Assembly: GCF_030291075.1 (NCBI RefSeq) | Contig: NZ_CP127407.1 | Coordinates: 3,036,001-3,100,000 of the forward strand | Length of the DNA stretch: 64,000 nt | Direction of reading: 5' to 3' | From: Stenotrophomonas sp. 57 | GTDB lineage: Bacteria; Pseudomonadota; Gammaproteobacteria; Xanthomonadales; Xanthomonadaceae | Shown here: positions 1 to 64,000 of the stretch, piece after piece | How positions within the stretch are numbered: position 1 is the stretch's first letter | How the letters are laid out: each line of letters opens with the position of its first letter | Made by a program: the position numbers and the translations under genes | Notes under the pieces: model-generated | Told to the model about the DNA's origin: nothing | Databases searched by the model: none | Seen by the model: only the letters and a program-made list of their open reading frames with translations

Positions 1-489
1 TTCCGAGGCCAGGCCGTTCTCGCGGTTGCTGGCGACCAGGGCGTAGGAGCACAGCGCCAGCAGTTCCAGGCCCAGGTAGACCATCAGCAGGCTGCCGGCC
101 GATACCAGGATCATCATGCCGGCGGTGCCGAACAGGATCAGTACCGGGATCTCGCCCTGGAACAGGTTGCGGTCACGCAGGTAACGCCAGCCATAGACCA
201 GGGTCAGGCCGCTGAGCAGCACGATCCCGGTCTTCATCACGTCCGCGGCGGTATCGCGTACGAACATGCCATGGAAGACCTCGCCCTGCCCGCCCACGCC
301 GGTGGCCAGCATGAACAGCACCACGGCCAGCGCAGCGAGCGAGAACAGGTGGGTGACGATCTTGTTCCGGTTGCTGACGAACAGGTCGAGGATCATCAGG
401 GCGAAGGCGCTGCCGATCAGCACCAGCTCGGGAGCGAGCGGTGGCAGGTCAGCGGCGGTCAATGGCAGCAGCGGCGAGGTGGTCATCAT
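1..489 (-). CDS. nuoN: NADH-quinone oxidoreductase subunit N (partial, N-terminal part)
   Basis: First 163 codons of a proton-pumping membrane subunit of complex I; the rest lies beyond the window edge. The visible protein starts MMTTSPLLPLTAADL and carries hydrophobic segments such as LFSLAALAVVLFMLATGVG and PVLILFGTAGMMILVSAGSL, followed by YLGLELLALCSYALVA, the family segment that holds the conserved glutamate of the antiporter-like subunits. It is the last gene of the nuo operon, 12 bases after nuoM. Two adjacent ATG codons (ending at 489 and 486) make the exact start ambiguous by one residue. Identity is supported both by its sequence and by its place after nuoM. Confidence 0.93.
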   Translation of the reverse strand, partial: MMTTSPLLPLTAADLPPLAPELVLIGSAFALMILDLFVSNRNKIVTHLFSLAALAVVLFMLATGVGGQGEVFHGMFVRDTAADVMKTGIVLLSGLTLVYGWRYLRDRNLFQGEIPVLILFGTAGMMILVSAGSLLMVYLGLELLALCSYALVASNRENGLASE

Positions 490-501
490 CAAATCCTGGA
501 A

Positions 502-2010
502 TTACAGCAGCTTGCTGGATGCGATCTGCATCGCCAGCTTCGCGATCGAGGGCTCCATCAGGTCGGTCAGCGGCTTGGGGTAGATGCCCAGCGCCAGCAC
601 GCCGATGGCGAACACGCCCAGCACCAGCCATTCGCGGCCGTTGATGTCCTTCAGTTCGGCCACGTGGCTGTTGGCCACTTCGCCGAAGAAGATGCGCTTG
701 TACAGCCACAGGGTGTAGGCGGCACCGATGATCAGGGTGGTGGCCGCGCCCAGTGCGATCCACGGATTACGCTGGAAGGCCGACAGGATGACCATGAACT
801 CACCGACGAAACCGCTGGTGCCCGGCAGGCCGGCATTGGCCATGAAGAACAGCATGGCGAAGGTGGCGAACCACGGCATCACGTTGACCACGCCGCCGTA
901 ATCGGCGATGCGGCGGCTGTGCATGCGGTCGTACAGCACGCCGACGCAGGAGAACATCGCACCGGACACGAAGCCGTGCGAGATCATCTGCACCATGGCG
1001 CCCTGCAGGCCCAGGCGGGCAGCATCGGCGTTGCCGGCTTCGCGCACCAGCCACAGGGCGATGAAGGTGCCCAGGGTGACGAAGCCCATGTGCGCGATCG
1101 ACGAATAGGCGATCAGCTTCTTCATGTCGTCCTGCACCAGAGCGACCAAGCCGACGTAGATCACCGCGATCAGCGACAGCGCGATCACCAGCCAGGCCCA
1201 TTCCTGCGACGCGTCCGGTACGATCGGCAGGTTGAAGCGCAGGAAGCCGTAGCCACCGATCTTCAGGGCGATGGCGGCCAGGATTACCGAACCGGCGGTC
1301 GGTGCTTCGACGTGCGCATCCGGCAGCCAGGTGTGCACCGGGAACATCGGCACCTTGACCGCGAAGGCGATCAGGAAGGCGAAGAAGATCCAGGTCTGTT
1401 CCTTGGCCGACAGCGGCAGCGCGTACAGGTCGGCCAGCTGGAAGCTGCCGCCCTTCATGTACAGGTAGATCAGCGCCACCAGCATCAGCACCGAGCCGAG
1501 GAAGGTGTACAGGAAGAACTTCAGTGCCGCGTAGATGCGGCGCGGGCCGCCCCAGACACCGATGATCAGGAACATCGGGATCAGCATGGCTTCGAAGAAC
1601 ACGTAGAACAGCATCGCGTCCGTCGCAGCGAAGATGCCGACGGTGACACCTTCCAGGATCAGGAAGGCCGCCACGTACTGGTTCACGCGCTTGTCGATGG
1701 CGCTCCAGGCGCCGATCAGGGCAAGCACGCTGACCAGGGTGGTCAGCAGGATCAGCGCCACGGCAATGCCGTCCACGCCCAGGTTGTAGCCGATCTTGTA
1801 CGCCGGGATCCAGGCATGGGTCTCGACGAACTGCAGGCCGTCGACGCCCGCGTTGTAGCCGCTCAGCAGCGAGAGGCTTGCAACGAAGGTGAGCACCGCG
1901 ACGCCCAGCGACGCCCAGCGGGCGGTCTGCGCATCACGGATCGCAAGGATCAGGGCACCACCGATGATCGGCAGCCAGATGAGGACACTGAGTAGAGGCC
2001 AGTTCGACAC
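502..2010 (-). CDS. nuoM: NADH-quinone oxidoreductase subunit M
   Basis: A 502-residue multi-spanning antiporter-like subunit of complex I that takes part in proton translocation in the inner membrane. The length is close to that of E. coli NuoM (about 509). Visible family signatures are FFEAMLIPMFLIIGVWGG, with the conserved membrane glutamate, and KVPMFPVHTWLPDAHVEAPT, with the conserved lysine and the HTWLPDAH motif shared by Mrp-type antiporters. The protein is almost entirely hydrophobic helices. It lies 23 bases after nuoL and 12 bases before nuoN in the same operon. I see no anomaly in it. Confidence 0.97.
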   Translation of the reverse strand: MSNWPLLSVLIWLPIIGGALILAIRDAQTARWASLGVAVLTFVASLSLLSGYNAGVDGLQFVETHAWIPAYKIGYNLGVDGIAVALILLTTLVSVLALIGAWSAIDKRVNQYVAAFLILEGVTVGIFAATDAMLFYVFFEAMLIPMFLIIGVWGGPRRIYAALKFFLYTFLGSVLMLVALIYLYMKGGSFQLADLYALPLSAKEQTWIFFAFLIAFAVKVPMFPVHTWLPDAHVEAPTAGSVILAAIALKIGGYGFLRFNLPIVPDASQEWAWLVIALSLIAVIYVGLVALVQDDMKKLIAYSSIAHMGFVTLGTFIALWLVREAGNADAARLGLQGAMVQMISHGFVSGAMFSCVGVLYDRMHSRRIADYGGVVNVMPWFATFAMLFFMANAGLPGTSGFVGEFMVILSAFQRNPWIALGAATTLIIGAAYTLWLYKRIFFGEVANSHVAELKDINGREWLVLGVFAIGVLALGIYPKPLTDLMEPSIAKLAMQIASSKLL

Positions 2011-2033
2011 GTCTTCTTATTCCGTACAGGTCA

Positions 2034-4202
2034 TCAACGCAGGTAATGCATCAGCACGCCCAGCAGGGCAATCAGGCCGATGATCATCGCGAAGGCGTAG
2101 TGATAGAGGAAACCGGATTGGGTACGACGCAGCACGCCGGCTGCAACGTCCACAACACGTGCCGAGAGATTGACCACGCCGTCGACGATGTTGCTGTCGA
2201 TCCAGCGCGAGACCTTGCCCAGCTTGACGCTGCCGCCGGCAAAGCCATCGATCCACAGCTTGTCGAAGCCGTACTTGTTTTCCAGCACCGAAACGATCGG
2301 GGCGAAGGTCTTGCGCGCCTTGCCCGACAGGTCCGGCTTCCACAGGTAGAACAGCGCGGCCAGCAGGAAGCCCGCCAGGGTCAGCCAGAACGGCGGCAGC
2401 ATCATGCCGTGCAGCGCGAACGCGACCGGACCATGGAACTCTTCACCCAGGAACGCGACGGTGTTCTTGGCCGGATCGTAGAAGTCGACGATGCCGGTGA
2501 AGAACGTCTGTGCCTGGCCCTTGATCGCCTCGTGCGCATGGTTGCCAGCCCAGTCGGTGCCATGCAGCATCGGACCGATGCTGAAGAAACCGATGGCGAT
2601 CGACGGGATGGCCAGCAGGATCAGCGGCAGGGTCACCACCCACGGCGTTTCGTGCGGCTCATGCGGACCGTGGCCATGGCCGTGGTCGTCATGGGCATCG
2701 CCGTGGTGGGCGTCGGCATGGTGCGCGTCGGCGGCGCGATGATCGTCATGACCATGATCGTCATGCGCATCGCGGAAGCGTTCCTTGCCATGGAAGGTCA
2801 TGAACAGCAGGCGGAAGCTGTAGAAGCTGGTCACCAGCACGCCACCCAGCACCGCCCAGTAGCCATAGGTGGCCACCCAGCTGTTCTGCATGTGGGCGTG
2901 GATCTCGGCCGCCTCGATGATGGTGTCCTTCGAGTAGAAGCCGGAGAAGAACGGCGTACCGACGAGGGCCAGCGTACCGATCCACATGGTGATGAAGGTG
3001 ATCGGCATGTACTTGCGCAGGCCGCCCATCTTGCGCATGTCCTGCTCGTGGTGCATCGCGATGATGACCGAGCCGGCGCCCAGGAACAGCAGGGCCTTGA
3101 AAAAGGCGTGGGTCATCAGGTGGAACACGGCGGCCGAGTAGGCCGACACGCCCAGGGCGACGGTCATGTAGCCCAGCTGCGACAGCGTGGAGTACGCGAC
3201 AACGCGCTTGATGTCGTTCTGCACAATGCCGATCAGGCCGGTGAAGAACGCGGTGGTGGCACCGATGAACAGCACGAAGTTCAGCGCGGTCTGCGACAGC
3301 TCGAACAGCGGCGACATGCGGGTGACCATGAAGATACCGGCGGTCACCATCGTCGCGGCGTGGATCAGTGCCGAGATCGGGGTCGGGCCTTCCATCGAGT
3401 CCGGCAGCCACACATGCAGCGGGACCTGGGCCGACTTGCCCATGGCGCCGATGAACAGACAGATGCAGATGACGGTGGCGATCGACCAGATCACCGGCTC
3501 GTTCAGCAGCTGCATGCCCAGGATCGTGCCGTCCCAGATCTGCAGCTGGGCGCGCGGGTCAGCCAGCATGCCCGCCTGCGAGAACACCTGCGAGTAATCC
3601 AGGGTACCGAACACCCACAGCACGCCGGCGATGCCCAGCAGGAAGCCGAAGTCGCCGACGCGGTTGACCAGGAACGCCTTCATGTTGGCGAAGATCGCAG
3701 TCGGGCGCTTGAACCAGAAGCCGATCAGCAGGTACGACACCAGGCCCACCGCTTCCCAGCCGAAGAACAGCTGCAGGAAGTTGTTGCTCATCACCAGGGT
3801 GAGCATCGAGAAGGTGAACAGCGAGATGTAGCTGAAGAACCGCTGGTAGCCCGGGTCGTCCTGCATGTAGCCGATCGTGTAGATGTGGACCAGCAGCGAC
3901 ACGAAGGTCACCACCACCATCATCATCGCGGTCAGCTTGTCGACCATGAAGCCGACGTGGGCCGAGTACTGGCCAACCTCGAAGAACGTATAGATGTTCT
4001 GGTTGAACGGCTGCGCGCCGCCCCACATCAGCTGGTAGAACGTGTACATCGACAGGCCGCAGGCTACCGCGACGCCGAGGATGGTGATGGTCTGCGCGCC
4101 GAAGCGCTTGACCTGGCGACCGAACAGGCCGGCGATGATGCTGCCGAACAGCGGTGCAAGCACCACTGCGATCAACAGACTCTTGGAGAGAGTGATTTCC
4201 AT
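2034..4202 (-). CDS. nuoL: NADH-quinone oxidoreductase subunit L with a histidine-rich insert
   Basis: A 722-residue distal antiporter-like subunit of complex I; E. coli NuoL is about 613. Family motifs include FFGWEAVGLVSYLLIGFW (membrane glutamate) and KSAQVPLHVWLPDSMEGPT. The extra length is partly explained by a hydrophilic insert at about residues 474-520, rich in His and Asp (HDDHGHDDHRAADAHHADAH and onward to HGHGPHEPHE), between two hydrophobic segments. The carboxy-terminal part should include the long lateral amphipathic helix known for NuoL, with a final membrane anchor (FAMIIGLIALLGVLMHYLR). The gene is 7 bases after nuoK. The insert could bind metal ions or only be a flexible loop; the sequence alone does not decide. 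Confidence 0.97.
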   Translation of the reverse strand: MEITLSKSLLIAVVLAPLFGSIIAGLFGRQVKRFGAQTITILGVAVACGLSMYTFYQLMWGGAQPFNQNIYTFFEVGQYSAHVGFMVDKLTAMMMVVVTFVSLLVHIYTIGYMQDDPGYQRFFSYISLFTFSMLTLVMSNNFLQLFFGWEAVGLVSYLLIGFWFKRPTAIFANMKAFLVNRVGDFGFLLGIAGVLWVFGTLDYSQVFSQAGMLADPRAQLQIWDGTILGMQLLNEPVIWSIATVICICLFIGAMGKSAQVPLHVWLPDSMEGPTPISALIHAATMVTAGIFMVTRMSPLFELSQTALNFVLFIGATTAFFTGLIGIVQNDIKRVVAYSTLSQLGYMTVALGVSAYSAAVFHLMTHAFFKALLFLGAGSVIIAMHHEQDMRKMGGLRKYMPITFITMWIGTLALVGTPFFSGFYSKDTIIEAAEIHAHMQNSWVATYGYWAVLGGVLVTSFYSFRLLFMTFHGKERFRDAHDDHGHDDHRAADAHHADAHHGDAHDDHGHGHGPHEPHETPWVVTLPLILLAIPSIAIGFFSIGPMLHGTDWAGNHAHEAIKGQAQTFFTGIVDFYDPAKNTVAFLGEEFHGPVAFALHGMMLPPFWLTLAGFLLAALFYLWKPDLSGKARKTFAPIVSVLENKYGFDKLWIDGFAGGSVKLGKVSRWIDSNIVDGVVNLSARVVDVAAGVLRRTQSGFLYHYAFAMIIGLIALLGVLMHYLR
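2636..2785 (-). other. His/Asp-rich low-complexity segment inside nuoL
   Basis: This stretch of nuoL encodes roughly residues 473-522, dominated by HDDH, HGH and HAD tripeptide-like repeats. The DNA itself is repetitive (many gtggtc/gtcatg-like words on the plus strand). It sits in a loop between predicted membrane helices. Slipped-strand length variation between strains is plausible. Confidence 0.8.
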
Positions 4203-4209
4203 CTGTGGA

Positions 4210-4515
4210 TCAGCCCTTCAACGAATCGACTTCGCCGACATTGATCGTGCGGCGGGTACGGAACAGGGTCACCAGGATCGCCAGGCCGATGGCGGCTTCC
4301 GCGGCGGCGACGGTCAGGATGAAGAACACGAACAGCTGGCCGGACGGATCGCCCAGCTGACGCGAGAAGCCGACGAAGTTGATGTTCACCGACAGCAGCA
4401 TCAGTTCGATCGACATCAGCAGGACGATGACGTTCTTCCGGTTGAGGAAGATGCCGGCCAGGCTGATGGCGAACAGCACCGCGCCCAGCGCGAGGATGTG
4501 GCCCAGAGTGATCAT
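4210..4515 (-). CDS. nuoK: NADH-quinone oxidoreductase subunit K
   Basis: A 101-residue subunit with three predicted membrane helices, the size typical of NuoK (about 100). It contains the two conserved membrane glutamates expected for the family, in [14 protein letters not shown] and in [15 protein letters not shown], which form part of the central proton axis next to NuoH, J and N. Its start overlaps the nuoJ stop by four bases (ATGA arrangement), pointing to translational coupling. Nothing unusual is seen. Confidence 0.97.
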
Positions 4516-5171
4516 GCCTTGGTCTCCTCTTCGCCCGCGGCCGGAGTGGTGTTGCTGTGGATCACCGGCTGTTCGGCATCCATCTTGACCATGCGCAGGC
4601 GCTGGTCGGCCTTGACCATGGTCTGCTCGCCCGGGTTCTGGCTCTTCACGCCGGTGCGGCGACGCAGGGTCAGCATCACGGCGGCGACCACGGCCACGGT
4701 CAGGATGACGGCGGCGAACTCGAACGGCAGCAGGTATTCGGTGAACAGCGTGCGCGCCAGCCAGGTGATGTTGGAGGTGTCGGCGGCGATCGCGGCGGCG
4801 TTGTCGGCCGGGAACGGATTGACCGCCCTGCCCTTCACGCCGATCAGGATCAGCATCTGCACCAGCATCGCCACGGCCACGATCAGGCCGACCGGCAGGT
4901 AGCGCACCCAGCCTTCACGCATCTTGGTGGGGTCGATGTCCAGCATCATCACCACGAACAGGAACAGCACCATCACCGCGCCGACGTAGACCAGCACCAG
5001 CGCCACGCCAAGGAACTCGGCGCCCACCAGCAGCCACACGCAGGCAATGGAGAAGAAGGTCAGCACCAGGCACAGCACGGCGTGCACCGGGTTGCGCACG
5101 CTGATCACCGCACCGGCCGAAACCGTTGCCGCGATGGCGAACACCCAGAAAGCGATATTTACCCAATCCAT
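4512..5171 (-). CDS. nuoJ: NADH-quinone oxidoreductase subunit J
   Basis: A 219-residue membrane subunit of complex I. The first 170 residues hold five hydrophobic segments, including [20 protein letters not shown] and [20 protein letters not shown], the latter matching the conserved helix with a pi-bulge in the family. A hydrophilic tail ([20 protein letters not shown]) follows. It starts 9 bases after nuoI and overlaps nuoK by four bases. Its length is close to the usual 165-220. Confidence 0.96.
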
Positions 5172-5180
5172 CTCTCGACC

Positions 5181-5672
5181 TCAGCGGTAAGCGGCATCGG
5201 CGGCACGACGCTCGGCGATCTCGTTTTCGAGACGATCGCCAAGGGCCAGCAGCTGCGGCTTGGTAACGATGTTTTCGCCACGGTTCTCGAAGTGGTACTC
5301 GAGGATGTGGGTTTCGACGATCGAGTCCACCGGGCAGCTTTCTTCGCAGAAGCCGCAGAAGATGCACTTGAACAGGTCGATGTCGTAGCGGGTGGTACGG
5401 CGGGTGCCGTCCTCGCGCTTGGCCGAGTCGATGGTGATGGCCAGGGCCGGGCACACCGCTTCGCACAGCTTGCAGGCAATGCAGCGCTCTTCGCCGTTGG
5501 GATAACGGCGCAGTGCGTGCAGGCCACGGAAGCGCGGCGACTGCGGGAACTTCTCCATCGGGTACATCATCGTGTACTTCGGCTTGAAGCTGTACTTCAG
5601 CGTCAGCCAAAGGCCGGCCAGCAGTTCGAGCAGCAGCAGGCTCTTGAAGTAATGGGTAATCCTGTTCATCAC
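5181..5672 (-). CDS. nuoI: NADH-quinone oxidoreductase subunit I, two [4Fe-4S] clusters
   Basis: A 163-residue peripheral-arm subunit that carries clusters N6a and N6b and passes electrons toward NuoB. Both ferredoxin motifs are intact: [12 protein letters not shown] at about residues 62-73 and [12 protein letters not shown] at about 101-112. The amino terminus ([17 protein letters not shown]) is the amphipathic helix that lies on the membrane. The gene directly abuts nuoH, with no spacer at all, and precedes nuoJ by 9 bases. Confidence 0.97.
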
Positions 5673-6767
5673 TTAGACGCCCTTTTGAATCACGCCGAAG
5701 AACACCATGACGGCGGTAACCGCGATCCACAGAATGGCCAGCGGGATGAAGACCTTCCAGCCCAGGCGCATGATCTGGTCATAGCGGAAGCGCGGGAAGC
5801 TGGCACGGAACCAGATGTAGGCACTGGCGAAGAAGAACACCTTGACGAACAGCCACGGTGCACCGCCCTTCCAGATCCAGTCGACCAGCGGCGAGACATC
5901 GCCGAAGTTGACCCAGCCCTGGACCGGGCTCAGCCAGCCGCCGAGGAAGAAGATCGAGATCAGGAAGCTGATCAGGATCATGTTCGCGTATTCGGCCAGG
6001 AAGAACAGGGCGAAGGCACCGCCGGAGTACTCGACCATGTGGCCGGCGACGATTTCCGACTCGCCTTCCACCACGTCGAACGGCGCGCGGTTGGTTTCAG
6101 CCACGCCCGACACCCAGTAGATGACGAACAGCGGGAACAGCGGCAGCAGGAACCAGTCGAAGAAGCCGGAACTGCCGGCCTGCGCCATCACGATGTTGCT
6201 CAGGTTCAGGCTGCCCGAGGCGATCATCACGCCGACCAGGGCGAAGCCCATGGCGATTTCGTAGCTGATCATCTGCGCCGAGGCGCGCATCGCACCCAGG
6301 AACGCATACTTCGAGTTGGATGCCCAACCGGCCAGGATGATGCCGTAGATGCCCAGCGAGGTCATCGCCAGCAGGTACAGCAGGCCGGCGTTGGCGTTGG
6401 ACAGCACGATCTGCGAATCGAAGGGCACCACCGACCAGGCCGCGAAGGCCGGGGCCAGGGTGATCAGCGGGGCGAGCAGATAGATCGCCTTGTTGGCGCT
6501 GCTCGGCTGGACCACTTCCTTGAACAGCAGCTTGAAGACGTCGGCGAAGGCCTGGAAGATGCCCATGCCCACGTACATCGGGCCGTGGCGGACGTGCATC
6601 CAGCCGATCAGCTTGCGTTCCCAGACCACGTAGAAGGCCACCGAGATGATCACCGGAACGGCGATCACCAGGATCTTCAGGATGATCCAGATCAGCGCGC
6701 CGATGTCACCGAGGCCCAGCAGCCACTGGTGCAGCGGGTCGACCGCGTTCAACAGCAATTCGTTCAT
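5673..6767 (-). CDS. nuoH: NADH-quinone oxidoreductase subunit H
   Basis: A 364-residue membrane subunit that, with NuoB and NuoD, forms the quinone-binding chamber. It has about eight hydrophobic segments and the conserved cytoplasmic loop [19 protein letters not shown], rich in acidic residues needed for coupling. Also visible is [13 protein letters not shown], matching the conserved early loop. Its ATG overlaps the nuoG stop by four bases (ATGA). Confidence 0.97.
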
Positions 6768-8998
6768 GCAGCCACCACCGATACGCGAGCGGCACCCAGC
6801 GGCGCGGTCGCGCCGTGGCCCGATTCAATCCAGACCGAACCCGCAGCGACGCGGGCGTCGACCACCACCGGCAGGGTGGCCTTGCCGGCATCGGTGCCGA
6901 CCTTGGCCATCTGCCCTTCCTGCAGCTGCAGGCGAGCGGCATCTTCAGCGTTCAGCACGATGCGCGGGGCGTTGTTGAGCGGATGCGACTGCAGCGCCGG
7001 GGCGCGACGGACCACCGCATCGGTGCGGTAGATCGCGGCGGTCGAAGCCACTTCGAGGCCTTCACCGGCAACCGCCGGCTGCGCCGAAGCGGCGACGTCG
7101 ACCGACACCGGGGCCAGGCTGGCACGCAGGCCGGCCAGGTCGGTGAAGTCGAAACCGGCCAGCGCCATGTCGCCGCCCAGTGCGCGCAGCACGCGCCAGC
7201 CTTCACGGGCCTCGCCCGGCAGCTTGCCGCCGGCACGGGCCGACTGCTCGCGACCATCGAGGTTGGTCAGGGTGGCATCGATTTCCGGCAGCGCACCGAT
7301 CGGCAGGATCACGTCGGCAACGTCGCGGGTGGACACGCAGGCGAACTGGCTGAAGGCCACCACCTGGGCACCGGCCAGCGCCTTGCGCGCGGCGGGGGCG
7401 TCGGCGAAGTCCAGGCCCGGCTCCAGGCCGTACACCACGTAGGCCTGGCGCGGCTGCGCCAGCATGGCGGCCACGTCCTTGCCGGCCGGCAGCACGCCGG
7501 CGCGGGTCAGGCCCACGGCATTGGCGCCCTGCGGGATGCGGCACAGCTTGGCACCGGTGGCGGCAGCGAAATCACGCGCAGCGGCGCGGATCGCGGCAGC
7601 CTGCGGGTGGTTCTCGGCGATGCCACCGACGATCAGCACGGTGTTGCTGCCGCCCTGTACGGCCGAACGTAGCTCGGCGTTGGCCAGTGCGTCGACGAAC
7701 TTCGACGGCGCGACGATCTGCTTGCCGGCGATGCCGAAGGCGAAGTCGAAATCAACCGGGTTGATGACGTGGATCTTCGCGCCCTTGGTGGTCTGCGCCT
7801 TGCGCAGACGGGCGTGCAGCAGCGGCAGTTCGTGGCGGATGTTGCTGCCCAGAACGACGATGCGGTCGGCGCCTTCGATCTCCGCCAGCGGCAGGCCGAA
7901 CACTTCGGCGGTGGCGGCGTCGGAGAAATCGCGGTTGTTGATGCGGTGGTCGATGTTGGTCGAGCCCAGGCCCTTGGCCAGGCGGGACAGCAACGCGCCC
8001 TCCTCGTTCGAGGTGGACGGATGCACCAGCACGCCCAGGTTGTCGCCCTGGTTCGCCTTGAGGATTTCGGCGGCTGCGGCCAGGCCTTCGGCCCAGCTCA
8101 CTTCCTTCCACTCGCCATTGACCTTACGCAGCGGCTTGACCGCACGGTCTTCGCTGTACAGGCCTTGGTGCGAGTAGCGGTCACGGTCGGACAGCCAGCA
8201 CTCGTTCACCGCTTCATTGTCGCGCGGCACGGTGCGCAGCACTTCGCCGCGACGCACGTGCAGGAACAGGTTCGAACCCATCGCGTCGTGGTAACCCAGC
8301 GACTCGCGCGCGGTCAGTTCCCACGGGCGGGCGCGGAACTGGAACACCTTGTTGGTCAGCGCACCGACCGGGCAGACGTCGACGACGTTGCCGGACAGCT
8401 CGGTGGTCAGCGGCTTGCCGTCGAAGGTACCGATCTGCAGGTTCTCACCGCGGTACATGCCACCCAGCTCGTAGGTACCGGCAACGTCGGCGGTGAAGCG
8501 GACGCAGCGGGTGCACTGGATGCAGCGGGTCATCTCGGTGGCGACCAGCGGGCCCATGTCCTCGTCCGGCACCACGCGCTTGCGCTCGTTGAAGCGGCTG
8601 ACCGAACGGCCATAGCCCAGCGACACGTCCTGCAGCTCGCACTCGCCGCCCTGATCGCAGATCGGGCAGTCCAGCGGGTGGTTGATGAGCAGGAACTCCA
8701 TCACCGAGCGCTGGAACTTCAGTGCCTTCTCGCTGCGGGTGGCGACCTTCATGCCATCCATCACCGGCGTGGCGCAGGCCGGCGCCGGCTTCGGCGACTT
8801 CTCCACGTCCACCAGGCACATGCGGCAGTTGGCGGCGATCGGCAGCTTCTCGTGGTAGCAGAAGCGCGGAATGGAGATGCCGGCCTTGTCGGCGGCCTGG
8901 ATGATCATCGAGCCCTTGGGCACGACCAGCGACTTGCCATCGATCTCGATGGTGACGTGATCGGGTGGGACGCTCGGATTTACGGGTTGCGCGCTCAT
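6764..8998 (-). CDS. nuoG: NADH-quinone oxidoreductase subunit G, iron-sulfur/molybdopterin-like
   Basis: A 744-residue peripheral-arm subunit. The amino terminus is a [2Fe-2S] ferredoxin domain with the expected cysteines ([15 protein letters not shown]). It is followed by the His/Cys cluster segment [18 protein letters not shown], the cluster motif [10 protein letters not shown] and [13 protein letters not shown]. The rest resembles the molybdopterin oxidoreductase fold without needing a molybdenum cofactor, as known for the family. It is shorter than E. coli NuoG (about 908) but in the range seen in other proteobacteria. It overlaps nuoF and nuoH by four bases each. Confidence 0.97.
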
Positions 8999-10335
8999 GC
9001 AGCGGCTGCCTCCACCTTCTTGCCGTCAACCATCGAATGACCGTTGACGATGTAGTACTCGAACTCGTCCCAGAACTGGCGCAGGAAGCCCTGGATGGGC
9101 CATGCAGCCGCTTCGCCGAACGCACAGATGGTGTGGCCTTCGATCTGGCCGGCCACCGCCTTCAGCTGGTGCAGGTCTTCCATCGTGGCCTTGCCGGCGA
9201 CGATGCGCTCCAGCACGCGGTGCATCCAGCCGGTGCCTTCACGGCACGGGGTGCACTGGCCACAGGATTCCTTGTGAAAGAACTGGCTGATGCGGCAGGC
9301 GAACTTGACGCAGCAGACGCTGTCGTCGAGCACCACGATCGCGCCCGAACCCAGGCCGGAGCCCAGTGCACGAATGGTGTCGTAGTCCATCGGCAGGTCC
9401 TCCAGCTCGGCCGCGGTCAGCACCGGCATCGACACGCCGCCCGGGATCGCGCCCTTCAGCGTGCGGCCCGGACGCAGGCCACCGGCCATTTCCAGCAGGT
9501 CGTGGAATTTGGTGCCGAGCGGCACTTCGAAGTTGCCGCCGTTCTGCACGCAGCCGGACACCGAGAAGCACTTCGGACCGCCGTTGGCGGTCAGGCTCAG
9601 GCCCTTGAACCACTCCGGGCCGTTGCGGATGATCGCCGGCACCGAACCATAGGTTTCGGTGTTGTTGATCGTCGACGGCTTGCCGTACAGGCCGAAGTTG
9701 GCCGGGAACGGCGGCTTGTAGCGCGGCTGGCCCTTCTTGCCTTCCAGCGATTCCATCAGCGCGGTTTCTTCGCCGCAGATGTAGGCGCCAGCGCCCAGCG
9801 CGCCGTAGATGTCGATGTCCACGCCGCTGCCGAGGATGTTCTTGCCCAGCCAGCCGTTTGCATAGGCTTCGGCCAGGGCCTGCTCGAAGTGCTCGAACGG
9901 CTCGTGGTGGAACTCACCGCGCAGGTAGTTGTAGCCCACGGTCGAACCGGTGGCGTAGCAGGCGATCGCCATGCCTTCCACCACCGAATGCGGGTTGTAG
10001 CGCAGGATGTCACGGTCCTTGCAGGTGCCCGGCTCGGATTCGTCCGAGTTGCAGAGGATGTACTTCTGCATGTTGCCCTTGGGCATGAAGGACCACTTCA
10101 GGCCGGTCGGGAAGCCCGCGCCGCCGCGGCCGCGCAGGCCCGAGGCCTTGACCATCTCGATGACCTGCTCCGGCGGGATCTTCTCTTCGAGGATCTTGCG
10201 CAGGGCGGCGTAGCCACCGGTCTTCAGGTAGCTTTCGTACGACCACGGGGTGTCGTAATGCAGGGTGGTGTAGACCACCTGGTGCGGCAGCGGCGCGGGG
10301 CCGACCGGACCCTTGGATTCGTGGTGATGTGCCAT
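8995..10335 (-). CDS. nuoF: NADH-quinone oxidoreductase subunit F, NADH and FMN binding
   Basis: A 446-residue subunit that oxidises NADH with FMN and feeds cluster N3. The FMN/NADH-binding glycine-rich stretch [16 protein letters not shown] lies at about residues 68-84, a second glycine-rich NADH region is [16 protein letters not shown], and the N3 cluster motif is [15 protein letters not shown] near residue 355. Length matches E. coli NuoF (445). It starts 4 bases after nuoE and overlaps nuoG by four bases. Confidence 0.98.
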
Positions 10336-10339
10336 GCCC

Positions 10340-10867
10340 TTACTCCAGCCCGTCCAGCAGCTCGTCGACCTTTTCCAGGGTCAGACGCTCATGGTAGTGA
10401 CCGTTGATGACCATCATCGGCGCGCCACCGCAGCCGGCCAGGCACTCTTCCTCGCGCTTGAGGTAGACGCGGCCGTCCGGGGTCGATTCACCGTGCTTGA
10501 TGCCCAGCTTCTTCTCGCAATGGCGCACGATGTCCTCCGCGCCATTGAGCCAGCAGCTGATGTTGGTGCAGATGGCCACGTTGTTGCGACCCACCTTCTC
10601 GGTCTCGAACATCGAGTAGAAGCTGGCCACCTCGTAGGCCCACACCGGCGGCAGGTCCAGGTACTTGGCCACGCCGGCGATCAGTTCGTCGGTCAGCCAG
10701 CCCTGGTTCTGCTCCTGGGCCGCATGCAGGCCCTGCAGCACGGCAGAGCGCTTGCGGTCCGGCGGGAACTTGGACAGCCAGTGATCGATGTGAGCGCGGG
10801 TCTTGTCGCTCAGCACCACCATCGGGTCGACGTCGCGCGCCGCCTCGAAATTACCTGTCGCCTTCAT
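10340..10867 (-). CDS. nuoE: NADH-quinone oxidoreductase subunit E, [2Fe-2S] protein
   Basis: A 175-residue thioredoxin-fold subunit carrying cluster N1a. The four ligands are visible as CTNISC (C-x4-C) and CLAGC (C-x3-C), separated by about 40 residues. It pairs with NuoF in the NADH-oxidising module. It is followed closely by nuoF (4 bases) but separated from the upstream nuoD by 97 bases, the largest gap inside the operon. Confidence 0.97.
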
Positions 10868-10964
10868 CGGCCGACCTCAGCGAAATGCATAACGTGAAAT
10901 TCCAGAAACTGCGGCGCCGGCTTGCGCCGGCTGCCTGCAGCGGGCGTTGGCGTGGCGGACGGCA
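10868..10964 (-). other. nuoD-nuoE spacer with a small hairpin
   Basis: This is a 97-base gap in an otherwise tightly packed operon. It contains GCCGGC-TTGC-GCCGGC at 10,916-10,931, a six-base-pair stem with a four-base loop and no following T-run, so it is unlikely to be a complete terminator. It could stabilise or process the transcript, or be the remnant of a short repeat. No open frame of interest is seen. Confidence 0.5.
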
Positions 10965-12272
10965 TTACCGGTCAACCTCGCCGAACACCAGGTCGTAGGT
11001 ACCGATCATCGCCACCACGTCGGCCAGCATGTGGCCGCGCACGATCGAATCGATCGAGGACAGGTGGGCGAAGCCCGGTGCGCGCAGGTGCACGCGGAAG
11101 GGCTTGTTGGCGCCATCGGAGACCAGGTAGCAGCCGAACTCGCCCTTCGGGGCTTCCACCGCCGAGTAGGTCTCGCCGGCCGGCACGCAGTAGCCTTCGC
11201 TGAACAGCTTGAAGTGGTGGATCAGCGCTTCCATGTCGTCCTTCATGTCCTCGCGCCTGGGCGGAGCGACCTTGAAGTTCTTCACCATCACCGGGCCCGG
11301 GTTGGCCTTCAGCCACGCCACGCACTGCTTGATGATGCGGTTGGATTCGCGCATTTCGGCAACGCGGACCAGGTAACGGTCGTAGCAGTCGCCTTCCTTG
11401 CCCAGCGGGATGTCGAAATCGACGGCATCGTACTTGGCGTACGGACGCTTCTTGCGCAGGTCCCAGGCAACGCCCGAGCCGCGCAGCATCACGCCGGTCA
11501 TGCCCCACTGGTGAGCCAGTTCCGGAGTGACCACGCCGATGCCGACGGTACGCTGCTTCCAGATGCGGTTGTCGGTCAGCAGGGTTTCGTATTCGTCGAT
11601 GCGCTTGGGGAACTCGACGGTGAAGTTTTCCAGGAAGTCCAGCAGCGAACCTTCGCGCGAAGCATTGAGCTGCTTCAGCGCCTTGCCCTTGTGCCAGCGC
11701 GATTCCTTGTACTTCGGCATGTGGTCCGGCAGGTCGCGGTAGACACCGCCCGGACGGTAGTACGCCGCGTGCATGCGCGCGCCGGAGACCGCTTCATAGC
11801 AGTCCATCAGCTCTTCGCGCTCGCGGAAGGCGTACAGCATCACCGCCATCGCACCCAGGTCGAGGGCGTTGGAGCCCAGCCACATCAGGTGGTTGAGGAT
11901 ACGGGTGATTTCGTCGTACATGGTGCGGATGTACTGCGCACGCTCCGGCGCCTCGATGCCCATCAGGGTCTCGATCGCGCGCACGTAGGCGTGCTCGTTG
12001 CACATCATCGACACGTAGTCCAGGCGATCCATGTAGCCGATCGACTGGTTGAACGGCTTGGACTCGGCCAGCTTCTCGGTACCACGGTGCAGCAGACCCA
12101 CGTGCGGGTCGGCGCGCATGATGGTTTCGCCGTCCATTTCCAGGATCAGGCGCAGCACGCCGTGCGCGGCCGGATGCTGCGGGCCGAAGTTCATGGTGTA
12201 GTTGCGGATTTCCTGCCGTGCTTCGGCCGGATTGCTCGCGAACGCTTCGCGGGCCTGGTGGAACTCGCTCAC
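10965..12272 (-). CDS. nuoD: NADH-quinone oxidoreductase subunit D
   Basis: A 435-residue 49-kDa-type subunit that lines the quinone site. Conserved family segments visible are [22 protein letters not shown], with the quinone-site histidine region, and [14 protein letters not shown]; the carboxy end [28 protein letters not shown] matches the family's conserved terminus. It is a separate gene here, unlike the fused nuoCD of E. coli. Its ATG overlaps the nuoC stop by four bases. Confidence 0.98.
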
Positions 12273-13018
12273 TTCACTGCCTCCTGCGCGCGCTCGCCTT
12301 CTGCGGTCTGCAGACGGGCGTCGTCACGGATCACGCGCGGCACGCCGACACGCGGCTCCACCGAGGTGACCGGTTCGTAGATCACGCGCTTCTTTTCTTC
12401 GTCGTAGCGGACTTCGACATTGCCGATCAGCGGGAAGTCCTTGCGGAACGGATGGCCGACGAAACCGTAGTCGGTCAGGATCCGGCGCAGGTCCGGGTGG
12501 CCTTCGAAGATCACGCCATACAGGTCGAACGCTTCGCGCTCGAACCAGTTCAGGCCCGGCCAGATGCCGGTCAGCGAGGACACCACCGGCAGTGCTTCGT
12601 CAGGGGCGAAGCAGCGCAGGTGCATCATCAGGTTGTGCTGGTACGAACGCAGCTGGGCGACCACGGCGAAACGCTGGGTCGGCATGTGCTGCGGGCGGGC
12701 ACCATCGGCACCGTTTTCCTCGGTGGGGAACTCGCCCCACGCGAAACGACCCTGGGCCTTGCCTTCGACACCGCGGCTGAAACCCTGCGAGGACACGTCG
12801 GCGGTGTCCCATTCGTCGGAGCCATAGCCAAGGTAGTCGACGCCGCAGAGATCCACGGCCTGCTCGAAACCAAACTCGTCACGCAGCGCCAGCGCGGTGG
12901 CATGCCACTCGGCGGCAGGCACCTCCAGCGTCACTTCGCCGCGGGGTTCGACCACGATGACCTTCGCACCAGCGAAACGTGCGGAGAGTCGGTCGATGAA
13001 GGATGCTTGCTCTGCCAT
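12269..13018 (-). CDS. nuoC: NADH-quinone oxidoreductase subunit C
   Basis: A 249-residue 30-kDa-type peripheral subunit that has no cofactor and braces NuoD. The family signature is seen in [40 protein letters not shown]. An acidic/glycine-rich stretch in the middle (about residues 55-105) is longer than in some relatives. The carboxy tail [14 protein letters not shown] is hydrophilic. It lies 33 bases after nuoB and overlaps nuoD. Confidence 0.96.
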
Positions 13019-13051
13019 GGGGGCTTGGCGCGCTCTTGTAGTGTGGAAGGG

Positions 13052-13606
13052 TCAGCGGGCGATGGTCTGTGTACGCCAGATCTTCTTCTGCAGCTGCAGG
13101 ATCCCGTACACCAGCGCCTCGGCGGTCGGCGGGCAGCCCGGGACGTAGACGTCCACCGGTACCACGCGATCACAGCCGCGCACGACAGAATAGGAGTAAT
13201 GGTAGTAGCCGCCACCGTTGGCGCAGCTGCCCATCGAGATGACCCACTTCGGGTCCGGCATCTGGTCGTAGACCTTGCGCAGCGCCGGGGCCATCTTGTT
13301 GACCAGGGTACCGGCCACGATCATCACGTCGGACTGACGCGGCGACGGGCGGAACACCACGCCGTAGCGGTCAAGGTCCAGGCGCGCGGCGCCGGCGTGC
13401 ATCATCTCGACCGCGCAGCAGGCCAGGCCGAAGGTCATCGGCCACATCGAGCCGGTGCGCGCCCAGTTCAGCAGTGCGTCGACGCTGGTGGTGACGAAGC
13501 CCTTTTCCAGCAGCGGGTTGTCGCCCTCCGGCCGCAGGATGTCATCAACCCGGCCTTCCGGCGTGGGGTTGTTCATGAGGCCATCGAGAGTCTGAATCAC
13601 TCCCAT
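13052..13606 (-). CDS. nuoB: NADH-quinone oxidoreductase subunit B, cluster N2
   Basis: A 184-residue subunit carrying cluster N2, the last iron-sulfur centre before quinone. The ligands are visible: the adjacent cysteine pair in [14 protein letters not shown], the cysteine in [14 protein letters not shown] and that in [14 protein letters not shown] chose the ATG ending at 13,606 ([13 protein letters not shown]), because the open frame farther upstream only reads nuoA in another frame. It overlaps the nuoA end by ten bases. Confidence 0.97.
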
Positions 13607-13953
13607 TCCAGCGCTCCCTTCTTCCAGACGTAAATGAAACCGAGGAACAGCATGCCGACGAACAGGCCCATGGTGACGAGCGAACGGGCGCCCAGTTCCA
13701 TGAAGACCTGGGTCCACGGCACGATGAAGATGATTTCCAGGTCGAAGACGATGAACTGGATCGCGATCAGGTAGTAGCGCACGTCGAACTTCATGCGCGC
13801 GTCTTCGAAGGCTTCGAAGCCGCACTCATACGGCGACAGCTTTTCCAGATCGGGGCGGCGGGGACCGAGGAATCGACCAACCAGCATCAGCGTAATGCCG
13901 ATACCGGTGGCAACGATCAGAAACAGCAGAGACGGCAAATATTCGGCCAGCAC
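13597..13953 (-). CDS. nuoA: NADH-quinone oxidoreductase subunit A
   Basis: A 118-residue membrane subunit with three helices. The signature [21 protein letters not shown], with the conserved cysteine in the first loop, is intact, as is [19 protein letters not shown] prefer a GTG start at 13,953 ([12 protein letters not shown]) because it follows an AAGAGAGAA ribosome site and gives the usual family length; an upstream ATG at 14,001 would add 16 basic residues that do not look like the family. It is the first gene of the operon. Confidence 0.94.
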
Positions 13954-14064
13954 AGCGATTCTCTCTTGCCTCTGCCGCTGCGCCTGCAGGCGCTTTGGCA
14001 TGGGGGAGTGGACGGGAATCTACCCGGCGCCTTGCGCGCCAGGCGAACCCGCTTTACTTACAAA
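13954..14064 (-). other. Spacer between tRNA-Leu and nuoA
   Basis: A 111-base gap that must hold the tRNA 3' trailer and the nuoA leader. I see a small GGCGC/GCGCC stem near 14,025-14,040 and the ribosome site of nuoA, but no convincing promoter hexamers. nuo may therefore be transcribed from upstream of the tRNA or from a promoter I cannot recognise. Confidence 0.4.
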
Positions 14065-14149
14065 TGGTGCCCAAGAGGGGACTCGAACCCCTACGACCTA
14101 AGTCGCTACCACCTCAAGGTAGTGCGTCTACCAATTCCGCCACCTGGGC
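14065..14149 (-). tRNA. tRNA-Leu, anticodon GAG
   Basis: An 85-nucleotide class II tRNA including an encoded CCA. The acceptor stem pairs GCCCAGG with CTTGGGC, the anticodon stem pairs CTACC with GGTAG around the loop TTGAGGT (anticodon GAG, reading CUC/CUU), and the T-arm holds GGTTCGAGTCC. A variable arm of the long leucine type is present. It lies between secG and nuoA on the same strand, a placement next to secG that is common in gammaproteobacteria. Confidence 0.97.
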
Positions 14150-14200
14150 AAACGATCACATCAGACTATCTTCCCGATGCGCCGCGTATTGTAACCGGCT

Positions 14201-14638
14201 TCAGTGTTTCTGGGAGCCTTCCGAAGGCTTTTCTTCACCAGAAACCGAAGATTCCGCCTGAGCCGGCACATTGGCGGCCGGAACCGGGGCGACCGGGACC
14301 GCATCGGCCTTCGGAACGGCCGGCAGTTCACCCGCCGGAGCCGCCGGGGCGGACGCCGCTGGAGCGGACATCAGACCCAGATCCTGGTCGGCCGCCGGGC
14401 GGGTGCCGTGACCGGCATACCAGGCCATGAAGAGGCTGATGCCGAAGAACACGACCGCCAGCCACTTGGTCGACTTGGACAGGAAGTTCGAGGCGCCGCG
14501 CGCACCGAACACCGTGCCCGAGGCACCGGCGCCAAAGCCCGAACCCGCCGCCGCACCCGAGCCACGCTGCATCAGGATCAGCGCGATCATGGCCACAGCG
14601 ACCAGCACGTAGACGACATTGAGGATCAACATCAGCAT
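14201..14638 (-). CDS. secG: Preprotein translocase subunit SecG
   Basis: A 145-residue inner-membrane component of the Sec translocon. Two hydrophobic helices (LILNVVYVLVAVAMIALILM and WLAVVFFGISLFMAWYAG) flank the conserved loop QRGSGAAAGSGFGAGASGTVFG, the SecG signature. A Pro/Ala-rich cytoplasmic or periplasmic tail of about 55 residues follows. The start is the ATG at 14,638 (MLMLILN); a second ATG two codons on is possible. It is 31 bases after tpiA and precedes tRNA-Leu. Confidence 0.96.
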   Translation of the reverse strand: MLMLILNVVYVLVAVAMIALILMQRGSGAAAGSGFGAGASGTVFGARGASNFLSKSTKWLAVVFFGISLFMAWYAGHGTRPAADQDLGLMSAPAASAPAAPAGELPAVPKADAVPVAPVPAANVPAQAESSVSGEEKPSEGSQKH

Positions 14639-14669
14639 TGGAAACCGCCCTCGGACAATACTTCTAGGA

Positions 14670-15425
14670 TTAGTTCGCGGCCGCCGCCCTTGCGATGGCC
14701 AGGAAGTCCGCGGCCACCAGGGAGGCGCCGCCGACCAGCCCACCATCGACATCCGGCTGCGCGAACAGTTCCCCGGCATTGTCGGGCTTCACGCTACCGC
14801 CGTAAACAATGGGCAGTGAATCAGCGATTCTAGCATCGATACGCGCGACTTCGCCACGGATGAACGCGTGCACCTGCTGCGCCTGCTCCTTGCTGGCGGT
14901 CTTGCCGGTACCGATGGCCCAGACCGGCTCGTAGGCAACCACGGCATTGGCGAAGCCCTCGCCCCCGACCAGGGCCAGCACCGGGGCCAGCTGGCCGGCG
15001 ATGACCGCCTCGGTCTGCCCGGCCTCGCGCTGCTCCAGAGTCTCGCCCACGCACAGTACCGGCACCAGGCCGGCATGCAGGGCCGCGGCGAACTTGCGCG
15101 CGACCAGCTCGCTGCTTTCATGGTGGTACTGGCGGCGCTCGGAGTGGCCGACCAGGCCGTAGCGGGCACCGACCTCGTGCAGCATCGCGGCGCAGACCTC
15201 ACCGGTATAGGCGCCCTTCTCGTTGCTGCTGACGTCCTGGGCACCGAACACCAGGCCGGTGTCACCAAAGTCCTCGACCAGCTCGCCCAGGTACGGCAGC
15301 GGCGGCAGGATCACCACGTCCACCCCGTCCAGCGGCAGCCCGGCGGCCACCTGCCCCAGCAGTTCATTGGCGAATTGACGGCTGCCATGCAGCTTCCAGT
15401 TTCCGGCGACGATCTTGCGGCGCAT
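14670..15425 (-). CDS. tpiA: Triosephosphate isomerase
   Basis: A 251-residue cytoplasmic glycolytic enzyme that interconverts dihydroxyacetone phosphate and glyceraldehyde 3-phosphate. The catalytic lysine lies in AGNWKLHG (residues about 8-15), the histidine in VGHSERRQ and the glutamate in AYEPVWAIGTGKTAS; the phosphate loop is VYGGSVKPDN. An AGGAG ribosome site lies ten bases before the ATG. It is followed by secG as in many gammaproteobacteria. Confidence 0.98.
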   Translation of the reverse strand: MRRKIVAGNWKLHGSRQFANELLGQVAAGLPLDGVDVVILPPLPYLGELVEDFGDTGLVFGAQDVSSNEKGAYTGEVCAAMLHEVGARYGLVGHSERRQYHHESSELVARKFAAALHAGLVPVLCVGETLEQREAGQTEAVIAGQLAPVLALVGGEGFANAVVAYEPVWAIGTGKTASKEQAQQVHAFIRGEVARIDARIADSLPIVYGGSVKPDNAGELFAQPDVDGGLVGGASLVAADFLAIARAAAAN

Positions 15426-15601
15426 GAGCGGGTGGCTCCTGTGTGAAGTCAGCCGGTCATGATACCCGTTACGGCAAAAATCCGTTTCCGTGTAAGCGGT
15501 TACATGGATTTTCAGCCAACGGCGCAGCCCCTCGTGGCGGGGGTGGGGTTGGGTTGGTCGCGGAGAGCCCGGCTAGATCTGGGGCTTGGCCGGGCGGGTG
15601 G

Positions 15602-15626
15602 GGATGGCGGGGGACGCCGTAAACCC
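15602..15626 (+). repeat. Left copy of an inverted repeat
   Basis: The motif GGATGGCGGGGGACGCCGTA plus AACCC is found again, reverse-complemented, at 16,033-16,057 with one G fewer. The two copies face each other across about 400 bases. The pair brackets most of the other palindromes in this gap. Confidence 0.75.
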
Positions 15627-15642
15627 GTCCGTGGGGGCTTGG

Positions 15643-15662
15643 CCGCGGCATCCATGCCGCGG
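15643..15662. repeat. CCGCGGCA hairpin
   Basis: CCGCGGCA, a TCCA loop and TGCCGCGG form an eight-base-pair hairpin. It lies inside the repeat-bracketed part of the gap. No T-run follows on either strand. Confidence 0.7.
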
Positions 15663-15815
15663 ACACCCCCGTCATCCCCACCCGCCCGGCCTCTGACACA
15701 TCCAGGCGGTTCCGCCCGCCACGGAAAGAAAAAAGAAGAGCAAGAGCAAAAGCGGTATTCCGGGTGGCTGTCGGGTTGGACCAGCCCCCTACCCCACTTC
15801 GATCTGACAGATCTC

Positions 15816-15863
15816 ATCCACGCATGGCGTGGATCTACAGTGTCGACCAAGGTCGACACCTAC
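15816..15863 (-). repeat. Two tandem GTAG-type (SMAG-like) hairpins
   Basis: Read on the minus strand there are two units, each starting GTAG. The first is GTAG followed by GTGTCGACC-TT-GGTCGACAC (15,840-15,863); the second is GTAG followed by ATCCACGC-CAT-GCGTGGAT (15,816-15,838). Both form perfect stems of eight or nine base pairs. GTAG-headed stem-loops are the hallmark of the SMAG repeats known in Stenotrophomonas maltophilia. Confidence 0.8.
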
Positions 15864-15964
15864 CAACCGTCACCGGGAGACTGCCGAAGGCGGGGCGGTG
15901 TGGGTTGGCAGGACCGTTGGCGCCATGGATGGCGCCATCGAGCCCCCAGGGGTGAGGGCGCTTT

Positions 15965-15989
15965 GCTTGCGAAGCACTGCTTCGCAAGC
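15965..15989. repeat. 25-base palindrome
   Basis: GCTTGCGAAGCA, a single C, then TGCTTCGCAAGC. The arms match perfectly over 12 bases. It has no adjacent T-run and no adjacent gene start, so its role is unknown. Confidence 0.8.
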
Positions 15990-16032
15990 GCCCGAACGCG
16001 CAGCCGCCAGCGGCTGGGCCGGACCGCGGAGC

Positions 16033-16057
16033 GGGGTTTACGGCGTCCCCGCCATCC
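16033..16057 (-). repeat. Right copy of the inverted repeat
   Basis: The reverse complement of the motif at 15,602-15,626, differing by one G in the G-run. It closes the repeat-bracketed interval of about 455 bases. Confidence 0.75.
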
Positions 16058-16129
16058 GACACCTCCCCGCCTCCCCACGGAACACCCCAGAGCCGCTTTG
16101 GCTTTGGCTTTGGCTTTGGCCTCGGCGGG

Positions 16130-16148
16130 TGCAGGGTGCAACCCTGCA
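16130..16148. repeat. TGCAGGGT hairpin
   Basis: TGCAGGGT, loop GCA, ACCCTGCA. It sits immediately beyond the oxygenase terminator in the direction of transcription. Confidence 0.6.
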
Positions 16149-16176
16149 AAGAAAAAGGCCGCCTTTCGGCGGCCTT
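16148..16176 (-). terminator. Rho-independent terminator of the oxygenase gene
   Basis: On the minus strand AAGGCCGCC-GAAA-GGCGGCCTT is followed by TTTCTTT. It begins nine bases after the stop codon of the oxygenase gene. A strong nine-base-pair stem and T-rich tail make this a typical intrinsic terminator. Confidence 0.9.
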
Positions 16177-16184
16177 CTCACTCA

Positions 16185-17120
16185 TTACTTCAGCTTGATC
16201 TCGCGCAGGCGTTCCTCGAGGAAGCCGTGGGCGGTGATCGGCTCCGGGTACCGGCTCGGGTTCTCGGCGGTGATGCACGACGGCAGCACGTCGATCAGGA
16301 AGTCCGGGTTCGGGTGCAGGAAGAACGGCACCGAGTAACGCGGCTGGCGCGCCAGGTCGCCCGGGGGGTTGACCACGCGGTGGATGGTCGATGGGTACAC
16401 ATGGTTGGTCAGGCGCTGCAGCATGTCGCCGATGTTGACCACGATCGTGTCCGCGTCTGACGTAAACGGCACCCACTCGCCCTCGTGCGACTGCACTTCC
16501 AGGCCCGCGGCACTGGCGCCGACCAGCAGGGTGATGAAGTTGATGTCGCCATGGGCGCCGGCACGCACGTTCGGGATGTCGTCGGTGGTGATCGGCGGGT
16601 AGTGGATCGGGCGCAGGATCGAGTTGCCGAAGTTGGTCTTGTCGGCGAAGAAGTCTTCCGGCAGGCCGATGTGCAGGGCCAGCGCCGACAGCACGCGCGA
16701 ACCCAGGTTGTCCAGCGCCTGGTACAGGCCGTAGCCGCGCTCACGGAAGCCCTCGACCTCGGTCGGCCACAGGTTCGGCGCCATCACGTCGCGGTACTTG
16801 GAGTCGTCGGCGATTTCACGCCCGATGTGCCAGAACTCCTTCAGGTCGAAGTGCTTGGAGCCCTTGGCGGTTTCCACGCCGAACGGGGTGTAGCCGCGGG
16901 CGCCGCCGCTGCCGGCCACGTGGTACTTGCGCTTGACCTCTTCCGGCAGGGCGAAGAAGGCCTTGAAGGCATCGTAGGCCGCATCGATGTCGGCCTGCGG
17001 GATGCCGTGGTTGCGGATGCCCGCGAATCCCCATTGGCGATAGGCCGCGCCCAGCTCGGCCACGAAGGCCTCGCGGTCGCTGTCGAAACGGGTGATGTCG
17101 AGGGTGGGGATCTGGCTCAC
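16185..17120 (-). CDS. Isopenicillin-N-synthase-like 2OG-Fe(II) oxygenase
   Basis: A 311-residue soluble enzyme of the 2-oxoglutarate/Fe(II) dioxygenase superfamily, with the DIOX_N-type amino half (PTLDITRFDSDREAFVAELG) and the double-stranded beta-helix core. The iron ligands are visible as H-x-D in AHGDINFITLL and the distal histidine in STIHRVVNP; the co-substrate R-x-S is in QPRYSVPFF. I chose the GTG at 17,120 (VSQIPTLD) because AGGAA precedes it by seven bases. Its substrate cannot be read from the sequence; despite the family name it need not make an antibiotic. It diverges from the DUF3413 gene. Confidence 0.85.
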   Translation of the reverse strand: MSQIPTLDITRFDSDREAFVAELGAAYRQWGFAGIRNHGIPQADIDAAYDAFKAFFALPEEVKRKYHVAGSGGARGYTPFGVETAKGSKHFDLKEFWHIGREIADDSKYRDVMAPNLWPTEVEGFRERGYGLYQALDNLGSRVLSALALHIGLPEDFFADKTNFGNSILRPIHYPPITTDDIPNVRAGAHGDINFITLLVGASAAGLEVQSHEGEWVPFTSDADTIVVNIGDMLQRLTNHVYPSTIHRVVNPPGDLARQPRYSVPFFLHPNPDFLIDVLPSCITAENPSRYPEPITAHGFLEERLREIKLK

Positions 17121-17323
17121 AGCGGTTCCTGGCTTGTCATTGGGTCTGGAGGGCCAGCGCATTCATGGCCCGCATGAACATTGTGACAGATCGCCCGGCG
17201 GACGCTACTCGATACCTGGAAACAAACCGATACAATGCGCGACCTGTGGCAACTTAACGATTCCATCACGTTTCGCCGCAGGCCCCCTCCGCGCCTCCTG
17301 ACCGCCTGCCGACCTGCACTTCC

Positions 17324-19204
17324 ATGCCCATCGTTCCAGATGCCGCCGCCACGTCCCTCGCAGGCCGCGCCCGTCGCTGGCGCCGGCTGGCGTGGTGGTC
17401 CCTGTTCGTACTGGGCAATGCCGTACTGGCGGCGATGATCACCCTGGGCAACGTGCCGCTGCGCGACAACCCGGGCGGCGGCCAGGGCCTGGCCTACCTG
17501 GCGGTCGCCCTGCCCGGCCACCTGCTCGCCTTCGGCGCGCTGGCCGGCGTGCTGCCCCTGCTGCTGGGCCTGTGGCCGCGCAGCGCGCGTACGCTCAGCA
17601 TCAGTGCGGTGCTGCTGCAGGGCCTGTGGCTGTGCCTGCTGCTGGTCGATGCCAAGGTGTTCACCCTGTACCGCTTCCACCTCAACGCCATGGTCGTGAA
17701 CATGGTGTTCGGCGGCGCCCTGCAGGACCAGGTGGCGTTGTCGTGGAAGACCTGGGTGCAGGTCGGCCTGCTGGTGGCGGCCATCTTCACCGCCGAGGGC
17801 ATCCTGGCCTGGGCCTGCTGGAAACTGCTGCCCGCCGCGCCACGTCGGCGGCGCGTCCTGCAGGGGTGGACGCTGGTCGTGCTGCTGATGGCCGGCGGCC
17901 AGGTGGCCACTGCCTATTACGATGCCCGCGGCGATCGTGACGTGATTGCCCAGTGGAACTACCTGCCCTGGGCCCAGCCGATCACCGCCAAGAGCTTCAT
18001 GCGCAGGCTGGGCGTGGTCAGTGAACAACAGGTCGGCCTGCCGGATCCGCGGCATGCGCAGCTGCTGTATCCGCTGCAGCCGCTGCGCTGCCAGAATCCG
18101 CACCGCCCGAACGTGCTGATGGTGGTGCTGGAATCGCTGCGCCACGACGCCCTCACCCCACAGATCATGCCGAACACCTCGGCGCTGGCCGCGTCCGCGC
18201 GCGTGTACGACCGGCATTTCAGCACCGGCAACGCCACCCGCTATGGCCTGTTCGGCCTGCTCTACGGCCTGCCGGGCGGCTACTGGCCAAGCATGCTTGA
18301 CGAGCAGCGCGGCTCGCAGCTGTTCAAGGTGCTGGGCCAGCAGGGGTACGACCTGCATCTGTATGGCAGTGCGCCGCTGTACAGCCCGGAATTCGACCGC
18401 ACCGTGTTCGCCGACGTGCGCGAGCAGCTGCACCAAGGGCCCTCGCAACTGGGCTCGGAAGGACGCGACAGCAGCATCGTCGCCTCGCTGCGCAAGGACA
18501 TCCGTGCCAGCCAGGCGACGCACACCCCGTGGTTCGGCTTCGTGTTCCTCGATTCCACCCATGCGCCCTATCACATGCCGGCCGGCTACCCGCCGCTGGC
18601 AACCCCGATGGCGCAGGACATCGACTTCCTCAGCTTCGGCCCGGACCACGACCCGACTCCGGAACTGAACCGCTACCGGACCGCCGTGCATTACGCCGAC
18701 AGTCTGGTCGGGACCCTGCTGGACGACCTCCGCGCGCAGGGCCTGGACCAGGACACCATCGTGCTGGTTACCGGCGACCATGCCGAGGAGTTCAACGACC
18801 TGAAGCTGAACTACTGGGGCCACAACGGCAATTTCTCCGACTACCAGCTGCAGGTGCCGTTCGTACTGCACTGGCCGGGCCAGGGCAGCGGCCACGAGGC
18901 CCGCACCAGTTCGCACGAGGACTGGGTGCCAACCCTGATGCGTCATGCACTGGGCTGCGAGAACGCGCTGACCGACTTCAGCACGGGACAGGATCTGCTG
19001 GCCGAAGCCGCCGGCGAACGTGCGCTGGTGGTGGAAAGCTGGTCGCAACGCGCCGTGCGCCATGGCGATGCCATCTACGTATTCGACAAGTTCGGCAACG
19101 CCACCGCGCTGGATCTGCAGTACCGCCCTCTCCCGCAACAGGCCCCGGATGCCGCGGCCGTCCGTACCGCCTGGGAAGCGCTGACCCGCTTCCGCAACCG
19201 CTGA
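17324..19204 (+). CDS. DUF3413 / sulfatase-like inner-membrane protein (YejM/PbgA-like)
   Basis: A 626-residue protein with an amino-terminal membrane domain (about residues 20-200, four or five hydrophobic segments such as LFVLGNAVLAAMITLGNV and VQVGLLVAAIFTAEGILAWA) followed by a periplasmic alkaline-phosphatase/sulfatase fold (about 255-625; NVLMVVLESLRHDAL, FSTGNATRYGLFGLLYG, IVLVTGDHAEEFND). This architecture is that of YejM/PbgA, which in enterobacteria regulates LpxC turnover and lipopolysaccharide supply; enzymatic activity is uncertain. It heads a plus-strand group with a glycosyltransferase, a deacetylase and galE, fitting an envelope role. Confidence 0.85.
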   Translation: MPIVPDAAATSLAGRARRWRRLAWWSLFVLGNAVLAAMITLGNVPLRDNPGGGQGLAYLAVALPGHLLAFGALAGVLPLLLGLWPRSARTLSISAVLLQGLWLCLLLVDAKVFTLYRFHLNAMVVNMVFGGALQDQVALSWKTWVQVGLLVAAIFTAEGILAWACWKLLPAAPRRRRVLQGWTLVVLLMAGGQVATAYYDARGDRDVIAQWNYLPWAQPITAKSFMRRLGVVSEQQVGLPDPRHAQLLYPLQPLRCQNPHRPNVLMVVLESLRHDALTPQIMPNTSALAASARVYDRHFSTGNATRYGLFGLLYGLPGGYWPSMLDEQRGSQLFKVLGQQGYDLHLYGSAPLYSPEFDRTVFADVREQLHQGPSQLGSEGRDSSIVASLRKDIRASQATHTPWFGFVFLDSTHAPYHMPAGYPPLATPMAQDIDFLSFGPDHDPTPELNRYRTAVHYADSLVGTLLDDLRAQGLDQDTIVLVTGDHAEEFNDLKLNYWGHNGNFSDYQLQVPFVLHWPGQGSGHEARTSSHEDWVPTLMRHALGCENALTDFSTGQDLLAEAAGERALVVESWSQRAVRHGDAIYVFDKFGNATALDLQYRPLPQQAPDAAAVRTAWEALTRFRNR

Positions 19205-19222
19205 CCACAAAGGATGGTTTCC

Positions 19223-20368
19223 ATGAATCGCCCGCTGCGTATCCTGCATACCGAAGCCGCCAAAGGAATGGGCGGCCAGGAGATCTACATCTTCCGCCAC
19301 ATGCAGGTGATGCGTGCGCGTGGGCACCAGGTGTCCCTGCTGTGCCAGCCCGACGCCCGGCTTGCCCAGCTTGCACGCGATGACGGCTTCACCGTGCATA
19401 CCCTGCGCATGGGCGGTCTGGCGCGGCTGCTGCGCGGCATCGGGTCGGTATCGCGCCTGGTGCGGCGCGAGCGCTACGACGTGGTCAACACCACAAGCCG
19501 CCGCGACACGATGATCGCCGCAGCCGGCGCGCGCCTGGGCGGCACACCGCTGGTGGTGCGCTCGCGCCACCTGATGAGCCCGGTCAACTCGCTGCTGACC
19601 TATACCGGCCTGCCGCACCGGATCATCACCGTCAGCGACTTCGTCAAGCGGCTGCTGGTCGACCGTGGCATCGCCGCCGAGCGCATCGGCATCGTACCGC
19701 CGATGGCGACGCCCCCGCGCTGGGACACCCCCGAGCAGGGCGATCCCTGGAAGAACCTGCAGGACACCCGCGCACAGGTCCGCGGCGAGCTGGGTTTCGC
19801 CGAGCGCGACATCGTGGTCGGCTGCGTGGCCGTGCTGCGCGAGCCCAAGGGCCATGCCGAGCTGCTGCGCGCCATTGCGCCCCTGTGCAAGGCCAACCCC
19901 GACCTTCACCTGGCCGTGGTGGGTGACGGCGAACCGGTCATGGGTCGCCTGCAGGCGCTGCGCAGCGAGCTCGGCCTGGACACGCAGGTTCATCTGCTCG
20001 GCTTCCGCAGCGATGCCCACCGACTGATGGCCGGCTTCGATATCTTCGCGCTGGCCACCCACAAGGAAGCCTCGGGCACCGTGTTCCTCGAGGCCGCCCA
20101 AGCGGCACTGCCGATCGTCTCGCATCATGTTGGCGGCGTGCCTGAAATGGTGGTGGAAGGCAGCAATGCCATCCTCACCCGGCTGGGCGACGACGCGGCA
20201 CTCACCGGCGCATTGCGGCTGCTGGTGGATGATCCGGAGCGCCGCCGGCAGATGGGCCGCGCCGGTTGGGACTGGATCCGCAGCAGCCCGCGGTTCAACG
20301 CGAGCGGCCACGGAGAGGCCACCGAAAATTATTACCTCCAATGGTTGAAGGAGCTGGGTCATGGCTAA
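19223..20368 (+). CDS. GT4-family glycosyltransferase
   Basis: A 381-residue GT-B glycosyltransferase. The amino half has the early glycine-rich donor/acceptor loop (EAAKGMGGQEIYIFRHMQVM), and the carboxy half has the conserved EASGTVFLEAAQAALPIVSH with the E-x7-E pattern and VGGVPEMV of the family. The start at 19,223 (MNRPLRIL) follows AAAGGA by a suitable distance; an ATG nine bases earlier would leave no such spacing. It overlaps the deacetylase by eight bases, so the two are probably translated together. The sugar and acceptor are unknown; lipopolysaccharide core or another envelope glycan is the likely target. Confidence 0.88.
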   Translation: MNRPLRILHTEAAKGMGGQEIYIFRHMQVMRARGHQVSLLCQPDARLAQLARDDGFTVHTLRMGGLARLLRGIGSVSRLVRRERYDVVNTTSRRDTMIAAAGARLGGTPLVVRSRHLMSPVNSLLTYTGLPHRIITVSDFVKRLLVDRGIAAERIGIVPPMATPPRWDTPEQGDPWKNLQDTRAQVRGELGFAERDIVVGCVAVLREPKGHAELLRAIAPLCKANPDLHLAVVGDGEPVMGRLQALRSELGLDTQVHLLGFRSDAHRLMAGFDIFALATHKEASGTVFLEAAQAALPIVSHHVGGVPEMVVEGSNAILTRLGDDAALTGALRLLVDDPERRRQMGRAGWDWIRSSPRFNASGHGEATENYYLQWLKELGHG

Positions 20369-21218
20369 TGCCAGAACCGTACCGGTGCTGATGCACCACC
20401 ATGTCAGCAACTCGCCGGGCATGATCACCGTATCCCCGGAAAACTTCGAGAGCCAGATCGCCTGGCTCGCACGCACCGGCTGGACCTCGCTGACGCTGGA
20501 CCAGTACGCCGGCTTCCTGGCCGGCAAGCCGGTACCGCGCAAGTCGATCGTGATCACCTTCGATGATGGCTATCTGGACAACTGGGTCTATGCCCATCCG
20601 ATCCTGCAGAAGTACGGCATGCATGCGGTGGTGTTCGTGGTCACCGGCTGGATGCACGAAGGCCCGATCCGTCCGCATGCAGGCATTGCGGGCGCCGAGC
20701 TGCCGGTCACGCCGGAACATCGCGCCTGCGAAGACCTGATCTACAAGCAGGGCCGCAGCGATGAGGTGATGATGCGCTGGAGCGAAGCGCGTGCGGCGAT
20801 CGAAGCCGGCACGTTCGAGGTCCACTGCCACACCCACAGCCACACCCGCTGGCTCAAGCGCGATGACCTGGACCGTGCACAGCGCCGCGAAGGCATCAGC
20901 GGCGATCTGGCCATGGCGAAGCAGACGCTGCTGGAAAAGCTCGGCGAAGTCTCCGATACGCTGTGCTGGCCCTATGGCGACTTCGACGATGACTACATCG
21001 AAGTGGCACGCGAACAAGGCTTCCGCTACCTGCACACCACCCACCCGTTCGGCCGCAACGTGGTCGGTGGCGATCCTGAGCGCATCTATCGCTTCGCAAT
21101 CCGCAACCGCCCGGCCAGCTGGCTGCGCAAGCGCATCGCGTGGAGCTACAACCCGCTGATCGCACCGATCTTCAACGGCTTCAAGGCGCGTCAGAAGAAG
21201 ATGGTGCCGGGCCCGTAG
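20361..21218 (+). CDS. Polysaccharide deacetylase family protein (CE4-like)
   Basis: A 285-residue NodB-homology protein. Motif 1 is SIVITFDDGYLDNW at about residues 63-77 and motif 2, with the metal histidines, is VHCHTHSHTRW. CWPYGDFDDDY corresponds to the conserved R/W-P-Y motif region. An early VLMHHHVS segment is typical of bacterial envelope deacetylases. No signal peptide is evident, so it probably acts on the cytoplasmic side. It is coupled to the glycosyltransferase upstream, which suggests both modify the same glycan. Confidence 0.87.
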   Translation: MANARTVPVLMHHHVSNSPGMITVSPENFESQIAWLARTGWTSLTLDQYAGFLAGKPVPRKSIVITFDDGYLDNWVYAHPILQKYGMHAVVFVVTGWMHEGPIRPHAGIAGAELPVTPEHRACEDLIYKQGRSDEVMMRWSEARAAIEAGTFEVHCHTHSHTRWLKRDDLDRAQRREGISGDLAMAKQTLLEKLGEVSDTLCWPYGDFDDDYIEVAREQGFRYLHTTHPFGRNVVGGDPERIYRFAIRNRPASWLRKRIAWSYNPLIAPIFNGFKARQKKMVPGP

Positions 21219-21286
21219 ATGGTTACCTCCCTCCCTGCAGCGGCAGCATCCGGTTTACGAATGGATTCCAAGGAACAGTGAAGGCA

Positions 21287-22327
21287 ATGAACGTCCTGGT
21301 GACCGGCGGTGCTGGCTATATCGGCTCGCATGCGTGCGTCGAACTTCAGCAGCAGGGGCACAGCGTGGTGATCGTCGATTCGCTGTGCAACAGCGATGTA
21401 GGCGTCATCGAGCGCATTGGCAGGATCACCGGTACGGCGCCGACCTTCGTGCAGCTCGACATCCGTGATCGGGCGCGCATGGCCGCCCTGATGCAGGCGC
21501 ACGCGATCGATGCCGTCCTGCATTTCGCGGCGCTCAAGTCCGTCGGTGAATCCCAGCAGATTCCACTGCAGTACTTCGACAGCAACATCAGCGGCTCGAT
21601 TGCCCTGCTCGGTGCCATGCAGGATGCAGGCGTGCCGTTGCTGGTGTTCAGCTCTTCGGCAACGGTATACGGCAACCAGGACCGCTGCCCGGTGGCCGAG
21701 ACTGCCTCGACCTGCGCGATGACGCCCTATGGGCGCACCAAGCTGGTGGTCGAGCAGCTGCTCGCCGACCTGGCGGCAACGGGCCAGGGCCTGCACATAG
21801 CGACGCTGCGCTACTTCAACCCTGTCGGCGCCCACGCCAGCGCGCTCATCGGCGAGCTGCCACATGGCACGCCAAGCAACCTGATGCCCTATATCGCGCA
21901 GGTCGCGGCCGGCCTGCTGCCGGAAGTGCAGGTCTTCGGGGATGACTATCCGACCCATGACGGCACCGGCGTGCGCGACTACATCCATGTGCAGGACGTC
22001 GCCAGCGCCCACGTGCTGGCCCTGCAGTTCCTTCGCGACCAGCGGCGCAGCATCACGCTCAACCTCGGCACCGGCCAGGGCCACAGCGTGCTGGAACTGA
22101 TCCAGGCCTTCGAGCGGACGACCGGTGTCCGTGTTCCGTTCCGCATCGTCCCGCGCCGCAGCGGCGACATCGCCGTGAGCTACGCCGATGCAACGCTGGC
22201 CCTGCGCGAGCTGGGCTGGAAGGCCCGCCACGATCTCACCGACATGTGCCGGGACACCTGGAAGTGGCAACGGGCGATGGCACAGGCCACGCAAGGTACA
22301 GTGCCAACGTACCTGCCCGCGCGCTGA
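21287..22327 (+). CDS. galE: UDP-glucose 4-epimerase
   Basis: A 346-residue short-chain dehydrogenase-type epimerase that interconverts UDP-glucose and UDP-galactose. The NAD-binding motif is VTGGAGYIGSHACVE at the amino end; the catalytic serine/threonine region is FSSSATVYGNQDRCPVAE and the Y-x3-K pair is in PYGRTKLVVEQ. The ATG at 21,287 gives the usual family start (MNVLVTGG); an in-frame GTG nine bases earlier, closer to an AAGGA, is an alternative. The last residues and the stop codon lie inside a palindrome, so the carboxy end may be repeat-derived. Confidence 0.94.
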   Translation: MNVLVTGGAGYIGSHACVELQQQGHSVVIVDSLCNSDVGVIERIGRITGTAPTFVQLDIRDRARMAALMQAHAIDAVLHFAALKSVGESQQIPLQYFDSNISGSIALLGAMQDAGVPLLVFSSSATVYGNQDRCPVAETASTCAMTPYGRTKLVVEQLLADLAATGQGLHIATLRYFNPVGAHASALIGELPHGTPSNLMPYIAQVAAGLLPEVQVFGDDYPTHDGTGVRDYIHVQDVASAHVLALQFLRDQRRSITLNLGTGQGHSVLELIQAFERTTGVRVPFRIVPRRSGDIAVSYADATLALRELGWKARHDLTDMCRDTWKWQRAMAQATQGTVPTYLPAR

Positions 22328-22338
22328 TGCGGGCAGGT
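22311..22338. repeat. Palindrome spanning the galE stop codon
   Basis: ACCTGCCCGC and GCGGGCAGGT form a ten-base-pair stem with an eight-base loop that contains the TGA stop of galE. Flanking CAGTG and CACTG words extend the symmetry. It lies between convergent genes and may act as a terminator for both, though no T-run follows. Confidence 0.75.
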
Positions 22339-22346
22339 GCCACTGG

Positions 22347-22829
22347 TCAGAAGAAGCGCCCGTACACCACCTGCACGATCTCACCATTTCCGGTGCTGAT
22401 CAGCAGCGCATCCGGGCCATAGCGCACCCATTCGTAGCCCATCGGCGGCATGTCCAGGCCGAACAGCCAGAAGTCGTTGAGGATGTAGTCCCCCACCCAG
22501 TACGGGCGCGGCAGGATCTAGCCGTAGTGCCAACGCTGGTAGGCATAGCCCATCGGCGGATGATAGGGCCCGATGCGGAAGGCATGGTCGGCGCGGAAGT
22601 TGTGTCGGTAGTCGTCGCGGAACGCGGGCCGCGCATTGCCCAGTTCACGGGGGCGTTCCATCCGCGGGTAGCCCCAGGGCGCCCGCATCGGTTCTTCGCG
22701 CGGTGCGGACATGTGCGGCCCGCCGTCAGGGCGGCGCTCGGCACTGGCGATGGAGATGCCACCCAGCAACGGCATCACCAGCAGCGCCCCTGCCAGCAGG
22801 CGGCGGCTGTGGCACAGTGAGGTGTTCAT
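22347..22829 (-). pseudogene. RcnB-family periplasmic protein gene interrupted by an in-frame amber codon
   Basis: The frame starts at ATG 22,829 (AAGGA eight bases upstream) with a signal peptide (MNTSLCHSRRLLAGALLVMP to about SIASA) and runs 103 codons to HYG, where TAG occurs at 22,518-22,520. Translation in the same frame resumes at once as ILPRPYWVGDYILNDFWLFG, then PPMGYEWVRYGPDALLISTG and VYGRFF, ending in TGA at 22,347-22,349. The joined product has the layout of RcnB/DUF-type proteins (basic region, then PP-x-GY-x-WV and a hydrophobic end). One C-to-T change (CAG to TAG) would explain the interruption. It may be a true pseudogene, a sequencing error or a readthrough case. Confidence 0.8.
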
Positions 22830-23087
22830 GGTCAGGGTCCTTGCAACAGAAGAAGAAGGATGGAGCGCGGTCCGCTCCGACCGGCTCCCCGCCCGCGCAA
22901 GACCTGCGTGATTGCAAGGGAGCCTGGTACCGGGAATACGCTGCGGGTCGTTCAAGATGCGTCACAAAGCGCCCAGCCGCAGCTGAACATGCTTACCGGT
23001 CGTGCATCGTTCAGCCACTGCCGCCGGAAAGCAACATGGCCGCAAACGCGGCCATGTTGATGTTTCAGCTTGTACCGCCGCCGCGAC
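22830..23087. other. Intergenic stretch between the RcnB-like gene and glmM
   Basis: Just under 260 bases. It holds the leader of the RcnB-like gene and, at its far end, the hairpin after glmM. No other gene is supported. Confidence 0.6.
23033..23058 (-). terminator. Hairpin downstream of glmM
   Basis: An 11-base-pair stem (AACATGGCCGC with GCGGCCATGTT) and a four-base loop, 30 bases after the glmM stop. The following bases on the minus strand (GCTTTCC) are only weakly T-rich, so it is a probable but imperfect terminator. Confidence 0.6.
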
Positions 23088-24445
23088 TCAGGCGGCTTCA
23101 CGCACCGCTGCAGACAGCCGATCCAGCGTTTCCTGCATCAGCGTGGCGTCATCGGCCTCCACGGTAACGCGCACCACCGGCTCGGTACCGGACGGGCGCA
23201 GGAACGCACGGCCACGGCCGGCCACCGACTGCTGCGCGGCCGCCAGCGCGGCCTGCACCCTGTCGGCCTGCACGATGGCCTTGGCCGAGACATTGCCCAG
23301 CCGCACGTTGACCGTTTTCTGCGGTACCCGCACCAGGCCCTTCAGGGCCTGCCGCAGGGTCTGACCGCTGTTGCGCAGTGCCACCAGTACCTGCAGGGCG
23401 CTGACAATGCCATCGCCGGTGGTGGCCCGGTCCAGGCACAACAGGTGGCCGGAGGCCTCACCGCCGAGAACACCATCGCCTTCGACCAGCGCCTGGTGCA
23501 CGTAGCGATCTCCAACATTGCTGCGCACGAACGGAATCTGCAGATCGGCAAATGCCTTCTCGATGCCGTAGTTGCTCATCAGCGTGCCGACCACCGGGCC
23601 ACGCAGGCGGCCTTCGGCCTTCCACGCACGGGCGAGGATGTACAGCAGGTCATCGCCGTCCACCGGGTTGCCCTGGTCGTCGGCCATCAGCACGCGATCG
23701 CCATCACCGTCGAAGGCGATGCCGAGATCGGCACGGGTCTCGCGGACCTTCGCCGCCAGGTTGTCGATATGAGTGGAACCCACACCGGCGTTGATGTTCA
23801 CACCATTGGGCTCGGCACCGATGCCGATCACCTCGGCCCCCAGTTCGCGGAACAGCAGCGGCGCGATCTGGTAAGTGGCACCGTGCGCGCAATCCAGTAC
23901 CAGGCGCAGGCCACGCAGGTCGAAGGTGCGCGGCACGCTGGCCTTGCAGAACTCGATGTAGCGGCCGACCGCTTCGCGTGCGCGGAATGCCTTGCCCAGC
24001 TTTTCCGATTCAGCCGTGGTGAACGGAACGTCCAGTGCCGCTTCCAGGGCCAGCTCGGTGGCATCGTCGAGCTTCTCGCCCTGGGCGGAGAAGAACTTGA
24101 TGCCGTTGTCGTAATGCGGATTGTGCGAGGCACTGATGACGATACCGGCGTCCACGCCCAGCGTACGGGTCAGGAAGGCCACGGCCGGCGTCGGCATCGG
24201 TCCCAGCAGCTGCACATCGGCACCGGCCGCGACCAGGCCCGCCTCCAGCGCCGCCTCGAACATGTAACCGGAAATGCGGGTGTCCTTGCCGATCACCACG
24301 ATAGGCCGGCGCCCGTCCTGGCCACGTTGGGCGACCAGCACGCGGCCCAGGGCATTGCCCAGGCGCAGCACGAAGTCGGCCGAGATCACCCCCTGGCCGA
24401 CCCGTCCGCGGATGCCGTCCGTACCGAAGTACTTGCGGCCTCCCA

Positions 24446-24446
<1 letters not shown>
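23088..24446 (-). CDS. glmM: Phosphoglucosamine mutase
   Basis: A 452-residue enzyme that converts glucosamine 6-phosphate to glucosamine 1-phosphate for UDP-GlcNAc synthesis. The start is typical ([14 protein letters not shown]). The phosphoserine active-site loop is [17 protein letters not shown] near residue 100, the metal loop is [12 protein letters not shown] and the sugar-phosphate loop near the end is [13 protein letters not shown]. The ATG overlaps the accD stop by one base (TGATG), so translation is probably coupled. A hairpin follows the stop. Confidence 0.97.
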
Positions 24447-25321
<875 letters not shown>

Positions 25322-25465
25322 GCGGGAGGACACTTCCGTTCAGGGCGGCCCGGGGGCCGCAAAGGCGGACAGTCTAGCTCCGCTTTCCCTGCCCGTGCAC
25401 CCCCTTGCCAGCCATGGGGCAGCCGGAAAAAAACCATGCTGGGACGTACGTTTAGGTGCTGGTGG

Positions 25466-25521
25466 CGCCGGGCATGCCCGGCGGATGTCCTGCCTGCCGC
25501 ACCGCCGGGCATGGCCCGGCG
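25466..25521. repeat. Pair of CGCCGGGC palindromes between trpA and accD
   Basis: CGCCGGGCATGCCCGGCG at 25,466-25,483 is a perfect 18-base palindrome. CGCCGGGC-ATG-GCCCGGCG lies at 25,503-25,521. The same type of unit recurs at 57,491-57,558, so it is a dispersed element of this genome. It may reduce transcription from trpA into accD. Confidence 0.8.
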
Positions 25522-25527
25522 CTGCCA

Positions 25528-26337
25528 TTATGCGTCCAGCGCCTGCCGCAGCGGGGCAAGGAAGGCGCCGGCACGCTGCGCGGCGTCGTCGGCCGAGGTT
25601 GCTTCGGCCAGCGCTGCCACCAGTGCGCTGCCGACCACCACGCCATCGGCCTGGCGCGCCATCGCCGCAGCACTGGCCGCGTCCTTGATGCCGAAACCGG
25701 CCACCACCGGTACCGAGGCGCGCGCGCGCAGGGCCTGCAGGCGGGCGCTGGCGGCGTCACTGTCCAGCCGCTCGGACGCGCCGGTAACACCGGCGAAACT
25801 CACGTAATAGAGATACCCGCGGGCCAGCGCGAGCAGCTTGTCGGCGCGCGTTTCGCTGGTGGTGGGCGAGGCCAGCAGCACCAGCGCCAGGCCGGCCGCA
25901 TCGAACGCCTGCTGCGCTTCGCCGGCTTCTTCCGGCGGCAGGTCGACCAGCAGCACGCCGTCCACGCCCGCCGCCACCGCCGCCGTGGCGAATGCCGCGT
26001 AGCCATGAATCTCCACGGGATTGAGATAGCCCATCAGCATCACCGGCGTCTGCGTATCGCGCTCGCGGAACTGCGCCACTGCCTGCAGCACGTAGCGGCT
26101 GCCTGCTCCCCGTGCCAGCGCGCGCTCGGAGCTGCGCTGGATGGTCGGGCCATCGGCCATCGGGTCGGAGAACGGCACGCCCAGTTCAATCACATCGGCA
26201 CCGGCCTCGACCAGGGCGTGCATCACCGGCACAGTCGCCTCCAGGGAAGGATCACCGGCGGTGACGAAAGGGATCAACGCCTTGCGGCCAGTGGCACGCA
26301 GGCGGGCGAAACAGGCATCGATACGCTCAACGGACAT
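25528..26337 (-). CDS. trpA: Tryptophan synthase alpha subunit
   Basis: A 269-residue TIM-barrel subunit that cleaves indole-3-glycerol phosphate. The catalytic glutamate and aspartate lie in VIELGVPFSDPMADGPTIQ near residues 50-68; MLMGYLNPVEIHGY is the conserved second loop, and VVAGFGIKDAASAAAMA contains the phosphate-binding turn. The ATG at 26,337 (MSVERIDACFARL) follows the lipoprotein gene stop by one base. Unusually, trpB and trpA are separated by that lipoprotein gene. Confidence 0.97.
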   Translation of the reverse strand: MSVERIDACFARLRATGRKALIPFVTAGDPSLEATVPVMHALVEAGADVIELGVPFSDPMADGPTIQRSSERALARGAGSRYVLQAVAQFRERDTQTPVMLMGYLNPVEIHGYAAFATAAVAAGVDGVLLVDLPPEEAGEAQQAFDAAGLALVLLASPTTSETRADKLLALARGYLYYVSFAGVTGASERLDSDAASARLQALRARASVPVVAGFGIKDAASAAAMARQADGVVVGSALVAALAEATSADDAAQRAGAFLAPLRQALDA

Positions 26338-26338
26338 G

Positions 26339-27025
26339 TCAGGTACATCCTTCAATCAGGTCAACGGCGCCGCTGGCGCCCCAGTACATTCTTGATACAA
26401 CGCCATCGACGATCCCCACGCGGATCGCCAGGTCCGAGCCCGGGTCCTGCCAGAGCAGGCTCTCACCCGCTTCGGGATCTTCGCCATAGGGCTGCGCGGT
26501 GGCGCCGGGAGGAAGCCGTTCCAGCACCTGGGCACGCGGCATGTCCAGGCGCAGGCCGAAGGGCCCCGGCTGCACCACCACCTGCCCGGAATCATCGATC
26601 GGGGCCAGGTCAAAGCGCACCACGTCGCCGTCCTGCACCATCATCGCCACGCCCTCCGGCAGCGTGCCGCGCTCGTAATACTCACAGCGACCCTGCGTGG
26701 CCTCGTACAGGCCGGCCGAATGCCACTGGCCATCGGCCTGCACTTCGCCGAACTGCTGACCGATCAGCACATCGCCCGCATGGTCCAGCGCCACCGAAAC
26801 GACGGCCGGTGCACTGCCCGCATCGACGGCCGCAGCAACCACGGGCGCGGGCGCATCGTAGATCGGACGGTGGGCCATGTCGTCATTGCTGGCCGGATGC
26901 TGCGCCGCTGCGATGGCCGCCGGTGCCGCCGGCGCGGGCGCCAGCACGGGCGGATCGGGCGGTGTGCAACCGCCCAAGCCCACCACCAGCACCAGCGCGC
27001 CACCACGGCGCAGCATCGGATTCAC
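26339..27025 (-). CDS. Putative lipoprotein encoded between trpB and trpA
   Basis: A 228-residue protein of unknown function. The amino end [17 protein letters not shown] is a lipoprotein signal with a GLGGC lipobox, followed by a Pro/Ala-rich linker of about 45 residues. The carboxy part has a soluble globular region with [20 protein letters not shown] and [18 protein letters not shown]. The frame begins with GTG at 27,025, which overlaps the trpB stop by four bases (GTGA) and follows GAAGG; an ATG at 27,016 is an alternative. Tight coupling to trpB and trpA suggests co-translation, but I recognise no family and cannot link it to tryptophan synthesis. Confidence 0.75.
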
Positions 27026-28239
27026 AGCTCCAGACCTTCTCGCGCTGCGATGGTATGCACATCCTTGTCGCCACGGCCGGACAGGTTGCACAGCACGATC
27101 TGGTCGCGCGGCCGCTCGCGCGCCAGCTTGATTGCCTGCGCCAGCGCATGGCTGGATTCCAGTGCCGGCAGGATGCCTTCGGTGTGGGCCAGAAGATGGA
27201 AGGCCTGCAGCGCTTCCTCATCGGTGATGCCGAGGTAGCGGGCGCGGCCACTGTCGGCCAGGAACGCGTGCTCCGGACCGACGCCGGGGTAATCCAGGCC
27301 GGCCGACACCGAATGGGTTTCGATGATCTGGCCATCGTCGTCGCACAGCACATAAGTGCGGTTGCCGTGCAGCACGCCCGGGCGGCCAGCAGCGATGGAC
27401 GCGGCGTGGCGACCGGTATGGATGCCGTCGCCGGCCGCTTCGGCACCGACGATCTCGACCTGGCGATCGTTGAGGAAGGCATGGAACAGGCCGATGGCAT
27501 TGCTGCCGCCGCCCACGCAGGCGGTGATCGCGTCCGGCAGGCGGCCGTATTCGGCCAGCATCTGCTCGCGCGCTTCGCGGCCGACGATGGCGTTGAAATC
27601 ACGCACCATGCGCGGATACGGATCCGGGCCGGCCACGGTGCCGATGATGTAGAAGGTGTCCTGCACGTTGGTCACCCAGTCGCGCATCGCTTCGTTGAGC
27701 GCGTCCTTCAGGGTGGCCGAGCCGGAAGTGACCGGCACCACCGTCGCACCGAGCAGCTTCATGCGGTAGACGTTGATCTTCTGCCGCTCGATGTCGGTGG
27801 CGCCCATGTACACCACGCATTCCAGGCCCAGCCGCGCGGCGACGGTGGCACTGGCCACGCCATGCTGCCCGGCGCCGGTCTCGGCGATGATGCGCTTCTT
27901 GCCCATCCGCGCCGCCAGCAGCGCCTGGCCGATGGTGTTGTTGATCTTGTGCGCGCCGGTGTGGTTCAGGTCTTCGCGCTTGAGCAGGATCTGCGCGCCG
28001 CCGACATGGTCGCTCAGGCGCTGGGCGTGGTAGATCGGGCTCGGCCGGCCCACGTAGTGCGCCAGGTCGCGGTCGTAGGCAGCCTGGAATGCCGGGTCCT
28101 GGCGGGCCTGGTCATAGGCCTGGGCCAGTTCCTGCAGCGGGCCGACCAGGGTTTCGGCAACGAAGCTGCCGCCGTAGCGGCCGAAGTGGCCCTGGGCATC
28201 CGGGAAGACGTGGTAGTCGGCAATGGGGGAGGCAGACAT
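27022..28239 (-). CDS. trpB: Tryptophan synthase beta subunit
   Basis: A 405-residue pyridoxal-phosphate enzyme that joins indole and serine to tryptophan. The cofactor lysine lies in [19 protein letters not shown] near residue 90, and the phosphate-binding stretch is [30 protein letters not shown] contains the active-site glutamate. It is divergently placed to a LysR regulator with a 96-base gap, as in the trpI-trpBA arrangement of pseudomonads. Confidence 0.98.
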
Positions 28240-28299
28240 GGATACGACCGGTGGTTCAGACAGGTGGATACTCTAGCGCACAGGTCATGACCGGAAAAT

Positions 28300-28321
28300 C
28301 GATATTATCTGGCGTATATCG
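28300..28321. promoter_or_regulatory. Candidate LysR-type operator between trpB and the regulator gene
   Basis: CGATAT, ten bases, ATATCG: a perfect six-base inverted repeat in the 96-base divergent gap, compatible with a T-N11-A LysR box. It is 15 bases upstream of the regulator ATG and about 60 bases upstream of trpB. By analogy with TrpI it could respond to indole-glycerol phosphate. The role is inferred from position and symmetry only. Confidence 0.55.
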
Positions 28322-28335
28322 TCAGGAAATCTCAC

Positions 28336-29223
28336 ATGAGCACATCCCTCCTGCCCCCGCTCAATGCACTGCGTGCGTTCGAAGCCGCCGCCCGCCTCGG
28401 CGGGGTCGGCCGCGCCGCGCAGGACCTGCATGTCACCCATGGTGCAGTCAGCCGGCAGCTGAAGCTGCTGGAGGATCACCTTGGCCTGGCGTTGTTCCAG
28501 CGCGCCGGCCGGGGCCTGCGCCTGACCGCCGCGGGCACCCGCCTGCAGGCAGCCTGCAGCGAGGCCTTCAGCGGCATCGAGGACTGCGTGCGCGAGTTGC
28601 GACGACCGGCGGCCTCCCCGGCGCTGGTGCTGGGGTGCAGTGGCAGCGTGCTGGCACGCTGGATGATTCCCCGGCTGCCCGCGCTGCAGACCGCGCTGCC
28701 CGGCGTCCGCCTGCAGTGGTCGGCGCTGGATGGCAGTTTCACCGAGGCGCAGACCGCACTGGATGCGGTGTTGCTGCTTGCGCAGGGGCCGTGGCCACGT
28801 GGCTGGCAGATACGTGAACTGGCCCCGGAGCGGGTTGGCGTGGTGGTTGCACCCTCGCACCCGGCCGCGCGGCGCCTGCGGCATGCACCGCCTGCAGCAC
28901 TGCTGCAGGAGACACTGCTGCATACCCACTCACGGCCGCAGGCGTGGCCGGCATGGGCACAGGCGCACGAGCTGAACGTGTCGAAGCTGCAGCTGGGCAC
29001 GGCCTTCGAGCATCTGTACTACCTGCTGGAAGCCGCGGTCGCCGGGCTGGGTCCGGCGATCGCGCCGGAGCCGCTGGTGGCCGAAGACCTGGCGGCAGGC
29101 CGCCTGGTCGCCCCCTGGGGCTTTGCCGCCACCGGCGGCTTCTGGGTACTGGCATGGCCGGATGGCCCGGCCAATCCGCGCGTGGAAGCACTGGCGGACT
29201 GGGCGAGCCAGCAACTGCGCTGA
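28336..29223 (+). CDS. LysR-family transcriptional regulator (TrpI-like by position)
   Basis: A 295-residue regulator. The winged helix-turn-helix is at residues about 8-67 (LNALRAFEAAARLGGVGRAA, then VTHGAVSRQLKLLEDHLG), followed by the substrate-binding domain. The VTHGAVSRQ and ALFQRAGRGLRLT motifs resemble the GcvA/TrpI subgroup. A ribosome site AGGAAA precedes the ATG. Its divergence from trpB supports a role in tryptophan synthase control, but other targets are possible, so I leave the symbol empty. Confidence 0.85.
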   Translation: MSTSLLPPLNALRAFEAAARLGGVGRAAQDLHVTHGAVSRQLKLLEDHLGLALFQRAGRGLRLTAAGTRLQAACSEAFSGIEDCVRELRRPAASPALVLGCSGSVLARWMIPRLPALQTALPGVRLQWSALDGSFTEAQTALDAVLLLAQGPWPRGWQIRELAPERVGVVVAPSHPAARRLRHAPPAALLQETLLHTHSRPQAWPAWAQAHELNVSKLQLGTAFEHLYYLLEAAVAGLGPAIAPEPLVAEDLAAGRLVAPWGFAATGGFWVLAWPDGPANPRVEALADWASQQLR

Positions 29224-29240
29224 CAACGAAGCAGGGACGG

Positions 29241-29293
29241 GGGGATCAAGTCGTTTGTGCCACTTGCGCCTTGATCCCCTCCGCCCCTTTTTT
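29241..29293 (+). terminator. Terminator after the LysR gene
   Basis: GGGGATCAAG and CTTGATCCCC form a ten-base-pair stem with a 19-base loop. TCCGCCCC and a run of six T follow, and the run touches the stop codon of the convergent TelA-like gene. It begins 17 bases after the LysR stop. The stem could also help end transcription of the opposite operon. Confidence 0.75.
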
Positions 29294-30402
29294 CAGCTGG
29301 CGGTCGGGGCGGCCAGGCGCTGCTGCAGGTCGTCGCGCAGGCGCGACAGCTCGACTTCGGCCTGCTGACGCTGCTGCATGCCTTCGCGATGGATGCTGCG
29401 CACTTCCTCGACCGTGGCGATCAGCTGGTCGTGCACGTGGCGCAGGGTGGCCACGTCGATCACGCCGCGCTGGTTGCTGCGTGCGGTATCCACCGAGGCC
29501 TGACGCAGCAGGTCGGCGTTGCGGCGCATCAGTTCGTTGGTGGCATCGTCGATCGCGGTGGACAGCTCGACCACGGCCTTCTGCTCGCCCAGTGACAGCT
29601 GGATCGCGAACTGGCGCTTCCACGACGGAATGGTGATGTCGCGGACGGTGTTGAACTTCTCGATCAGCTGCAACGCATTGGCCTGGATCAGGCGGATCAT
29701 CGGCAGCGACTGGTCGGCGGCATGCTGCATCAGCTGCAGGTCGGACACGCGCTTCTCGATCAGCCGGATCGCGTTGTCGATCTCGCCCTGGCGGATGCGC
29801 TGCTGCGGGTCGTCGCTGCCCTGCCCCGCCACCTGCTCGGCCCGCAGTTCGGCCAGGCGCTGCTTGCCGGCGGCGGCATACAGGCCCAGCGCGTGACGTT
29901 CTTCGCGGACGATTTCGTGCATGCGGTCGAACTCGGCGACGCGCTTGCCCATCAACGCCTGTTGCACACCGACGTCGCCCATCAGCTGTTCGATCTGCGC
30001 ATTGGTGTCGCTGAACTTCTGCACCAGCTCGCCCTTGGACACCCGCAGGCGATCGATCAGGCCGCCGATCACCGGCACCTTCGAACGCTGGGCAAAACCC
30101 TCCAGTTTCAGGCTGCGGGCGATGCGCACCACTTCACCCAGCTTGTCGCCACTGGCATCGAGGTCGCGGTTGCGCACCTGGTCCAGCAACTGGCTGGAGA
30201 ACGCTGCAGTACGCGTGGCCGCCTCGCGGCCGAAGACCTGCAGGTTGCCCGGGCGAAGATCGTCCAGCTCGAGGCGGATCTCGGCAATGCGCGGCAGATC
30301 CTCGCGGACCAGGCCCAGTGCCTGCAATGCGCCCTCGTCGAGCGGAGCGGCGGTGGTCGTGCCGGGCACGAGGGCACCGGGGGTCTGGCTGTCCTGGGTC
30401 AT
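29293..30402 (-). CDS. TelA/KlaA-family toxic-anion resistance-like protein
   Basis: A 369-residue, almost wholly alpha-helical cytoplasmic protein with the TelA pattern: an early RIAEIRLELDDLRPGNLQVF-like segment, GLIDRLRVSKGELVQKFSDT, and near the end IPSWKRQFAIQLSLGEQKA and DLLRQASVDTARSNQRGVID, stretches I recognise from TelA homologues. The family is linked to tellurite and colicin resistance on plasmids and to membrane stress in general; its biochemistry is unknown. The start at 30,402 (MTQDSQTPG) follows AAGGAG by eight bases. It is the last gene of the flotillin/ATPase cassette. Confidence 0.88.
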   Translation of the reverse strand: MTQDSQTPGALVPGTTTAAPLDEGALQALGLVREDLPRIAEIRLELDDLRPGNLQVFGREAATRTAAFSSQLLDQVRNRDLDASGDKLGEVVRIARSLKLEGFAQRSKVPVIGGLIDRLRVSKGELVQKFSDTNAQIEQLMGDVGVQQALMGKRVAEFDRMHEIVREERHALGLYAAAGKQRLAELRAEQVAGQGSDDPQQRIRQGEIDNAIRLIEKRVSDLQLMQHAADQSLPMIRLIQANALQLIEKFNTVRDITIPSWKRQFAIQLSLGEQKAVVELSTAIDDATNELMRRNADLLRQASVDTARSNQRGVIDVATLRHVHDQLIATVEEVRSIHREGMQQRQQAEVELSRLRDDLQQRLAAPTAS

Positions 30403-30446
30403 CGGGCAGTCTCCTTGCGGTTGGGTAAGCGGCAGCGGCGGCCGGC

Positions 30447-31154
30447 TCACGGCAGTCTAGCCTGAGCCGCCGCAACCTCGTCTTCGATCCGGGCATGCAG
30501 CGTGGCGGCCTTTCCCGCCAATGCAGCGCCTGCAGCGGTCTGCTCCGCCAGTGCGGCCTGTCGCCAGGCCGGCAGCAGGACATCATGGATGCGCGCGAAG
30601 CGTTGCAGCAGCACCGTGTCCTGCTCCTGCAGCAGCTGCCACTGGGCGGCCTCGACGCGATGCAGCGCGGCCAGCCGACGCAGGTGGTCCAGCCGTTGCG
30701 ACAGCGCGGCCGCGCCGGCCGCGTCGCACTGCGCCAGCCGTGAAGCGCCCCGTTCGGCCCAGGCGTCCAATGCCGTGGCCGCCTCTGCATGCTCGGCGAT
30801 GGCCAGGGCCCGCGCCTGCTGGTGCTGTTGCAGGTGCTGGGCCTGTTCGCGCGCCTGCAGCGCCAGCACGCCCAGCTGCGACTGCAGCGCACGCCCTTCC
30901 GCCTCGCGGTCGACATCGCGTCCAAGCAGGCGCCCCCACCAGCCTTCCTGTCGGCGGATCTGCGCAGGATTCGCGACCTGCAGCGCCAGCGCGATGCGCG
31001 CCAGCGCCGCCACCAGGCCTTCGCCTGCAACCGGCGGCAAGGGTGCGGCGCGCTGGGCAAGTGCCTGCAGCAGCGGCGCACCGTACTCGGCCAGCACAAC
31101 GACATCAGCGGCATCCGGCAGCATCGGCGATGGCAGTGGCGTCCGCGCGGTCAC
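30447..31154 (-). CDS. Helical protein of unknown function in the TelA cassette
   Basis: A 235-residue protein I cannot assign to a family. It has an amino-terminal region with EYGAPLLQALAQRAAPLPPV, a short tryptophan-rich patch (EGWWGRLLGRD) near residue 72, and then a long Ala/Gln/Leu-rich part predicted as coiled coil. No signal peptide or membrane segment is visible. Its start overlaps the stop of the giant ATPase gene by four bases, and the TelA-like gene follows after 44 bases, so it is probably a dedicated partner of one of them. Confidence 0.75.
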   Translation of the reverse strand: MTARTPLPSPMLPDAADVVVLAEYGAPLLQALAQRAAPLPPVAGEGLVAALARIALALQVANPAQIRRQEGWWGRLLGRDVDREAEGRALQSQLGVLALQAREQAQHLQQHQQARALAIAEHAEAATALDAWAERGASRLAQCDAAGAAALSQRLDHLRRLAALHRVEAAQWQLLQEQDTVLLQRFARIHDVLLPAWRQAALAEQTAAGAALAGKAATLHARIEDEVAAAQARLP

Positions 31155-34100
31155 GGCAGCGGGGGCGGCTGCGGTGCCGTCGCTACGGTGCCTTCCGTGT
31201 CTTCCGGCGGCAGCGACTCGCCGTAGAAGTGACGCATCAGCGCTTCATCCAGTGCACGTTCTTCCGGCGTCGTGGCGCGTCGCACGCGCGCACGCTGCGG
31301 CACCGCACTGGGGCCACCGCGCTCGACCTGCTGTCGCGCCCAACCGGCGAACGCCGCCAGGGTCTGCGACACCTGTGCCTGCTGCGCCTGTGATGCCACC
31401 AGCAGTTCAACCAGAGGCGCCAACCCGGCCTGCAGGTCTTCGGCCAGCGGCGTGGCCGGCGCGCTGTGGGCGACCGCGGCCGGTACCGGCGAAGCGGGCA
31501 CGGAGCGTGTTTCGGACAAGCGCTGCAGGGCCTCCAGCAATGCCGGCCACGGCGCGGGCTCGGCGACGGCAGCAGGGGCCACTTCGGGCGCCGGCGGCGG
31601 CAGCTGCAACGCGCTGGCGATGTCTGCCAACTGTGCGACCACGCGTCCACCGACATCGCTGTCGTCGGCCCCCATGGCCTTGTTGCGCAGGAAATCGCGC
31701 TTGATCTGTGCCCAGCGCCGCGACTGCACCTCATCCAGCACGCCGCGCAGTTCGGCCAGCTTCAGCAGGTTTTCCTCAGCGCCGGTGGTGAGCAGCTGCG
31801 CCTCGCCCAGGTAGTGGTCGGAGATCAGCTGCTGCAGCTCGTCCTCGTTCATCACCGGCGAGATCTTCTCGGCCAGCTTGTTCATGTTGCGGTAGCTGCC
31901 CTGCAGCCGGAACGGCGGCTCGGTGCGGTAGCGGTCGTCCTGTGCGGCACTGGCGATGTACTGCTGGTTGACCCGGTAGACCACGTCGCGAACGCGCAGC
32001 ATGCGCTGCAGCGTAGCGGTGATTTCGTTGATTTCGGCGCTGCTGTAGGCATGGCTGAGGCCGTTGGTGGACACGTCCTTGCCCATTGCACGATCGACCA
32101 GCACATACAGGTCGGCCATGTCCCGCGTGGCCAGCGGCGCCAGTACCGGGTTGGAGGTCAGGCTGTTTTCGATGTAGCTGAGGGTGAACGCCGCTTCCAT
32201 GCCCCCCAGCACGTCGCCGAGATTGTAGATGTCGGCACGGTTGGCCAGCATGTCCGGAATCTTGAACACCTCGCCGGACTCGGTGTACGGGTTGCCGGCC
32301 ATGACCACGCAGAACTTCTTGCCACGCATGTCATAGGTGCGGGTGCGGCCACGCCACACGCCTTCGATGCGTCGGGTGCCGTCGCACAGCGAAATGAACT
32401 TCTGCAGGAACTCGGGATGGGTGTGCTGGATGTCATCGACATACAGCATGGTGTTGTTGCCCATCTCCAGCGCCAGGTTGAGCTTTTCAAGCTCCTGGCG
32501 CGAGGTCGCGTCCGGTGCCTGTTCCGGGTCCAGCGAACGCACCTCGTGACCCAGCGCCGGGCCGTTGATCTTCATGAAGACCAGGCCCAGCCGGTGGGCC
32601 ACGTATTCCATCAGCGTGGTCTTGCCGTAGCCCGGCGGCGAAATCATCATCAGCAGGCCCATAAGGTCGCTGCGCTTGTTCTCGCCCACCGTGCCCATCT
32701 GCTTGGCCAGGTTGTCACCGATCACGCCCAGATAGACATCGTTGATCAGCTTGTTGCGCACGAACGAAGACAACGGCCGTGCCTTGAATTCGGACAGGCG
32801 CAGTGTCTGCCGCTCACGGGCGATGATGCTCTGGCGCACCGCTTGATATGCGTGGAAATCCGGTACGAAGCGCTTCAGGTGGTGCTGCAGGCGTGACAGG
32901 AAATCGTCCAGCGACAACGATAGCGTACCGTTGTGGATGCGCGGATGTTCTCCCAGCAGGCCGTTCACCTCCACGCGCAGCGGTGCGTCGCTGCCCCGCG
33001 TGCGCAGCTGGCGCTGCACCAGCAGCAGCGCGGCCGCCTCGTCGGCATACCCGGCATGCACGGCCTGTGCCGGCAGCCCGGCCAGCGCGCGCAGCCATTG
33101 ACCAGCCAGCGCCCAGCGCGCGGCCAGCGGATCCTGCGCCCGCTGCAGGGCGCGCTCCAGTGCTTCACGCTGCCCGACCTGGTCCAACTGCTGTGCCAGG
33201 GCCTCCAGCAGGGCCTGGGCATGCTTGCTGGTGCTGAACACCGGTTCGCCGTTGACCAGTTCTTCGCCCAGATAGGCCGCTGCCGCGTCGGCGGCTTCAT
33301 CGTCGAAAGGCAGCGACTGCGCCTGCGCGAACGCGCTCAGTGCCACCGCCATTTCCGCGCGCAGGGCGACACGTCCTTCGTCGGAGCCGAACAGGCGGTC
33401 GATGGTTTCCGCACCGGCCTGCCGGCTGGGCCACTGCAGCACCGCTTCTTCGCGCTGCTGGGCCGCCCAGAACAGCAGGGCCAGCGCGCGCACCCGCGGC
33501 GCATGGCGCAACGTGCCCGCGGACTGCTGCAAGGGCAGCAGCGCGCGCAGGATCAACGCGGCGTCGTGATCGTGGATGCCACGCTCGTAGCCTTCGCGGT
33601 AGCGCGGTGCGGCGAACGCACGAACGCGCCGGTCCAGTGCTTCAGGCGTGGCGACATCGTGCTGCAGCTGCGCCAGGTCCAGCCCATCGTGGCCCTGCTG
33701 CGCGGCCAGCAGCAGGCTGCCGGCCAGGTATTCGCCGCGATAGATCGCCTCGGATTCCGAATCCAGCGTCACCGGCCAGAACGGCTTGAGTGCCTCCAGC
33801 TCCGGGTCGTGCAGGGTTTCCAGGAAGTCGGTGCCGGTCAGGTGGATGGCCAGCGTGTCGCCGCGCGGCAAGAGGGTCAGGTCCAGGGCCTGGGTGTTGA
33901 CGCTGAAGCGGTGGCGCGGCCCCAGCCGGACCACGTTGCCACCGGCTTCGTACAGGTCGCTGCGGTCGCGCAGCTGGCGCACGGCCTGGTCGCGCACGGC
34001 CTTCAGGCGCGCCTCGATGTCATCGGCCTTGACGTTGTCGCGCAGCGCGCGCAGGCGCTCGGCCAGTTCGCGCAGCTTGAGGATCAGCGGGTCACCGGCG

Positions 34101-36544
34101 AAGAACGCATTGAGTTCATCGGCGGTGGCGAAACGCTCGGTGCGCTTGGCCAGGCCATCAAGGATGCGGTTGGCCGCGTCCAGTACCGAGCGCGCTTTGC
34201 GCTGGCGGTCGTCCAGCAACGCCTGCTTGTGCGTCTCGAAGGCCTCGACCAGTTCCTCGCGCTTGCTGAGGATGTCGCCGAGGAACTGCTCGTGCTCGCC
34301 GAACTGGCTTTCCAGTTCTTCCAGCTGCACCAGCAGGCGCGACAGCTGTTCGTCGGCCTTTTCCGGATCATGGGCCATCGCCAGCGCGCTGGTGATCGAC
34401 TGCGAGAACAACGCGAACTGGGCGGCGAACTGGGCCACCGCCTCGGCCGAACCGAGGGTGCGGCGGCGCTGTTCGGCGCGGGTACGCGCCTGGTTCAGGC
34501 GCCCGTACAGCGCGGAAATGGATTCAACCACGCGGGTACGCGCGGTGGCATCGTCCACCTTCAGCCCGGCCATCAGTTCGGACAGCATGTCCAGGTCGGC
34601 GGCCATGCCACGCATGCCGTCCAGCTGCTCGTCCAGCTGGCGCGCACTGCCGGCCTGCTGCGCAGCCTCGTCCAGCGCCTGCAGGCGGCTGCCCAGCGGC
34701 GCCAGCGCGGCATCACCAGCGAGGAATTCGCCGGTGGCGCCACCAACGCGGTCCTGCGCCTGTACCAGCTCGGCGGCCATCGCTTCGATGCGCGCGGTGT
34801 CGATGTAGCGCAGCTCACGGATGGTCAGCAGGCGCCCGCGTAGCGCGGTGATCTCGTTCAGTGCCTCGACGAAGGCCTGCACCTCGTTCCAGTTCTGGGG
34901 CTGCAGCCGGCCCAGCAGAGCCTTGAAGCTGGCCTCCGCCTCGACCATTGCCTGCGCCGACTGCTCGCGGATGGATTGGACCTTCTCGTATTCGTCCAAC
35001 ACCGATTCGCCGGTGGCGCTGATCTGCCGCAGCAGTGCTTCGGCGCCGTCGCAGGCCTCGTCGCCCAGCCAGTGGTGGGCATCGAACAGGCGGCGGGTAT
35101 CGGCCACCAGCCGCTGGTAGCGCTGCACCGAGACATCCTGGCCGTCGATCTCGCGGGCCAGGTTGAACAGGTTGGAGATGCCGCGCACCAGCTCGGCATT
35201 GCCGATGCGGCCCATGAAGGTGTTGCCGGGCGGACGGCTGGCGGCGAACTCGTCGCTGCTGAACGGCGTCTGCCAGACCTGCATCGGGTGGATGCGCGTG
35301 GGCTCGGTGCCCTCGGCATGGAACAGCACCATGCGCCCATCCTGCATGAACGCATAGCCGTGGCCGAACACCGGGTTCTGCAGCACGCGCTGGATGGTGT
35401 TGTAGACGAACAGCGCCGAGCGCCCGCCCTCGCGCTCGTAGAAGATGTACAGCACGTCCTCGCCATTGGGCGAACGGATGCTGCGCTTGAACTGCATGCC
35501 GGCCATCGAGGCGTCGAACGCCTTGTGCTCGCCGCCCTGCAGGTAGTAGCCGCCCGGGAAGATCACGCCGTGGTCTTCGGGCAGCTGCACGCAGGCCTGC
35601 ACGATCGCATCGTTGCGCACGATGTCGCCGGTGAGCGTGTTGTAGATAAGCCCGCGCCAGACGGTTTCGCGATAGGGCAGCACCTTCAGCAGCAGCAGCG
35701 AGCCGACGCGGGCGAACTCGAACTGGGCGTCGTCCAGCGACTGGGTGCTGTCTTCCACCGGTTCGCTGTAGATGCCCTGTCCGGTCTCGGTGTTGTTCTC
35801 GACCTTGATGGTCAGGTCGCCACCGGTGGTTTCCACGAACAGGGTGTCGAGGATGTTCAGGTGCGAATGGCGGCCGTTGACCGCGAGGTCGCGGGTGGCC
35901 CTGGTCCATTCGAAATCGAACGGTGGCGGCAGTGCGATATCGCGTTCGCCGCGCGCGTCGAGGTAGGTCAACTCGCCTTCGCGCGACAGCGCCCAGCGGA
36001 ACACGCGCACGTCGCTGCTGCGCTCGCCGATCTGGAACGAGGCCAGCAGCTTGTCGCCCACCACGATCAACTGCAGCAGGCGTGCATGCTTGTAGTAGGC
36101 GTACAGCTCGTTGAAGTCGTGCACGAAACCGGGCTGGTCCAGGAAACTGCCCTTCAGCTCCAGCGCAGCGACGTCGTAGCCGTCGGCCCCCTGCACCAGC
36201 CGGTACAGGCCGAACACATCCTCGATGCGGGTCTGGGTCTTGAGCCCGATGAACACGTTGTAGCCGAACAGCAGGCGGTCCGGGCCCACCTGCACGATGT
36301 CGCGGCCGACGCAGTTGTTCTCGCTGCGGATGCGGAAGCGGCCGATCACCTCCAGGCGGCTGTCACCGAATTCGGACAGACGCTGGCGGTTGAGGGTCTC
36401 GGCCAGGGCCTGCAGGCGCTGGCCCTGCTCGCCGAGGCGGCGGCGCAGGACTTCGTAGGCACCGCCCTGGGCGACGGCCTGGTCGACGGTGCTGCCGCCG
36501 GCCTCCGGCACAGTGGATTCGGCGGTCGATTGGGTTTCAGACAT
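31151..36544 (-). CDS. Giant AAA+ ATPase of the DUF3686 'DNA repair ATPase' type
   Basis: A 1797-residue protein. Residues about 30-470 look beta-rich, with repeated strand patterns (for example EVIGRFRIRSENNCVGRDIV and PDRLLFGYNVFIGLKT), about 480-900 are mainly coiled coil, and the carboxy third holds an AAA+ module. Its Walker A motif is SPPGYGKTTLMEY near residue 1301, Walker B is NTMLYVDDIQHTHPEF near 1368, and CVVMAGNPYTESGEVFKIPD looks like the sensor-1 region. The common label DNA repair ATPase rests on weak similarity, so the function is not established. It lies 85 bases after the flotillin gene and overlaps the next gene by four bases. A membrane-associated remodelling role is equally plausible. 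Confidence 0.82.
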   Translation of the reverse strand: MSETQSTAESTVPEAGGSTVDQAVAQGGAYEVLRRRLGEQGQRLQALAETLNRQRLSEFGDSRLEVIGRFRIRSENNCVGRDIVQVGPDRLLFGYNVFIGLKTQTRIEDVFGLYRLVQGADGYDVAALELKGSFLDQPGFVHDFNELYAYYKHARLLQLIVVGDKLLASFQIGERSSDVRVFRWALSREGELTYLDARGERDIALPPPFDFEWTRATRDLAVNGRHSHLNILDTLFVETTGGDLTIKVENNTETGQGIYSEPVEDSTQSLDDAQFEFARVGSLLLLKVLPYRETVWRGLIYNTLTGDIVRNDAIVQACVQLPEDHGVIFPGGYYLQGGEHKAFDASMAGMQFKRSIRSPNGEDVLYIFYEREGGRSALFVYNTIQRVLQNPVFGHGYAFMQDGRMVLFHAEGTEPTRIHPMQVWQTPFSSDEFAASRPPGNTFMGRIGNAELVRGISNLFNLAREIDGQDVSVQRYQRLVADTRRLFDAHHWLGDEACDGAEALLRQISATGESVLDEYEKVQSIREQSAQAMVEAEASFKALLGRLQPQNWNEVQAFVEALNEITALRGRLLTIRELRYIDTARIEAMAAELVQAQDRVGGATGEFLAGDAALAPLGSRLQALDEAAQQAGSARQLDEQLDGMRGMAADLDMLSELMAGLKVDDATARTRVVESISALYGRLNQARTRAEQRRRTLGSAEAVAQFAAQFALFSQSITSALAMAHDPEKADEQLSRLLVQLEELESQFGEHEQFLGDILSKREELVEAFETHKQALLDDRQRKARSVLDAANRILDGLAKRTERFATADELNAFFAGDPLILKLRELAERLRALRDNVKADDIEARLKAVRDQAVRQLRDRSDLYEAGGNVVRLGPRHRFSVNTQALDLTLLPRGDTLAIHLTGTDFLETLHDPELEALKPFWPVTLDSESEAIYRGEYLAGSLLLAAQQGHDGLDLAQLQHDVATPEALDRRVRAFAAPRYREGYERGIHDHDAALILRALLPLQQSAGTLRHAPRVRALALLFWAAQQREEAVLQWPSRQAGAETIDRLFGSDEGRVALRAEMAVALSAFAQAQSLPFDDEAADAAAAYLGEELVNGEPVFSTSKHAQALLEALAQQLDQVGQREALERALQRAQDPLAARWALAGQWLRALAGLPAQAVHAGYADEAAALLLVQRQLRTRGSDAPLRVEVNGLLGEHPRIHNGTLSLSLDDFLSRLQHHLKRFVPDFHAYQAVRQSIIARERQTLRLSEFKARPLSSFVRNKLINDVYLGVIGDNLAKQMGTVGENKRSDLMGLLMMISPPGYGKTTLMEYVAHRLGLVFMKINGPALGHEVRSLDPEQAPDATSRQELEKLNLALEMGNNTMLYVDDIQHTHPEFLQKFISLCDGTRRIEGVWRGRTRTYDMRGKKFCVVMAGNPYTESGEVFKIPDMLANRADIYNLGDVLGGMEAAFTLSYIENSLTSNPVLAPLATRDMADLYVLVDRAMGKDVSTNGLSHAYSSAEINEITATLQRMLRVRDVVYRVNQQYIASAAQDDRYRTEPPFRLQGSYRNMNKLAEKISPVMNEDELQQLISDHYLGEAQLLTTGAEENLLKLAELRGVLDEVQSRRWAQIKRDFLRNKAMGADDSDVGGRVVAQLADIASALQLPPPAPEVAPAAVAEPAPWPALLEALQRLSETRSVPASPVPAAVAHSAPATPLAEDLQAGLAPLVELLVASQAQQAQVSQTLAAFAGWARQQVERGGPSAVPQRARVRRATTPEERALDEALMRHFYGESLPPEDTEGTVATAPQPPPLP

Positions 36545-36597
36545 CAGCAGGCTTCCGGGTCACGGGCGGCCGGCCGTCGATGCGGCCGGCGCAGGCC

Positions 36598-36622
36598 GGC
36601 GGTGGCCGTCATGGCCACCGCC
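36598..36622 (-). repeat. Hairpin between the flotillin and giant ATPase genes
   Basis: GGCGGTGGCC, a five-base loop and GGCCACCGCC give a ten-base-pair stem in the 85-base spacer. No T-run follows on the minus strand, and a further GGCCGG-rich stem lies next to it. It may set different expression levels for the two genes. Confidence 0.65.
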
Positions 36623-36629
36623 AGGTGCA

Positions 36630-38648
36630 TCAACGGGCGCTGTCGAGCACGGCAGCCGACACGGTCGGCACGGCGTCGGCTTCGTCGGCAATCTGCCGCG
36701 GTGCCGGTTCGGCCACGGCCACGCCCAGGTAGCGCTGCATCAGCTCCTGCACGATCGGGCTCTTGCCGGCGAAGCCTTCGATCGACTTGCCCAGTGACAC
36801 CGCCTTGACCAGGTTCTCGAACATGCCGCCGTCGCCGCCGACCAGGTCGATGTCGGCATTGCGCAGCGCGCTGGCGATGACGTTGGCGTTCTCGCGCGAC
36901 ACTTCCTTGCCGGCTTCGATCGAGGCCAGCGCCTGCTTCAGGCTGTTGTCCAGCATCATGCGGAACTCTTCATGGCCGCGTGCCTGGTCGCTCAGCGAAG
37001 CGATGGCCTCGAACTTGCGCACCAGGCCTTCGGCCTCGGCCAGCAGCTTCTTCTGCACCACGCCCGCCTCGGCATTGCCCAGCGACTCGGTGGCGGTGGC
37101 ACGGGCCAGGCCCATCTTCTCTTCGCCCTGGGCCTGGGCCTGCAGCGTCTCGGCCAGCACACGGGCCTCGTTGCTGCCCTGCTTCAGGCTGGCTTCGGCC
37201 TTGGCCTCGATCACGCGGGCTTCGGCGATGCCGACCTTCTCGATGGCCAGCGCGGAGGCTTCACGCACCTGCGCTTCGGCCAGGCCCGGCGCGGCCTGTT
37301 CGGCACGCAGCGCATCGGCCAGCAGGCGCTTGGCCTCGGCCTGCTTGCCGGCCGCTTCGTGCTCGGCCTGGGCCAGGGTGGTCAGTTCAACGGCACGGTG
37401 CTTGGACGCGGTTTCGCGTGCCTGCGCTTCCTTCACCTCGCGCACCAGCGCTTCCTGTGCCTTGGCTTCGGCTTCCAGGATCAGCACCTGCTTCTGGCGG
37501 TCGGCTTCGGAAACCTCGCGCACTTCCTTGATGCGCTCCTCTTCCTGGGCCACGGTCTTGTCGATGGAGATGCGTTCGCGGGTGATGTTGGCCACGTCCA
37601 TCTTGCCCTGCTCGACCACCTTGTCGCGCTCCACACCCTGCAGCTGCACTTCGCGGTCGGTGGTGACCTGCTCCAGCTGGCGTGCGCGCTCCACGCGCTC
37701 GGCCTCGATGGCCACGGCACGCTGGCGGTTCTGCTCGGCCACTTCCACTTCGCGCAGGCGGTTCTGGTCACGGATCTCGATCAGCTGCTGTGCTTCGATG
37801 CGTGCATTCTCGGACAGCTGGCGCTGCTCTTCCTGCACCTTGGCGGTCTCGGCCTCCTCGCGCGCGCGGATGGTCTCGATCTCGCGCTTCTGGCGTGCCT
37901 CGGCCTCGGCCTGCTGGCGTTCCAGCGCCAGCAGCGCCTCACGCGCCTCCACGTTCTTCTTGGTGATGGCGAGCTTCTCGTTCTGCTCCAGCTCGTTGGT
38001 CACCACGTTCTGCGCGGCGGTCAGTTCGGTGATCTTGCGGATGCCCTGCGCGTCGAGGATGTTGAACTGGTCCAGCAGCGACTTCGGCGTCTGTTCCAGG
38101 TAATCGATCGCCACGTCTTCCAGCACATACCCGTTCAGGTCATTGCCGATGACCGCGATGATCTCGTCGCGGAACTCCTGGCGCTTCTCGAACAGTTCGG
38201 TGAAGTCGAACTTCTTGCCGACGGTCTTCAGTGCCTCGGAGAACTTGGCGTTGAACAGCTCGTCGACGGCATGCTTGTCCGACGCGCGGTCCGCACCGAT
38301 GGCCTTGGCCACGCGCAGCACATCGGCCTGGGTTTCATTGACCCGCAGGTAGAAGGCCACGGCGATGTCGGCACGCATGTTGTCGCGGCAGATCAGGCCC
38401 TCCTTGCCGCGGCGGTCGATCTGCAGGGTGATCAGGCTGATCCGCATCAACTCGGCGCGGTACAGCACCGGGATGATCAGGGCACCGGTGAAATGCACCT
38501 TGGGCGTGGAGCTCATGTCGTTGACGATCAGGGCCACGCCCTGGTCGACCTTGCGGTAGAAGGCCTTGAACAGCCCGGCCAGGCCGAGCAGCGCCACCAG
38601 CAGAACGGCCACGCCGATCAGGAAGGGTGCCATGGTTGCCAACGTCAT
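36630..38648 (-). CDS. Flotillin-family (SPFH/band 7) membrane protein, YqiK-like
   Basis: A 672-residue protein with one amino-terminal membrane segment (PFLIGVAVLLVALLGLAGLF), an SPFH domain at about 30-210 (KVDQGVALIVNDMSSTPKVH through KSLLDQFNILDAQGIRKI) and a very long Glu/Ala-rich coiled coil at about 230-560 (IETIRAREEAETAKVQEEQR and similar). A conserved carboxy-terminal region follows. Size and shape match E. coli YqiK and eukaryotic flotillins, which organise membrane microdomains. Its ATG overlaps the stop of the YqiJ-like gene by one base, as in the yqiJ-yqiK pair. Confidence 0.93.
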   Translation of the reverse strand: MTLATMAPFLIGVAVLLVALLGLAGLFKAFYRKVDQGVALIVNDMSSTPKVHFTGALIIPVLYRAELMRISLITLQIDRRGKEGLICRDNMRADIAVAFYLRVNETQADVLRVAKAIGADRASDKHAVDELFNAKFSEALKTVGKKFDFTELFEKRQEFRDEIIAVIGNDLNGYVLEDVAIDYLEQTPKSLLDQFNILDAQGIRKITELTAAQNVVTNELEQNEKLAITKKNVEAREALLALERQQAEAEARQKREIETIRAREEAETAKVQEEQRQLSENARIEAQQLIEIRDQNRLREVEVAEQNRQRAVAIEAERVERARQLEQVTTDREVQLQGVERDKVVEQGKMDVANITRERISIDKTVAQEEERIKEVREVSEADRQKQVLILEAEAKAQEALVREVKEAQARETASKHRAVELTTLAQAEHEAAGKQAEAKRLLADALRAEQAAPGLAEAQVREASALAIEKVGIAEARVIEAKAEASLKQGSNEARVLAETLQAQAQGEEKMGLARATATESLGNAEAGVVQKKLLAEAEGLVRKFEAIASLSDQARGHEEFRMMLDNSLKQALASIEAGKEVSRENANVIASALRNADIDLVGGDGGMFENLVKAVSLGKSIEGFAGKSPIVQELMQRYLGVAVAEPAPRQIADEADAVPTVSAAVLDSAR

Positions 38649-39319
38649 CAGTGATTCTCCTTGTTGCCCGGAAGCAGGTTGTCCTGGAAATCGAGGGCGA
38701 CCGCGTCGGCGCGGACTACCCGGTAATGGTGTTGGTCGGCCACGTGCTCGACCAGCACGATGCGCTCGCCTCGCTGCAGTTCGATGTCGCTGCGCACCTG
38801 CAGCACCAGCCCGGCACCACCGTCATCGAACGTGGCGTGGCCGCTGCGGGCATCCACTTTCGGCGAGGCGACCACACCGATGCGCCCCAGCAACGAGGCC
38901 TGGGCCACCGGCCGCAGGCGCAGCAGGAACCGCCGGATGGGGTGCAGCAGCAGCGCGGTGACCGGTACGGCAGGCAGCGGAGCCAGCACGGCCACGACCG
39001 CGCCGGCCGTCCAGCGCAACAGGTCCGGCAACGGCAACAGCACGAAAAGATGGATGAAATAGGTCAGCGCCCAGCCGAAGAAGCCCAACAGCGTGACCAC
39101 GACCATGACTGGCACTCCCCCCAGGCCGAAGCGCTGCAGCAGGGCCGACAGGCCGCTGAGATCGTTGCCGCCGTCCAGGGCGCCATCGGCGCCAAGATCG
39201 CCGAAGCCATCGTCGACCAGGCCGAATGCGGCGAGCCCCCAATAGATCAGCGATACCGCCAGCACGATGCTGTACGGCAGGGTCGGGAAACCGAACACAA
39301 CGCTGAAGAATTCCTGCAT
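38648..39319 (-). CDS. YqiJ-like OB-fold inner-membrane protein (flotillin partner)
   Basis: A 223-residue protein with three or four membrane helices (TLPYSIVLAVSLIYWGLAAF, VPVMVVVTLLGFFGWALTYF, LLRWTAGAVVAVLAPLPAVP) followed by a soluble beta domain (LGRIGVVASPKVDARSGHAT, VLQVRSDIELQRGERIVLV) that resembles the OB fold of NfeD/YqiJ proteins. NfeD-like proteins accompany bacterial flotillins. I chose the ATG at 39,319 (MQEFFSVVFGFP) because AGGAAGG precedes it by six bases; a frame extension upstream lacks such support. It is the first gene of the cassette. Confidence 0.85.
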   Translation of the reverse strand: MQEFFSVVFGFPTLPYSIVLAVSLIYWGLAAFGLVDDGFGDLGADGALDGGNDLSGLSALLQRFGLGGVPVMVVVTLLGFFGWALTYFIHLFVLLPLPDLLRWTAGAVVAVLAPLPAVPVTALLLHPIRRFLLRLRPVAQASLLGRIGVVASPKVDARSGHATFDDGGAGLVLQVRSDIELQRGERIVLVEHVADQHHYRVVRADAVALDFQDNLLPGNKENH

Positions 39320-39487
39320 CGCTTGCCTTCCTGGGCTGTGGGCGGCGATCGCCCGTTCGGAACGCGCAGAGCGCGTCCCGGTGATCCCCGCGCCAGCCTT
39401 CATGGCAGGCGCGCTTGGTTCCATCCTATGTGAAGAATACGTGCAGGCTCAAATCCAGATGCAGATTGCGATAAACGGTGACGCCGA

Positions 39488-40144
39488 TCACTCCAGAACC
39501 GTGCAGTCCGCGCGGCGCACTTCCTCGACGAAGGTGCGCATCTTGTAGCCATCCTTGATGCCCGGTTCCAGCTCGATGCCGCTTGAGACATCCACGCCCC
39601 ACGGCAGGGTGGCCAGCACCGCGTCGTAGACGTTGTCCGGGTTCAGGCCACCGGCCAGCAGGAACGGGCGATGCAGGCCGGTCGGGATCCGGCCCCAGTC
39701 GAAGGCCACGCCGGTGCCGCCACCGCCGCCGGGCGCATGGCTGTCGAACAGGAAGCCAGCGGCGCTGGGATAGCGCAGCTGCAGGGTGCGGGCGTTGATC
39801 TCCTCACGCCCGCCCATGGCGATCGCTTTCAGGTACGGCATGTTGAAGCTGCGGCAGAAGCTCTCGTCTTCCTCGCCGTGGAACTGCAACAGGGTCGGCC
39901 GTACCGTGCGCAGTACCTCGCGCACCTCTTCCCTGCTGTTGTTGCGGAACAGCGCCACCACGTCGACCATCGGCGCGATCGCCTGGCGCATCGCACGCGC
40001 CTCGGCCGGAGCCACACGGCGGCTGCTCTCCCGGGCAAAAATGAAACCCACCGCGTCCACGCCCAGCTCGCCGGCCAGGCGGACGTCGCCGGCACGGGTC
40101 ATTCCACAGAACTTGATGCGCGTACGGTAGTAGGAGCGGCTCAT
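39488..40144 (-). CDS. trpF: Phosphoribosylanthranilate isomerase
   Basis: A 218-residue TIM-barrel enzyme of tryptophan synthesis. The catalytic cysteine is in [16 protein letters not shown] near the amino end, the catalytic aspartate region is [21 protein letters not shown] and the phosphate site is [15 protein letters not shown] with [12 protein letters not shown]. The ATG at 40,144 overlaps the truA stop by four bases. It would normally lie near trpB; here about 10 kb of other genes separate them. Confidence 0.96.
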
Positions 40145-40911
40145 AGCGTGACCTCGGCGGGCAGATGCCAGTTGTCGGGGTACAGGGGCCCAAGGAACAC
40201 CAGGCCCTGCGGCGGTGCGGTGGGACCGGCTACGGTGCGATCGCGCCCTGCCAGCAGTTCGGCGATCCATTCCACCGGCTTCTCGCCGCTGCCCACCAGG
40301 ATCAACGATCCGACGATATTGCGGACCATGTGATGAAGGAATGCATTGCCGCGCACAGCGACTTCGATCACTTCACCCTCTCGGCTGACCTGCAGCGACT
40401 GCAGTTCACGCCGCGCATGCAGGGCCTGGCACTGCACCGAGCGGAACGCGCTGAAGTCGTTCTCACCGAGCAGGGCCTGGCCCGCGGCATGCATCAGGGT
40501 TTCGTCAAGCGCGCGGCGCTCCCAGCTCAGGGTCTGACGGCCCAGCGCCGGCCGCACCTCGCGGTTGAGCAGGCGGTAGCGGTAACGCCGCGCGCGTGCC
40601 GAGAAGCGGGCATGGAAATCATCAGCCACCGGCACGCACCAGCGCACCGCGATCGAGCGCGGCAGGCGGGTGGTGGTGCCCAGCATCCAGGCGCGCGGGT
40701 CGCGCACCACGTCGGTGTCGAAATGCACGACCTGGCACTGGCCGTGCACGCCGGCATCGGTGCGGCCGGCGCAGACCACCTGCAGCGGCGCATCGGCCAC
40801 CGAAGACAGGGCCTGCTCAAGGCTGGCCTGCACGCTGGGGCCACCCTCGCCCAGGTTCTGCCAGCCCCTGAAATCGCTGCCGTCGTACTCGACGCCAAGC
40901 GCGTAACGCAT
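40141..40911 (-). CDS. truA: tRNA pseudouridine(38-40) synthase
   Basis: A 256-residue enzyme that makes pseudouridine in the anticodon arm. The catalytic aspartate is in [20 protein letters not shown] near residue 50; the start [18 protein letters not shown] is typical, and [20 protein letters not shown] is the conserved second motif. It is coupled to trpF (four-base overlap), an arrangement shared with pseudomonads. Confidence 0.97.
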
Positions 40912-40943
40912 GTGCTACCTCGATGTTGCGTGTGGGGCGGCGC

Positions 40944-41306
40944 TCACGCCGGATCGCGTTCGGACCAGACCGCCAGTTCGTTGCCACCGGGCTCGACGAA
41001 CTGGAAGCGGCTGCCCCCGGGGAAAGAGAACACGGCGCGCACGATCTCGCCGCCGGCGGCGCGTACCGATGCCTCGACCGGTGCCAGCGCGTCGGCATAC
41101 AGCACCAGCAGCGGTGCACCGCTGTCGCTGGCCCGCTGTGGCTGGCCGCGGAAGAAGCCTCCCTGCAGGCGGCCGTCGTCGAAAGCGGTGTAGTCGCTGC
41201 CATAGTCGACGAACGACCAGCCGAACACCTTCTCGAAGAAGGCACGGCTGGCGGCCGGGTCGCTGGAGGCGAATTCAACGTAGTCGATGCGGCGCTCGCG
41301 GCTCAT
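40944..41306 (-). CDS. VOC-family (glyoxalase/bleomycin resistance-like) protein
   Basis: A 120-residue protein with one pair of beta-alpha-beta-beta-beta motifs: RIDYVEFASSDPAASRAFFE with VFGWSFVDYGSDYTAF, and later LVLYADALAPVEASVRAAGG with FQFVEPGGNELAVW. The final glutamate of EPGGNELAVW is a typical metal ligand. Members are metal-dependent or binding proteins and the substrate cannot be inferred. The start at 41,306 follows AAGGA; the longer frame would overlap fimV. It sits between fimV and truA, where relatives often have none. Confidence 0.85.
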   Translation of the reverse strand: MSRERRIDYVEFASSDPAASRAFFEKVFGWSFVDYGSDYTAFDDGRLQGGFFRGQPQRASDSGAPLLVLYADALAPVEASVRAAGGEIVRAVFSFPGGSRFQFVEPGGNELAVWSERDPA

Positions 41307-41332
41307 GGCAAGGTCCTTGTCGGCAGGTTCGG

Positions 41333-43375
41333 TCACGGCAGGCGGGCGAGCAGTTCGCGGGCCTGGGCCTGGCTGTGCGGATCGCCGCCTTCGGCGACCT
41401 CCAGCAGCAGGGTGCGCGCGGTCTGCGCGTCGCCCAGGTCAAGGTAGGCAATGGCCAGCTCCAGGCGCTCCTGGCCGGCACGCAGTGGCCAGCCAGCATC
41501 GCCGGCTGCCGCAGTCGCACCCGAAGCGTCCTGCTCGGCATGCTGCGTGCCGATACTGCCGATCCCGTCATGATGATTGGCATCCACCGGGGGCTCGCTC
41601 TGATGCGCTTCGGCCGGCAGATCGAACACGCCGCGGAACTGCGGCTGCTGTTCGGCATGCAGCGCGTAGTCCGGCACCGCTACTTCGGCCGGAGCCTCCG
41701 GTGCGGCCGGCTCATCCGGTTCCGGCACCACGGCAACGTCATCGTGTGCAGTCGTGGGCTCGTCCCAGCGCGGCAGATCGGTCACCGCCTCCGGCAATGC
41801 CACGGCCTCCTCGTCGTGCAGCGTGCCGGCCTGCCACTCGGCCTGCACCGCATGCGCGTCGACCGGCTCGGACGGAGCGTCGGCATGGACCTCGTGCTCA
41901 CTCGTCCAGGGCGGCATCGCCGGCTCCTGGCGGCCGCCATCGGCCACCGCCGAGGACCACGAGGACTGCTCCGCCAGCGTATCCAGTGCGGCCCCTGCCG
42001 GTACCGCAGCGGCCAGGCCAGCGGCATCATCCTCTTCACGCAGCGGTGGCAGCGGCGAAGGCTTGCGACGGCGCAGCAACCAGGCCGCCCCCGCCGCCAG
42101 CAGCAGCACCGGCAGGCCCAGCCAGTACCACGGCGTCGCGGCATCGCGGGCGCCCGGTGCCTGTGCCAGGCGCTGCTGCGCCGCAGCCAGGTCGTTGTCC
42201 TTCATCGCGATCAACGACTGCTGCTGCTCCTTCAGCTTTTCCAGATCGGCCACGCGCTGCTTCAGTTCACCGATTTCGGCATCACGGGTGGCGATGTCCT
42301 CACGCGCCTGGCGCAGTTGTTCGTTGCCCAGCATGTCACCCTCGCTGCCGGCAGCGGTGCCGGTGGTTGTGCCCGCGCGCGCGGCGTCGGACGCCAGCGC
42401 CGGAGCGATCTCAAGTCGTGCCCCGTTGGCCGCAGCCGGGGAGGTATCGGCGGTGGACGCCGCCCTGGCAACCGGTGCGACCGTACCCGCCGGTTGCGGC
42501 ACGGTACGCGCCTGCCGCCATTGCGCGGCATGCTCGCTTACCAGCGCAGCGGCCTCGGCGGCGTCGACTGCAGCAAGCGCATCGCGGTCCGGCATGCGCA
42601 GCACGGCGCCCTGCTTGAGCAGATTGACGTTGCCACGGATGAAGGCTTCGGGATTGGCGCGCAACAGGGCAATCATCGCGCGATCGCGGCTGACCTGGTT
42701 ACCTCGCGCCACCGCACTGGCGATCTGCGACAGGGTCTGACCGCGCTGCACGGTGATGCTGCCGTCGGCCGGCGCTGCCGCAACCGGTGCAGGCTCCGCA
42801 CGCGGCCGTGATGGAGCCGCCGCGGCTGTCGCGGCAGGTGCCCGTGGCGGTGCATCGGGCATCGCTGCAGCAGGTGCAGGCGCCGGCTCGCGGGCGATGG
42901 TATTGGACAGTGTGCCGGCCGGCGCCACGATCTCCGGCTCGGTGACGGCCAGCGCGCTGGACGGTGCATCGACCAGTGCCGAGTACTCGCGCACCAGGCG
43001 GCCCTGGCCCCAGTCGGCTTCGATCAGGAAGCTCAGCGACGGGGTCTCGACCGGCGCCTGCGAGGTCACCCGCACCACGGCCCTGCCCTGCGCATCGCGG
43101 GTCAGTTCGAACTGCAGCTCGCTGACCAACCCGGTCGGCCGCTGCAGGCCGACGCGTTCGAAGGTGACCGGTGAGGCCAGCGCGACGCGCAGGTTCTCCA
43201 GCTCGGACGGGTCGGCCGAGACCACCGGGATTTCGGCCAGCAAGGGCTGCCCCGGCTTGGACAGGACACGGATGTCACCCAGGCCCAGTGCGAGTGCCGA
43301 ACTGCTGGCCAGGGCCAGCAGCGCGGTGGAAAGATAGAGGAGCGGGCGCTTTGCGCCCCTGGCCCGTTTATTCAT
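41333..43375 (-). CDS. fimV: FimV-like pilus assembly / motility hub protein
   Basis: A 680-residue inner-membrane protein. Signal peptide to about ALA-LGLGD (residue 30), the FimV amino-terminal domain at about 30-130 (GDIRVLSKPGQPLLAEIPVV), a LysM domain at about 205-262 (GSITVQRGQTLSQIASAVA to LKQGAVLRMPD), a coiled coil near 325-390, a transmembrane helix at about 415-435 (WYWLGLPVLLLAAGAAWLLR), a long acidic cytoplasmic region and the conserved FimV carboxy-terminal TPR-like segment LELAIAYLDLGDAQTARTLL. In pseudomonads FimV supports type IV pilus assembly and twitching. Located between asd and truA as in those genomes. Confidence 0.9.
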   Translation of the reverse strand: MNKRARGAKRPLLYLSTALLALASSSALALGLGDIRVLSKPGQPLLAEIPVVSADPSELENLRVALASPVTFERVGLQRPTGLVSELQFELTRDAQGRAVVRVTSQAPVETPSLSFLIEADWGQGRLVREYSALVDAPSSALAVTEPEIVAPAGTLSNTIAREPAPAPAAAMPDAPPRAPAATAAAAPSRPRAEPAPVAAAPADGSITVQRGQTLSQIASAVARGNQVSRDRAMIALLRANPEAFIRGNVNLLKQGAVLRMPDRDALAAVDAAEAAALVSEHAAQWRQARTVPQPAGTVAPVARAASTADTSPAAANGARLEIAPALASDAARAGTTTGTAAGSEGDMLGNEQLRQAREDIATRDAEIGELKQRVADLEKLKEQQQSLIAMKDNDLAAAQQRLAQAPGARDAATPWYWLGLPVLLLAAGAAWLLRRRKPSPLPPLREEDDAAGLAAAVPAGAALDTLAEQSSWSSAVADGGRQEPAMPPWTSEHEVHADAPSEPVDAHAVQAEWQAGTLHDEEAVALPEAVTDLPRWDEPTTAHDDVAVVPEPDEPAAPEAPAEVAVPDYALHAEQQPQFRGVFDLPAEAHQSEPPVDANHHDGIGSIGTQHAEQDASGATAAAGDAGWPLRAGQERLELAIAYLDLGDAQTARTLLLEVAEGGDPHSQAQARELLARLP

Positions 43376-43392
43376 GGGCGACACTATAAAGC

Positions 43393-43412
43393 GTGCGGAC
43401 CACGGTCCGCAC
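43393..43412. repeat. GTGCGGACC palindrome upstream of fimV
   Basis: Arms of nine bases around AC. It lies 18 bases from the fimV ATG, within its leader, so it could affect initiation. Confidence 0.7.
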
Positions 43413-43416
43413 CCAT

Positions 43417-43474
43417 GTAGAGGCGAGCCCATGCTGGGCTGCATGGCCTGAGCCGAGCGTGGGCTCGGCTCTAC
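43417..43474. repeat. Inverted pair of SMAG-like GTAG elements
   Basis: The left unit starts GTAGAGGCGAGCCCATGCTG and the right unit, on the minus strand, starts GTAGAGCCGAGCCCACGCTC. Each is 24 bases long, and together they can pair as one long hairpin. The sequence family is the same as at 49,317-49,376. Confidence 0.85.
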
Positions 43475-43478
43475 GGAA

Positions 43479-43501
43479 AAGGCCGGGCAATGCCCGGCCT
43501 C
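43479..43501 (-). terminator. Terminator of asd
   Basis: On the minus strand AGGCCGGGCATTGCCCGGCCT is followed by TTTCC, five bases after the asd stop codon. The stem is nine or ten base pairs. The T-run is short but in position. Confidence 0.75.
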
Positions 43502-43505
43502 TCCA

Positions 43506-44534
<1,029 letters not shown>

Positions 44535-44623
44535 GGGGGAACTCTCACGGAAACGGGAAGGGGAAAATCGTGCACGACAGCTGGGTTCGGGGAACCTTCT
44601 CAAGCGGGACGCGCGAAGGTTCC

Positions 44624-45661
44624 CTATCGTTTGCCGGCTTTTTTGCCCAGGATCACGCGCGCAGCCAGGGCCGCGTCTGCGTTGATCGCGCTCGGCATGT
44701 GCGCCGCGTCGCCGGCCAGGCCGAGGCCGGCAAGCAGGTTGTCCACGGCCAGCTGCACCATCGCCGTGCGCGTGGCCAGCGAGGCGCTGCCGATGTGCGG
44801 GGTCAGCACCACGTTGCGCAGCGCCAGCAGTTCAGGGCGCACCGTCGGTTCGCCCTCGTAGACGTCCAGACCGGCGGCAGCAAGGCGGCCGTTGGCCAGC
44901 GCATCGGCCAGCGCCAGCTCGTCCACGATGCCGCCACGGGCAATGTTCACCAGCGTGGCCGACGGCTTCATCCTCGACAGTGCCGCCGCATCGATGATGT
45001 GGTGCGAGGCCGGGGTGTAGGGCAGCACGGTGACCAGGTGGTCGGACTGCGCCAGCAGCGTGTCCAGGTCCACGTAGGTCGCACCGAGCACGGCTTCGGT
45101 CTCGGCCGGCAGGCGCGAACGGTTGTGGTACAGCACCTTCATGCCGAAACCGTGCGCACCACGGCGGGCGATGCCCTGGCCGATGCGGCCCATGCCGAGG
45201 ATGCCCAGCGTGCTGCCATGGATGTCGGCACCGAGCATGGTCTGGAACGACCATTGCCCCCACTTGCCCTCGCGCAGCCAGCGCTCCGATTCGGTGATGC
45301 GGCGCGCGGTGGCCATCAGCAGGGCGAAACCGAGGTCGGCCGTGGTCTCGGTGAGGACGTCCGGCGTGTTGCTGGCGAGGATGCCGGCCGCACTGAGCGC
45401 GTCGACATCCAGGTTGTTGTAGCCGACGCCGACATTGGCGATCACCTGCAACTGCGTGGCGTCTGCCAGCTGGGCCGCGCCGATGCGCTCGTTGAGGGTG
45501 ATGATCGCGCCGTCGACCGAGGCCAGGCGCTCGGCGATCTGCTGCGGCGACCAGGCGGTGACGGTTTCGGTGGCCAGCAGCTGCACGCGATCGCGCAACG
45601 GCGCGATGGCCGCGTCGATCAGGGGCTGGCTCACCCACACCGTCGGCCGCGTGTCAGCCAT
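44624..45661 (-). CDS. D-2-hydroxyacid dehydrogenase (glyoxylate/hydroxypyruvate reductase-like)
   Basis: A 345-residue NAD(P)-dependent enzyme. The nucleotide loop is [20 protein letters not shown] near residue 160, the substrate-site arginine is in [13 protein letters not shown], the acid is in [11 protein letters not shown] and the catalytic histidine is in [15 protein letters not shown]. The set fits the glyoxylate reductase/GhrB group, but the substrate is not certain. Its start overlaps aroC by eight bases, so it is co-translated with aroC. The tail LGKKAGKR is basic. Confidence 0.87.
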
Positions 45662-46757
45662 CGATCTGCCCGGGAATGCGTGGCGTGATCGTGCCCACAT
45701 CGCCGCACTGCGCGCGATGGCGCAGCGCCTGGTCCATCAGCACCATCGCCATCATCGCCTCGGCGATCGGGGTGGCGCGGATGCCGACGCAGGGGTCGTG
45801 ACGGCCGGTGGTGACCACTTCGACCACGTTGCCGGCCGTATCCAGCGACGGGCCCGGCAGGCGCAGGCTGGAGGTGGGCTTCAGCGCAATGGACGCAACT
45901 ACCGGCTGACCGGTGGAGATGCCACCGAGGATGCCGCCGGCATGGTTGCTGGCGAAGCCCTGCGGGGTCAGCAGGTCACGGTGTTCGGTGCCCTTCTGCG
46001 CAGCACTGGCAAAGCCATCGCCGATCTCCACGCCCTTCACGGCATTGATGCTCATCAACGCCGCGGCCAGTTCACCATCGAGCTTGCCGTAGATCGGCTC
46101 GCCCCAGCCCGGCGGCACGTTGTCGGCCACCACGTCCACGCGCGCACCGACCGAATCACCGGACTTGCGCAGCGCATCCATGTACGCCTCCAGCTCGGGC
46201 ACCTGTGCGGCGTGCGGCCAGAAGAACGGATTGTCTTCCACCGCCGACCAGTCGAAGCCGGCCGGCGTGATGTCGCCCAGCTGCGACAGGTAGCCACGCA
46301 CGGTCACGCCGAAGCGCTCGGCAAGCCACTTCTTGGCGACCACGCCGGCGGCCACGCGCATGGTGGTCTCGCGCGCCGAGGAACGACCGCCACCGCGCGG
46401 GTCACGGATGCCGTACTTGTGCCAGTAGCTGTAGTCGGCATGACCCGGCCGGAACTGCTGGCCGATGTTGGCGTAGTCCTTGCTGCGCTGGTCGGTGTTG
46501 CGGATCAGCAGCGCGATCGGGGTGCCGGTGGTCAGGCCCTCGTACACGCCGGACAGGATCTCGACGTCATCGGCCTCGCGACGCGCCGAGGTGTGGCGGC
46601 TCTTGCCGGTGGCGCGGCGCTGCAGGTCGTGGGCGAATTCGGCCGCGTCCAGCGCCAGCCCCGGCGGGCAGCCATCGATCACGCAGCCGATGGCTGGCCC
46701 GTGCGACTCGCCGAACGTGGTGACGGTGAACAGCTTGCCGAACGAATTGGAGCTCAC
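45654..46757 (-). CDS. aroC: Chorismate synthase
   Basis: A 367-residue flavin-dependent enzyme that makes chorismate, the branch point to tryptophan, phenylalanine and tyrosine. The family start [21 protein letters not shown] is intact; other signatures are [28 protein letters not shown] and [18 protein letters not shown] use a GTG at 46,757 that overlaps the prmB stop by four bases (GTGA). It lies between prmB and the dehydrogenase gene. Confidence 0.97.
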
Positions 46758-47683
46758 GGGCGCTGCGCCGCCAGTTCGGTGATGCGCGCGCTGTGGGCGA
46801 TCAGTTCGCGGCACTCGACCGCGAAGATGCCCATCTGGCCGACCTTGAACTCGATCCAGGCGAAGTCGACTTCCGGCAGCAGCTTGATCAGGTGCTGCTC
46901 GGATTCACCCACTTCGCAGATCAGCAGGCCGTCTTCGCTCAGGTGCAGCGGCGCGTCGCGCAGGATCTTCAGCACCAGGTCAAGGCCATCATCACCCGCA
47001 CGCAGGCCCATTTCCGGCTCGAAGGAGTATTCCTGCGGCAGGGCATCGGTCTCGTCGTTGGTGACGTACGGCGGGTTGGTGACGATCAGGTCGTAGTGGC
47101 GGCCGGTCAGGCCGTTGAACAGGTCCGACTTGATCAGGGTGACGTTGTGCGCCTGCAGGCGCTCCTTGTTCTCTTCAGCCAGCGACAGCGCGTCGTCACT
47201 GAGGTCGACGCCATCCACTTCCCAGTTCGGGTAGTAGTGGCCCATGGCGATGGCGATGCAGCCCGAACCGGTGCACAGGTCCAGCGCGCGGCGGACATCG
47301 CGGCCGGCCAGCCACGGCTCGAAGCCGCATTCGATCAGTTCGGCGATCGGCGAGCGCGGCACCAGGGCGCGCGTGTCGCTCTTGAAGCTCAGGCCGGCGA
47401 ACCAGGCCTCGCCGGTCAGGTAGGCCGCCGGGATGCGTTCGTCGATGCGGCGCTGGAACAGCTCCAGCACGCGCAGCTTCTCGGCCTGCAGCAGGCGCGC
47501 CTGGCCGTACGCCGGGCCGAGGTCATGCGGCAGGTGCAGGCTGTGCAGCACCAGCTGGGTGGCCTCGTCCAGCGCATTGTCGTAGCTGTGACCGAAGGTC
47601 AGCCCGGCTTCGTTGAAACGGCTGGTGCCGTAGCGGATCAGATCGATGATCGTGTGGAGTTCGGCGGCCGTTTCAGCGGTCAT
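46754..47683 (-). CDS. prmB: 50S ribosomal protein L3 N5-glutamine methyltransferase
   Basis: A 309-residue Rossmann-fold methyltransferase that modifies a glutamine of ribosomal protein L3. The SAM loop is [20 protein letters not shown] and the catalytic glutamine-recognition motif NPPY is in [15 protein letters not shown]. The amino-terminal helical domain holds [21 protein letters not shown], typical of PrmB rather than PrmC. The start at 47,683 ([10 protein letters not shown]) matches the family. It is followed at once by aroC, a pairing found in other gammaproteobacteria. Confidence 0.95.
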
Positions 47684-47805
47684 GGCGGTACTGCGGGCAA
47701 AGTGGCCCCCGATTATAGGGGCTGGCGCCCGCGGCGGCATCCGTTGCGGCGGAAACGATCGGGCCGCAGCCGGTATGATGGAGCCCATTTCGCGCGGGAG
47801 CCCTC
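47684..47805. other. Divergent gap between prmB and the SCO1-like gene
   Basis: 122 bases must contain promoters in both directions. A GGGAG ribosome site precedes the SCO1-like ATG. I see no clear hexamers or repeats. Confidence 0.5.
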
Positions 47806-48456
47806 ATGTTCAATCGCAATGCCGGCATCATCCTGCTGATCGCCCTGGCCGCGGGGCTCGGCCTGCTGGCCGCCCAGCAGGTGTTCGCGCCGAAGCCGCC
47901 GGCCAATGCCCCGGCCACCGAAGCGATCACCCTGTACCCGCAACCGCGGGAGCTGCCCGATTTCAACCTGGCCCAGTCCGATGGCACCCGCCTGATCCCG
48001 GGCGAACTGAAGGGCCACTGGACCCTGGTGTTCCTGGGCTTCACCTTCTGCCCGGACGTGTGCCCCACCACCCTGGCCGAGCTGGCCGGCGCGCAGAACC
48101 AGTGGGAAGCCCTGCCTGACACCCTGCGCCCGCGCGTGCTGTTCATCTCGGTCGACCCGGACCGCGACAGCGCCACCCGCCTGGGCGAGTACGTGCACGG
48201 CTTCCACAAGGACACCCTGGCCGCCACCGCCGACATTCCTTCGCTGGAGCGCTTTGCCACCTCGCTGGGCTTCGTGTTCCAGAAGGTGCCGGGCAAGCAC
48301 TTTGACGAGAACCCCGAGGATTACACCGTCGAGCATTCGGCCAGCCTGGCCGTGCTCGACCCGCAGGGCCGCCTTGCCGGCCTGGTGCGCCCCCCGTTCA
48401 ACGCGCCGGCCATCGCCCGCGACCTGCAGAAGCTGACCGAGAAAACCGCCCCATGA
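47806..48456 (+). CDS. SCO1/SenC-family copper chaperone-like protein
   Basis: A 216-residue protein anchored by an amino-terminal membrane segment ([20 protein letters not shown]), with a thioredoxin-like domain in the periplasm. The copper-binding C-x3-C is in [16 protein letters not shown] near residue 84 and the third ligand histidine is in [13 protein letters not shown] near residue 175. In the family such proteins assemble the CuA site of cytochrome oxidase or act in redox defence. It overlaps psd by four bases (ATGA). Confidence 0.9.
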
Positions 48457-49295
48457 GCCTCACCACCGCCCTGACGTATGCCCTGCCCCACCGCCTGCTG
48501 TCCTCGATGGCGCGTTCGCTGGCGTACTCGGACGATCCGCGCGTGTCGCGCTGGCTGATCGACACGGTCACCCGCAAGTTCAACGTCAACCTGGACGAAG
48601 CAGCCAACCCGGACCCGCGCAGCTATGCGACCTTCAACCAGTTCTTCACCCGTGCGCTGAAGCCGGGCGCGCGCGTGGCCGATGCCGATCCGCGCAGCCT
48701 GGTGATGCCGGCCGACGGCCGCATCAGCCAGCTGGGGAAGATCGAGGCCGGCCGCATCTTCCAGGCCAAGGGCCAATCGTTCACCGCCGCCGAGCTGCTG
48801 GGCAGCGACGAGGACGCCAAGCCGTACAACGACGGCCTGTACGCCACCGTGTATCTGTCGCCGCGCGACTATCACCGCGTGCACATGCCGTGGACCGGCA
48901 CCCTGCGCGAGACCGTGCACGTACCGGGTCGCCTGTTCAGCGTCGGCCCGGCCGCGGTGAACGGCGTGCCGCGCTTGTTTGCCCGCAACGAGCGCCTGGT
49001 CTGCCACTTCGACACCAGCTTTGGCCCGATGGTCAGCGTGATGGTCGGCGCACTGCTGGTGTCCGGCGTGGAAACGGTGTGGAGCGGCGAGGAGATTCCG
49101 GCCTACGGCGACCGCATCACCCGCAAGGACTACCGTGGCCAGGGCATCAGGCTGGAGCGCTTCGCCGAGATGGCGCGCTTCAACTACGGCTCCACCGTCA
49201 TCGTGCTGCTGCCGCCGGGCGTGGCCGAGTTCGCCCCGCAGCTGGGCGCCGAAAGCCCGGTGCAGCTGGGCCAGGCACTGGCAACGCTGCGCTGA
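48453..49295 (+). CDS. psd: Phosphatidylserine decarboxylase proenzyme
   Basis: A 280-residue membrane-associated enzyme that makes phosphatidylethanolamine. The self-cleavage motif GST lies in [16 protein letters not shown] near residue 248, where the serine becomes the pyruvoyl group of the alpha chain. Other family segments are [26 protein letters not shown] (the conserved acidic/Asp region) and [16 protein letters not shown], with its histidines. It is co-translated with the SCO1-like gene and ends in front of a hairpin. Confidence 0.96.
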
Positions 49296-49316
49296 GGAAG
49301 CGGCAATACCGGGCCT

Positions 49317-49376
49317 GTAGAGCCGAGCCCATGCTCGGCTGTTTTTGCCGGCAGCCGAGCATGGGCTCGGCTCTAC
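49317..49376. repeat. Perfect inverted pair of SMAG-like elements
   Basis: Two 24-base units, each starting GTAGAGCCGAGCCCATGCTC, face each other across a 12-base spacer and can form one uninterrupted 24-base-pair hairpin. It lies exactly between convergent psd and rraB, so it can serve as a shared terminator. Confidence 0.92.
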
Positions 49377-49389
49377 GGAAAGCGGTCCG

Positions 49390-49737
49390 TTACTGCAGGG
49401 CCGGGGCTGGGCCCACGTCCATGCCGTCGTAGTCTTCCACGCCCTTCTCCGCAGCCAGCGCAGCGAATTCCTGGTTGCGACGGTCCAGCGACGCTTCGTC
49501 GTGGATCTCCACGCGCTCCACGTGCAGCACGTGGAAGGGCGCGTCACCCTCTTCCGGCTCCTGCTCGAACAGCTCAACGAAGCTGTAACCCTGCGCCTGC
49601 AGGTGCTCGGCCAATGCCTGCAAGGGCTCGGCAGTGGAGTGCACGAAGAAGTACCCCCACAGCAACGGGCCGGTGATGTCCCAGTCGGTGTTTTCGCGAA
49701 GGTTGGCGAACAGGTTGCGGGTGTCTTCGAGGTCCAT
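49390..49737 (-). CDS. rraB: RraB-family regulator of RNase E activity
   Basis: A 115-residue acidic protein. The carboxy signature VEDYDGMDVGPAP and the segment WGYFFVHSTAEPLQALAEHL are characteristic of the RraB family, whose E. coli member inhibits RNase E. The final tail is shorter and more neutral than in E. coli. The gene starts 23 bases after the transglycosylase stop, on the same strand. Confidence 0.85.
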   Translation of the reverse strand: MDLEDTRNLFANLRENTDWDITGPLLWGYFFVHSTAEPLQALAEHLQAQGYSFVELFEQEPEEGDAPFHVLHVERVEIHDEASLDRRNQEFAALAAEKGVEDYDGMDVGPAPALQ

Positions 49738-49759
49738 GCGGATTCCAGGGGTCGGGGGA

Positions 49760-51373
49760 TTACTTGTCGCAGCCCTGCAGCTTAAGCGTCTGGCCGTGGC
49801 GCAGGCTGTAGGCCGGGGCCTTCAGGCCATTGGCGCGGGCCAGGGTCGGCACGTCGCACTGGAATTTCGCCGCGATGGCGCCCAGGGTCTCGCCCTTGCC
49901 CACCTTGTGGCTGCGCACCGGCTTCTGGCGCGCCGTCGGGCGCGGGGCCGCCACCGGCGCCACCGGCGCCACCGGGGTAGTCGGCACGCTGGTGGACGCG
50001 GCCGCATCGGCCACCGGCACCACACCGCCCACGGCCACGCTGCCGGTGTAGCTGGCAGCGGTCGGACGCTTGATCGCTGCGTTCAGATCGGCGGTGATCA
50101 GGGTACGGGCCAGGTCGGCACGCGGGCCGCTGACGCAGTTGCGCTGGTACAGGCCGGCGATGCGCGTCGTCGCGTTGATCAGCGTGCCGGCCGGAATCCA
50201 GCCGTCGGCTTCGTAGCGCGGGTTGAGGTTGCGCAGCGCGCGCATGTAGCCATCGCGGGTACCGTGGCTGCCCAGGCAGATGGTCAGTTCGTAGATGGTG
50301 GTGGACTTGGCCAGGCGCAGCGTAGCCGGCTGTGCGCTGATCTTCGGGAATTCCACGCCGTACTGCTGCGGGTGCAGGAAGATCCAGGCCGCCGCGATCA
50401 CCATCGGCACATAGTCCTTGGTCTCGCCGGGGAACTGGTTGTAGACGCTGTCGGTCCAGAAACTCTGCCCGCCGCTCTGCTTGAACACGCGCGCCGCACG
50501 GCCCTCACCGCCGTTGTAGGCAGCCACCGACATTTCCACGTTGTTGTTCAGTTCGCGCAGGCGTTCGTTGAGATAGCTGGCGCTGGCCTCGGCGGCGCTG
50601 CGCGCATCGAAGCGCGTATCGAAGCCGGTGCCATCCGGGCCCAGGCCGAAACGACGACCGGTGGCCGGCATGAACTGCATCAGGCCCGCGGCGCCGGCAC
50701 GTGAGGACGCATGCACGCGGCCGTTGGATTCCTTGGCCATGATGCCGAACAGCAGCGCCTCGGGCAGGCCGCGCTTTTCCCATTCCGGCCACATCACCGC
50801 GCGCAGGTTCTGGTAGTTCTCGTAGCTGGTCAGCAGCGCCGGGCGCATGTCGGTCAGCCAGCGGCGGATGCCCGCCTGCACGGCAGGGTTGTACTCGACC
50901 ATGGTGTCGAAGGCGTGCCGCTTGTCGTTGAGCAGCGCGGCGGCGCGGGCGGCCTCGGGCACGTCGGCGGTGAGCGGGCCGATATGGTCGGGGTCGGCCT
51001 CCAGGCGGTCACCGCTCTCGTCGGCCACCTCATCGTTGCCTGCCGCATCGGCGTCGTGCTTGAGCAGGCGCTTGTAGCTTGCCAGCAGGGTGCCCATCTG
51101 GCAGCCCTTCTGCTTCACGCAGTCGTTGAGGACGTCTTCCATGTCCTCCAGCGCGGCATCAGCCTCGTTGCTGCCCTTCGGGTCGGAATTGGCGACCAGC
51201 AACAGGGCGTCGCTGTAGCGCTTCTCGGCGGCAGTCATGCGCTGCTGCAGCGCATCCACCTTCACCTTGTCCCGGGCCGAAACCCGCTGCGCATGGGCGT
51301 CGGGTGCCAGGGAAACCAGGCCGGCCAGGGCCAGCAGCGGCCAACCACGGGAAATCAGGACAGGAACGGGCAT
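49760..51373 (-). CDS. LysM-containing membrane-bound lytic transglycosylase (MltD-like)
   Basis: A 537-residue periplasmic enzyme. A signal peptide is present (LISRGWPLLALAGLVSLAPD, with AHA at the cleavage site). The SLT catalytic domain lies at about 195-320; its glutamate is in FGIMAKESNGRVHASSRAGA near residue 214, followed by AAGLMQFMPATGRRFGLGPD and NVEMSVAAYNGGEGR. A LysM domain ends the protein (HKVGKGETLGAIAAKFQC, about 488-535). The amino part (about 30-185) is a helical region not assigned. It cleaves peptidoglycan by an anhydromuramic mechanism. The start at 51,373 was chosen from the signal peptide. Confidence 0.9.
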   Translation of the reverse strand: MPVPVLISRGWPLLALAGLVSLAPDAHAQRVSARDKVKVDALQQRMTAAEKRYSDALLLVANSDPKGSNEADAALEDMEDVLNDCVKQKGCQMGTLLASYKRLLKHDADAAGNDEVADESGDRLEADPDHIGPLTADVPEAARAAALLNDKRHAFDTMVEYNPAVQAGIRRWLTDMRPALLTSYENYQNLRAVMWPEWEKRGLPEALLFGIMAKESNGRVHASSRAGAAGLMQFMPATGRRFGLGPDGTGFDTRFDARSAAEASASYLNERLRELNNNVEMSVAAYNGGEGRAARVFKQSGGQSFWTDSVYNQFPGETKDYVPMVIAAAWIFLHPQQYGVEFPKISAQPATLRLAKSTTIYELTICLGSHGTRDGYMRALRNLNPRYEADGWIPAGTLINATTRIAGLYQRNCVSGPRADLARTLITADLNAAIKRPTAASYTGSVAVGGVVPVADAAASTSVPTTPVAPVAPVAAPRPTARQKPVRSHKVGKGETLGAIAAKFQCDVPTLARANGLKAPAYSLRHGQTLKLQGCDK

Positions 51374-51495
51374 TGATGGCACTGTGTGCGAAACAGGCAG
51401 GCAGAGTAGCGGCGCCGCCAAGGTCCGGGCAAGCCGACCTTCGGCCCGTCTCCGCCGACGGTTAACATTGGGCTATTCACCACAAGGGCTGGACC

Positions 51496-53001
51496 ATGGA
51501 TCCGATTCTGCTCGGCAAAGGCATTACCGATGATATTGCCGTCACCCTGCTGCCGAAACTCGGCAACCGCCACGGCCTGGTGGCCGGCGCCACCGGTACC
51601 GGCAAGACGGTGACCCTGATGACCCTGGCCGAGGGTTTCTCGCGGCTGGGCGTACCGGTATTCCTGGCCGATGTGAAGGGCGATGTGTCCGGCCTGGCGG
51701 TGCCCGGCACCGGCGCCGAGACCCTGCTCCAGCGCGCCGCCGAGATCGGTGTGGCGGACTATGCGCCGGCCGGAAGCCCCACCATTTTCTGGGACCTGTA
51801 CGGCAAGCTCGGCCACCCGGTGCGCACCACGGTCAGCGAGATGGGCCCGACCCTGCTGTCGCGCATCCTCGAACTGAATGACACCCAGGCCGGCGTGCTC
51901 GACATCGTGTTCAAGCTGGCCGACGACCGTGGCCTGCTGCTGCTGGACATGGCCGATCTGCGTGCGCTGCTCGGCCTGGTGGCCGAGGAGCGCAAGGACA
52001 TCTCCACCGAGTACGGCCTGGTCAGCGCGCAGTCGATCGCCGCGATCCAGCGTTCGGTGCTGCGCCTGGCGCAGGATGGTGGCGAGAATTTCTTCGGCGA
52101 ACCGGCGCTTGAGCTGGCCGACATCATGCGGGTCAATCACGACGGCCGCGGCGTGATCGGCATCCTCGCCGCCGACCAGCTTGTGCTCAAGCCCAAGCTG
52201 TATTCCACCTTCCTGCTGTGGCTGCTGTCGGAGTTGTTCGAGCAGCTGCCGGAGGTGGGCGACCTGGACAAGCCGAAGCTGGTCTTCATCTTCGACGAGG
52301 CCCACCTGCTGTTCGACGACGCACCGCCGTCGCTGGTGCAGCGCATCGAGCAGGTGGTGCGCCTGATCCGCTCCAAGGGCGTGGGCGTGTATTTCTGCTC
52401 GCAGTTCCCCGACGACGTGCCGGGCAACATCCTCGGCCAACTGGGCAACCGCGTGCAGCACGCGTTGCGTGCGTTCACCCCGCGCGACCAGAAGGCAGTG
52501 AAGACCGCTGCCGAAACCTTCGTGCCGAACCCGAAGCTGGACGTGGCCAAGGTGCTCAGCCAGCTCGGCACCGGCGAGGCGCTGGTGTCCACGCTGCAGG
52601 ACAAGGGTGTGCCGATGCCGGTGCAGCAGACGATGATCGCGCCGCCGCGCTGCCGGATGGGACCGATCACCGAGACCGAGCGTACCCAGGTGCGTGCCGG
52701 CAGCCCGGTCGGCAGTCGTTACGACACGGCGATCAACCGTGAATCGGCCGCCGAACTGCTGGCCCAGCGCGCGCAGAAGACGGTCGAGCAGGCGCAGGCG
52801 CCGGCCGCCCGCAGCCGCGAGCAGGACGAAGCGCAGGAAGGCGGTTTCGGCCAGGCGATCAAGGATGCGATTTTCGGCACCAAGCGCCGCCAGGGCATGA
52901 TCGAGACGATGGCCAAGCAGACCACGCGCACGGTCGGCACCAAGCTGGGCAACCAGATCGTGCGCGGCATCCTGGGTGGCATTTTCGGCGGCAAGCGCTG
53001 A
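51496..53001 (+). CDS. HerA-like/DUF853 P-loop ATPase (YjgR-like)
   Basis: A 501-residue ATPase of the HerA-FtsK superfamily. Walker A is GLVAGATGTGKTVTLM at about residues 27-42, Walker B is KLVFIFDEAHLLFDD near 262, and the arginine-rich segment VGVYFCSQFPDDVPGNIL is typical of the DUF853 group. The tail is charged and glycine-rich (GGIFGGKR). E. coli YjgR is of the same length. The cellular role is unknown; a DNA or protein translocase is possible. Single gene, with its own start (MDPILLGKGI). Confidence 0.9.
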   Translation: MDPILLGKGITDDIAVTLLPKLGNRHGLVAGATGTGKTVTLMTLAEGFSRLGVPVFLADVKGDVSGLAVPGTGAETLLQRAAEIGVADYAPAGSPTIFWDLYGKLGHPVRTTVSEMGPTLLSRILELNDTQAGVLDIVFKLADDRGLLLLDMADLRALLGLVAEERKDISTEYGLVSAQSIAAIQRSVLRLAQDGGENFFGEPALELADIMRVNHDGRGVIGILAADQLVLKPKLYSTFLLWLLSELFEQLPEVGDLDKPKLVFIFDEAHLLFDDAPPSLVQRIEQVVRLIRSKGVGVYFCSQFPDDVPGNILGQLGNRVQHALRAFTPRDQKAVKTAAETFVPNPKLDVAKVLSQLGTGEALVSTLQDKGVPMPVQQTMIAPPRCRMGPITETERTQVRAGSPVGSRYDTAINRESAAELLAQRAQKTVEQAQAPAARSREQDEAQEGGFGQAIKDAIFGTKRRQGMIETMAKQTTRTVGTKLGNQIVRGILGGIFGGKR

Positions 53002-53016
53002 GTTGCACCCGTTGGT

Positions 53017-53087
53017 GTCAGAGCCCTTTCCGTGTGAAAGGGATCTGACCCAGGGGTCGGATCCCTTCCGCAAGGAAGGGCTCTGAC
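53017..53087. repeat. 71-base composite palindrome between the HerA-like gene and greB
   Basis: The ends GTCAGAGCCCTT and AAGGGCTCTGAC match perfectly. Inside lie two hairpins (CCCTTTC/GAAAGGG at 53,024-53,042 and CCCTTCC/GGAAGGG at 53,063-53,080). The middle also pairs imperfectly (GGGATCTGACC with GGTCGGATCCC). Either two small or one long stem can form. It can end transcription of the ATPase gene. Confidence 0.85.
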
Positions 53088-53126
53088 CGCTCTCCCCTTC
53101 GTCATCCAGAAAAGAAGTCGCACTGC

Positions 53127-53630
53127 ATGTCCCGCTGGCGTCCCCCCGCAGAAAAGAGCACCGCCCTGATCACCGCCTCCGGGCATGCGCGCCTGAAGGC
53201 CGAACTGGATGACCTGTGGCGGGTGCGTCGCCCCGAGGTGGTGAAGGCGCTGGCCGCCGCCGCGGCCGAGGGCGACCGCTCCGAGAACGCCGAGTACACC
53301 TACCGCAAGAAACAGCTGGGTGAGATCGACCGCCGCGTGCGCTACCTGACCAAGCGGCTGGAATCGCTGCGCGTGGTCGACACCACACCGACCGATCCGC
53401 AGGCGGTGTTCTTCGGCGCGTGGGTGGAGCTGGAAAACGTCGACAGCGGCGACACCAGCCGCTATCGCATTGTCGGGCCGGATGAGACGGACGCGGGGCT
53501 TGGCTGGATCAGCATCGATTCGCCACTGGCGCGCGCGCTGCTGAAGAAGCGCCTGGATGACGAGTTCTCGGTGGAACTGCCCGGCGGGCTGTTCACCTTC
53601 GCGGTGATCGGCGTGGAATATGCCGCGTGA
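53127..53630 (+). CDS. greB: Transcription elongation factor GreB
   Basis: A 167-residue factor that rescues backtracked RNA polymerase. An amino-terminal antiparallel coiled coil holds the acidic tip ([20 protein letters not shown], in which the D-x-x-E-N-A-E motif acts in cleavage) and the carboxy FKBP-like domain holds [20 protein letters not shown]. The motif [20 protein letters not shown] is typical of GreB rather than GreA. No clear ribosome site is visible. Confidence 0.93.
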
Positions 53631-53812
53631 CCGGCAACGAAACCGGGTCCTGTAGAGTCTACTGTCAGTCGACTACCGCGCGAAGCGCGGCACAAACCTC
53701 CGCAGCCGGACAGCAAACGCACCGCGATCCCCATCGCGGTTGATGACTCACCGATGCCAGCTGTCAGTCGTGCACGACATCGGAACGAAGAGCAGTCGAC
53801 TGACAGTCGACG
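53631..53812. other. Gap between convergent greB and the DUF3025 gene, filled with repeats
   Basis: 182 bases with an outward pair of GTAG elements at its ends and a CCGCGC-GAA-GCGCGG hairpin at 53,676-53,690. No gene is supported. Confidence 0.65.
53652..53675 (+). repeat. SMAG-like GTAG element, left copy
   Basis: GTAG followed by AGTCTACTGTCAGTCGACTA, a 24-base unit related to the right copy at 53,793-53,816 with three differences. Its stem pairs GTCTACTG-like bases imperfectly. Confidence 0.75.
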
Positions 53813-53816
53813 CTAC
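53793..53816 (-). repeat. SMAG-like GTAG element, right copy, supplying a stop codon
   Basis: On the minus strand GTAG followed by CGTCGACTGTCAGTCGACTG. The TAG stop codon of the DUF3025 gene (53,813-53,815) lies inside this GTAG. The two copies face each other over about 115 bases. Confidence 0.8.
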
Positions 53817-54649
53817 AGGGTCATGTGCACCGGTGGCGGATACTGGCGCCCCGCACGCAACGGGCGGAAGTAATCGGTGTTGGCGTAGAAGGTGGCATCC
53901 TGCCCTTCATGCCAGCCGGGAATACCCGCCAGGGGCAGTGGTCGCAGCTGCAACGGATCGGTCAGCACCCTGCCCCCACCGATGGCCGCAGTGACTTCGG
54001 CAATGCAGGCATTGTCATCCCTGCCTTGTACCACCACGCATTTGCCCACCAGCAGACGCCCCGGGAGGAGCGCCTGTTCCATCAACGCGTGACCGAACAC
54101 CGTGGCGATGGCGATGTCCCCGTTCTGCCAGCGCGCCGGCTCGAACACTGCAGGCCAGTCATGCGCGTCCCACGCGGCCAGCAGGGTGCCCTCGCGCATA
54201 CGCACGATCACCCCGCTCTCGTCGAACTGGGTCAGTGCGGCCTGCGCACGATTGCGCTGACCTGCAGGCATGGCGTCGATATGCAGGCACTGCTGCACGT
54301 TGAGTACATGCTTGAGCTGCGGATGGCGCGCCCAGGCCAGCGCATTGAACAGGTCATGCCAGTTGTCGGCACGGGTAGCGATACGCCCCTGCGCGATGCG
54401 CACTTCGTAATGCAGGCCGTCTGCCAGCAGCGCGGCGTCCTGTTCCACCAGGCGCTTGCCCGGCACGGCCAGGCGTGCATCAAGCGCCGCGATGGACGGC
54501 CATGCTGTGCCGTCCAGCAGATCGCGGAAGTCATGCAGTCCGGCAAACAGCGGATGCTCGAACCGCCGCGCAGCTACCGCCGCGCGTGGCGGCGGCACGA
54601 AGCGCCGGGAACCGCCGCCGTCGCCGGTGGCGGTCGGCGCAAGGGTCAC
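53813..54649 (-). CDS. DUF3025 domain-containing protein
   Basis: A 278-residue soluble protein of the DUF3025 family, recognised by the segment [20 protein letters not shown] followed by [13 protein letters not shown] second conserved part is [20 protein letters not shown]. No membrane segment or enzyme motif is seen and the function is unknown. It starts with GTG at 54,649, overlapping the rimO stop by four bases (GTGA), so it is probably translated with rimO. Its stop codon lies in a repeat element, which may have altered the original carboxy end. Confidence 0.82.
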
Positions 54650-56007
54650 AGCAGCTTGAGGTCGAACGCCGGACGCGTGGCACTGGCCAGCGCGTCACCA
54701 TACAGGTCGTGTTCGTCGCTCTCGGTGATCTCCACGTCGACGAACTCACCCACGCGCAGCGGCACCTGGTCGGCGTTCTGGATGTGCACCAGACCGTCGA
54801 TCTCCGGCGCATCGGCCCTGGAACGGGCCACCGCGATATCACCTTCGATGGCATCGACCAGGCACTGCTGCACGGTACCGATCTTGGCTTCCAGGCGCGC
54901 GGCGGAAATCTGCGCCTGCTTCTCCATGAAACGGGCCAGGCGCTCCTGCTTCACTTCTTCCGGCACGGCATCGGGCAGGTCGTTGGCGGTGGCACCCTCG
55001 ACCGGCGAGTAGGCGAACGCGCCCACGCGGTCCAACTGCGCCTCGTCCAGGAACGACAGCAGCTCTTCGAACTCGGCCTCGGTCTCGCCCGGGAAGCCGA
55101 CGATGAAGGTCGAACGCACGGTGATGTCCGGCGCGATGCGGCGCCAGTTCTGCACGCGCTCCAGGGTCTTCTCGACTGCGCCGGGGCGCTTCATCAGGCG
55201 CAGGATGCGCGGACTGGCGTGCTGGAACGGAATGTCCAGGTACGGCAGGATGCGGTTTTCGGCCATCAGCGGCACCACCTCGTCCACGTGCGGGTACGGG
55301 TAGACGTAGTGCATGCGCACCCACGCATCCAGCTCGGACAGGCCTTCGCACAGCGCCTTCAGGCGGGTCTGGTAGGCCTTGTTGCGCCACATCTTCTCGG
55401 CGTACTTCACGTCCACGCCGTAAGCGGAGGTGTCCTGCGACACCACCAGCAGCTCACGCACGCCGCCGCGCACCAGGCGCTCGGCTTCACGCAGTACCTC
55501 GTCCACCGGGCGCGAGACCAGCTTGCCGCGCATCGACGGAATGATGCAGAAGCTGCACGTGTGGTTGCAGCCTTCGGAAATCTTCAGGTAGGCGTAGTGG
55601 CGCGGGGTCAGCTTGATACCGTAGTCCGGCACCAGGTCCACGAACGGATCATGCTTGGGCGGCAGCGCTTCGTGCACCGCCTCCATCACGCTCTGGTAGT
55701 CCTGCGGGCCGGACACCGCCAGCACGTTCGGGTACGCCTCGCGGATCTGCTCCGGGCGCTTGCCCAGGCAACCGGTGACGATGACCTTGCCGTTCTGGTT
55801 CATCGCCTCGCCGATCGCATCCAGCGACTCGGTCACCGCCGAATCGATGAAGCCGCAGGTGTTGACCACCACCACGTCGGCCGAATCATAGGACGGCACG
55901 ATGTCGTAGCCTTCCGAGCGAAGCTGGGTCAGGATGCGTTCGGAATCGACAAGGGCCTTCGGGCAGCCAAGGCTGACGAAGCCGACTTTGGGGTTCAGCT
56001 GGGACAT
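54646..56007 (-). CDS. rimO: Ribosomal protein S12 methylthiotransferase
   Basis: A 453-residue radical-SAM enzyme that methylthiolates an aspartate of ribosomal protein S12. The amino domain has three cluster cysteines ([41 protein letters not shown]), the radical-SAM motif is [19 protein letters not shown] near residue 160 and a TRAM domain ends the protein ([19 protein letters not shown]). The start at 56,007 ([14 protein letters not shown]) matches the family; the open frame extends upstream without ribosome-site support. Confidence 0.97.
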
Positions 56008-56211
56008 GGAATCGCGGGACTCTGGGGGCCTGGGCCCCTGCCGGCATGGCAGGGGTTCCTGGGGGCCGGGGCCTGAAAGGGCGCCAGTATACCGGGGTTG
56101 GCGGCCTCGCTCTGAACGGCCAGCCGCCCGATCGCGCACAGCCACTGACACCGCGCTAACCCGCGCAGCACCGACAATGCAGCCCTGTCCCCTGCAACGA
56201 GGTACCCGACG
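56008..56211. other. Divergent gap between rimO and the dienelactone hydrolase gene
   Basis: 204 bases. A short GCAGGGG/CCCCTGC inverted repeat (56,036-56,053) lies near the rimO end. A GAGG ribosome site precedes the plus-strand gene. I see no other signal. Confidence 0.5.
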
Positions 56212-56883
56212 ATGTCCGAATGGATCACCCTGGATACGCATCATGGCCCGGTCCGCGCCTGGCAGGTCCTGCCCAAGGGCAAGCCGCGCGCGGCGCTGGT
56301 GGTCATACAGGAAATCTTCGGGGTCAACGCGCACATGCGCGGGGTCGCCGAGCGCTTCGCCGCCGAGGGCTACGCGGTGCTGGCACCGTCGTTCTTCGAC
56401 CTGGTCGATGGCCCGGAATCCGACCCTGATGCACTGCCCTACAGCCCCGAGGGCGTGAAGGACGGCCTGGAGCGGGTCAACACCCTGGGCATGGAGAAGG
56501 CGCTGGAAGTGGTCCGCGCCGCGGCGACGCGCCTGACCCCCTACGGCAAGGTCGGCACCGTCGGCTACTGCTGGGGCGGCAGCGTGGCCCTGCTGGCGGC
56601 GATGCGCCTGGGCCTGCCCTCGGCCAGCTACTACGGCGGCCGCAACGTCAATTTCCTCGATGAGACGCCGAAGGCCCCGGTCATCTTCCATTTCGGCGCC
56701 CAGGACAAGAGCATCCCGCCGGAAGCCGTGCAGGCCCACCGCGAAAAGCTGCCGCAGATGGCCACTTTCGTCTATCCGGCCGACCACGCCTTCAACCGGG
56801 AGGTCGGACATGCGTATGATCCAGACAGCGCCGCCCTGGCGCTGCAACGCACCCTGGACTTCTTCTCGGAGCATCTTGGATGA
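56212..56883 (+). CDS. Dienelactone hydrolase family protein
   Basis: A 223-residue alpha/beta hydrolase. The nucleophile is a cysteine in [18 protein letters not shown] (G-x-C-x-G) near residue 123, the acid is in [13 protein letters not shown] and the histidine is in [15 protein letters not shown], the order typical of carboxymethylenebutenolidase relatives. Whether it acts on dienelactone itself is unknown; many homologues are general esterases. It overlaps the HIT gene by four bases (ATGA). Confidence 0.88.
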
Positions 56884-57302
56884 GCGATTTCGAACTCGAT
56901 TCACGCTTGGCCACCGATAGCGTGCTGGTGGCTGAAGGACCGTTGTCGCAAGTGCGGCTGATGAACGACGAACGATTCCCCTGGCTGGTGCTGGTACCGC
57001 GCCTGGCCGGGGTCACCGAGTGGATCGAGCTGGACGGCGAACAGCAGGACAAGCTGCGCACCGAGCTCAACCGCGCCTGCAAGGCCCTGAAGGGCTCCGA
57101 CGGGGTGGAGAAGATCAACATCGGCGCGCTGGGCAACATCGTGCGCCAGCTGCACTTCCACGTGATCGGTCGCCATGACGGTGATCCGGCCTGGCCGGGC
57201 CCGGTCTGGGGCAGCGGCCCGGCGCACCGCTACGAGGCGGCGGCACTGGACCAGCATGTCGCCTACTGGAAGGAACGGCTAGGATATCCAGCCCACACCT
57301 GA
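56880..57302 (+). CDS. HIT-domain protein
   Basis: A 140-residue protein of the histidine triad superfamily. The signature is [16 protein letters not shown]: the first histidine of the canonical triad is glutamine here, a variant common in one proteobacterial branch, while the catalytic middle histidine remains. An upstream segment [16 protein letters not shown] is also conserved. Such enzymes hydrolyse or transfer nucleotidyl groups, but the substrate is unknown. It is coupled to the hydrolase upstream. Confidence 0.88.
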
Positions 57303-57317
57303 GCCTTCGCCGACCCG

Positions 57318-57485
57318 ATGCGATTCAACCTCGTTGCCGCCATCCTGCTGATCCTGATCGGCCTGTTCATGCTCGCCAGCAATCTCGGCTGGACGCACCT
57401 GAACCTGTCCAAGCTACTGCTGACCTGGTGGCCAGTGGCGCTGGTGGGTGTCGGCATCGCGATGCTGTTCGGTCGCGGCAAGTAA
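57318..57485 (+). CDS. 55-residue LiaF-type/DUF5668-like membrane protein
   Basis: A short protein, MRFNLVAAILLILIGLFMLA then SNLGWTHLNLSKLLLTWWPV and ALVGVGIAMLFGRGK, with two hydrophobic helices separated by a conserved-looking W-rich turn. The arrangement G-x-x-x-L-x-x-N-x-G plus WWP-x-x-L-x-x-x-G matches the DUF5668 or LiaI/LiaF transmembrane region. It begins 15 bases after the HIT stop and ends before a terminator, so it is probably co-transcribed. Function unknown. Confidence 0.8.
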   Translation: MRFNLVAAILLILIGLFMLASNLGWTHLNLSKLLLTWWPVALVGVGIAMLFGRGK

Positions 57486-57490
57486 GGTGG

Positions 57491-57558
57491 CGCCGGGCCA
57501 TGCCCGGCGAACGCACCGCGAGACCCATGTGAAAACGCCGGGCATGGCCCGGCGTTTT
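57491..57558. terminator. Pair of GCCGGGC hairpins, the second a bidirectional terminator
   Basis: CGCCGGGC-CAT-GCCCGGCG lies at 57,491-57,509. The second, AAAACGCCGGGC-ATG-GCCCGGCGTTTT at 57,532-57,558, has a 12-base-pair stem ending in four T on both strands. It lies between the plus-strand small gene and the minus-strand dcd, so it can end both. Confidence 0.88.
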
Positions 57559-57580
57559 CGTCATGCGATGACGCGGGCGA

Positions 57581-58153
57581 TCAGGTCCGCGGCAGGGTTA
57601 CGCCGGTCTGGCCCTGGTACTTGCCGCCGCGGTCCTTGTACGAGGTCTCGCAGATGTCATCGGCCGCCGCCTGGAAGAACAGCATCTGCGCCACGCCCTC
57701 GTTGGCGTAGATGCGCGCCGGCAGCGGCGTGGTGTTGCTGAATTCCAGGGTGACGTGGCCTTCCCATTCCGGCTCCAGCGGCGTCACGTTGACGATGATG
57801 CCGCAGCGCGCGTAGGTGCTCTTGCCCAGGCACACCACCAGGGTGTCGCGCGGGATGCGGAAATACTCCACGGTGCGTGCCAGCGCGAAGCTGTTCGGCG
57901 GGATGATGCACTCATCACCGACGATATCGACGAAGCTGCCCGGATCGAAGTGCTTGGGATCGACGATGGTCGAGTTGATGTTGGTGAACACCTTGAACTC
58001 GCGCGAGCAGCGCACGTCGTAGCCGTAGCTGGAGGTGCCGTAGCTGACGATGCGCTCGCCGTTGGCCTGCTTGACCTGCCCGGCCTCGAACGGCTCGATC
58101 ATGCCGTGCTGCTCGGACATGCGGCGGATCCAACGGTCACTCTTGATGCTCAT
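57581..58153 (-). CDS. dcd: dCTP deaminase
   Basis: A 190-residue trimeric enzyme that deaminates dCTP to dUTP for thymidylate synthesis. Family signatures are [59 protein letters not shown] and [20 protein letters not shown], the last including the catalytic glutamate. Length matches the family (about 190). It lies downstream of apbC with a 77-base gap holding a GC-rich stem. Confidence 0.97.
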
Positions 58154-58230
58154 GCTCTGTCCTGGGGGTGCGAGGGGGCGCGAGGATTCTAGCAGGGGGC
58201 CGGGCGTCGCCGCCGGCCCCGCCGAGGTGC
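58154..58230 (-). other. apbC-dcd spacer with a GC-rich stem
   Basis: GGGGCCGGCG and CGCCCGGCCCC pair imperfectly between 58,195 and 58,223. No T-run follows, so it may only stabilise the message. Nothing else is seen. Confidence 0.45.
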
Positions 58231-59085
58231 TTACAGCAGCGACGACAGGATCGGAATCGAGGCTCGCGGGCGCTTGCCCACTTCCTCGATCAGGCGCTGC
58301 GCGGCGTGGCGGTAGGCCTGTGCCGGTACCGAATCGGGCTGGGCCACGGTGATCGGGGTGCCGGCATCGCCCTGTTCGCGGATGCCGATCTGCAGCGGCA
58401 GCGAGCCGAGCAACGGCACGCCGTACCGGGCGGCCATGCGTTCGCCGCCACCTTCGCCGAACAGGTGTTCGACATGCCCGCAGTTGCTGCAGGTATGTAC
58501 CGCCATGTTCTCGACGATGCCCAGCACCGGCACCTCGACCTTCTCGAACATCTTCAGCGCCTTCTTCGCATCCAGCGTGGCGATGTCCTGCGGCGTGGTG
58601 ACGATCACCGCACCGGCCAACGGAATCTTCTGGGTCAGGGTCAGCTGGATGTCACCGGTACCCGGCGGCAGGTCGATCAGCAGGTAGTCCAGATCGTCCC
58701 ACAGGGTGTCGTTGAACAGCTGGGTCATCGCCGAGGTGGCCATCGGCCCGCGCCAGATCATCGGCGTGTCCTCCTCGATCAGGTAGCCGATCGACATGGT
58801 GTCCACGCCGAACGCGCGCAGCGGCTCGATGCTCTTGTTGTCCGGGCTTTCCGGGCGACCTGACAGGCCCAGCATGGCCGGCACGCTGGGGCCGTAGATG
58901 TCCGCATCCAGCACACCCACCCGGGCGCCCAGCTGCTGCAGTGCGACCGCCAGATTGACCGCCGTGGTCGACTTGCCGACACCGCCCTTGCCCGAGCCGA
59001 CCGCAATGACATTGCGGATGCGGGCATGTGGCGTCAGTCCCTTCTGGACCTGGCTGGCATGGGGACGGCGGGGAGAACTGTTCAC
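58231..59085 (-). CDS. apbC: Mrp/ApbC-family iron-sulfur cluster carrier ATPase
   Basis: A P-loop protein that carries [4Fe-4S] clusters to targets. The deviant Walker A motif [16 protein letters not shown] lies near the amino end, [17 protein letters not shown] is the switch region and the cluster-bridging C-x2-C is [10 protein letters not shown]. Start choice is uncertain: no ATG is available near the family start. I use GTG 59,085 ([12 protein letters not shown], 284 residues); GTG 59,094 and GTG 59,178 (315 residues) are alternatives and none has a clear ribosome site. The next gene is dcd. Confidence 0.92.
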
Positions 59086-59299
59086 AACGGGCACCAGCGG
59101 TATCGAGGGGGATAACCCAACATCATACAAGCTGGACGTAGCCTGACTGAAATTCAGGATTGCTACAGATTCGTGCACAGCTTGTTAAGTTCATGTTACG
59201 TTCGCTGAGCACTGGTTTTGGGCTGCGTCGCTGTTTCACGGCGCGCACGATGGCGCATGCGCAGTGCCGTATTCGTATTTGCTCTTTGAACGGAACTAC
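59086..59299. other. Divergent gap between apbC and the first TonB receptor
   Basis: About 210 bases carrying signals for both genes. The plus strand holds TTAAGTTCATGTTACGTTC at 59,185-59,203, related to a motif in front of the second receptor. The ribosome site of the receptor is weak (CGGAACTAC before ATG). Confidence 0.55.
59185..59203 (+). promoter_or_regulatory. Shared upstream motif, receptor 1
   Basis: TTAAGTTCATGTTACGTTC, matching TTAAACGCGTGTTACGGTC upstream of the second receptor at 14 of 19 positions. It is about 97 bases before the ATG. It could contain promoter or operator elements common to both receptors. Confidence 0.45.
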
Positions 59300-62095
59300 A
59301 TGAAAGACCTTCGCAATTCCGCACGTCGCAACACCCTCGCTGTCGCCTTGATCTCCGCCCTGGTCGCCGCCTCGCCGGCAATGGCCCAGGACAAGGCCAC
59401 CAACCTGGACAAGATCACCGTCACCGGTTCGCTGATCCCGCAGACCCAGGTTGAGACCCAGACCCCGGTCATGACCATCAGCGCTGAAGCCATCCAGTCG
59501 CGCGGCTTCAACAGCGTCGCCGAAGTGCTGCAGCAGTCCTCGCTGACCACCGGCGGCATCCAGGGCGGCCAGACCTCCGCCTCGTTCACCCAGGGCGCCG
59601 AAGCCGCTGGCATGTTCGGCCTGAATCCGGGGTACACCAAGTACCTGATCAACGGCCGCCCGATGATGTCCTACCCGGCGCTGTACAACGGCGGCGACGC
59701 GTTCAACAACATCAGCGGCATTCCGATCGACATCGTCGAGCGCATCGAAGTCCTGCCGGGTGGCCAGTCCTCCCTGTACGGTTCGGACGCGATCGCCGGC
59801 GTGGTCAACATCATCCTGAAGGACCACATGGAAGGCGGCAGCCTGTCCGTGCGTGGCGGCACCTCCACCGAAGGCGGTGGCAGCAGCTTCCGCATCAGTG
59901 GTGCCCACGGCTTCTCGGCGCTGGACGACCGCTTCAATGCACTGGTCAACGTGCAGATCGAAAGCAGCAACCCGATCTGGGGTTACCAGCGTGACCTGAC
60001 CAAGCAGAACAACACCCACGGCTACACCGCACAGCTGCCGTCGAACGACTTCGCCGTCATCGACGCCAAGACCAATGCGCTGTACATGATGGATCCGGGC
60101 AACTGCGCCAATGTCGCCGGCCAGTTCGGCGGCACCACCGTGCTGGGCAACCGCCCGACCGGCCAGTCCTGCGGCTCGGTGTTCGGCGCCGGCTACAAGA
60201 CCCTGAAGAACGGCAAGGACAGCGGCCAGTTCTATTCGTCGATGACCTTCGACGTGAACGACGACTTCCAGCTGTTCGCCGACGTGCTGTACAGCAAGGA
60301 AAAGACCGAATTCACCTCGGGCTCGAACTACCTGTGGTGGGGCACCAAGAGCACCATGGGCGGCTTCTACGACCAGGCGTCGGGCAAGCTGGTCAACCTG
60401 CAGCGCGCATTCGCTCCGGAAGACATCGGCGGCGAAGGCTACAAGAGCATCCTGAACAACGACAAGAGCCGTGCCTACCAGGTCACCCTGGGCGGCAAAG
60501 GCGCAGTCGGCAACTGGGACTACAGCCTGAGTTTCACCCGCGGTGAATACCGCCTGGATGAAAGCAAGTTCCAGCGCTTCGGCAATGCCATCAACAGCTA
60601 CTTCACCGACAAGGTGCTGGGCCCGCAGCTGGGCACCAAGGATGGCTTCGGCATCTACAACACCAACTGGGGCGCGTTCTACTCGCCGATCTCGCCGGAA
60701 GATTTCGCTGGCTTCACCGGTTACACCACCAACCACAGCCGCACCTGGCAGAACCTGGCGCGCGCACAGGTCACCAACGGTTCGCTGTTCTCGCTGCCGG
60801 GTGGCGATGCCGGCCTGGCCGTGGTCGTCGAAGGCGGCAGCGAAGGTTGGGACTACAGCCCCGACCAGCGCCTGCTGGACGGCGACGTGTGGGGCTCGTC
60901 GGCTGTTGCCGGCAATGGCCATCGCAGCAACTACGCGGTGACCAGCGAGCTGCGCATGCCGCTGCTGGAGTCGCTGACGGTGACCGCTTCCGGTCGCTAT
61001 GACGCCTTCAAGATCGCCGACAACACCGTCGACAAGGCCACCTACAGCGTGGGCGTTGAGTTCCGTCCGATCGAAAGCCTGCTGTTCCGCGGCAAGTACG
61101 GCACCGCCTTCCGCGCGCCGACCCTGCCCGACGCCTTCCAGGGCCGCAGCGGCTACTACGCTGCCAACTCGACCGACTACTACCGTTGCGGCGAGCTGGG
61201 CTACACCCCGGGCAACACCGACGCCTGCCGCTACGCCGACAGCGTCTCGGTCTACTCCGAGCGTGCCGGCAACCCGGACCTGGAGCCGATCACCGCCGAC
61301 GTCTGGAACGCGGGCATCGTCTGGGCGCCGATGGCGAACCTGTCGATCTCGGCCGACTACTACAACTGGAAGATCGAGAACGAAGTCGATACGGCCAGCA
61401 CCGACCAGCTGCTGCTGGCCGAGTACTACTGCCGCAACGGCCTGCCGAACGGCTCCTCGGCCACCTGCCAGAACGTGGCTGACTGGGTCACCCGTGATTC
61501 GGCCGGCAACCTGAGCTCGCTGTACACCCCGAAGATGAACGTGGCCCGCCAGAACCTGCAGGCCGTGACCGTCGGCTTCAAGTACCTGCAGGACATCGGC
61601 CGCTTCGGCTCGCTGCAGTTCTCGGGCAACTACACCAACATGCTGAAGCGTGAAGTGCAGGCGCAGCCGGGTGAGGACTTCCAGGACCTGCTGGGCAACC
61701 CGAAGTCGATGTGGAACTACGACAGCTACGCCAAGGTCCGTTCCGATGCGTCGGTGGCCTGGTCGCTGGACAAGTGGACCACCACGCTGTACGCGAACTA
61801 CATCGGCCACACCCCGAACTACCTGGCAGGCCTGAACGGCTACGAGTACACCCACGCCGCGTCGGGCTACAAGGCAGGGAAGTGGGCTTCGTACACCACG
61901 TACAACCTGAGCGTGAACTACCGCGCGCAGGATGACCTGACCCTGTCGCTGATGGTCAACAACGTGTTCAACAAGATGCCCGAGCAGCAGGCCCACAGCT
62001 ACCAGGGCACCTCCGGCACGCCGTTCAACAACTACCTGTACAACGTCTACGGCCGCACCGTGTACGTGCAGGCCAAGTACGACTTCGGCAAGTAA
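59300..62095 (+). CDS. TonB-dependent outer-membrane receptor (first of a tandem pair)
   Basis: A 931-residue outer-membrane protein. The signal peptide runs to about PAMAQ (NTLAVALISALVAASPAMAQ), followed by a plug domain with LDKITVTGSLIPQTQVETQT, RIEVLPGGQSSLYGSDAIAG and VVNIILKDHMEGG, then a 22-strand beta-barrel region (for example GVEFRPIESLLFRGKYGTAF and RAPTLPDAF). It ends YVQAKYDFGK, with an aromatic residue near the end typical of outer-membrane proteins. The start at 59,300 (MKDLRNSARRN) gives the signal peptide. The ligand is unknown; plug and barrel resemble the oar/IroN-like group rather than classical siderophore receptors. A strong terminator follows. Confidence 0.92.
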   Translation: MKDLRNSARRNTLAVALISALVAASPAMAQDKATNLDKITVTGSLIPQTQVETQTPVMTISAEAIQSRGFNSVAEVLQQSSLTTGGIQGGQTSASFTQGAEAAGMFGLNPGYTKYLINGRPMMSYPALYNGGDAFNNISGIPIDIVERIEVLPGGQSSLYGSDAIAGVVNIILKDHMEGGSLSVRGGTSTEGGGSSFRISGAHGFSALDDRFNALVNVQIESSNPIWGYQRDLTKQNNTHGYTAQLPSNDFAVIDAKTNALYMMDPGNCANVAGQFGGTTVLGNRPTGQSCGSVFGAGYKTLKNGKDSGQFYSSMTFDVNDDFQLFADVLYSKEKTEFTSGSNYLWWGTKSTMGGFYDQASGKLVNLQRAFAPEDIGGEGYKSILNNDKSRAYQVTLGGKGAVGNWDYSLSFTRGEYRLDESKFQRFGNAINSYFTDKVLGPQLGTKDGFGIYNTNWGAFYSPISPEDFAGFTGYTTNHSRTWQNLARAQVTNGSLFSLPGGDAGLAVVVEGGSEGWDYSPDQRLLDGDVWGSSAVAGNGHRSNYAVTSELRMPLLESLTVTASGRYDAFKIADNTVDKATYSVGVEFRPIESLLFRGKYGTAFRAPTLPDAFQGRSGYYAANSTDYYRCGELGYTPGNTDACRYADSVSVYSERAGNPDLEPITADVWNAGIVWAPMANLSISADYYNWKIENEVDTASTDQLLLAEYYCRNGLPNGSSATCQNVADWVTRDSAGNLSSLYTPKMNVARQNLQAVTVGFKYLQDIGRFGSLQFSGNYTNMLKREVQAQPGEDFQDLLGNPKSMWNYDSYAKVRSDASVAWSLDKWTTTLYANYIGHTPNYLAGLNGYEYTHAASGYKAGKWASYTTYNLSVNYRAQDDLTLSLMVNNVFNKMPEQQAHSYQGTSGTPFNNYLYNVYGRTVYVQAKYDFGK

Positions 62096-62126
62096 TCCCG
62101 TCGTTTTCCGGGTTTGATTCCGGACC

Positions 62127-62155
62127 AGGCCCCGCTTCGGCGGGGCCTTTTTTTT
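62127..62155 (+). terminator. Terminator after the first TonB receptor
   Basis: AGGCCCCGC-TTCG-GCGGGGCCT followed by a run of T. The stem is nine base pairs with a stable UUCG loop. It is about 30 bases after the stop codon. Confidence 0.95.
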
Positions 62156-62478
62156 GCCTCCGGCGGGCGATTGACGACGGGATCGCCACGCGCGTCAACC
62201 CCGCCTGGGGATGACGCAAACCATTGATGCAAAAGCATTCCCTGTAGTACGACAAGTTGCCCCGTACATCGGCATGTTTTGAAACACACCAAAACAATTG
62301 CCGCTACCCATTGATTCTCCAGCGCTTTTCAACCGCAAGGCCATTTGGCGAGATGACGGCCATGTGTTCGTAACGTTAAACGCGTGTTACGGTCCAGCTG
62401 AATGGAATGCAACTGAACAGTTCGTTAAACCGACAAGGAGGCCGGTCGCCAGGACATTGCTCACTACGGGAATTTTCC
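62156..62478 (+). other. Leader region of the second TonB receptor
   Basis: 323 bases without a gene. Beyond the terminator it holds the palindrome CGTAAC-N11-GTTACG (62,369-62,391) and the motif shared with receptor 1 (62,376-62,394). A CAAGGAGG at 62,434-62,441 looks like a strong ribosome site but lies about 37 bases before the ATG I use, so an upstream start or a short leader peptide deserves thought. Confidence 0.55.
62369..62391. promoter_or_regulatory. Inverted repeat upstream of the second TonB receptor
   Basis: CGTAAC, eleven bases, GTTACG: a perfect six-base inverted repeat about 90 bases before the receptor ATG. It overlaps the motif shared with the first receptor. A dimeric regulator could bind, but this is only inferred from symmetry and position. 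Confidence 0.5.
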
Positions 62479-64000
62479 ATGTCTCGCCATCGTTCCACAC
62501 TCTCGCGCCACCCTTTGACCCTCGCCCTGCTCGGTACCCTGCTCGCCTCCGGTACAGCGCTGGCGCAAAGCGGCAACGGGCCGACCCAGCTTGACCGCGT
62601 CACCGTCACCGGCTCGCTGATTCCGCAGACCGAAATCGAGAACCACACGCCGGTCCTGACGGTGACCGCCGAGGACATCCAGACCCGCGGTTTCACCAGC
62701 GTGGCCGACGTGCTGCAGCAGTCCTCACTGTCCACGGGCGGCCTGCAGGGCGGCCAGACTTCGGCCTCGTTCACCCAGGGCGCTGAAGCGGCCGGCATGT
62801 TCGGCCTCAGCCCGGGCTACACCAAGTACCTCATCAATGGCCGCCCGATGCTTTCGTATCCGGCGCTTTACAACGGCGGCGATACGTTCAACAACATCAG
62901 CGGCATTCCGATCGACATCGTGGAGCGCATCGAGATCCTGCCGGGTGGCCAGTCCTCCCTGTATGGCTCGGATGCGATTGCCGGCGTGGTCAACATCATC
63001 CTCAAGGAGCGCATGGACGGCGGCGTGCTCAATGTCCGTGGCGGCGCCTACAGCGAGGGTGGTGGCAACAGTTTCCGCCTGAGCGGCGCACACGGGTTCA
63101 ATGGCGTCGATGACCGCTTCCACGCGCTGGTCAACGTGCAATACGAAAAGACCAGCCCGATCTGGGGCTACCAGCGCGACCTGACCAAGGTCAACAATCC
63201 GGACGGCTACAGCCCGCAGTACGTTTCCAATGACTTCCTGGTGCTGCTGCCGGCCGCCAACAACCGCTACGCCATGATGGACCCGAACCTGTGCGCCAAC
63301 GTGGCGGGCCAGTTCGACGGCACCACCGTGCTGGGCACCCGCCCGACCGGCCAGGCCTGCGGCTCTGCATACGGCACCGGCTACAAGACCATCAAGAACG
63401 GCAAGGAAAGCGCGCAGATCTACAGCTCTGCCACCTTTGACGTGAATGACAATCTCCAGCTGTTCGGTGATGCGCTGTACAGCCTGGAAGAGGTCAAGTA
63501 TGCGACCGGCTCCAACTACACCTGGTGGGGCACCTCGTCCGGCTGGGGTCGCTTCTACGACCAGGCCAGCGGCCAGTACATGAACCTGCAGCGCGTGTTC
63601 GCGCCGGAAGACATCGGCGGCGCCGGCTACCGCGACATCATGAACACCGATCGAAACAAGGCCTACCAGGTGACACTGGGCGGCCGCGGCACGGCCGGCA
63701 ACTGGGACTACAGCCTCAGCTTCACCCGCGGCGAGTACAAGCTGACCGAGCGCAACTTCGTGCGCTGGAACGACCCGATCAACGACTACTTCGAGCAGCG
63801 CGTGCTGGGCCCGGTGCTGGGCACCACCAGCACCGGCTACAACATCTACAGCCCGAACTGGGAAGCGTTCTACTCGCCACTGCCGAGCGGTGATTTCCAG
63901 AGCTTCACCGGTTACAGCTACAGCCAGAGCCGTACCTGGCAGAACCTGGCCCGGGCCCAGGTCACCAACGGGTCGCTGTTCAAGCTGCCCGGTGGCGACG
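62479..64000 (+). CDS. TonB-dependent outer-membrane receptor (second of the tandem pair; partial)
   Basis: The first 507 codons of a receptor closely related to the one upstream; the end lies outside the window. The signal peptide is LTLALLGTLLASGTALA-QS, followed by LDRVTVTGSLIPQTEIENHT and by long stretches identical to the first receptor (GQSSLYGSDAIAGVVNIILK, GYTKYLINGRPM, NGGDTFNNISGIPIDIVERI). Barrel strands (YDQASGQYMNLQRVFAPEDI) are equally similar, and differences concentrate in loops. The pair looks like a tandem duplication that has diverged, perhaps for different ligands. Confidence 0.9.
   Translation, partial: MSRHRSTLSRHPLTLALLGTLLASGTALAQSGNGPTQLDRVTVTGSLIPQTEIENHTPVLTVTAEDIQTRGFTSVADVLQQSSLSTGGLQGGQTSASFTQGAEAAGMFGLSPGYTKYLINGRPMLSYPALYNGGDTFNNISGIPIDIVERIEILPGGQSSLYGSDAIAGVVNIILKERMDGGVLNVRGGAYSEGGGNSFRLSGAHGFNGVDDRFHALVNVQYEKTSPIWGYQRDLTKVNNPDGYSPQYVSNDFLVLLPAANNRYAMMDPNLCANVAGQFDGTTVLGTRPTGQACGSAYGTGYKTIKNGKESAQIYSSATFDVNDNLQLFGDALYSLEEVKYATGSNYTWWGTSSGWGRFYDQASGQYMNLQRVFAPEDIGGAGYRDIMNTDRNKAYQVTLGGRGTAGNWDYSLSFTRGEYKLTERNFVRWNDPINDYFEQRVLGPVLGTTSTGYNIYSPNWEAFYSPLPSGDFQSFTGYSYSQSRTWQNLARAQVTNGSLFKLPGGD

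Follow-up and report, generated by a model that had tools for sequence, protein, structure and literature searches.

The window, a 64,000-nucleotide stretch of DNA from Stenotrophomonas sp. 57, carries a head-to-tail array of five minus-strand genes for an NfeD/YqiJ-like protein, a flotillin, a 1797-residue DUF3686/AAA+ protein, a helical protein of 235 residues (CC) and a TelA family protein (Table 1). Judging from gene order and sequence comparison, chances are about even that this array is a lineage-specific envelope-stress operon of the bac/Psp type, in which the TelA pair has taken at least part of the place of PspA.

Table 1. Features of the five-gene array and its borders (positions within the window)
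Feature	Position	Strand	Remarks
LysR-type regulator gene	28336..29223	+	downstream border, convergent
TelA family protein (369 aa; 385 aa with GTG 30450 as start)	29293..30402	-	PF05816
CC, 235-aa helical TelA-like partner	30447..31154	-	fast-evolving; core common to TelA
Giant AAA+ protein, 1797 aa	31151..36544	-	DUF3686 44-491, DUF7902 613-695, AAA+ about 1298-1425
Flotillin/SPFH protein, 672 aa	36630..38648	-	E. coli YqiK match; one N-terminal hydrophobic segment
NfeD/YqiJ-like membrane protein, 223 aa	38648..39319	-	start aligned with homologues; three hydrophobic segments
Stenotrophomonas-conserved block 5' of nfeD	39423..39452	-	TTGAGC, 18 bases, TAGGAT; alignment
trpF (PRAI)	39488..40144	-	upstream border of insertion site; listed ORF to 40270

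Gene layout and protein families

The open reading frame coordinates bear out the places and the order that the original prediction gave for the five genes, which likely form one operon. The short start/stop overlaps it reported proved genuine for nfeD/flotillin (1 base) and AAA/CC (4 bases); CC and TelA overlap by 4 bases only if TelA starts with GTG and are otherwise separated by 44 bases, and 85 bases lie between the flotillin and AAA genes. The longest TelA frame (29293-30450) begins at GTG 30450, and comparison with homologues suggests the in-frame ATG at 30402 as the actual start. For nfeD, the upstream sequences of homologues favor the originally proposed start at 39319, and the longest frame (38648-39424) is less likely to be used in full. 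A scan for promoter-like sites within the five-gene stretch found none, and terminator-like sites numbered three, compared with a mean of 5.7 in shuffled sequences. The conserved block upstream of nfeD resembles a promoter by eye, a resemblance that we offer as a suggestion since a consensus scan did not pick it up. When the sequence ahead of the first gene was scored against a simple consensus for the sigma-54 site expected of a bac operon, three of 117 loci reached a shuffle p ≤ 0.05, and the value for the window was 0.315. The ATG of the neighboring trpF (40144) overlaps the 3' end of the gene preceding it.

The TelA protein matches PF05816 over almost the entire profile (positions 8-331 of 332; E = 2.8e-71; 240.8 bits against a cut-off of 30), and Pfam likewise identifies DUF3686 (PF12458, E = 6e-193), DUF7902 (E = 5e-24) and AAA_5 (E = 4e-7) in the giant protein. 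Its affiliation with the AAA+ ATPases agrees with nucleotide-site motifs that are kept in 121 to 126 of 126 loci, duplicates included: those that we take to be Walker A (125), Walker B (121), sensor 1 (126) and an arginine-finger-like motif (126). The flotillin lacks a Pfam match at E ≤ 1 and is recognizable by BLASTP as a relative of E. coli YqiK (E = 2e-37, 28% over 477 columns, from residue 8). The NfeD protein falls short of the YqiJ_N threshold in Pfam (15.1 versus 23 bits) and shows a weak likeness to E. coli YqiJ (E = 8e-4). The arrangement of the two genes is identical to that of yqiJ-yqiK in E. coli, where, however, neither an AAA+ nor a TelA protein is annotated within the surrounding 12 kb.

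An old core and its relation to known operons

Wherever at least 5.5 kb of upstream sequence was available, genes for NfeD and flotillin were found upstream of DUF3686, in 77 of 77 loci of a wider set (L009-L095) and in 38 of 38 loci from the family. The corresponding figures for the wider set were 84/87 and 80/87 before loci with truncated upstream sequence were excluded. The order NfeD-flotillin-AAA recurs in many genera of the Pseudomonadota, in Myxococcus and in a Planctomycetota metagenome-assembled genome; these counts include the best 80 of 555 relatives and thus lean towards near relatives. Of the 44 family genomes with DUF3686, 39 loci including the window were analyzed; G212, G290, G322, G337 and G372, none of which has a TelA match, were left out because of contig ends or fragments. 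The two sets are not independent, as they share at least five contigs, matched by length (L019/L098, L022/L129, L030/L126, L036/L130 and L063/L118), and for the same reason the 126 loci of the motif scan contain duplicates. NfeD-flotillin-AAA is an old core, often preceded by a YjfI (DUF2170)-PspA pair and often followed by a phospholipase D (PLD): YjfI and PspA are both present in 46/77 wider and 31/38 family loci, counting PspA matches on the AAA strand, and a PLD-family hydrolase in 26/39 family loci.

To describe the system as undescribed is an overstatement, because its core is a known operon class of an envelope-stress system, and the original prediction also overlooked PspA, the usual partner. 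Ravi et al. (2024) report operons of a flotillin, an AAA+ protein with coiled coil and beta-propeller and YqiJ/YuaF, to which CesT/Tir-PspA and PLD may be added, the latter in some Proteobacteria, and note a short form lacking PspA; neither "TelA" nor "tellur" occurs in their main text (PMC11237479). The experimental case is bacABCDEF of Pseudomonas aeruginosa (PMC10948618, PMC2587700, PMC13086221), which is transcribed as a single unit and for which a bacA mutant shows a 6.1- to 13.5-fold rise in BacB-F (PMC10948618). As reported there, a DUF2170 protein, PspA, a short NfeD and flotillin occur just as in the Pseudomonas loci of our analysis, and by gene order the YjfI-PspA-NfeD-flotillin-AAA loci correspond to the bac class; from the order in P. 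composti (L024) we infer that bacE and bacF are the giant AAA+ gene and the one following it. The window has the three core genes in the order typical of the class and lacks the YjfI-PspA dyad (bacA/bacB) at the head, the rhomboid/PLD tail and any protein of the PspA/IM30 family; instead, it carries CC-TelA. Since the dyad is missing, it is an abbreviated form plus CC-TelA and not a full member of the class. Two further systems are partly comparable. An SPFH protein is required to bring PspA to the membrane in Bacillus subtilis, although the YdjG/H/I-PspA system has other membrane partners and the abstract describing it mentions neither a giant AAA+ protein nor TelA (PMC8581546). The other is the XpaC-TelA pairs of Firmicutes: in Lactococcus lactis, overproduction of membrane proteins co-induces an XpaC-like gene (10.3-fold) and the adjacent telA1 (3.44-fold; llmg_1115/1116), likewise a TelA gene beside a partner, in a passage that names neither flotillin nor AAA+ (PMC3139573).

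Constant co-occurrence of the five genes, which would have supported the original prediction, is not seen; only the core is constant. CC-TelA is a lineage-specific addition, present in 14/39 family and 11/75 wider DUF3686 loci (limited to those with enough downstream sequence), and wherever TelA is linked, the 235-residue protein is encoded beside it (14/14 and 11/11). That the five neighbors are unrelated and grouped by chance is extremely improbable: the confinement of TelA and CC to one lineage might speak for it, but it is contradicted by the recurrence of the core order over many genera and by the gene overlaps, and both the lack of promoter-like sites and the scarcity of terminator-like sites count against it. 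We consider it highly improbable that the giant ATPase serves in DNA repair and is linked to the flotillin only incidentally. The Pfam title of PF12458 and a weak RuvB-like similarity point in this direction, but the similarity is confined to some 45 residues surrounding Walker A, all loci that could be assessed link the gene to NfeD and flotillin, and a coiled coil and a beta-propeller have been read in an AAA+ protein of this operon class (PMC11237479). It is likewise improbable that the operon is a module against phages or competitors maintained at a variable site of the chromosome. Such a module would explain why the operon is patchy within the genus (36/61 genomes), why trpF and lysR adjoin each other in most genus genomes without it, and why three genomes carry other cargo at this site, a 618-residue protein with NlpC/P60 and peptidoglycan-binding domains (one protein scanned), accompanied in two of the three by a called gene for 234-253 residues. 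On the other hand, PADLOC models gave no match at E ≤ 0.1 to the NfeD, flotillin, 235-residue or TelA proteins and, for the giant protein, only two matches, a weak one to mad8 and one to LmuB (E = 4e-4) over a coiled-coil-like stretch, and relatives were encoded in none of 112 viral candidate stretches.

TelA, its partner and the fate of PspA

The 235-residue protein has no Pfam match, PF05816 included, and XpaC was not found among the Pfam matches of CC members at E ≤ 0.1. PF05816 itself appears at this threshold in two of 18 CC family members, the homologue P0104 scores 26.5 bits against it, below the cut-off of 30, our own TelA profile matches a CC paralogue in L019 with 19 bits, and profile-profile comparison reveals a common core of CC and TelA (hhalign 88.8%, E = 2.5e-6, 63 columns). 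CC is modeled as all-helical (mean pLDDT 90.3), and both proteins are predicted to form long helical hairpins.

TelA-bearing rows form a single fork (19 of 48 tree rows, SH-aLRT 100). The tree was calculated without L121, in which the AAA frame is split, and contains the wider TelA loci L018, L020, L021, L073, L074 and L019 (as its duplicate L098); L016, L017, L064, L068 and L077 (Stenotrophomonas) are not among its rows. In the family, 11 of 14 TelA-bearing loci have a PspA profile score of 59-151 and three have none; TelA-less loci with enough upstream sequence score 229-338 in 20 of 24 cases and lack PspA in four (L113, with 286, is outside this count). L020 was scored as lacking PspA solely because its contig ends early. 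In the TelA clade, PspA has evolved more rapidly relative to AAA (median ratio 2.88 versus 1.65), as has the flotillin (0.89 versus 0.53), whose divergence is greatest in the C-terminal stretch (mean identity 0.68 versus 0.91). Seven of the 14 TelA-bearing family operons read YjfI-PspA-NfeD-flotillin-AAA-CC-TelA-PLD, and the Stenotrophomonas/Xanthomonas rows, the window included, lack YjfI, PspA and PLD. Indeed, profiles for these three found no match in positions 22001-46000 of the window, and PspA/IM30 gave none at E ≤ 0.001 in its genome or in the eight other genus members of the sample.

It is possible, though less likely than not, that the core works as in bac while TelA and its partner add a separate protection, such as one against toxic anions or compounds acting on the cell wall, and that the loss of PspA is an unrelated relaxation. 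TelA owes its name to tellurite resistance, TelA and CC occur alongside a diverged PspA and PLD in the seven operons just mentioned, four others combine them with a diverged PspA only, and TelA-less operons, too, are sometimes devoid of PspA. Against this stand the diverged or absent PspA in all 14 TelA-bearing family operons, the lack of any intermediate PspA score in TelA-less family operons (one wider locus, L059, has one) and the 4-base overlap of the CC gene with the AAA gene in the window.

A possible client exchange on a common scaffold

If the TelA pair has indeed taken over from PspA, NfeD and flotillin would form a membrane-anchored scaffold on which the giant AAA+ protein docks, using ATP to load, remodel or dismantle a helical membrane-binding protein. 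Its usual client would be PspA, with YjfI/BacA as a chaperone-like regulator. In the Lysobacteraceae fork, TelA and a shortened TelA-like partner, the 235-residue protein, would have entered the operon, and PspA would have drifted and, in the Stenotrophomonas/Xanthomonas rows, been lost, so that the pair would do all or part of its job in the window. Of the combined function first proposed, the NfeD/flotillin scaffold, the dedicated giant ATPase and the role in membrane stress fit the gene order and the published operon class; the sequence comparisons point to TelA and the 235-residue protein as a PspA substitute rather than as adaptors. A bolder version, which we regard as rather unlikely, is that the two form a PspA-independent, membrane-coating helical polymer under the flotillin-anchored AAA+ protein and replace PspA non-orthologously. 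In that case, the TelA family at large, XpaC-TelA pairs included, would consist of membrane-remodeling or membrane-sealing proteins, and "tellurite/colicin resistance" would be a by-product of this activity; we know of no established mechanism for the resistance that gave TelA proteins their name.

The loci constitute a natural series from PspA-only via PspA plus TelA to TelA-only operons on a common scaffold and ATPase, which makes the question of whether TelA does the job of PspA directly testable. The series supplies a candidate client for the giant ATPase, and the TelA pair in an operon without PspA provides a testable hint at the role of TelA proteins.

Cassette layout and the conserved core

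The five minus-strand genes of the original prediction are present in the ORF listing and are transcribed in the order nfeD/yqiJ-like, flotillin, giant DUF3686/AAA+ gene (AAA), CC, encoding a 235-residue helical protein, and telA. Their borders are trpF and lysR. Directly upstream of nfeD, a block that is near-invariant in five Stenotrophomonas loci and has variable flanks is a candidate promoter or operator.

Coordinates of the cassette borders and of the region upstream of nfeD in the window
Feature	Position	Remarks
trpF	39488-40144	likely start; one border of the five-gene cassette
Near-invariant block	39423-39452	candidate promoter or operator
nfeD start	39319	from comparison of upstream sequences
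lysR	28336-29223	convergent to the cassette; other border

The giant protein contains DUF3686, DUF7902 and one AAA+ domain and is most likely an active ATPase, because, of 126 loci (counted with duplicates, and with the best 80 of 555 relatives among the sources), 121 to 126 retain the motifs of its nucleotide site. Among these best 80 of 555, it shares 95% identity with the protein from an uncultured Stenotrophomonas sp. (L064) and 91% with those from the S. maltophilia strains L017 and L068. In a class-level relative (L012), one TGA interrupts the giant gene at about 10668-10741. The flotillin is a distant relative of YqiK (E 2e-37) and has no Pfam match at E ≤ 1. The NfeD/YqiJ assignment, weak from sequence alone, was also made because of gene place, length and three hydrophobic segments. 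PF05816 spans nearly the full length of the window TelA.

The cassette was compared with a wider set of 80 named loci, the best 80 of 555 relatives, plus seven phylum-sample loci (counts marked w refer to this set of the best 80 of 555 plus 7), and with 39 family loci including the window. Flotillin and NfeD lie upstream of the giant gene in every locus with at least 5.5 kb of upstream sequence (77/77 w and 38/38 family loci), whereas the CC-TelA pair is present in only 11/75 w and 14/39 family loci, so that the predicted co-occurrence held for NfeD and flotillin with DUF3686 but not for the TelA pair. YjfI (PF09938, DUF2170) and PspA (PF04012) both precede NfeD and flotillin in 46/77 w and 31/38 family loci; downstream of the giant gene, a PLD-type protein (PF13091) occurs in 24/75 w and 26/39 family loci and a rhomboid-type protein (PF01694) in 17/75 w and 0/39 family loci, the Pfam names of all four neighbours being taken from one or two representatives each. 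In two Lampropedia loci (L035, L037), flotillin and the giant gene are 2.0 and 3.4 kb apart, and extra gene(s) may therefore be inserted there.

The NfeD-flotillin-AAA core is old and already known: Ravi et al. (2024; PMC11237479) describe the operon class, including a short form without PspA. The first four genes of the Pseudomonas aeruginosa bac operon are the same as in the YjfI-PspA-NfeD-flotillin class. According to the published accounts, RT-PCR places all six bac genes on a single transcript, and mutation of bacA raises BacB to BacF 6.1- to 13.5-fold (PMC10948618). Mutation of pa3731 (bacB) causes a biofilm defect, and the level of PA3731 (BacB) rises after osmotic shock (PMC2587700); deletion of the bac flotillin (paFlo3) alone did not significantly alter pyocyanin or swimming (PMC13086221).

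The TelA clade and its diverged PspA

DUF3686 was detected in 44 of 198 family genomes and TelA over the cut-off in 18, all 18 of which also encode DUF3686. About 6 kb separate TelA from DUF3686 in 14 of these; in the other four (G286, G296 = L136, G334 = L135, G369 = L134) it is located elsewhere than the operon and is lower-scoring and more distant. The off-operon TelA ORF of L135 begins four bases ahead of the end of a 411-residue ORF. Half of the TelA-bearing family loci (7 of 14) show the full order YjfI-PspA-NfeD-flotillin-AAA-CC-TelA-PLD. Ten of the 11 w loci with CC-TelA carry the names of Lysobacteraceae genera; the remaining one, a Pseudomonadota MAG (L020), is placed within the same fork.

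A tree was calculated from AAA and flotillin (48 rows, quick IQ-TREE search, long branches being flagged in just two distant rows). Because all TelA-bearing rows fall in one fork (19 of 48 rows, SH-aLRT 100), the presence of TelA in the operon goes back to one evolutionary event. A sub-fork of six rows (window, L096, L018, L021, L073, L105) comprises, by name or genus code, Stenotrophomonas and Xanthomonas, save L105 with the code of another genus, and yielded no profile matches for YjfI, PspA or PLD.

With the PspA profile built in this analysis, linked PspA scores 59-151 in 11 of the 14 TelA-bearing family loci and was not found in the window, L096 and L105. Of the 24 family loci that lack TelA and extend far enough upstream, 20 have a PspA scoring 229-338, the profile finding none in the other four. 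The Pfam search, in which only linked copies matched by position were compared, agrees (E 1e-5 to 3e-21 in TelA-bearing versus 1e-37 to 1e-54 in TelA-less operons). Same-strand PspA was not found in 22 of 67 TelA-less w loci, two of which have a match on the other strand; in L059 of the wider set, PspA is a short ORF scoring 38. Relative to AAA (12 TelA-bearing, 18 TelA-less loci), the TelA clade evolves faster in PspA (median 2.88 versus 1.65), YjfI (1.75 versus 1.16) and flotillin (0.89 versus 0.53), whereas NfeD shows the opposite (1.70 versus 2.31). Flotillin conservation drops most in the last 30 aligned residues (0.68 versus 0.91), which, speculatively, could be a former PspA contact.

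CC as a TelA-like partner

Judged from profile comparisons, CC is TelA-like. It aligns with the TelA core over 63 columns (probability 88.8%, E 2.5e-6); PF05816 matches 2 of 18 CC family members at E ≤ 0.1 and one CC homologue slightly below the cut-off. Lysobacter xinjiangensis has a second CC gene ahead of YjfI, outside the usual place (L019:4551-5378 = L098:1428-2255, same contig), which our TelA profile matches in the same core with 19 bits. P0078, a public 357-residue protein from Stenotrophomonas sp. CD2, combines a TelA domain (PF05816) with a CC match of 81% over 60%, possibly through fusion or deletion. CC evolves fast (mean identity within the clade 0.315 versus 0.674 for TelA). Both are predicted to form long helical hairpins (mean pLDDT 90.3 for CC, 70.3 for TelA), with no fold matches above the background for helical bundles. 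Public entries name CC homologues (P0020, P0036, P0059, P0069) 'cell division protein FtsY' or 'fused signal recognition particle receptor', an identity that nothing in this analysis supports.

Chromosomal site and proposed function

DUF3686 is present in 36 of the 61 genomes sampled from the genus. By match coordinates, trpF and lysR are neighbours in 22 of the 25 genomes lacking it, within about 220 bases in 16 and with 0.6-3 kb between them in six; of the other three, one matches neither trpF nor lysR, one has the two on different contigs and one has them far apart. Because trpF and lysR adjoin in most of these genomes, the operon is an all-or-none block at this site in the genus, as read from the 25 DUF3686-less genomes. 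In G410 and G411, trpF beside lysR was matched in two pieces, with a further copy elsewhere in G410. Three of the larger gaps (L137-L139, Stenotrophomonas) carry a 618-residue ORF with, in L139, the one scanned, NlpC/P60 and peptidoglycan-binding domains; in L138 and L139 an ORF of 234 or 253 residues with a lipoprotein-like start adjoins it, and together they look like an effector-immunity type pair. Xanthomonas also has members of the TelA-bearing fork, which suggests that the operon was anciently present and then lost in places.

The original claim of an undescribed system fails for the core. The TelA pair in the operon is the new part: no earlier description of this pair, of the TelA-like partner or of PspA decay was found in the literature searched, and the operon is taken as a variant built on a known core. 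Sequence comparison supports the scaffold genes, the ATPase and the switch of partner. We infer the membrane binding of TelA-CC, the action of the ATPase on its client and the signal of stress. The most likely mechanism, with about even chances, is one in which a flotillin/NfeD scaffold would gather a membrane-binding helical protein at the stressed membrane and the giant ATPase would remodel it, this client being PspA in the usual operon form and TelA-CC in the window.
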